32,118 nucleotides of DNA, taken from Candidatus Gottesmanbacteria bacterium RIFCSPHIGHO2_02_FULL_40_13 (GTDB lineage Bacteria; Patescibacteriota; Microgenomatia; 2-02-FULL-39-11). The notes under the pieces are model-generated. The model did no database searches. It saw only the letters and a program-made list of their open reading frames with translations, and was not told where the DNA came from. Position numbers and translations under genes: made by a program. The stretch is taken from assembly GCA_001779235.1 (NCBI GenBank), contig MFJN01000047.1:14494-46611 (forward strand). The letters run 5' to 3'. Within the stretch, counting starts at the first letter, position 1; every line of letters begins with the position of its first letter. This document shows positions 1 through 32,118 of this stretch, piece after piece.

Positions 1-2
1 CC

Positions 3-1946
3 GAAACTACACCCGTAGCAGGAATTCCTCCAGAAGAAGAAATAGTTTCACCAGCAGCTCCCGTTCCGGAAGCTGAAGTTATAGCAGAACCTCAAAAACC
101 AGAAGATGTGTTAAGTGAGCTATATTTAAAATTAACTACTCAATTTAATATAGAATTAAAAGACCAAGAAGGACTGGATAAATTTGTTTTAGGATCCTTT
201 GCTAAAAATAGAGAATTTGTAATTGAGAAATTAGTTGAAATTCTTCAATGGAGAAATAAAGATATACCTGTCGAAGAAGTAGAAAAGATAGCCAATCAAT
301 ATTATGATACTGTGAGACAAGTTCAATCCCAAAAGTTACAGGCACAACAAGCAGAATATGCCAATTATGTAACAGAAAGAGCTAAAATAGCTCCTCCTGT
401 GACAAGTGGTCAACCTCACCACGAAATTTTTGCACCTGATGAACCCCCCATTTCACCTTCCAGACTAAGAAGAATGGAGAGTCGGGGTCCGGACGTATTA
501 GATCTGGTGAGAAAAATAGACGCGTCAAGCAGGATTATAGAAAGACAATATTGGAATTATATGGCAGAAACTCTTGTTGATAAAAACCGATTAGCATATC
601 TTGCTCATGTAGCAGATACCATTGCCGGGTCTGCAGGGGATATTGAGGCTGCAGTGCCCCTAATGAGCCAAATTGAAGGCGAACTTAGGTCAGCCGGTTA
701 TAAGCGTTATAAAGAAAGTGTTCAGAACCCTCTAGCCCATGATCCTAATTCATTACTTCCATCTGAAGAAACAATGTTGACGCTTTCAGAAAGAAAAGCA
801 ATTCGTGTTACTGCGGGAGAGATGGTAGGTGTTGAGATAATATTAGGTGTTGCAGGGCTTGATGAAAAAGGACAGACCGATCCGATGGAATTAGTCCATG
901 ATCTTAACACATTTATAGGTATAGAGGCAGGCAAAGTCCAAGCGTTATATAACACAATTAAAACTGGCCAGGGTACCTTAGCGGAAATAGATAATAAAAA
1001 CGCGGAGATACTAGAGGAATTAAGACTAGGTCTGGAAGCCGGTGTAAAACAGAGACTACAATTGGAAGTAAGCATGAAAAAAGAAAGCGCGGCAGCGAAG
1101 CGTGCACTGCGGAAATCTAAACAAGAGGAAATTGCGATGATTGAAAATAAATATACCGGTTTGCCAGATCCAGAGCGAACTTTAGCTGAGAGTACACATA
1201 AATTAACAATTGCTAGGTTGAATAGAGAAATCTTGCTATTAGATCATGATATAAATACTGCTGACGCGGATGTAACTTTCTGGGAAGGAAATCAAGATAC
1301 ACTCAAAAATACGGATAGTGCTATAGTTGAATCAAAGTTGGATGTGGTGACGGCAAATATGGCAGCAGATCGAAAAAGAGAAGAACACAAACTTCTACCG
1401 ATGACGCAAGTCGAAAGGGAAGCATACGCAGATGGCAGGCTGGAAACCGCGCTTAATGAAGGTCAATTAGCGATGAAAGAACTGGAAAAATGGGGAAATC
1501 TGATCGCGAACCGTTCCGGTGTTATTGATCAGGCTGCATCCTTAATCGTTTCTCACCTGACGCAGTTAGACTCTCTAATTGATGATAAAACGAAATTGGA
1601 AAGTAAGAGAGCAGAAAATGAAAATACAAAAGATAAGGGTAGATCAAGCAGAAAAGGTGCATTTACTAGAAAAATAAATGATATTATAGCGAGAATAGAA
1701 GCTTTACAAAAAACAGAGGAAACAGAAATAGCTACAGTTATACCTTCAAGAGAGAGGATATCCGCGGAACCTAAGTCAACAGTAGGTGGAATGTATAGAA
1801 AAGCAGTACTCGGAGGTACGGTAATGATTCCCAACCCGGACGGAAAACTGGAAGGAGTGGTCAAACCCGGATTATATGAACTTGCGGGTTATGCAAGTCT
1901 CAGGATGGAGATAGATGCAAGAGCCAGAGCGTTGCAGGAAAAGTAA
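3..1946 (+). CDS. Large coiled-coil hypothetical protein, N-terminus truncated by window edge
   Basis: The 612-aa ORF starts at an internal GTG (108). The same frame stays open to base 3 and encodes a Pro/Glu/Ala-rich linker (ETTPVAGIPPEEEIVSPAAPVPEAEVIAEPQKPEDV), so the real start lies upstream of the window. Long charged helical segments; no family recognised. Confidence 0.8.
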   Translation, partial: ETTPVAGIPPEEEIVSPAAPVPEAEVIAEPQKPEDVLSELYLKLTTQFNIELKDQEGLDKFVLGSFAKNREFVIEKLVEILQWRNKDIPVEEVEKIANQYYDTVRQVQSQKLQAQQAEYANYVTERAKIAPPVTSGQPHHEIFAPDEPPISPSRLRRMESRGPDVLDLVRKIDASSRIIERQYWNYMAETLVDKNRLAYLAHVADTIAGSAGDIEAAVPLMSQIEGELRSAGYKRYKESVQNPLAHDPNSLLPSEETMLTLSERKAIRVTAGEMVGVEIILGVAGLDEKGQTDPMELVHDLNTFIGIEAGKVQALYNTIKTGQGTLAEIDNKNAEILEELRLGLEAGVKQRLQLEVSMKKESAAAKRALRKSKQEEIAMIENKYTGLPDPERTLAESTHKLTIARLNREILLLDHDINTADADVTFWEGNQDTLKNTDSAIVESKLDVVTANMAADRKREEHKLLPMTQVEREAYADGRLETALNEGQLAMKELEKWGNLIANRSGVIDQAASLIVSHLTQLDSLIDDKTKLESKRAENENTKDKGRSSRKGAFTRKINDIIARIEALQKTEETEIATVIPSRERISAEPKSTVGGMYRKAVLGGTVMIPNPDGKLEGVVKPGLYELAGYASLRMEIDARARALQEK

Positions 1947-2018
1947 ATACTTATTGACAAATTTATTCAAATCGTTTTAATCTTAAATAAGAGGTTAATT
2001 TTTTAATTTAAAATAATT

Positions 2019-4736
2019 ATGGCAGGACCACCAGTAGAAGGACCACCAATAGGACAAGAACCACTAAAGTCACCAGATATCGCTCCAGCAGCGTTAGGAC
2101 TGCCTATTCCTGAAGCTGAGGTACCTGTCACACCAGAAGACGCATTGAAAAATGCATTTACAAAGTTGGGTGCACCGGTTAATTATCTTCTGACAGAAGA
2201 AGATATTATAAATGCACATGCAATTTTTAAAGCTGGGCAAGCAGGAGAAATAAAGGAAGGTCAAGAGGGATATGATAATTATATAGCTTTATTAGATGCG
2301 GGATTTAGATTACCAGAAGAACCACCTGCTGAAGAAGAAGCAGATTTACCTGATTGGCTACAACCTGATTGGTTACGAGATGTTCGTGATGCAGCAGCTC
2401 CACTTGCACCAGGTGAAACACCAGCCCCAGAACGATCCGCCCCCGCTCCGGTTCGCGAAAGCGTTAATGCAGTTACCGCCAGACTCGCTCTTGAGGCAAG
2501 CAGAGGGGCTAGAGGGAGGGTGGGAGAGGTTTATAAGAGAGCTAACGGATTATTAGATGTGCTTGGAAGAAGGGCAAAAGCGATACTAAAAGACAAAACT
2601 CAAAGTGCTCCGGAAAGTGTCGCGATCCAGTACAATAAGGGGGATTTAACTAATCCGGATGTTACTAAAAGATTGGTTGATCAACAAAGAGATAATCGTG
2701 ACGGAGTGACAGGTAGAAAAGACACCCCCGGCTATTTGGATGAACTTGTGGTAAAGGTGGCAGGAGAATTGGAAGGTTTAGAAGAACAAAGAGTAAAACT
2801 GGAAGAGTCAAGAAGAAGTAATGAAGGGGCGATTGGGATTTTACCTATTAATTCAGAGATAGTAGGCCAGACGGAAGAGGGGAATATTCTAATGACACAG
2901 CAGGATGTATATGATCGTGAAATGAAACAATGGAATGCTTTGTCAGAAAAACAGAAGCGTGGTAGAAACGCAGTTCCACAACCAAAACTTGAAGATTTTC
3001 CGGTACATCCTACCGAAACTAAAAGAGGACAAGTACCCAAGTTAAGAGATGCAGATGAATATATTTTCGACCCTGAACAAGCTGATCCGGTCATAAAGGC
3101 TCGAGAGAATTTGGATAAAGCAGTGCAAGCCGAAAGAGATGCAGCTTCAAAATTAAAGCAATTTTGTGAAGAGGAAGGGCTAACTGATCGTAACCGTCCC
3201 GGTTATGCCGCATGGATAGATGTAATGCAGGAAGCAGAATTATCATGTTCTAATACTTCAGCAGAATTGGCTACAAAACTTACCGATGTCAGCTCTGATA
3301 CAGCGGTGAAAAGTAAAATACTTGATTTAGCAAAGAAGATTAATCTCACAGAAGCTGATAAAAAAAGTTTTGATATATCAACTATAGAAGGATTATTTAG
3401 GTATTTTGAAGCCAGAAAATCAGATCCCCGGCTGCAGGGTTATGAACAGGTAACAACGGCTTTAAACTTAGCAGATAAAGCTGTAGAGAACGCAACTAGT
3501 ATTTATCAAGCCAGACAACTCGAAGCCGGAAGGTGGAGTGTGGACTCACAAGGTAGACAAACAGGCGCGGGCTATAAAGAGCTTGTAGAGACGAATCGTC
3601 AGATGGATAGTATTCTGACCACGCTTGGGGATAGCGCTATCATAGACTTATATCTTCAGGAAGCATATCTGCCCACGGCAGAAGAGGGTACGCTGATCGG
3701 TGATGCTCAAAATCAAATTGCTGGTATAAATACAGATATTGCTGCAATTAATGTTGAGCTGAATCGTCTTCAGTCGAAAAAACAAGGTGAGACATCAGAA
3801 GACATATTAGCTTCATATAATCGAGAGATTGAAAAAAATTATCGTCAAAAACAAGATTTAGAAGGACAACAGAGTGAATTATTAGAGTCGATAAGTCAGA
3901 TAATAAATCCAACCGCCAGACTACGCAGCGCAGCGGAGGATATCGGGGAATTAATTCCTTCCAGAGTCAAAAGCAAACTGGCGTTATTAGGATTGTCGAC
4001 AGAAAACATTCCCCAAAGTCTTGAACGGGTCGGGGATGCTGTCACCCAAACTTTGGCTGAACTTCATGCAAGCGGAAAAGTACCTTCAGAGCTTGAGCTA
4101 TACGGCATGGTAATCACTAAATTAAGAGGCGAACCGGCACCTGAAATAGTAGAGACTCCACCTGTTCCGGAGCCTCCACCGGTGCCAGCCAAACCGGGAG
4201 TTCCGCCCGCATCCGGAGGAGAAACTGTACCCACACAAACCCAAGAACAAACGCCAACTGATGAACAACGTCGGGGAGCAGCTCAAGCATTAGCGCAGGA
4301 AGAAGGAGTAAGAGGTAGATTGACTGTAGAGCAAATTATGGACCTTGAAGAAGATTTATATCCAGCTGTTGAAATATTGCATCGACAAAAAACAGTACTT
4401 GCCGAATTAACTCCAGCCTTAAGGAAAGCGCGAGGACTTGAAATACTAGAGGTTATACGAAGAATTAACAATACTCCTGATGCTAAAACTGACAAGAGTA
4501 TTAGACTAGCTGCATACAAACAATTTGGATATAATACAGAAGCTGTTGTTATGATTGAAGCGATGTTAAAACTAGGAAAAGATGTGAAAGAGATCGCGAA
4601 TCATGCTAGCGATTTGTTAGGAAAACTAAGTATATTGAAATACTTACCCGGTTTTATGACATTCTTACCGATACTATTGCAGTTATTCGAAGATAAGTCT
4701 GTTGCTGCATCCGCCCAAGGTGGACAGGAACATTGA
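2019..4736 (+). CDS. Large Pro-rich / coiled-coil hypothetical protein with a C-terminal hydrophobic segment
   Basis: 905-aa uninterrupted ORF; Pro-rich N-terminus and linker (EIVETPPVPEPPPVPAKPGVPP), coiled-coil-like centre, C-terminal hydrophobic stretch ILKYLPGFMTFLPILLQLF. Confidence 0.85.
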   Translation: MAGPPVEGPPIGQEPLKSPDIAPAALGLPIPEAEVPVTPEDALKNAFTKLGAPVNYLLTEEDIINAHAIFKAGQAGEIKEGQEGYDNYIALLDAGFRLPEEPPAEEEADLPDWLQPDWLRDVRDAAAPLAPGETPAPERSAPAPVRESVNAVTARLALEASRGARGRVGEVYKRANGLLDVLGRRAKAILKDKTQSAPESVAIQYNKGDLTNPDVTKRLVDQQRDNRDGVTGRKDTPGYLDELVVKVAGELEGLEEQRVKLEESRRSNEGAIGILPINSEIVGQTEEGNILMTQQDVYDREMKQWNALSEKQKRGRNAVPQPKLEDFPVHPTETKRGQVPKLRDADEYIFDPEQADPVIKARENLDKAVQAERDAASKLKQFCEEEGLTDRNRPGYAAWIDVMQEAELSCSNTSAELATKLTDVSSDTAVKSKILDLAKKINLTEADKKSFDISTIEGLFRYFEARKSDPRLQGYEQVTTALNLADKAVENATSIYQARQLEAGRWSVDSQGRQTGAGYKELVETNRQMDSILTTLGDSAIIDLYLQEAYLPTAEEGTLIGDAQNQIAGINTDIAAINVELNRLQSKKQGETSEDILASYNREIEKNYRQKQDLEGQQSELLESISQIINPTARLRSAAEDIGELIPSRVKSKLALLGLSTENIPQSLERVGDAVTQTLAELHASGKVPSELELYGMVITKLRGEPAPEIVETPPVPEPPPVPAKPGVPPASGGETVPTQTQEQTPTDEQRRGAAQALAQEEGVRGRLTVEQIMDLEEDLYPAVEILHRQKTVLAELTPALRKARGLEILEVIRRINNTPDAKTDKSIRLAAYKQFGYNTEAVVMIEAMLKLGKDVKEIANHASDLLGKLSILKYLPGFMTFLPILLQLFEDKSVAASAQGGQEH

Positions 4737-4762
4737 TAAATACCAGAAGTTTGTAAATATGT

Positions 4763-6010
4763 ATGGATTCAACTTTATTACCACCGCAGAATACAGGACT
4801 TGATTTATCCGGGGCAATGGGAAAATGGGCTCAAGCTCCAGAAAATAGTCCCGGATCTTCTTCTCTTGATTTATCCGGAGTGATGGGTGATTGGGCTATT
4901 GAAACCGTACCACCGAATCCTCCTTTACCTTCTCGAAGAAAAATCACGGCTGAAAAAGCATTAGAGGTCGTGAAGGGGGCAGCATATACCAGTGCGGATT
5001 TCGTGAAAAAAAATGCAGATTTTTTATCTGCTTTTATAGCGGGAGGAGCCGTGAGTTTTGGAGTAGCTGCCGGCCTCCACCGGCCTGATTTGGCAATAAC
5101 TTTTCCTATGTTATATTCTATTATTGGAGAGACAATTCCCAGAGGATTAGTTTGGGTCTATCAAGGGATAGAACACATTGAGAGAAGCAGAGTAGGAAAA
5201 CCATTAATAAGTATAGGAAACCACCGAATAGGAAAAGAATTTACCGCAGAAAAATATAATAAATTGCAAAGCGGTGTAGTTCGCAGAGTTATGAATGGAC
5301 TAACAAGTACGCTCGCCAGTAAAACTTATCATAAAATCATGGCTGGAGTGCTAACTGGCGGGATGACAGGAGCAGTTGTAGGAGGAGCTGTCGAGTTTGC
5401 TCACCAAATACACGCGGCTCAAGCCAACCAGCCGCCTCCAGGAGAAATGAATAGAGATTTTCCGGGAAAAGATGAACCGCCTCCTTCGCGACCGGTTCCG
5501 AGTGGTTTTGATCGCCATGATTTTCCTCCCCCAGATATGAGAGCACCACCAGGAGGAGACGTAAGTCCTCCAGTTGTCGTCACTTCAGAAGTCGCTCAAG
5601 TAACAACTACGCTAACTGATCCGACAGTTCACACATCTGTAGCGGGGGAACTTCTAGGACTGTTTCAGTTTTCCGATAATCATACACCTGAGGCGTTAAA
5701 TTTGGCATCCAAGCTCATTGAGCAGGCAAAAACTGCAGGAGTACTTACCCAGGAGATGGCGCAAAGGATTATAGATTTCGCTGATAACACTTTTCAAACA
5801 ATACATACAGAAAAATTTGGAGATGGTATTTTTAATCTTGAGGCATATAAGGATGGAGCCGGAAATTTTGTACAAGATTTATTAACAAAAGGAAAAATTA
5901 CCCTAGATCAATATAATGCTTTCAGGGCAGTGGATTTCCCGGCAGGGCATCCGGATAAAGTCGCTGCATGGGAGCAATTATTTAATTTATTTTTAGGAAG
6001 CAAAGGTTGA
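4763..6010 (+). CDS. Hypothetical membrane protein with Pro-rich linker and C-terminal helical domain
   Basis: 415-aa ORF; hydrophobic segments FLSAFIAGGAVSFGVAAGL and IMAGVLTGGMTGAVVGGAVEF, Pro-rich linker, duplicated LDLSGxMGxWA motif at the N-terminus. Confidence 0.85.
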   Translation: MDSTLLPPQNTGLDLSGAMGKWAQAPENSPGSSSLDLSGVMGDWAIETVPPNPPLPSRRKITAEKALEVVKGAAYTSADFVKKNADFLSAFIAGGAVSFGVAAGLHRPDLAITFPMLYSIIGETIPRGLVWVYQGIEHIERSRVGKPLISIGNHRIGKEFTAEKYNKLQSGVVRRVMNGLTSTLASKTYHKIMAGVLTGGMTGAVVGGAVEFAHQIHAAQANQPPPGEMNRDFPGKDEPPPSRPVPSGFDRHDFPPPDMRAPPGGDVSPPVVVTSEVAQVTTTLTDPTVHTSVAGELLGLFQFSDNHTPEALNLASKLIEQAKTAGVLTQEMAQRIIDFADNTFQTIHTEKFGDGIFNLEAYKDGAGNFVQDLLTKGKITLDQYNAFRAVDFPAGHPDKVAAWEQLFNLFLGSKG

Positions 6011-6011
6011 T

Positions 6012-6356
6012 ATGGCACAAGACGATTTATATCTGGAATTTATCAAAAAAGTTACTGACGGCAAAAAGCCGGAGGAGATGCAGCAGATCCTTCAGGAACT
6101 GATGAATCTGTCAGGAGCCAACCTCATGTCCGCGATCCTGGAATATCTGGAGATTGAGGATTTTGAAGCTTTGGATGCGATATCCGACGAAAAACTGCGT
6201 GAAGCGGAGCTTGACCGCAGATTCAAGGCCAGAACAGGCGTCACTCTGGATGAATTTTTGGACAGAGTGAAGGACTCAATATCAAAAAACTACCTTTTTC
6301 CTGAACTGGCGCCTATAAATGTTCCCGTCGCATCAGTCCCTCCTCAAAACCCCTGA
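6012..6356 (+). CDS. Small acidic helical hypothetical protein
   Basis: 114-aa ORF starting 2 nt after the previous stop (same operon); acidic/helical composition. Confidence 0.75.
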   Translation: MAQDDLYLEFIKKVTDGKKPEEMQQILQELMNLSGANLMSAILEYLEIEDFEALDAISDEKLREAELDRRFKARTGVTLDEFLDRVKDSISKNYLFPELAPINVPVASVPPQNP

Positions 6357-6375
6357 CTTTCTCCCCTTTTTCTTC

Positions 6376-6409
6376 CTTCCAAATCTTAGCTGCAGCTGGA
6401 TTTTGGAAG
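6376..6409. repeat. Palindromic hairpin with apical CTGCAG, copy 1
   Basis: CTTCCAAATCTTAGCTGCAGCTGGATTTTGGAAG; partner at 6897-6932 has the same layout. Confidence 0.6.
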
Positions 6410-6589
6410 AGAGGTTGATTAAAATAAATATATGGTTTTTAACAGGAAAAATTAACAAAAAGCAGTGCCACCATACACCAAAATCGATTGGGAAAAAGCG
6501 AGTTTTCTTTTCCGGAAAGCTTCAAAAACGCAGAAGGGTAACAGTAAATATCCTCAAGTCAAAGAGATACTCAGAGTGCTTGCTGCTGG

Positions 6590-6715
6590 GGGTATACCCT
6601 TCTTACTCGATTTTGAATCTTTTTCATCAGAAAAATGTTGTTAAATCAGTCTAGAAGGAGCCTGTCTGTACAGGCAGGTTATGCCCGTAGCAGTGTCAAG
6701 TGCGAAGGATTATAT
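6590..6715 (-). repeat. Repeat family B, variant copy (TATACCC-ended element)
   Basis: The reverse complement contains TTCGCACTTGACACTGCTACGGG...CTCCTTCTAGAC and the terminal AAGGGTATACC, matching 31194-31332 except for the central hairpin. Confidence 0.6.
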
Positions 6716-6836
6716 CAGCAGACAGGATCGAAGATGACAGATTATTAACCCGCCTTCGCGGAATCCCGATTAAATCGGGAGTAGAGACATTTTTCCGCTT
6801 CGGCGAGGTTTACGCTCTGACGAAGCGCATTATTCA

Positions 6837-6868
6837 GATTCCCCGACCGTAAGGTCGAGGGAGCTTCA
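6837..6868 (+). repeat. Partial (3'-end) copy of repeat family A
   Basis: ATTCCCCGACCGTAAGGTCGAGGGAGCTTCA resembles the family A end GCCCCGACCGTAAGGTCGGGGAGCGCTTCA. Confidence 0.6.
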
Positions 6869-6896
6869 AGACAGCATTTTGATCTGTTATAAGCGA

Positions 6897-6932
6897 CCTT
6901 CTAAATCTCAGCTGCAGCGAAAATTTAGAAGG
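6897..6932. repeat. Palindromic hairpin with apical CTGCAG, copy 2
   Basis: CCTTCTAAATCTCAGCTGCAGCGAAAATTTAGAAGG; 10-bp perfect arms. Confidence 0.65.
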
Positions 6933-6940
6933 AAGATGAG

Positions 6941-7027
6941 CTATACCCTCCACGTTTGAGAATAGTACGGGATATCAAACGTTTCAGCCGCGTTTGACTG
7001 TGGCGGATAAAACTCCTTCTAGACCGT
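6941..7027 (+). repeat. Repeat family B, second copy
   Basis: TACGGGATATCAAACGTTTCAGCCGCGTTTGACTGTGGCGGATAAAACTCCTTCTAGACC aligns with 31216-31280. Confidence 0.65.
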
Positions 7028-7237
7028 TCCCGATTGAATCATGATTTCGGTAAGAAGGGGATACATCAGCTAATCTTTAAACGATTTCTATCATTTGCAC
7101 CAAATAATCAGGCCGGGCAGTTTAATGCAAATATTGCTAACAAAGTAATTATTAATATAGTTCTATTTTGTAATTATTGGGATTACTTCGTCGCTATCAC
7201 TCCTCGCGATGACAAAGTTTTATTCAAGTGTAAACAG

Positions 7238-7372
7238 TTACCCCAGCACCAGAATGCCCCGGACGTAAGTCCGCGGGATGAATGGTTTTCAAGCGGGCAT
7301 TCGGTGCGGGGTTTCGCGCTCCGAATGACCGAAAGGACTGATGCCCCGACCGTAAGGTCGGGGAGCGCTTCA
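7238..7372 (+). repeat. Repeat family A copy 1 (structured ~134-bp element)
   Basis: TTACCCCAGCACCAGAATGCCCCGGACGTAAGTCCGCGGG...CCCCGACCGTAAGGTCGGGGAGCGCTTCA; identical to copy 5. Confidence 0.95.
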
Positions 7373-7539
7373 CTCACATACCCCTTGTCTGCCGGGCGTA
7401 TTTTCATTATGCTGAAATCAGGGCGCACTCCAAAATAATATATTCCTTTTGGATGCGCCACAAAGGGCCGCAATCCTAAATAATCGTAAACGTTATTTAT
7501 GAGCGAGCCCTTAGCTTAATTTTTTAAGTTTTTATTGCT

Positions 7540-10500
7540 ATGCAAAGCGAATATACTCTACCGTCAGAACTGGAACATTCTTACTCCACCGCAGCGGATG
7601 TTCAACGCAGATTCTCGCAGGTTAACTCACAGGTGAATCGCCTTTTCGAGCTTCGTAAAAAACCCCCAATAGGTGAAATAAGTCTGACCGCAACACGAAG
7701 TATTATTGAATTTATTGGTTTCAGCGCCGACGGACATGATCTTAACTATCCATTAAGTACTCCAGGACAAACAGACCCCCTCAACAAAGCAGTCAACCTT
7801 CTGATGGGATCTTTCGACCATCCTCCGGTACCAAACCCTGATTTCTCTTATGCTAAAGAGATATACCTTCTTCTTCCTAAAGGTGAAAGAATGAAGGATT
7901 CTCAAGAAATATTAATGAACTATGGTCAGATTTGCCGGGAGATAAAGCAAGCAAGTCAATCAGGACCCATACCTAAAGAACTGAAGCAAAGAGCTGCCGT
8001 CTCCTCTCTGCGGGTGATCTCTCTTCTTGGTTCCAAGGAAGAGATTCCAATCGCATTAAAGAATCAGATTGCCCCTGCGGTGGCTAATATCATAAGAAAC
8101 TACCATCTGGGAGAGGAGATAGGTGAGGCGATAGGGATGAAGTTTGAGGGGAAACCTGTACCGGCAGTACCGGCTGTGAAACTACCGGCTCCGCTTTACA
8201 GAAGACCCGCTCCGTCTGAAAGAATACCTGTTCCAGCCGCACCTGCAGTATTGCAGACCATACGACCACCAACATCGCCTGTTTCAGAAACAGTCACTCC
8301 GGTAAATCCATCAACGCTTCCCAAGAGAAAGAAGAGCCTTTCAGATAAAGTAAGCGAATTAATCTACAGACAAAAAATACCAAACGAGATAAAAATCAAA
8401 CAAAGGAAAAGAGGAAAAACCACCACCGTCACCGAGCCAGTGTTTCCGCATTATGTGAAGAAAGATGCCGGTGAAAGGTTAAATCCTTATGAGATGAAAG
8501 AAAGTGAGTTAAAGCTTGGCGAAATTTCCATCATCAGGTTTGATACGCCTGCCTACGGAGGAGCAGAAATAATGGTTGACGCCAGAGGTTCGGGTCTTGA
8601 CTTATCTCCGACGGTGATTGATACGCGGGGACAAAGGGTAAAACTGAAAAGAGTCAGGACGAAAGATGAGAAGGAATCAGGAGCAGGAATTTATGCTATT
8701 TGTATAAGATTTGACAGTTACGGTAGAGCCAAATATTTCGAAGATGACGGAAGGCGTAAATATCATGCCAAAGTAGAGCTGACGTTGACCCCTGACAGCG
8801 GGGGAGTTTTTTATCGGAAATTAAGCTACTTTATAAACAAGCAAATAAATACCGCGGAGCGGACGCTCGAAGCAGACGATCACCTGAGGGAAATTGCGGA
8901 TCTGGATTACGGATTTTGTCAGGAGAGAAACGGTCTCTTATCAAGATTTGCATTCGAAAAAAGACAGGAAGATGAAGCAGTGATGCATCTATTTACAGGC
9001 AATTCGGGGATTGATAATCCTAAAAGAGTGCATCTATTTACGGGACAAGCAGAGATTGATAATCCTGAAAGAAAAAAAGGAAGTCAGGATGCATTATTGA
9101 ATAAAATATTGATTCCCTCACTTCCTCTTGATCCGACCACCTTTGGTATGACTATTCTTACAGATTCAGGAGCGCAGGTGATTGATCCGGTCAATAATTC
9201 GTTTCATCAGATTTTATTTCCCGACGCCGGTAGGAAGGCTGAAGCCCGGGCAAAATTGGCCGGAATTCACCTCAAGAGCGACGAACTGCTTTTTGACATT
9301 CTGGCCGTCAAGGACACGAAAGGACAGTTTTTCTTTTTTGACGGAACCCGCTATCCACCAGAGACAGAAGCAGAGGTAGAAAAATATGTAGAAATATTTG
9401 TGGTCCGTAAAAAAGGCAGTAGCGCTAAAAACGACAGAATATTTATATTTGATCGAAGCTTGGAAGAAAGAGAAAATCCGGCGCCTTTTCAGTCGGGAAT
9501 AAGAGCCAGAAAGTTGAAAGTTGGAGAAAGGTTGGAATTTGAGAATAGAGAAATACTTTTGACTCCTGAAGCGAAAATCGATGTCTCCTTCAATCAGGTT
9601 TTTGAAGTAAGACTTAGTGAAAGGGAAAATGATCCATTAATGAGCATCCATTCGCCGGTCATACCGGGCGATAAGCCTCAGGTTTCTTTTTATAACGCCC
9701 ATCTGACAAGAGGTGAGATTGAGGTTCGAGGTAGGTCTAAACCAATTCAGGAAATGATAACAATAAATCATAATAACCCAGGTGAGGTGTCTTCAGATGT
9801 AGTCGGCGTTTTGAGACCGGAAGTCGAAAGGATTTTATCATTACATCCAGCGCTTCCTCCAGAAATAAGATCTGCCTTGTCCCGAGTCCGAAATCAAAAC
9901 CGGATTTTTGGTTTTGCCACAACGATTGATGAAAAAGGAGAAGTTATACCTGCGAAAATAAGGGGAGAAGTAATTAAAGGAAGGACTTTTATATTCATCC
10001 CTAAATCTGCAGATAATAATTCTAATAATTATCTTGCTCTACAACTAGATTTGCCAAAAGGCGAAACATTTTGTGATTGGAATAAGGCAGTTGCAACATT
10101 ATTAAATCCCAGTCACTCAAGAGTTGTTGATAGAGAACTGGTATTTATTTCCGGTACAGAGGCGGCTCCGGCAAGCTGTCAAATAGTTTTTGATGACAGT
10201 CTTTTTTTAACACCTGTGGTTTTAGCCGGAAAATTACGCGGCCGGGAGGCGATAATAGAGGGAGTTATAGACAGGCAAAAGACGGGTAAATCACTCGATC
10301 TGGTGGATGTAACACACGGAAGAAGACAGGCCATACGTCCGGCTGGAATTGGTCTTCGGGCTATGGACGATGATGTACGCAGGATATTATCCCAACAGGA
10401 TGTATCAAGAGCAAAATTAAGCATGCTGTCCAGATCTCAAGTATATCTTGTAGGAATAAGGCACGGCAGGAGAAACTACGGATTTGTTGATTTGTCTACC

Positions 10501-13500
10501 GATAAAAATTACTTAAGACACTTAATAGCCAGAAAAACAGAAAACAGAGAGGCAAAAATACTTATATCATCCGTCGTAAGAGCTGCGAAAAAAATATTGC
10601 ATATAGGTGCGGAATACGAAGGAATGTCAAAAATTATTATTCTAGAAGACTATAAGACAAAAAGGCGGACGTATTATTTATTTGACCAGTCAAGGAGTAC
10701 TTTTGCCGAAAGTTCATTTTCTGCAGGTCTTGGTGTAAGAATAGGATCTAAAGATGAAAGAAGCAGGATCACCCAGATCCGTGACTATCAGGATAGGGTG
10801 GCAGAGGAAAATAAAAAGAGAAGACAGAAAAAACGCGCCAAATTTGCCCGGACATTAGGTTTAAGTGTGTCATTGGCTTCAATGTTGGGAGGAAGTTCTT
10901 TGGATTCCATTCAGGAAAAAAGTGTTAGAAGGATTCCCCCTCAACCGGTTCCGATTATTTATTATACAAGAACTCCAGACGGATATTCTCTGCCGGTATC
11001 CACCGATACCAGTGAATGGTATTCACCCGCTTCAGGTAATAACGCGTTTGATTTTCCTTCGAGTCGACTAGTTCAGCTTTTCACGATGAATTCGGATGGT
11101 ACCGCCGGCATGAGGCCAGCAGAAGGCATCGTTTTATCCGGCGGACAGGTTAATCTGGAGGGTGCGGGGGTGGCTGTTTCAGGACTTACAGACCTTAATG
11201 GAAAAAGTGTGACTCTTTTCGCTTCCAATCTGCCGGTTCCCTATCCGATAGGCGGAGAAAACAAAGATCATGTACTACAGCCAGCGGTTTATACTGCCTT
11301 TGACATTGACGGTAATTTAGGCTACCGCAACGATAAGAATGATGTAAAACTGTTGGAACTCAAGGATGGGGAGAATAAGCCGATTCTGGATGCGAAGGGA
11401 AATCCCATCAGATTTACCCGTACTTCTCTGCAGTCGGGCTTGTTTGCCGGAGCAACTCTTTATCAGGCGGCTCTCCCGAGCGGAGATATTATCTTTATCG
11501 ATCCGGCGGATATAGAGAATATCTATGATGGAGATTATGATTCTGTGCCTGTTTTTGCAGCTTATTCCAAGGCAACAGGTAAAACATATTGGTATAAAAC
11601 AGGAGAAAATATCCAAAAACCGACCCATGATTTATTTACCAAACAACCTGTTGATCAAATGACCGGCACTTCCTTCGAAGAGATAAATATGGATGATTTA
11701 TTTTACGAGCCCTTAATTTTTGCCGACAAAAACGGGCAAATTGTAGCCCGGAAAGACATCAGTATGTCTTTGGTTTTGGCCCAGTTGAATGCTTCAATCT
11801 ATCAAACCGACGGCGATAAACCGGTTGTCTATCGCTACTATGAAAATGGCCAGCAGACAGACCGATTTATCACTATTTTTCAGGGAAGGATGGAAGAAGT
11901 GGCCCGGATTATTAGTCCGGATAACGTCTCAGATAACCTGAAAAACTCCAATACGGTTATAGCTTATAAAAAGAAAATAAGAATAATGCCCGAGCAGTCG
12001 CGATTGCAGGAGTTCCGGCAGAAATTTGACGCATTTTTGGAAGAAGTGTGGGTCATGGCGGAAGTTTTGCCGGAGGGGACTGTCGCGAAGAACTATAATC
12101 ATCTTTTGGTATATGATCCGGAAAACTCTGCAAAGGTGACCGGTTTTTACAGATACAATGTTTTACCGGGAATTGAAGTAAACGGAAAAGTGAACCCCGC
12201 GGGAAATATTGGTTATTACAAAAAATATTTCAGGGTGGAATTTAAAGGGATAAGTGAAAATTATTTTGTATCAGAAGATCAGTTAAATGGAAAAAGCTCG
12301 ACTGCCGGTGGGTTTATCTACGGTATCCCGGATACATTAGGTTTTACCGATATTTACGGTAATCCGACAGCATACCTCGTTGATGGTTCGCTTGATACTT
12401 TAGGGGTCAGATCCAAAGACCTTCACCCGCCGAATATTTTCATTGTTGAAGATCAGGGTCGCCTAATTTTCCGTTTTGATAACAAATTTTATATTTCAGA
12501 TCAGAATGAGAGATTTTCGTATGATTTTGATCATTTGCCGACTTCTGCAGAATTGAAAAATACTTTACCGGAGAAGGTATACTCAAGTTTTGTTAGTGGT
12601 GATGTTGAATCATCAGAAAATACTTCGTTGACCTTTCAAAAATGGGTTGACAACTTTATGAAAAAGCTGATTCCGGGTGTTGAAGCTAGATCCAATTCGC
12701 CTGAATCAGTTGCTTCCGGGAATCAACTGACGGAGTTTTCAGCCTACATAGATCAGGCAATTACAGACGCTGTTGGCAGTAAGATTACCAGCGGAACGAA
12801 GTTGGCTGAATTCATCAATCACCAGTTGATTTATTACGGACTGGATGAAACATATCTTCTGGGAAATCATGAATATCAGAAAGCGTTACAGGCTATAGCA
12901 GGTTCCACTGATAGCCTTGAAGCTGGGGACAGCAGAATCAAAAATCTTAAGACCTCTTTTGTACCGTTTTTTCAAAATGATGGGGTAAGCTCAAACTTCG
13001 CGGGTGAAGATGGATTTGAGGAGGCTAACAACTTTAACACAAACCCGTCCAACCTTGTTTATGAAGCAAGGTTGCCCGAAGGAACACTATCTTACAGCCT
13101 GAGTTTATCCGTACCGGTTTTTGATATGCAAGTTCCAAACGCTGATGGATCTTATACAATTCAAAGAATGCCCGGTATAGCCATGGTGACCTATGATTCC
13201 GATGGGCAAATAATCGGAGAGTATAATCCGACCAATATTTTAGGAGAATTCCCTGTACCGATGGGATCAACTATCAAGCCTCTGGAATATGCGTTTTTCA
13301 AGTATCTGGAGCTTATAGGAAGGCCGATTTTGATAGACGGACGTCCGTTGGATTTGCATAATACTCCTGTAAATTATGCACCGGGTCAGTATTCAGTGGA
13401 CGGCAGTGAATTGCCTTCAAATGTTGTAAATGCATATGATAAATTAAACAGCAATGCAGGTGATCCCCGCATGACTATGGATCAGGCCTTGGCAGTATCC

Positions 13501-15288
13501 GCCAATGTGCCTTTCCAGTATGTGATGCGCCAGTTTTTAGAACAAAATCCTGACGGCTGGCAGGAATGGCAAACATTTTTAGGTAAATTGGGTACACAAA
13601 TGGTAGATTTGCAGGGTAATGTACTCGATAAGGCGACGCCTTTAGCTGCAATAGGCAGTGATGTGTATGTCACAAACTTGAAAAGTATGGGTTTGGCTTT
13701 TGCAGTCATGGTTGCTCCTGAAAAGACGCTGACTGATCAGGCAATGATTACAGCTTTACAACAAGCACGGGATACACTGATGAATGATGAGATTAAGCTT
13801 CAATCTATCGGCATAAATAATTTTATGATGGATAACATTGGCATAGAGTTATTAAGCTCCACGATTGATGGCAAGGAAGGAGTTTTTGGAGGAAAAACAG
13901 GTACTGTTGGAGGCGGAGCAAACGGCACCACTCATGTCTTGTCCATGGGTTTTGTGAAAATGCCTAACGGTAAATTTGTGGTGGCTGTAGCAATTGAAGC
14001 CGGTCAGACAATAGGCAGTGATGGATCTTCTCACCCCACGGATTTACTTCAGGTTATCCAGGGGCCATACGGATCGACTATGGTCATGCCGTGGTTGAGG
14101 ATGTATCTGACGCGGATTTACCAGGAGAGTATGACGATAAAGGAAAATAGCGGAGTATCGCAGGATATTAATATGGCTCAGTTAGTGGACACAGTTATCC
14201 AAAAGTTAGAAAAAAAGGGATACGAATCACTGATTCCTAGAGAAGTGATGCATGTCTTTTCGAGTCCGCAGCAGCAATTTGTTTATGACTTATCAGTGAC
14301 GATTAACAGATTATTGGATGAGCAGGTGACTGATAAAAATGATTTCCGTATCAAACTGAAACAATCCTTGGTTGAAAAATACAAAGACATGGTTGATTCA
14401 CCTGAATTTAACGCAGCGCTTGATATATTTATAGCAGACATGTACGGTGTTCCCGGTCAGCCAGTACAATGTATGGACTTTCTGTTTCTGGTGCAGGACG
14501 TTTTTGGGACAGGTGTTGATAGTTTGCCGAAGTTATCGGGACAGACGAGGGAGATGCCTGACGCACAGGGATCAATAAGAGCTGATTCAGCCAACGACCT
14601 GATCGATACTGAATTTGCGGGAATTACATTTGTGCGTGGATCCGATACTCCGACAGAGTTATATTTTCATAATAATAAAGAGATAAGAATCACCAAACTT
14701 GCTCAAATTCAAGAAGGGGATTTCATAATCGTACAGGATTCCCGCGCGGGTCATATTGCTTATGCGGTAAAAACCATGGTTGGTCAAGACGGTAAACCGA
14801 TGATGATCTTAGCCCAGTCCAATAAAGAAGTTACGCAGGAGGGAAGCAGTGAGACAGGCAGGCCTGATATAATAGTTGTGAATGATCAGAATTTCGAGCA
14901 GTTGGTTGGAAAATTCGGCAATGTTTTTGTCTTGAGAAATCCGAAATTTGTTCCACCGCAGTCAACTGTGAGCGGGAAAAAAGCACCGGCCAAAGGGCCC
15001 CTTGGAACGGTATTTCCATTTCCCTCGCTTGGTATGATCGTCGCGCAAGGCAAAGGAAAAAGGAAAAAACCAAAAAATGGGAATAAAAAACTAACTTATG
15101 AAAAAGTATTTCACCCAACCGATGTTGATCCTGAAGCATTTGCAAGAAGAGAGCATGAAATGACACACCCGCCATACCAAAAATTTGGTAGTAAAGGTCA
15201 AAAAAAGAGCGGCGGAAAACCTGCTGGTAATTTTGAAAAAACTACCAAACCTAAAGGCTTCCAACCGGGTTTGAGAAATAATAGATAA
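7540..15288 (+). CDS. Giant (2582 aa) penicillin-binding transpeptidase protein with C-terminal CHAP/NlpC-P60-like domain
   Basis: Single uninterrupted ORF. Transpeptidase motifs in order: SxxK in MGSTIKP (Ser codon 13267), SxN in VSANVP (13498), KTGT in FGGKTGTVGG (13894). C-terminal Cys in GQPVQCMDFLFLVQDVFG and His in EGDFIIVQDSRAGHIAYAVK resemble CHAP. Hydrophobic segment TLGLSVSLASMLGG near residue 1110. Confidence 0.9.
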   Translation: MQSEYTLPSELEHSYSTAADVQRRFSQVNSQVNRLFELRKKPPIGEISLTATRSIIEFIGFSADGHDLNYPLSTPGQTDPLNKAVNLLMGSFDHPPVPNPDFSYAKEIYLLLPKGERMKDSQEILMNYGQICREIKQASQSGPIPKELKQRAAVSSLRVISLLGSKEEIPIALKNQIAPAVANIIRNYHLGEEIGEAIGMKFEGKPVPAVPAVKLPAPLYRRPAPSERIPVPAAPAVLQTIRPPTSPVSETVTPVNPSTLPKRKKSLSDKVSELIYRQKIPNEIKIKQRKRGKTTTVTEPVFPHYVKKDAGERLNPYEMKESELKLGEISIIRFDTPAYGGAEIMVDARGSGLDLSPTVIDTRGQRVKLKRVRTKDEKESGAGIYAICIRFDSYGRAKYFEDDGRRKYHAKVELTLTPDSGGVFYRKLSYFINKQINTAERTLEADDHLREIADLDYGFCQERNGLLSRFAFEKRQEDEAVMHLFTGNSGIDNPKRVHLFTGQAEIDNPERKKGSQDALLNKILIPSLPLDPTTFGMTILTDSGAQVIDPVNNSFHQILFPDAGRKAEARAKLAGIHLKSDELLFDILAVKDTKGQFFFFDGTRYPPETEAEVEKYVEIFVVRKKGSSAKNDRIFIFDRSLEERENPAPFQSGIRARKLKVGERLEFENREILLTPEAKIDVSFNQVFEVRLSERENDPLMSIHSPVIPGDKPQVSFYNAHLTRGEIEVRGRSKPIQEMITINHNNPGEVSSDVVGVLRPEVERILSLHPALPPEIRSALSRVRNQNRIFGFATTIDEKGEVIPAKIRGEVIKGRTFIFIPKSADNNSNNYLALQLDLPKGETFCDWNKAVATLLNPSHSRVVDRELVFISGTEAAPASCQIVFDDSLFLTPVVLAGKLRGREAIIEGVIDRQKTGKSLDLVDVTHGRRQAIRPAGIGLRAMDDDVRRILSQQDVSRAKLSMLSRSQVYLVGIRHGRRNYGFVDLSTDKNYLRHLIARKTENREAKILISSVVRAAKKILHIGAEYEGMSKIIILEDYKTKRRTYYLFDQSRSTFAESSFSAGLGVRIGSKDERSRITQIRDYQDRVAEENKKRRQKKRAKFARTLGLSVSLASMLGGSSLDSIQEKSVRRIPPQPVPIIYYTRTPDGYSLPVSTDTSEWYSPASGNNAFDFPSSRLVQLFTMNSDGTAGMRPAEGIVLSGGQVNLEGAGVAVSGLTDLNGKSVTLFASNLPVPYPIGGENKDHVLQPAVYTAFDIDGNLGYRNDKNDVKLLELKDGENKPILDAKGNPIRFTRTSLQSGLFAGATLYQAALPSGDIIFIDPADIENIYDGDYDSVPVFAAYSKATGKTYWYKTGENIQKPTHDLFTKQPVDQMTGTSFEEINMDDLFYEPLIFADKNGQIVARKDISMSLVLAQLNASIYQTDGDKPVVYRYYENGQQTDRFITIFQGRMEEVARIISPDNVSDNLKNSNTVIAYKKKIRIMPEQSRLQEFRQKFDAFLEEVWVMAEVLPEGTVAKNYNHLLVYDPENSAKVTGFYRYNVLPGIEVNGKVNPAGNIGYYKKYFRVEFKGISENYFVSEDQLNGKSSTAGGFIYGIPDTLGFTDIYGNPTAYLVDGSLDTLGVRSKDLHPPNIFIVEDQGRLIFRFDNKFYISDQNERFSYDFDHLPTSAELKNTLPEKVYSSFVSGDVESSENTSLTFQKWVDNFMKKLIPGVEARSNSPESVASGNQLTEFSAYIDQAITDAVGSKITSGTKLAEFINHQLIYYGLDETYLLGNHEYQKALQAIAGSTDSLEAGDSRIKNLKTSFVPFFQNDGVSSNFAGEDGFEEANNFNTNPSNLVYEARLPEGTLSYSLSLSVPVFDMQVPNADGSYTIQRMPGIAMVTYDSDGQIIGEYNPTNILGEFPVPMGSTIKPLEYAFFKYLELIGRPILIDGRPLDLHNTPVNYAPGQYSVDGSELPSNVVNAYDKLNSNAGDPRMTMDQALAVSANVPFQYVMRQFLEQNPDGWQEWQTFLGKLGTQMVDLQGNVLDKATPLAAIGSDVYVTNLKSMGLAFAVMVAPEKTLTDQAMITALQQARDTLMNDEIKLQSIGINNFMMDNIGIELLSSTIDGKEGVFGGKTGTVGGGANGTTHVLSMGFVKMPNGKFVVAVAIEAGQTIGSDGSSHPTDLLQVIQGPYGSTMVMPWLRMYLTRIYQESMTIKENSGVSQDINMAQLVDTVIQKLEKKGYESLIPREVMHVFSSPQQQFVYDLSVTINRLLDEQVTDKNDFRIKLKQSLVEKYKDMVDSPEFNAALDIFIADMYGVPGQPVQCMDFLFLVQDVFGTGVDSLPKLSGQTREMPDAQGSIRADSANDLIDTEFAGITFVRGSDTPTELYFHNNKEIRITKLAQIQEGDFIIVQDSRAGHIAYAVKTMVGQDGKPMMILAQSNKEVTQEGSSETGRPDIIVVNDQNFEQLVGKFGNVFVLRNPKFVPPQSTVSGKKAPAKGPLGTVFPFPSLGMIVAQGKGKRKKPKNGNKKLTYEKVFHPTDVDPEAFARREHEMTHPPYQKFGSKGQKKSGGKPAGNFEKTTKPKGFQPGLRNNR
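8986..9075 (+). repeat. 45-bp imperfect tandem duplication inside the giant ORF
   Basis: Encodes HLFTGNSGIDNPKRV / HLFTGQAEIDNPERK back to back. Confidence 0.8.
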
Positions 15289-15293
15289 ATAAT

Positions 15294-17465
15294 ATGGATA
15301 ATGCAGAGTTTCCAAAACAACCAATTAATGTTATAGAATTTGAACCACCTGCACGTCAAGTTGGACTGCCGGATTTACCTCCATTTAAACGTCCTGAAGT
15401 ACAGCGCCCCCTTTCCGTTCCATCTGTGGATCAGAAAGCGCCTGCCTCTACAGAATCTAAAGATTATCTGCATCTTTATAAAAAACTTATTCCAATGATC
15501 AAACGCGCTGCTGCTACAGCTAAAAACCTTCGGAATGATTATCGAGAATATCGCGAGATGAGCGCTGATCCAAGAACCCAACTGCAAAGACAGGCAAGAC
15601 GTAGAGAAATCTTCGGCTGGAAACCGAAAGGACTTTTATGGCGGGCTTTGGGTAAGACCGCTGTACGCGGGATAGCTGTTGGCATTTTGGGAATTTCCGC
15701 GACCACGGCTGTTATACATCTGACAAATCCTGATACTGCTGATATATTTTCAAGAACGCTTCAAGCGGAGACGTCGCAGATCACAGATGGAGATGGAAAT
15801 TTAGTCCAGGAAATTGTCGCACCTACTTTAGGCAGAAGAACAGAGGTAGGATTAAATGACGTTTCACCCAATTTAATTAATGCAACTGTGGCTACGGAAG
15901 ATAAATTATTCTGGGGGGACTGGAAGTTAGATCTTGCCTATGGTGTATCACGGGCTGCATGGCAGTTATTACAGGAAAGCTGGCAGACTGGAAGACCGAC
16001 CTTAGTATCAGGCGGATCAACCATTGCCCAGCAGGTGGGAAGAAACCTCTATGAACTGCATTATTTATTTGATCAGTCACAGGAAATAGGTGGTCAATTC
16101 GGAGAATTTGTCAGGAAGGCTAGGGAAATTGTCTTGGCCGCGGAGATTAACCGCAATTTTTCCAAGAATGAGATACTGGAACTTTATCTGAATAACAATT
16201 ATTACGGTTACGGGGCATATGGCGTGGAAGCGGCATCCAAAACGTTTTTTGGTGAAAGCGCCAAAAATTTAACATTGATGGAAGGAGCCTTTCTGGCAGG
16301 AAATACGCAGGGACCGGAAATCTACGATCCCTATAACAATCGTGAGGTGGTCAATGAAAGAGTCAGGCAAGTACTGGAATTGGTCAAAAATAATTACGGG
16401 TCAGAAAGTTGTTCCGGAGTTACCGGGAAAGCCTGTTATACGTATCAGGAAATAGAAAATGCGATAAACGAAATAGAAAATTACCAGTTTCAAACACCTC
16501 CTCAGGGGTTTGACCACACAGCCTGGGTAGATATGGTGGAAGGACAGCTTCATGAAATATTTCCCGGAGATAGTTTTTATACCGCAGGAGTAATCGTCAA
16601 AACAACGATTGATCAATCGGTTCAAAAGAGAGTGGATGAGGCGTTATCTCAGACCTTTGCTACTGATTCCATTGTAATTTGGGATAAGAATGGTGCGATA
16701 CAGGCAATAGGAGGAGACGTCTTTCCCGACAAAATTACCATCAGGACGCCTGACGGAGTCTTTTCTCTTTTGGAATTTGCAGAGGGCTACGAGTTTTCAC
16801 GCGGTAATATAGTCAGTCTCCATGCCATAGACAAAATTACTAAAATAAAAAACGGCAAAGTCGTCGCTGAAAATCCGCCTCTGGTAAAAACATCCCTTGA
16901 ATCTGACATTGCAGTCGATCAGTCTTCCGTCGGAGAAACAGTAACATTGCCTGACAACAAGTCATCTGCTGTCAGAGGTTATTCCCAGACTGCCGACGGC
17001 TTCCGCTACAATTGGATAATTGGCGAAAAAAACGGCCGGAATTTTATTTACTGGACTTCAGATAAAGATCCGCAAACAGCTCTTCTGACCTTTCAGGATA
17101 TTGTAAACCGCATTAACTCAGGTAAGGCATCTCAAGTTAATCCTGATATATTAAAATCTTCTTCCAGATCGGTTTTACCAGGCGCCAAGAAGAGGAGAGA
17201 GTCACTTGTAAATATAGTATTTGATGAAAGGAAAGGAGCTTTCGTGCTTGATCTTCCACCTATTTCAGCATCAATGAGTACCTTACTTCCGGGATACACA
17301 TTTCGAGATTTAGGTAACGAAGAACATGTTAACAAAGAAATGCTGCTAAATCTGCAAAATTCTCACCGTAAAAATGAGCAGGTCCGGAAATCACAAAACG
17401 CCAAACTTCGTGAGGATGCACGAAGAGCCGGAGTAGATATTCCAAGAAGCAGAGGCAGGATATGA
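15294..17465 (+). CDS. GT51 peptidoglycan glycosyltransferase, half of a class A PBP without transpeptidase catalytic motifs
   Basis: VATEDKLFW, GGSTIAQQVGRNLY, RKAREIVLAAEINRNFSKNEILELYLNNNYYGYGAYGVEAASKTFFG are GT51 motifs. Followed by VIVKTTIDQSVQKRVDEAL (PBP linker-like), but no SxxK/SxN/KTG. Confidence 0.9.
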   Translation: MDNAEFPKQPINVIEFEPPARQVGLPDLPPFKRPEVQRPLSVPSVDQKAPASTESKDYLHLYKKLIPMIKRAAATAKNLRNDYREYREMSADPRTQLQRQARRREIFGWKPKGLLWRALGKTAVRGIAVGILGISATTAVIHLTNPDTADIFSRTLQAETSQITDGDGNLVQEIVAPTLGRRTEVGLNDVSPNLINATVATEDKLFWGDWKLDLAYGVSRAAWQLLQESWQTGRPTLVSGGSTIAQQVGRNLYELHYLFDQSQEIGGQFGEFVRKAREIVLAAEINRNFSKNEILELYLNNNYYGYGAYGVEAASKTFFGESAKNLTLMEGAFLAGNTQGPEIYDPYNNREVVNERVRQVLELVKNNYGSESCSGVTGKACYTYQEIENAINEIENYQFQTPPQGFDHTAWVDMVEGQLHEIFPGDSFYTAGVIVKTTIDQSVQKRVDEALSQTFATDSIVIWDKNGAIQAIGGDVFPDKITIRTPDGVFSLLEFAEGYEFSRGNIVSLHAIDKITKIKNGKVVAENPPLVKTSLESDIAVDQSSVGETVTLPDNKSSAVRGYSQTADGFRYNWIIGEKNGRNFIYWTSDKDPQTALLTFQDIVNRINSGKASQVNPDILKSSSRSVLPGAKKRRESLVNIVFDERKGAFVLDLPPISASMSTLLPGYTFRDLGNEEHVNKEMLLNLQNSHRKNEQVRKSQNAKLREDARRAGVDIPRSRGRI

Positions 17466-19240
17466 TAAGCGTAGATACATCTCAGCAAACTGACATATTA
17501 AATTCTCTATCAACTGAATCCAACCCCTCATCCGCTCCGCTAGGCGCAGAATTATTGCATTTTCGTGATTATCTTACCCGTCCGGATCTGGATTTACCCT
17601 TATTTGGCAGAGATAGAATTAGCAAAGATACATATACGGTAGATCTTGCGGACAATACGAAACAGATTGTCAGTTATAAATTGAAGCAGCCAATGGTATT
17701 TAGAGGTAGAGACTACAAACTGACAGACAGGATGAATGTTGGCGATCAACTAGCCTACGCCTTTGATAGTAAGGGAAAACTGACCTGGATCCGTTTCAAA
17801 CAGTATAACGATCCTCAAAGAAACTATCAACTCAAGACGACAAACGGTAAGCTAACTTTTTTCGTTAATGATGAGATAAATAAAACAACTCTGGAAATCA
17901 GGCAGGAGGACCTGAATCCTGTAATTGCCGGCAAGATTAGAAATTTCAATGAGTATTTAACTAAAAGAGTTAAATTTTGCCGCTTAAAGGAAAAATTATT
18001 ATCAAGAATTTCTATTGACGGTCGTACTGGCAGAAGATTATTAAATGCTGTTACTCTTGTTTCTGGATTAACCGCAATTGTCCTTACAGGTGATTTATTA
18101 GCAAATCATTTGTTGCAGATTGCGGTGGCATCAGACAATACCCGTAATCCTGCTTTATCTTCACCTATCGATAATCCTTCGATACAAATCTCACCCACAC
18201 CGCCGACAGTAGAGATGCCGCCTTCAGTTCAAGAACCTTTATATGTGGAAAAATTACCTGATGGTACGATTCATTTTTCGAATCACGTAGATTTGATTAC
18301 AGACGAGAATTTGGTGGGGCCAAACATTACGCCGAAGATGATTATAATCCATTGGGACGGCAACGAGGATCCGGATAGATCGAAATGGTTATCAACTACG
18401 ACCAGATATGGTCTGGTTGTAGGGGGAAATTCCGCTACTTTTGCGGTCGGAGAAGATGGTGTATTACAGCTGGTAAAGATGACTGATACACAAGTCCAAT
18501 CCACCACCGCTTCAACCGGTCGAGATGACGTTGCTATCAATATAGAGATGTCCGGATCTTGGTTTGATAAAACTCGTCCGTCTGAAACAGAGATTAAGTA
18601 CGCAGTAGATCTGATTGCCAGGCTAATGCTGCAGTATAACCTGACAATGGATGATGTTCGTGGACATTTTCAGGAGGATACTACCGTAGAAGAACCATAT
18701 TCATCAGAACAATATCATGCAGCTTCGGCTGATAATCCGGATGCTTACGATTGGGGTAAATCAGATCCGGGAGCGAAATTTTTGGCAGATTTAAAAGAAA
18801 GAGTCCAAAAGCGTCTTGAAGAACTTCTCGGTAAAACAGGTTCAGTTGTGCCTTCCGTCAAAACCAGAGTATTAAAACAATTTGATTCGACAGTACCAGC
18901 TGAACTCCCTCCCCACATAGAAATTCGCAGAGATAAGGCAACAGGCTGGAGTGGTTATTACGACACTTTAAGAGATAGATTCCTGACTCCGGCGCAGTTG
19001 AGGGAAGAAATCAAATGGGCTAATGATGCGTTTAAATCCCGAGACTTTATAGTATCTTCTCAAGATTCACCGGTGGTTGATAAAAAAACACAGAAACAAA
19101 TCAACGACGTCCAACTGGCAACCCTTAGGGATAATCTTCAGGCCAGACAGCAGGTTAGAGCCTCAGAAAAAGGCCGATTAAAAACAGTCCAAAGACAGGC
19201 AAGAATAAACCCTACTAAAACCAAAGGTGGCAGGGTATGA
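17462..19240 (+). CDS. N-acetylmuramoyl-L-alanine amidase (Amidase_2-like), membrane anchored
   Basis: KMIIIHWDG, INIEMSGSW, DDVRGHFQ and KSDPGAKF follow the Amidase_2/PGRP layout; one TM segment LLNAVTLVSGLTAIVLTGDLLA; start overlaps the previous stop (ATGA). Confidence 0.85.
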   Translation: MISVDTSQQTDILNSLSTESNPSSAPLGAELLHFRDYLTRPDLDLPLFGRDRISKDTYTVDLADNTKQIVSYKLKQPMVFRGRDYKLTDRMNVGDQLAYAFDSKGKLTWIRFKQYNDPQRNYQLKTTNGKLTFFVNDEINKTTLEIRQEDLNPVIAGKIRNFNEYLTKRVKFCRLKEKLLSRISIDGRTGRRLLNAVTLVSGLTAIVLTGDLLANHLLQIAVASDNTRNPALSSPIDNPSIQISPTPPTVEMPPSVQEPLYVEKLPDGTIHFSNHVDLITDENLVGPNITPKMIIIHWDGNEDPDRSKWLSTTTRYGLVVGGNSATFAVGEDGVLQLVKMTDTQVQSTTASTGRDDVAINIEMSGSWFDKTRPSETEIKYAVDLIARLMLQYNLTMDDVRGHFQEDTTVEEPYSSEQYHAASADNPDAYDWGKSDPGAKFLADLKERVQKRLEELLGKTGSVVPSVKTRVLKQFDSTVPAELPPHIEIRRDKATGWSGYYDTLRDRFLTPAQLREEIKWANDAFKSRDFIVSSQDSPVVDKKTQKQINDVQLATLRDNLQARQQVRASEKGRLKTVQRQARINPTKTKGGRV

Positions 19241-19266
19241 CCATAAGAACTTACTAATTTCTCAGT

Positions 19267-19353
19267 TGTCATTGCGAGGAGCGTAACGACGAGGCAATCT
19301 GATGAAAAATTCCCACGCTCTCCCGACTGAGTCGGGATCGCTCGGAAAGACAG
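19267..19353 (+). repeat. GTCATTGCGAG-type palindromic repeat (family C)
   Basis: GTCATTGCGAGGAGCGTAACGACGAGGCAATCT...TCCCGACTGAGTCGGGA...GCTCGGAAAGACAG; outer inverted ends with a central hairpin. Confidence 0.7.
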
Positions 19354-19396
19354 AGGTGTGAAACTCGTAGAACTGAAGAAATTAAGAGAGTAAGTA

Positions 19397-20902
19397 TTAT
19401 AAAGACGACGTTAGTTTCGCCCCCAAACCGCGGAATTTTTCAATTATTTGGTGATAGCCTCTTCTCATTTGTCTGGTGCCGATGATTTCCGCCCCGGCCG
19501 CCACCCCGTAAAGTATGCCAAATGCTCCCAGCCTGACATCCTTTCCCTCAACGGTTATTTTAGGTAGAGATTCTCTGCCTTTTCCGTGGATTATCGCTCC
19601 ATGTGGAGAATGAGAAGGATCTTCCGTAAACACATATTCAATTAGGGGATCGGACTCTTTTGGATCAAAAAAATCTATGAGTTCAGGTTTAGCATTTTGT
19701 AAAGCTGTCAAATGATGGAAGCGTGACGGATACATTGTTTCGATCAATCGGGTATCTCCTTCTGCCGTCATAAAAAGAGCGCTGACCAAAGCCTGCCAGT
19801 CGGTCATGATGCCGATATATTTATCGCTGGAAATTCCCGGATGGGGACAGGTGATGACGGTTCGTTTGGGAGCTGTCAATTTTGCACCATCTTTCATATA
19901 AAACCTGATACCGCCATCTTTTGCTTCATAACTTCCATCCATTTCAGTAATCAGCTCCAGAAAAGACCCGATATGGGCTGCTTCAGCGTTCTTGATAAAG
20001 ACTCCTTCTTTGGAGCCGGAGGTAAGGGCAGCGACGGCATAAGTGACTACTGCATTGCGGTCGGCAATAACTTGGGTGTCCACCCCGTGCATTTGAGTTA
20101 CCCCATCAATTTCGATAGTCCTTTCGCCTGCAGGATTTTCAGGGTCTATAATCTTGATATTTGCTCCGGCTTTAATCAGATGTTCAACCAGAGCGTCTAC
20201 CTCAGGTTCACGCGCGCAATTGTGAAGCGTAGTTTTACCCGAAGCACGGGTTGCTGCCATCACCAGGTTTTCCGTGGCAGTATGGCTGGGCAGTTTGAGG
20301 CGGTAATCACAGCCTTTTAAACCATTATCTGCAGAAAGAAGAATCCAACCGGATTTACTGGTCTCATCAATTGTGGCTCCTAAAGCTTTCAATCCCTCAA
20401 GATGAACATCTATTGGCCGATTGCCTATCCTATCCCCTCCGGGAAGAGGTATTTCAGCTTTCCCGAATCTGGCCAGTAGCATTCCGGCAGCGAGAATCGA
20501 AATACGGGATACTTCACCGGCTGTTTCCGGGACGACCCATTTATCAATCTTATCAGGTACGACAATGACAATCGTATCGTTTTCTCCATATTTGACTTGC
20601 GCCCCGAGACTTTCCAGAATTTCTGTCGTGACTTTGACGTCCCCGATAACAGGCATATTCCGAAGGGTCGTTGTGCCCTGTGCTAGACAGGCAGCGATCA
20701 TCAGTTTGGGACCGCAATTTTTCGCTCCGCCGACTTCAACTGTGCCGTGAAGCTCACCTTTTTCGACAGTTACATTTTCCTGATCATAGTTCGGTTCAGG
20801 AGGAGGAGGGTTTTGGGGAGGAGGTTGATCTGCTGAAGCAGGCAATAGATCTGATTGAGGAGCCGGTGGTTGTAGAGATTCAGCTGCATCATCCATTTGC
20901 AT
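19397..20902 (-). CDS. murA: UDP-N-acetylglucosamine 1-carboxyvinyltransferase (MurA-type, Asp variant)
   Basis: VEVGGAKN, ARFGKAEIPLPGGDRIGNRPIDVHL, CAREPEVDALVEHLIKAGA, RRGYHQIIEKFRGLGA. Pro-rich N-terminal extension. Likely start is the second ATG (20896), given the promoter spacing. Confidence 0.9.
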   Translation of the reverse strand: MQMDDAAESLQPPAPQSDLLPASADQPPPQNPPPPEPNYDQENVTVEKGELHGTVEVGGAKNCGPKLMIAACLAQGTTTLRNMPVIGDVKVTTEILESLGAQVKYGENDTIVIVVPDKIDKWVVPETAGEVSRISILAAGMLLARFGKAEIPLPGGDRIGNRPIDVHLEGLKALGATIDETSKSGWILLSADNGLKGCDYRLKLPSHTATENLVMAATRASGKTTLHNCAREPEVDALVEHLIKAGANIKIIDPENPAGERTIEIDGVTQMHGVDTQVIADRNAVVTYAVAALTSGSKEGVFIKNAEAAHIGSFLELITEMDGSYEAKDGGIRFYMKDGAKLTAPKRTVITCPHPGISSDKYIGIMTDWQALVSALFMTAEGDTRLIETMYPSRFHHLTALQNAKPELIDFFDPKESDPLIEYVFTEDPSHSPHGAIIHGKGRESLPKITVEGKDVRLGAFGILYGVAAGAEIIGTRQMRRGYHQIIEKFRGLGAKLTSSL

Positions 20903-20933
20903 TTATAATAATTAAATAATTCATCCAAGTCAA
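20903..20933 (-). promoter_or_regulatory. Putative murA promoter (near-leaderless)
   Basis: Minus strand: TTGACT (20928-20933), N17, TATTAT (20905-20910), then AA-ATG-CAA-ATG. Confidence 0.55.
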
Positions 20934-20948
20934 CTCTATACCTTTAAT

Positions 20949-20975
20949 ACCTTTAAGGGTGTCACCCTTAAAGGT
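20949..20975. repeat. Perfect 27-nt palindrome (13+1+13)
   Basis: ACCTTTAAGGGTG-T-CACCCTTAAAGGT between the divergent murA and M16 genes. Confidence 0.85.
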
Positions 20976-21042
20976 GGTTATTGTTCCGAATCGTTTTTGT
21001 TCTTGTTATTTTTCTTTACATTTTGTATCATTAGGACTTCTT

Positions 21043-22317
21043 ATGAGATATAAGTTAAATACACTTGAGAACGGCCTGAAACTTTTAACCATCCCGATGC
21101 CGGGGGTGGAGTCTGTCACAGTTTTGGTGATGGTAGGAGTAGGCAGCAGGTATGAGGAAAAAAAGATAAACGGACTGTCCCATTTTCTGGAGCATATGGC
21201 CTTTAAAGGCACTCAAAAAAGGCCCTCCGCCTTTGATATTGCTTCACTGATTGACGGGATTGGCGGGGAATTTAACGCTTTTACCAGCAAAGACCACACG
21301 GGATATTACGTAAAGGCAGCTAAAAAACATCTTTCACTTCTCGTTGACGTACTCTCCGATATGCTGCTTCATTCGAAATTTGATCCTCTCGAAATTGAGA
21401 AAGAGAAGGGTGTGATTATCGAAGAGATCAATATGTACGAGGATATTCCCATGCGCAAGATCGGCGACCTGTATGAAAATCTGCTTTATGGAGATACTAA
21501 ATTGGGGCGGGACATTGCCGGAATTAAAGAGGTCATCAAATCAGTCAAACGTGAGGATTTTATTTCATACATGGACAGGTTTTACGGTCCGGTCAATACC
21601 GTCGTCGCCATCGCCGGCGGTATACCCTTGAAGGGTGACACCCTTAAAGGTACGGTTGAGAAGTATTTAGGGGGCTGGAAAAATAAAAAAGTAGAGAAAC
21701 CTGAATTTTTCAAAGAAAATCAAACCACACCCGCATTTCATCTTACCTTTAAAGATACGCAACAGGCGCATCTGTGTTTGGGCGTCCGTTCCTTCCCTTT
21801 GCTTCATCCTGGCAGATATGCTTCAGGAGTGCTAACTAATATTCTGGGAGGCGGGATGTCATCCAGACTTTTTATTGAGGTCAGGGAGAGAAGGGGACTG
21901 GCATATTATGTGCGGGCTAATGACGAAAGGTATATTGATGTGGGTAATTTCGTGGTGCAGGCCGGGGTGGATGTAGCCAGAATAGACGATGCCATAAAAG
22001 TAATTCTTGATGAGCTTCGTAAGATTAAAAACGCAAAAATTGATAAAAAAGAATTGAATAAAGCCAAGGAAAATATGAAAGGAAAACTCATCCTGGAGCT
22101 TGAAGACAGCCGGTCTGTGGCAGCTCTTTTTGCAACTTCCAAAGTAATTGAAGACAAAATTTTGACTCCCCTGGAAATAATGCAGAAGGTGGATAGCATC
22201 ACGATTGAAGATCTGCAAAAAACAGCCGGGGAAATTTTTCAACAGTCGCAGCTGAATCTGGCCATAATAGGGCCTTATAAAGATGATGAGAGGTTCCGGA
22301 AGTTACTTCGGGTGTAG
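21043..22317 (+). CDS. M16 family zinc metallopeptidase (processing-peptidase-like)
   Basis: MRYKLNTLENGLKLLTIPMPGVESV; HFLEH zinc motif, GGEFNAFTSKDHTGYY, EKGVIIEEINMYEDIP. The track start at 20959 is probably too far upstream. Confidence 0.9.
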   Translation: MRYKLNTLENGLKLLTIPMPGVESVTVLVMVGVGSRYEEKKINGLSHFLEHMAFKGTQKRPSAFDIASLIDGIGGEFNAFTSKDHTGYYVKAAKKHLSLLVDVLSDMLLHSKFDPLEIEKEKGVIIEEINMYEDIPMRKIGDLYENLLYGDTKLGRDIAGIKEVIKSVKREDFISYMDRFYGPVNTVVAIAGGIPLKGDTLKGTVEKYLGGWKNKKVEKPEFFKENQTTPAFHLTFKDTQQAHLCLGVRSFPLLHPGRYASGVLTNILGGGMSSRLFIEVRERRGLAYYVRANDERYIDVGNFVVQAGVDVARIDDAIKVILDELRKIKNAKIDKKELNKAKENMKGKLILELEDSRSVAALFATSKVIEDKILTPLEIMQKVDSITIEDLQKTAGEIFQQSQLNLAIIGPYKDDERFRKLLRV

Positions 22318-22320
22318 CTG

Positions 22321-22362
22321 GTAGAGAGTAGTAAGTAGAAAGTAGCAAGTAGAACGTAGAAA
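22321..22362 (+). repeat. Heptamer tandem repeat, (GTAGNNN)x6
   Basis: GTAGAGA GTAGTAA GTAGAAA GTAGCAA GTAGAAC GTAGAAA. Confidence 0.85.
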
Positions 22363-22417
22363 TCTTTTTTCCCCCGATTGCTCCCCAAACAAAATCGTAG
22401 TATCCTTAAAGAGAATA

Positions 22418-22921
22418 ATGTTAAAAAACTGCCAACCTCAGCATAGAAACAGGGCATTTACCATCATGGAGGTGATGATTGTCATCTCCATCATCGCCCT
22501 GCTTTCGACAGTAATTCTTTACGCCAATATCAAAGGCGCCTTAGAGAAAGCCCGCGACAGCAAAAGAAAACAGGACCTCAATAAACTGGTTCGTACGCTT
22601 GAAGAATATTATAATGATTTTTTATACTTTCCAGAGCCCAACTTGGATAAGGGTACCATCAGCGATGTAGATTGGGGTAAACCTTATACTCAATACAACA
22701 TCACGTTACCCAAAGATCCTTTAAGCCCTAGTCAAGATTATTATTATTTATCGGATGCATATAACCAATCATATTTTGTTATTTACGCCAAACTAGAAAA
22801 TAAGGATGACGGAGATATAATTCTGACAGGCTGTAAGGACGGCTGCGGACCAAACCTGGCCTATAATTATGCCGTCCACAGCAGTAACGTGCAGATGATT
22901 GAAGGAGTGCCTTTCTATTAG
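22418..22921 (+). CDS. Type IV pilin / pseudopilin-like protein
   Basis: NRAFTIMEVMIVISIIALLSTVIL prepilin motif with Glu+5 and a following hydrophobic helix; C-terminal Cys pair CKDGC. Confidence 0.85.
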   Translation: MLKNCQPQHRNRAFTIMEVMIVISIIALLSTVILYANIKGALEKARDSKRKQDLNKLVRTLEEYYNDFLYFPEPNLDKGTISDVDWGKPYTQYNITLPKDPLSPSQDYYYLSDAYNQSYFVIYAKLENKDDGDIILTGCKDGCGPNLAYNYAVHSSNVQMIEGVPFY

Positions 22922-23192
22922 AGATAAGGCGGCGCGGGCGGCGGAGGGGGAGGAAGGACTCCGATACCAACTCCGACCGGATTTTACGGTGCGCGGATCG
23001 GGATCTTTCACACTTTAAGGATTATTAACATTTCGGCTTTGAAATTAACCATTAGACCTATTAAAGAAGATCTCTCCACTCACCAGTCTGACTGGTTCGG
23101 TCGAGATGACGGATGAACTGAAGTTAAATCGCAAACTGCAGGTGGGTCAGATATCTGGGTGATGTTTTTTGAAAATAAATAAGATATAATCT

Positions 23193-23220
23193 TCAGGTGT
23201 CAGGTGTCAGGTGTCAGGTG
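23193..23220 (+). repeat. Heptamer tandem repeat, (TCAGGTG)x4, in ndk 5' leader
   Basis: Four exact units between TATAAT (23185-23190) and the ndk ATG (23232). Confidence 0.9.
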
Positions 23221-23231
23221 TTTAATAAATT

Positions 23232-23645
23232 ATGGAACAGACTGTTGTATTAGTAAAACCGGACGCAGTGAAAAAGCAGGTAATCGGCAAAATCATTACC
23301 TATCTTGAAAACGCGCATTTTCACCTGGTGGCCGGAAAATTTACCCGTCTTACGGATGAAATTATCGACCGCTGGTATAAACATCACCAGGATAAACCTT
23401 TCTTTCCTGAACTGAAAAAATTCATGATGGAGACGCCTGTCATGGCGATGATTTGGGAAGGGGAGGGTGTTGTAGCTAAAGTGCGGGAAATCTGCGGTCC
23501 GACCGATTCGTTAAAGGCGCCAAAAGGCACGATCCGCGGAGACCTCGGGACTGATATCCAGTACAATGTCGTTCACGCCTCGGAAGATGAGGAAAATGCC
23601 AAGCGGGAAATAGGTCTTCTTTTTGAACTTACACCCCAGGGGTGA
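23232..23645 (+). CDS. ndk: Nucleoside diphosphate kinase
   Basis: EQTVVLVKPDAVKKQVIGKII, HQDKPFFPELKKFM, GTIRGDLG, NVVHASEDEENAKREI with active-site His. Confidence 0.93.
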   Translation: MEQTVVLVKPDAVKKQVIGKIITYLENAHFHLVAGKFTRLTDEIIDRWYKHHQDKPFFPELKKFMMETPVMAMIWEGEGVVAKVREICGPTDSLKAPKGTIRGDLGTDIQYNVVHASEDEENAKREIGLLFELTPQG

Positions 23646-23667
23646 TGTAGCTTTACACCTCAGGTAT

Positions 23668-24153
23668 TTAACGTCTTTTGTAAACTCTGGGAATCCGGGG
23701 CGCTATGCCCGCCACTATTTCGTAATTTATGGTAGAACACACTTTGGCGATATCGTCAGCCAGAATAGTTTCTTTTCCCTGACGGCCGATGAGGACTGCT
23801 TCATCTCCAATATTTGTATTTTTAATCCTTGAGATATCGATTGCTTTCTGATCCATGGAAATCCGTCCGATAATGGGAGCTTTTTTTCCATTGATTAAAA
23901 CATAAAACTTGTTAGACAGCGCCCTCGGATAGCCGTCGCCGTAACCAATCGGCAATAAACCCATCAGCATTTTTCTTTTTGCATGATATGTCCTTCTGTA
24001 GCCGACAGTATCGCCTTTTTGCAGAGTTTTTATCTGAACGACGATGGATTTTAGAGTCATGACAGGCGTCTCCATCATGAGTTTTTTCAGGGAGTTGAAA
24101 TTATAAGCGAAGTTAGCAAGATTTATTTCAGCAAAAGAGAGGCGGTCGGGCAT
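23668..24153 (-). pseudogene. alr: Internally deleted alanine racemase (N-terminal ~25 aa joined to the C-terminal domain)
   Basis: MPDRLSFAEINLANFAYNFNSLKKL (Alr N-terminus) runs straight into METPVMTLKSIVVQIKTLQKGDTVGYRRTY...IGYGDGYPRALSN...GRISMDQ...TINYEIVAGIAPRIPRVY (Alr C-terminal domain). The PLP-lysine barrel is absent. Confidence 0.8.
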
Positions 24154-24288
24154 AAGTCATGAGAATTATATCAGAAAATAAATCACCTATCCTGCATTCT
24201 AATCCTGGAATTATAAATGACTTATGTGACTTATAAAATGACAATCAATTTGCCAAAAATCCCAATCGGGGTTTAATTCCATGTTTAC

Positions 24289-24314
24289 ACTACATTAATA
24301 TATATTAATGTAGT
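24289..24314. repeat. Perfect 26-bp palindrome
   Basis: ACTACATTAATATATATTAATGTAGT is its own reverse complement. Confidence 0.9.
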
Positions 24315-24333
24315 TACGAGTTTTGCACTTAAT

Positions 24334-24390
24334 GTCATTCCGAGTGAGGCCGTAGGCCGAGCGTGGGAATCTTTTTATCAGATTGCCACG
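24334..24390 (+). repeat. GTCATTCCGAG-type palindromic repeat (family C)
   Basis: GTCATTCCGAGTGAGGCCGTAGGCCGAGCGTGGGAATCT...AGATTGCCAC; resembles 19267-19353 and 32070-32118. Confidence 0.65.
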
Positions 24391-24392
24391 TC

Positions 24393-24434
24393 CCCCGACG
24401 TTACGTCGGGGTCCCTGCCTGCCGGCAGGCAGGG
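24393..24434. repeat. Two adjacent perfect palindromes
   Basis: CCCCGACG-TTA-CGTCGGGG (24393-24411) and CCCTGCCTGCCGGCAGGCAGGG (24413-24434). Confidence 0.85.
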
Positions 24435-24450
24435 AGGGGTATATACTGAG

Positions 24451-24584
24451 TGAAGCGCTCCCCGACCTTACGGTCGGGGCATCAGTCCTTTCGGTCATTC
24501 GGAGCGCGAAACCCCGCACCGAATGCCCGCTTGAAAACCATTCATCCCGCGGACTTACGTCCGGGGCATTCTGGTGCCGGGGTA
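24451..24584 (-). repeat. Repeat family A copy 2
   Basis: Reverse complement of the 7238 element with one substitution (CCCCAGCACC to CCCCGGCACC). Confidence 0.95.
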
Positions 24585-24631
24585 GCTCAGTTGCAAATCT
24601 GAGTCACGTAGGTATATACTTACTACTTTGT

Positions 24632-25441
24632 ATGGCACTTGAAACTCGGGAAAGTCTGCAAGAAAGGGAATATAAAGATAAAGGACCTTATCATTGGAGT
24701 ATATCCATTGCAGGCGGAGTGGTGTTTCAGATGGGTATAGAGAACCGAAAAACAGACAGGCTGGTGCGATGGTTTCATCCCGGACTTCTGAGATACAGAG
24801 CTGCAATAAGTATTATACAACCGCATATGGATCAATTACTGACTAAAAATATGAAACCACGTATATTGGATTTAGGGGGAGGTGACGGATTTATGGCAGG
24901 AGGGATGATTGCACCCAGGTGGGGGAATAATGCTGATTTATTTAATTGTGATATTTCGTATAATGCCCTCTATTTATCACGCCTGAAGAATGATAAAGTT
25001 TCAAATACACAAGCCCGTGACCGATTACCGTTTAAGTCTGAAAGCTTTGACGTGATTACTGCATTGGAAGTTTTAGAACACGTAGAGGATGGTTTGTTGT
25101 TTTTAAAAGAAGCAAAAAGAGTATTATGCGAAAAGGGGATTATGGTTATTTCCACGCCATCCAAAAAATATCCCATAAACCTTAAACATAGAGAACATTA
25201 CGACAAATCTTCATTGACATCAGTTCTTGAGAGTGCAGGATTTGATGATTATTCCGTGATAGGGTATCGGTTTTCTCCTTATAAACTGATCAGATATGCC
25301 GCATATGGAATCGATGCTGTATTTCGCTTGATCAAAAACAGTCCGGTTGGAATTTATGAGTATAAAAAAGAAGAGACAGGCAGAGTTCAAGATTTACCGG
25401 ATGGGTATATAGTTTTATGCCGAAAAGAGTGCCGGAAATAA
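24632..25441 (+). CDS. Class I SAM-dependent methyltransferase
   Basis: RILDLGGGDGFMAG, DVITALEVLEHVEDGLLFLKEAKRVLCEKGIMVISTPSK. The upstream ORF extension (24383-24631) is repeat DNA, so ATG 24632 is preferred. Confidence 0.85.
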   Translation: MALETRESLQEREYKDKGPYHWSISIAGGVVFQMGIENRKTDRLVRWFHPGLLRYRAAISIIQPHMDQLLTKNMKPRILDLGGGDGFMAGGMIAPRWGNNADLFNCDISYNALYLSRLKNDKVSNTQARDRLPFKSESFDVITALEVLEHVEDGLLFLKEAKRVLCEKGIMVISTPSKKYPINLKHREHYDKSSLTSVLESAGFDDYSVIGYRFSPYKLIRYAAYGIDAVFRLIKNSPVGIYEYKKEETGRVQDLPDGYIVLCRKECRK

Positions 25442-25450
25442 TTAAAATTC

Positions 25451-25459
25451 TGCTACAAT
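25451..25459 (+). promoter_or_regulatory. Extended -10 promoter (TGCTACAAT) of the EamA gene
   Basis: TGC-TACAAT followed after 6 nt by ATG 25466. Confidence 0.5.
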
Positions 25460-25465
25460 ACTTTT

Positions 25466-26317
25466 ATGGCTATAATTTTTGCCTTAATTGCTTTGATCGG
25501 TTGGGGGGTGGGGGATATTTGTGTCACCATTGCCTCAAGAAAGTTAGGTTTTCTGGTTACCTATTTTTGGGCTTTTGTATTTGGATTAATTGTGATCGTC
25601 TTCATGATGCCGTTTATGGGCGGAATTTCCGATGGGAGGATGTTTTTTTTCGCAATTCTTCTAAACCTTATTCATACCGCGGGCAATCTTTCTTTCTTTA
25701 GGGGTTTAGAGGTCGGCAATGCCTCAATTGTCGGGACAATTACCGGTACCTTCTCAATTGTAAGCGTAATATTATCTTTGATTTTTTTCAAAGAAAGTGT
25801 CAGCTGGCTTCAGGCGATCGGAATTACTTTCGCCGGACTGGGTGTGATACTTGTTTCGCTGAAACTCGGTGGGACCGGAAAAATTTCACGGTTTTTTGCG
25901 GATAGGGGAGTTTCTTATGCGATCGTAACTCTTTTTTGCTGGGGATTTTACTTTGCTTTTGTGCGGATCCCTGCAGAGAAGATAGGCTGGTTTTGGGCCG
26001 GGGTTCCTCTTTTTTTAAATGCTTTTCTTCTTCTGGCCAGCAGAGATCTTCGAAAAAATATGGGGAAAATCTTTGCGGATAAAAAAGGATTAATTTCCAC
26101 CATAACCTTCATGCTGCTCGGGCTTATCATGGCTGATTTTGCTTACAATATAGGTATTCTGCAAGGATTTACCTCAATTGTAGCTCCAATCGCGGGATCT
26201 TCTGCGGTATTATTTGTCATTTTATCCCGTTTTGTATTCGGTGACAGGCTAAATATTCAGCAAAAATGGGGAATCGCGGTCACGCTTCTTGGGATACTTA
26301 TCGTCAGCTTTTCCTAA
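25466..26317 (+). CDS. EamA/DMT-family membrane transporter
   Basis: 283 aa, about ten hydrophobic helices in two halves; GNLSFFRGLEVGNASIVGTITGTFSIVSVILSLIFFKE and IAPIAGSSAVLFVILSRFVFGDRLN. Confidence 0.85.
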   Translation: MAIIFALIALIGWGVGDICVTIASRKLGFLVTYFWAFVFGLIVIVFMMPFMGGISDGRMFFFAILLNLIHTAGNLSFFRGLEVGNASIVGTITGTFSIVSVILSLIFFKESVSWLQAIGITFAGLGVILVSLKLGGTGKISRFFADRGVSYAIVTLFCWGFYFAFVRIPAEKIGWFWAGVPLFLNAFLLLASRDLRKNMGKIFADKKGLISTITFMLLGLIMADFAYNIGILQGFTSIVAPIAGSSAVLFVILSRFVFGDRLNIQQKWGIAVTLLGILIVSFS

Positions 26318-26320
26318 AAT

Positions 26321-26455
26321 TTACCCCAGCACCAGAATGCCCCGGACGTAAGTCCGCGGGATGAATGGTTTTCAAGCGGGCATTCGGTGCGGGGTTTCGC
26401 GCTCCGAATGACCGAAAGGACTAATGCCCCGACCGTAAGGTCGGGGAGCGCTTCA
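26321..26455 (+). repeat. Repeat family A copy 3
   Basis: Matches copy 1 with one substitution (CTGATG to CTAATG); lies between convergent EamA and maf and overlaps the maf stop codon. Confidence 0.95.
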
Positions 26456-27250
26456 CAAAGTAAAATATTTATCCAGTATCGGAATCACTTTTTCCATCGG
26501 CAGACCGATGACGTTGGAAATAGATCCTTCCACCTTGGTGACAAAATCCTGCGGAGAGGCCACTAAAGCATAACCGCCGGTAAATCTGGTATAGTCTGTG
26601 TATTTCAGATACCTTTTGATATCGTTATCCGTAAGCTTTCTGAAGGTGACGAGGCTGACGTCAAAGCCCTGCCAGCTAGTTTTTTTTCCAGCACTTGCAG
26701 ATGCAATTTTCTTGCTTGCAATATATCTGCATTGACTAGCTGCGTTGTCATCCTGAACTCGTTTCAGGATCTCATTATTATTCTCCCGGGTAAAAGTTGG
26801 TTCAAACTTTCCGTATGCAATCTTCGAAAATTGCATGCTGCTTCGCCCTGTACTTATATCTATCTTCAGCAGAAAATACCCGCTCACCACTTCGTGAGTT
26901 TTTCCGGAAAGAAGTTGCAGCATTTGCACAGCTTCTTTTTCCGAGGCGGGCTTACCGAATAGATTATTCTCCAGAATTACCTCTGTATCGGCAGAGAGTA
27001 TAAGATAGGTTATAGGTTTTAGGTTATAGGTTGCAGGAGACTTAAGTGACTTAGGTAACTTATTAGAAACAGCTAGTAGAACAGCTGCGCTTTCCCCTTT
27101 GAGTCTTGCCCGAAGAAGTATGGTATTTACCGGAGTATCTGCGATAATTTTTTCCTCGTCCAAATTAGTATGAACTGTTTCATAATCGAGCTTGAGTTTA
27201 TCAAGAAGGTATTTTCGCCCCAATGAGGCCGAAGCCAGAATTAGTTTCAT
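26453..27250 (-). CDS. maf: Maf-like nucleotide pyrophosphatase with two internal expansions
   Basis: MKLILASASLGRKYLLDKL, LSADTEVILENNLFGKPASEKEAVQMLQLLSGKTHEVVSGYF, GGYALVASPQDFVTKVEGSISNVIGLPMEKV. The track start at 27259 is TTG; ATG 27250 fits the family better. Confidence 0.85.
   Translation of the reverse strand: MKLILASASLGRKYLLDKLKLDYETVHTNLDEEKIIADTPVNTILLRARLKGESAAVLLAVSNKLPKSLKSPATYNLKPITYLILSADTEVILENNLFGKPASEKEAVQMLQLLSGKTHEVVSGYFLLKIDISTGRSSMQFSKIAYGKFEPTFTRENNNEILKRVQDDNAASQCRYIASKKIASASAGKKTSWQGFDVSLVTFRKLTDNDIKRYLKYTDYTRFTGGYALVASPQDFVTKVEGSISNVIGLPMEKVIPILDKYFTL
26750..26770. repeat. Palindromic repeat inside maf (GTCATCCTGAA...TTCAGGATC type)
   Basis: ATCCTGAA-CTCGT-TTCAGGAT; translated in frame as EILKRVQDD. 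Confidence 0.8.
27006..27033 (+). repeat. Heptamer tandem repeat, (TAGGTTN)x4, inside maf
   Basis: TAGGTTA TAGGTTT TAGGTTA TAGGTTG. Confidence 0.85.
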
Positions 27251-27273
27251 AATCATCAAATCAACCTTCCAGG

Positions 27274-27407
27274 TTGAAGCTCCCCGACCTTACGGTCGGG
27301 GCATCAGTCCTTTCGGTCATTCGGAGCGCGAAACCCCGCACCAAATGCCCGCTTGAAAACCATTCATCCCGCGGACTTACGTCCGGGGCATTCTGGTGCT
27401 GGGGTAA
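27274..27407 (-). repeat. Repeat family A copy 4
   Basis: Reverse complement of the element with CATTCGG to CATTTGG and loss of GC in GAGCGCTTCA. Confidence 0.95.
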
Positions 27408-27454
27408 AGTATAGCAAATCTTAAGATAAAAAGGAAAAAAGTCGGGGGAAGGGG

Positions 27455-27793
27455 TTATCCCAGCTCTGGCGATGATCCCGGGGATGTGGGGGTTACTAGT
27501 CTTATTGGTCTTAGATAACATTCTCCATGTGGACCTTTGATTTCCCACGGTTTTTTTGCTCCGTTGAAAAACCAATATAGACAAACCCCGCTTCTTTGGC
27601 CAGGGATCCCAGATTCATATGACGGCACAAGACCATGTGCTTTTGCTTCCGCTAGTCTAACTTCATGAGATGGAGAAGAAACATTAAAAGGCATTATAAA
27701 ACCATCTTTGGTTTTATTTAAACGGCTTCCTTCCTTGAGAATTGGACAATCAGGATCGCATTGAAATAATATTTGTTGTGGTGATATAGGCAT
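27455..27793 (-). CDS. Small hypothetical protein
   Basis: 112-aa ORF, divergent from 27888; plausible composition (CDPDCPILKEGSRLN...), no family recognised. Confidence 0.5.
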   Translation of the reverse strand: MPISPQQILFQCDPDCPILKEGSRLNKTKDGFIMPFNVSSPSHEVRLAEAKAHGLVPSYESGIPGQRSGVCLYWFFNGAKKPWEIKGPHGECYLRPIRLVTPTSPGSSPELG

Positions 27794-27871
27794 ATAATTA
27801 AACGTTTGCTCTTTAACTTCAGGTATTGTATTACATGCTACTATTACAAGTCAAGACCAAGAGCGCGGGCA

Positions 27872-27880
27872 TGCTATAAT
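27872..27880 (+). promoter_or_regulatory. Extended -10 promoter (TGCTATAAT) of the M3-like peptidase gene
   Basis: TGC-TATAAT followed after 7 nt by ATG 27888. Confidence 0.55.
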
Positions 27881-27887
27881 CTTTCAT

Positions 27888-29714
27888 ATGCCATCAATTG
27901 AAATACCGCTTCATGCATTGCGTTTCCGACCTCTTGATTTACAGAAAGCTGATAGTTTATCCCCACTACTTAATAGGGTATTGATACAGATGGGTATAGA
28001 GGGGGGTACCTTTGAAGACAAAAGGCAACTATTTCTTCAGCGCGTTTTCGACTCATGCAATACTTCATTTGCTGTAGGTGCTGTTGTAGAGTCGCTTTCC
28101 CTTGCTGATAATAAATCCCATATCGTAACGGCAGCGCCGGAAGATTCTCAGGAGGTTTTAATCAAGAAACATGAGGGAAGGGAGAAGCTTTTTTCTATGG
28201 GAGAAGAGGTATGTAATAATTCCGGCGTCGTCAGTCTGGCGGTGGAACTTGCTGATTTATCTGATCCCATGGGCCGGCACTTTTTGCGTGCAGTTGTCAG
28301 CCGGTATCTTCATTTCCAGACAATCAAAGACAGGGAAGCATTGAATCAGCAACATGCCGATGACAATAAAAGCGGGAAATGGTTATCTTCTTATCTAGGA
28401 AATCATCCTAAATCACAATTTTCAAAAGATGAATTGCTCAAATATTTTAACACATTTGCAGGGTCTTCTTACTATGATCGTTTTCTTGATCTGGGAAATA
28501 AGTTAAAACATGGAATTATATCAGGAAAAAATCTCCCGCGTGCCCAGTTTCTTTATGAAGCGCTTCAGTCAATGGAGCAGAACGACCAGACAGAAATTTT
28601 TCTCAAAACAGTCAAGACCCTGATGGAGTTGGGAGAAAAGACTGAAAATTTTGTGGAAAAATATCTTTCCTTGATGCACGGGATGCCGGATGAAACAACT
28701 GACCGGATAGACGACAAAATGGAAGCAGTAATTCAGAAGTTGAGGGAAGATTTTGTCACTTGGGAAGAAAACAGTAAATATTTTTATCTGATACCAAAAA
28801 TTCAGAGAGATACTATTATTAATTCAGATTATGATCCGAATGCCTATTTTATGAATATATTTCATCAGTTTGGTATAACAGATGAGGAATGGAATGCGGG
28901 AGGTATCCTTAATATTGCCGATCCGGATCACATCAGTCCGGCAGTCGCGACTGCTAATTATTTTTTTATTCCCGAGGGGCTTGATTATTCAGCTCTTGAG
29001 AGTATCTACCCGGATTTAGGTAAGCATCCCTTTTGGGAAAGCATACAAAATGCCCGGGTAGTTCTAATTGCCCGTGGTAGTTCATTAAACAAAGAAATGG
29101 CGCGAGCTCAAATCCATGAATCCGGACATGCGCTGCAGTTCCTTCTTTCCGATACCGAATCAGGAAAAAATCCATACCGTACGCTTATTTTAGGAGAGGC
29201 GGCAACCCAGTCTGAAATTTTCTCAAGCATGATGGAATGGTCCCATCCGGATCCGGATTTTATCAAACCATGGAAAAGATTTCTGACTATCCGCTTCGCA
29301 GCCCTGACTCAGTTTGAGTTGAGATTATGGCTTAAGGCCAAAAAACTCCTTACAAAAAACGGCATGGATGTATCTGCAAGCGTTGGCGATATGATGATTT
29401 TTCATGACCGGGTCTATCAGGAAACTCTCGGTAAAGCGCTTGGCTGTGAGACGCCAAAGAGGTTGTTTGACGGGGCAGGAGGTGATTTTTCCCGACCTTT
29501 CTATTTTACCGCGGGTTATGTTTATGGAGATATCATCGCCCGGGTAATTCACGAAAAATTAAAAGGATTTACCGCGCCTTCAGATAAACGGGCATTTTTG
29601 GAAAAAGTTGCCGGCGCAGTATTTCACGACGATTCGCTGGAAAATATTTTAGATGCTCTTGGCATATCTTCGTGGGATGAAGCAGTAAAGCTCTATGTAA
29701 TGGAGTCAGGATAG
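27888..29714 (+). CDS. M3 (oligoendopeptidase F)-like zinc metallopeptidase
   Basis: QIHESGHALQFLL (HExxH) followed by LGEAATQSEIFSSMMEW, the M3 layout with a downstream Glu ligand; 608 aa. Confidence 0.75.
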   Translation: MPSIEIPLHALRFRPLDLQKADSLSPLLNRVLIQMGIEGGTFEDKRQLFLQRVFDSCNTSFAVGAVVESLSLADNKSHIVTAAPEDSQEVLIKKHEGREKLFSMGEEVCNNSGVVSLAVELADLSDPMGRHFLRAVVSRYLHFQTIKDREALNQQHADDNKSGKWLSSYLGNHPKSQFSKDELLKYFNTFAGSSYYDRFLDLGNKLKHGIISGKNLPRAQFLYEALQSMEQNDQTEIFLKTVKTLMELGEKTENFVEKYLSLMHGMPDETTDRIDDKMEAVIQKLREDFVTWEENSKYFYLIPKIQRDTIINSDYDPNAYFMNIFHQFGITDEEWNAGGILNIADPDHISPAVATANYFFIPEGLDYSALESIYPDLGKHPFWESIQNARVVLIARGSSLNKEMARAQIHESGHALQFLLSDTESGKNPYRTLILGEAATQSEIFSSMMEWSHPDPDFIKPWKRFLTIRFAALTQFELRLWLKAKKLLTKNGMDVSASVGDMMIFHDRVYQETLGKALGCETPKRLFDGAGGDFSRPFYFTAGYVYGDIIARVIHEKLKGFTAPSDKRAFLEKVAGAVFHDDSLENILDALGISSWDEAVKLYVMESG

Positions 29715-29724
29715 TATTGCTATA

Positions 29725-30828
29725 TCAGAGATATTCCCTTAACATTTTCTTGTTTGCCAACATCCGCAATTGACGTAAGGCCTTCGATTCAATCTGCCTC
29801 ACTCCTTCTCTTGTCAGGCCTAATAATTTTCCTACCGCATCCAAAGTATGTTCATCTTCACCATCTAACCCCAAGCGCAAGCGAAGGACCTGTTGCTGTT
29901 TTTCTGTCAATAAAGATAGCAGTGCGCTAAGCTCTGGCGCTAACATTGTATGTTCTGCCGAATCATCTGGAGTTGGAGCAGAAGTATCCGGAATAAAATC
30001 TCCAAACTCTGCATCATCACCCACTGGCAAATTTAACGAATGTGGTTGTTGTCTTTGAAACTTTAAAAGAATATCTAAATCTTGTTTGCTTATTTTTAAT
30101 GCCTTCGCTAATTCACGATTGTTGGGATTACGGCCAAGATTTTGTTGTAATGTCCGTATAGCAGATTGCATTTTTCTTAATTTAGCAACTTGACTGACAG
30201 GAAGCCTTATTGTACGGCTCTGGTCAGCGATGGCGCGGGTGATAGTCTGCCGTATCCACCAGGCTGCGTAGGTTGATACTCTGAAGCCTCTATCAGGATC
30301 AAATTTCTTAACTCCCATCATAAGCCCAATATTGCCTTCCTGGATGAGATCCAGGAAATCTAATCCGCGCCCGATGTATTTTTTTGCCATACTCACGACT
30401 AACCTGCGGTTACTAAGTACCAGAGTATCATACGCCTGGTCACCTGTTTCCATCTCTTCTGTCAGACGTTCTCTTTCCTTGATTTCTACCTCTAGGTGTT
30501 CTAATTCTGCTTTATGCAACTTTTCACGAGCTTCCCTTCCTTTTCTATACGTTTGTGCCAGCGCGATTTCTTCCTCTTTGGTTAGTAAAGGCGAGCTTCT
30601 TATTTCCTCCAAATACATGGCAACCAAATCTACTCCATCATCTACCAAAGCAGTTAAAGCTGTTTCTGATAGAGGATGGTTTCCTAAATCTTTTTCTAAA
30701 CCCTGCTCTATTTCTGCTAATTCCACTGTCAAGGGTTCGAAATCATCCGGAAAAGCGGGATTCGGTGCATCTGAAATACCCGATGTTTCCCCGGGTAAGT
30801 TTACAGTTTTTAAAAGTTCTATCGGCAT
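29725..30828 (-). CDS. rpoD: RNA polymerase primary sigma factor (sigma-70)
   Basis: LVLSNRRLVVSMAKKYIGRGLDFLDLIQEGNIGLMMGVKKFDPDRGFRVSTYAAWWIRQTITRAIADQSRTIRLP (region 2) and LTREGVRQIESKALRQLR (region 4). Confidence 0.95.
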   Translation of the reverse strand: MPIELLKTVNLPGETSGISDAPNPAFPDDFEPLTVELAEIEQGLEKDLGNHPLSETALTALVDDGVDLVAMYLEEIRSSPLLTKEEEIALAQTYRKGREAREKLHKAELEHLEVEIKERERLTEEMETGDQAYDTLVLSNRRLVVSMAKKYIGRGLDFLDLIQEGNIGLMMGVKKFDPDRGFRVSTYAAWWIRQTITRAIADQSRTIRLPVSQVAKLRKMQSAIRTLQQNLGRNPNNRELAKALKISKQDLDILLKFQRQQPHSLNLPVGDDAEFGDFIPDTSAPTPDDSAEHTMLAPELSALLSLLTEKQQQVLRLRLGLDGEDEHTLDAVGKLLGLTREGVRQIESKALRQLRMLANKKMLREYL

Positions 30829-30838
30829 TAGAGTAAGT

Positions 30839-30868
30839 ATTATAGGATATAAAGCAAGGTATAATCAA
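30839..30868 (-). promoter_or_regulatory. Putative promoter of the sigma factor gene
   Basis: Minus strand: TTGATT, N18, TATAAT, 10 nt to the ATG. Confidence 0.5.
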
Positions 30869-30922
30869 GGAGGTCTATATTTTTATGGACTGTCGGATGT
30901 TTACGGAGACATTACAGCTGAC

Positions 30923-31057
30923 TTACCCCAGCACCAGAATGCCCCGGACGTAAGTCCGCGGGATGAATGGTTTTCAAGCGGGCATTCGGTGCGGGGTTTC
31001 GCGCTCCGAATGACCGAAAGGACTGATGCCCCGACCGTAAGGTCGGGGAGCGCTTCA
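30923..31057 (+). repeat. Repeat family A copy 5
   Basis: Same sequence as copy 1. Confidence 0.95.
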
Positions 31058-31084
31058 CCTGCAGTATCAGTTTAGATTGTTATT

Positions 31085-31187
31085 GTCATCCCGACCAAGC
31101 TTCAGCGCGTGGAGGGATCTTCCAAGCGCAGACCGTTAAAGATCTCTCCACTCATCCCGATGTACATCGGGGATCGGTCGAGATGAC
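31085..31187 (+). repeat. GTCATCCCGACC long imperfect inverted repeat (family C-like)
   Basis: GTCATCCCGACC...GGTCGAGATGAC outer arms, GGAGGGATCTT...AAGATCTCTCC inner arms, CCCGATGTACATCGGG central palindrome. Confidence 0.75.
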
Positions 31188-31193
31188 AAGTTG

Positions 31194-31332
31194 TATACCC
31201 TTCGCACTTGATATTGCTACGGGACGTCAAACGTCCCAGCCACGTTTGACTGTGGCGGGTATAACTCCTTCTAGACCGAGTTAGCAACATTTTTCTTACG
31301 AAAAAGTTGCAAACCGGAGTAAGATGGGTATA
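31194..31332 (+). repeat. Repeat family B, full copy with inverted TATACCC/GGGTATA ends
   Basis: TATACCC...GGGACGTCAAACGTCCC...CTCCTTCTAGACC...GCAACATTTTTCTTACGAAAAAGTTGC...GGGTATA. Confidence 0.65.
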
Positions 31333-31336
31333 AATA

Positions 31337-31366
31337 CTTGACAAGTTGTCAAGAAAACAGTACAGT
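31337..31366 (+). promoter_or_regulatory. Promoter and palindromic operator of the toxin-antitoxin operon
   Basis: TTGACA (31338-31343), N17, TACAGT (31361-31366); the -35 box lies in the palindrome CTTGACA-AGT-TGTCAAG (31337-31353). Confidence 0.65.
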
Positions 31367-31374
31367 ATCCTTAT

Positions 31375-31614
31375 ATGAATCAACTCACTGTGGGTCAGTT
31401 TAAATCAAAATTTTCTGAGGTCCTGGCACAAGTCCTGCAAGGCGCCAGTGTCGGTATCACCTACGGCAAAAATAAAAAAAAGGTTGCCGCGTTGGTTCCA
31501 TATAAAAAATACCTGAAGCACACTAAGTTTACTTTGGGAATACTAAAAGGCAAGGCTTCTTTTAAAATACATAATAATTTTAAGATGACAGATGAGACAT
31601 TTTTGAAATCATGA
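31375..31614 (+). CDS. Phd/YefM-like antitoxin
   Basis: MNQLTVGQFKSKFSEVLAQVLQGASVGITYGKNKKKVAALVPYKKY; directly upstream of and overlapping a PIN toxin. Confidence 0.8.
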   Translation: MNQLTVGQFKSKFSEVLAQVLQGASVGITYGKNKKKVAALVPYKKYLKHTKFTLGILKGKASFKIHNNFKMTDETFLKS

Positions 31615-32009
31615 GCTATCTTGCCGATACGCACATATTTTTGTGGACTGTATTTTCCCCCAAAAAGATTTCGCGAAAGGTGAAAGATATACTTCTCGAT
31701 CCTGAGCATACTAAATATGTCAGTGTGATCACCTTTTGGGAAATTGCGCTGAAGTTTTCGCTGGGAAAGATGGTTTTGACAGACATTTTACCGGATGCAT
31801 TGCCTGCTATAGCAAAAGAAACCGGATTTGAAATATTACATCTGGATGCTGATTTAACCTCTTCTTTCTATAAACTCCCAAAAATTGCCAATAAAGATCC
31901 ATTTGACAGAATGCTTGCCTGGCAGGCGATAAGTAAGGATTATATTTTACTCACCAATGACCGCGATTTTGCAGATTATAAAGCACAGGGATTGAAAATG
32001 GTTTGGTAA
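31611..32009 (+). CDS. PIN-domain toxin (VapC-like ribonuclease)
   Basis: YLADTHIFLW, TFWEIALKFSLGKM, NKDPFDRMLAWQA, LLTNDRDFADY; start overlaps the antitoxin stop (ATGA). Confidence 0.88.
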   Translation: MSYLADTHIFLWTVFSPKKISRKVKDILLDPEHTKYVSVITFWEIALKFSLGKMVLTDILPDALPAIAKETGFEILHLDADLTSSFYKLPKIANKDPFDRMLAWQAISKDYILLTNDRDFADYKAQGLKMVW

Positions 32010-32069
32010 AAGTAAGAAAGTATTTAACCTTATTCTAACAGGAGTTACGCAGTAAATTACTGTCCAGCT

Positions 32070-32118
32070 TGTCATTGCGAGCCGAAGGCGAAGCAATCTC
32101 TATAATAAAGATTGCCAC
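32070..32118 (+). repeat. GTCATTGCGAG-type repeat (family C), truncated by window end
   Basis: TGTCATTGCGAGCCGAAGGCGAAGCAATCTCTATAATAAAGATTGCCAC; GCAATCT/AGATTGC arms. Confidence 0.65.

Follow-up and report, generated by a model that had tools for sequence, protein, structure and literature searches.

Elements of the IS200/IS605 family share a hallmark: they insert 3' of a short fixed sequence and do not duplicate it. In IS608, the cleavage sites are not read by the transposase; each is instead paired with a four-base guide just 5' of a hairpin foot, CL (TTAC) with GL (AAAG) and CR (TCAA) with GR (GAAT), with A+16:T-3 and A+17:T-4 among the contacts, and the target is TTAC (PMC5934647). The palindrome-associated transposable elements (PATEs) of Haloquadratum walsbyi are transposase-free and multicopy, and single-palindrome 'terminal-only' versions of them exist (PMC3119063). 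In REP sequences, the tetranucleotide is GT[AG]G (PMC6006769).

The present analysis concerns family A, a 132-nt dispersed repeat in a Patescibacteria genome. The comparisons reported here indicate that family A is most likely mobile DNA rather than a new RNA and, specifically, that it is very probably a non-autonomous (transposase-free) derivative of the IS200/IS605 family, of the PATE kind. Within the literature that was searched, elements of this kind have not been described from Patescibacteria.

The window, that is, the whole 32,118-nt stretch of DNA that was analysed, holds five copies of family A, and the assembly to which it belongs (G000; 1.29 Mb in 70 contigs, 85.6% complete) holds 14 full copies in total and one 24-nt fragment at a contig edge. 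The borders were set by aligning the 14 near-identical copies, whose flanks are unrelated. The left border is preceded by TTA(C) in 13 of the 14 and by CTAC in the remaining one, TTA (or CTA) being followed by CCCC, and the right border reads TTCAC in 12. Terminal inverted repeats are absent (the element starts CCCAGC.. and finishes ..GCTTCAC), an 8-bp hairpin lies near either end, and 132 nt is too short to encode a transposase. Six of the 14 copies fall on the window's own 46.6 kb contig, C47 (binomial P ~5e-6, for a copy count possibly biased because contigs break at repeats), a clustering that hints at hopping over short distances or at a preferred region. The copies in the window, with the cleavage tetranucleotides of the first, are these:

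7242 to 7373, forward strand: family A copy 1, 132 nt, with borders taken from the 14 copies and their unrelated flanks.
7238 to 7241, forward strand: TTAC target and left cleavage tetranucleotide (CL), which stays in the left flank; supported by the left borders and by TTAC in the empty sites of the 24450 copy.
7370 to 7373, forward strand: TCAC, the right cleavage tetranucleotide (CR) and final 4 nt of the element, from the borders and the guide test.
24450 to 24581, reverse strand: copy 2, within another dispersed palindromic repeat, with flanking CTAC at 24582-24585; uninterrupted versions occur in G000, G006 and G014.
26325 to 26456, forward strand: copy 3, with TTAC at 26321-26324, directly 3' of the stop codon of an ORF ending at 26317.
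27274 to 27403, reverse strand: copy 4, with an altered right end (GGAGCTTCAA) that abuts a AACCTGGAAGGTT palindrome and an uncertain exact right border.
30927 to 31058, forward strand: copy 5, with TTAC at 30923-30926.

The AACCTGGAAGGTT palindrome at copy 4 resembles one that flanks a RAYT gene elsewhere in the genome. The window also contains a second dispersed repeat family (6647-7026 and 31194-31278, copies 82% identical) with inverted ends (CTAGAAGGAG...CCCGTAGCAGTGTCAAGTGCGAAGG and ...CTCCTTCTAGACCG), and a related motif stands beside another family A copy on contig C58, near L019. Separately, a 33-nt stretch at 23412-23444, inside an ORF (23232-23645) that we take by eye to be nucleoside diphosphate kinase-like, recurs inverted at 24058-24090 in an ORF (23668-24153) that presumably encodes an alanine racemase without most of its first domain; this inverted recurrence is perhaps a rearrangement scar.

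Family A inserts precisely 3' of TTAC, with no target duplication. Empty sites were sought by searching the joined flanks of its copies against the genomes of the family. The copy at 24450-24581 splits another dispersed palindrome, whose intact form is found at three other loci of the assembly as well as in G006 and G014. The intact sites read ...AACTGAGTTAC|TCAGTATATACCCC... (GAGTTAC|TCAG), against GAGCTAC-[element]-TCAG at the filled site, and this comparison shows the target neither duplicated nor lost. Two further copies have uninterrupted relatives (C20 for L017; G012 and G001 for L010) and are equally clean, the tetranucleotide there not being TTAC. The palindrome that hosts copy 2 (window positions about 24410-24640) is itself a dispersed repeat (GTATATACCCACGTAACTCAG..CTGAGTTACTCAGTATATACCCC) present in other genera of the family.

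The helices proposed for copy 1 by the first-pass annotation are present where it placed them, both inner hairpins do carry GTAA loops, and the proposed extent (7241-7368) ends 5 nt short of the element border at 7373. Compared with dinucleotide shuffles, the fold has a z score of -5.1 as DNA and -4.6 as RNA, with 0 of 200 shuffles as good. Its parts in copy 1 are as follows:

7241 to 7311, forward strand: outer arm 1 (17 bp, two bulged A), which encloses the left guide and hairpin; 97.4% of cells paired across 12 homologues, compensatory changes at two pairs.
7253 to 7256, forward strand: left guide AATG, 4 nt 5' of the left hairpin foot, which predicts TTAC by the IS608 pairing rule (PMC5934647).
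7257 to 7277, forward strand: left subterminal hairpin CCCCGGAC-GTAA-GTCCG-c-GGG, 8 bp with a bulged C, folded like the hairpin at the right end of the G012 IS200 element.
7316 to 7368, forward strand: arm 2, GCGCTCC/GGAGCGC, which encloses the right guide and hairpin; seen in the fold, with G-C to A-T compensation in L025, and kept in L141.
7340 to 7343, forward strand: right guide GATG, which predicts TCAC, from the guide test.
7344 to 7363, forward strand: right subterminal hairpin CCCCGACC-GTAA-GGTCGGGG, which matches IS200 ends of G012 and G272 almost exactly.

Folding energy was rejected as a test of strand, both strands folding alike (as DNA, -39.0 kcal/mol for the opposite strand vs -38.3 for this one).

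The pairing rule links this fold to the borders. In generalised form, a guide g1g2g3g4 predicts an end comp(g2) comp(g1) A comp(g4). For family A, AATG yields TTAC on the left and GATG yields TCAC on the right; both predictions match the borders, a match with a chance of about 1 in 4096 (three constrained positions, two ends). The rule was further applied to 30 right ends, comprising family A, two other IS200-like ends of the assembly (one of them in the window), relatives from the class and real IS200 elements. The predicted tetranucleotide lies 4 to 8 nt past the hairpin at 26 of the 30, compared with a mean of 8.5 and a maximum of 17 when guides were shuffled among the elements (20,000 shuffles); with near-duplicates removed, the rule holds at 20 of 24, against a shuffled mean of 5.8 and maximum of 15, the P value being a guide only, as hairpins and guide frame were defined manually and some of the elements are relatives of one another. 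The rule is broken at the other four right ends, and by eye also at that of L141. Among the relatives, TTCAT ends go with GATA or GAAA, TTAT ends with AAAA and TCAA ends with GATT. An autonomous IS200 in G056, whose ten copies have borders fixed independently by unrelated flanks, behaves as predicted at both ends (left TGAA with guide CATT, right TCAC with guide GATG), its right pair being the same as in family A.

Other IS200-like ends occur in the assembly. At 6840-6873 in the window lies another IS200-like right end, with guide GATT, hairpin CCCCGACC-GTAA-GGTCGaGGG and end TCAA, in line with the rule. On contig C64 of the same assembly, L023 (1487-1615) is a different miniature element of IS200 type, which reads TTAT, guide AAAA and hairpin CCACGACC-GTAA on one side and guide AAAA, hairpin CCCCGAGC-GTAA and TTAT on the other.

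Similar hairpins surround real transposase genes. The IS200 transposase NF033573 occurs in 55 of the 384 genomes of the class, and several of its genes stand between GTAA-loop hairpins on the coding strand. In G012, which belongs to the same family as the window's genome, a TnpA gene lies between CCCCGACC-GTAA-GGTCGcatGGG and CCCCGACC-GTAA-GGTCGtGGG, nearly what family A has as its right hairpin; the left end of this G012 element is CTAA (guide AGAT) and the right end TTAT (guide AAAA). Taken together, the precise insertion 3' of TTAC, the empty sites, the guide rule and the hairpins around real IS200 genes identify the two folds of family A as the subterminal single-stranded-DNA hairpins of an IS200/IS605-type element. 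The long outer arms count against this identification, being absent from the textbook IS608 end.

The same data bear on the first-pass view that family A is a functional structured non-coding RNA, running in the CCCCAGCACC-to-GCGCTTCA direction and spread by copying or read-through. Its strong fold, its GNRA loops and the compensatory changes between genera would all suit such an RNA, as would the sequence conservation of arm 1, which exceeds the needs of a transposase hairpin. The helices are indeed supported by compensation across genera: each of the four has several pairs with both partners exchanged in L025 (71% identical), and among 12 homologues outer arm 1 shows C-G/T-A/A-T and A-T/T-A exchanges. 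A transposon end, however, yields the same covariation, and GTAA is not a constant loop, the close relatives having TTCA, TTTA, ATTT, TTTC and others in place of a GNRA sequence, so that the helix is under long-term selection and the GNRA loop is not. The differences between copies had likewise been thought to keep the fold and to point to one strand, which a count over all 14 copies contradicts. None of the 20 substitutions is compensated; nine are unpaired and 11 fall in pairs, half of the element's positions being paired, and the 11 divide into four that give G.T on this strand, three that give A.C on this strand (G.T on the other) and four other mismatches. The pattern is about that of random hits on a half-paired element, with no strand bias, and thus respects neither fold nor strand. 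In addition, the copy at 27274-27403 has lost two bases at its right end (GGAGCGCTTCAC to GGAGCTTCAA), a change missed at first that damages arm 2.

Further against an RNA, the copies occur in both orientations and in varied gene contexts, a search of family A against Rfam gave no match at gathering score or E <= 1, and the pairing of guides with cleavage sites accounts for details of the sequence. Strand polarity is no argument for RNA, because the single-stranded-DNA mechanism of IS200/IS605 elements is likewise strand-specific. The first-pass annotation was right to see more than a plain repeat in family A, which is structured and strand-polar; the interpretation as an RNA is highly improbable in view of the insertion sites, the guide rule, the IS200 hairpins and the Rfam result.

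Mobile DNA of this kind needs an enzyme. In the 85.6% complete assembly, there were 0 matches to NF033573, the IS200-type TnpA, and none to PF07282, the C-terminal domain of TnpB; a tblastn search with the G012 TnpA against loci with family-A-like elements returned no autonomous copy with the same arms. Metagenome bins often lose IS genes. The trans-acting enzyme of family A is therefore deduced rather than observed. Could the element be the relic of a TnpB-bearing IS605 element, its right end an omega-RNA scaffold? IS605 right ends do overlap the omega-RNA, and a TAM would be supplied by the target motif that adjoins the element, but with PF07282 absent from the assembly as recovered, and with the autonomous relatives found being tnpA-only IS200 types that carry these very hairpins, such an origin is hardly credible.

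The assembly does encode six Y1_Tnp proteins of 221-252 aa that are RAYT-like, and a REP sequence is likewise a hairpin with a 5' tetranucleotide, so family A could be a REP/BIME-like sequence spread by one of these RAYT (TnpA_REP) proteins. This is very unlikely: each of the six genes (L001-L006) has its own private flanking palindromes, none like family A, the guides are AATG and GATG instead of GT[AG]G (PMC6006769), and the element has two hairpins in direct orientation with defined left and right ends. Six RAYT-like genes are a large set for a 1.3 Mb genome; their palindromes are CCTTTAAGGGTC, GGGACGGTCC, AACCTTCCAGGTT, CACCCCAGGGGTG, CAACCCGACGGGTTG and TTCCGCTCCGGGAGCGGAA.

For a transposase-free IS200/IS605 derivative, the data are compatible with a model in which the top strand would become single-stranded, for example as lagging-strand template, allowing the two subterminal hairpins to fold. 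A Y1 HUH transposase (TnpA) supplied in trans would bind the hairpins, and the cleavage tetranucleotides would pair with the guides 5' of the hairpins, TTAC with AATG at the left end and TCAC with GATG at the right end, which would position the cuts. The element would presumably leave as a single-stranded circle and re-insert 3' of another TTAC, with the target not duplicated. From sequence, we infer that family A may be active at present.

Family A is not confined to this genome. Homologues are present in other genera of the class, in records of Daviesbacteria, Woesebacteria and WWE3, and also in further classes of the phylum, where L141 is full-length, 75% identical and has both GTAA loops. 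At the levels of family and order, the searches covered the same 15 genomes. G203 holds many homologues, some of which keep outer arm 1 with the guide and hairpin replaced; L100 in that genome is a single-hairpin 'ends-only' form. In L094-L101 (G203), the outer arm CCCCAGCACC/GGTGCGGGG is kept and the guide and hairpin 1 are swapped for a short CCCGC..GCGGG hairpin, and L099 represents an occasional form with two arms in tandem. L144 resembles an IS200 that has lost the greater part of tnpA. A search of IMG/VR viral contigs with two exact patterns gave no match.

The oddity of family A is its long conserved outer arm, within which the guide is buried according to fold prediction. Among the miniature elements, the long arm pairs the whole guide in five of seven predicted folds, whereas the IS200 elements of the group have a short arm around the left hairpin and a mostly free guide (predictions pair 0-2 of its 4 bases). 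The sequence of outer arm 1 is also better conserved than that of the hairpin it encloses. The long arm may be a lock on activity, an aid to extrusion or something unrelated to transposition. One elaboration, which seems unlikely, is that the arm, conserved in sequence across several Patescibacteria classes as the inner hairpin drifts, forms a built-in switch: the resting single-stranded fold would hide the guide tetranucleotide and the left end, so that cutting and targeting could proceed only once TnpA or replication opens the arm. If true, these PATEs would constitute a separately evolving, self-regulated lineage rather than mere deletion relics.

With the new results, what had seemed a novel RNA becomes mobile DNA of a well-understood kind; they also point to a phylum-wide family of miniature single-strand transposons hosted by the small genomes of Patescibacteria. 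A caution follows for annotation: an RNA gene cannot be told from an IS200/IS605 end by strand polarity, GNRA-like loops and covariation alone. Related elements with the targets TTAC, TTAT, CTAA, CTAT and TGAA and matching guides are, furthermore, natural cases of retargeting, which has been engineered in IS608.

Among known systems, REP sequences with TnpA_REP (RAYT) share with family A a hairpin and 5' tetranucleotide handled by a Y1 HUH protein, but theirs is GT[AG]G, whereas the two ends of family A differ from each other and its insertion is of the IS type. The IS200 types of Microgenomatia (G012 L071, G272 L074, G056, G297 L075, G209 L082 and others) share the 8-bp hairpin with a 4-nt loop, often GTAA, the guide positions and a short outer arm round the left hairpin; unlike family A, they carry tnpA, use CTAA, TGAA, CTAT and other targets, and have an arm that stays short and a guide that is mostly unpaired. 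With IS608 of Helicobacter pylori, family A has in common a TTAC target that is retained at the left side, subterminal hairpins on the top strand and guides 5' of the hairpin feet that pair with CL and CR through the same three Watson-Crick positions (PMC5934647); it differs in having neither tnpA nor tnpB, in its right end (TCAC/GATG vs TCAA/GAAT) and in the base downstream, mostly T (9 of the 13 copies with an intact right end) vs C in IS608. The PATEs of Haloquadratum walsbyi and its relatives match family A in lacking a transposase and terminal inverted repeats, in leaving the target unduplicated, in being multicopy and in having palindromes near the termini that are related to IS605-type ends, and single-palindrome versions exist both there (PMC3119063) and, as L100, in G203. 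In contrast to the PATEs, family A resides in Patescibacteria instead of haloarchaea, its hairpins are nested in longer paired arms, and its target and guide pair has been identified directly.
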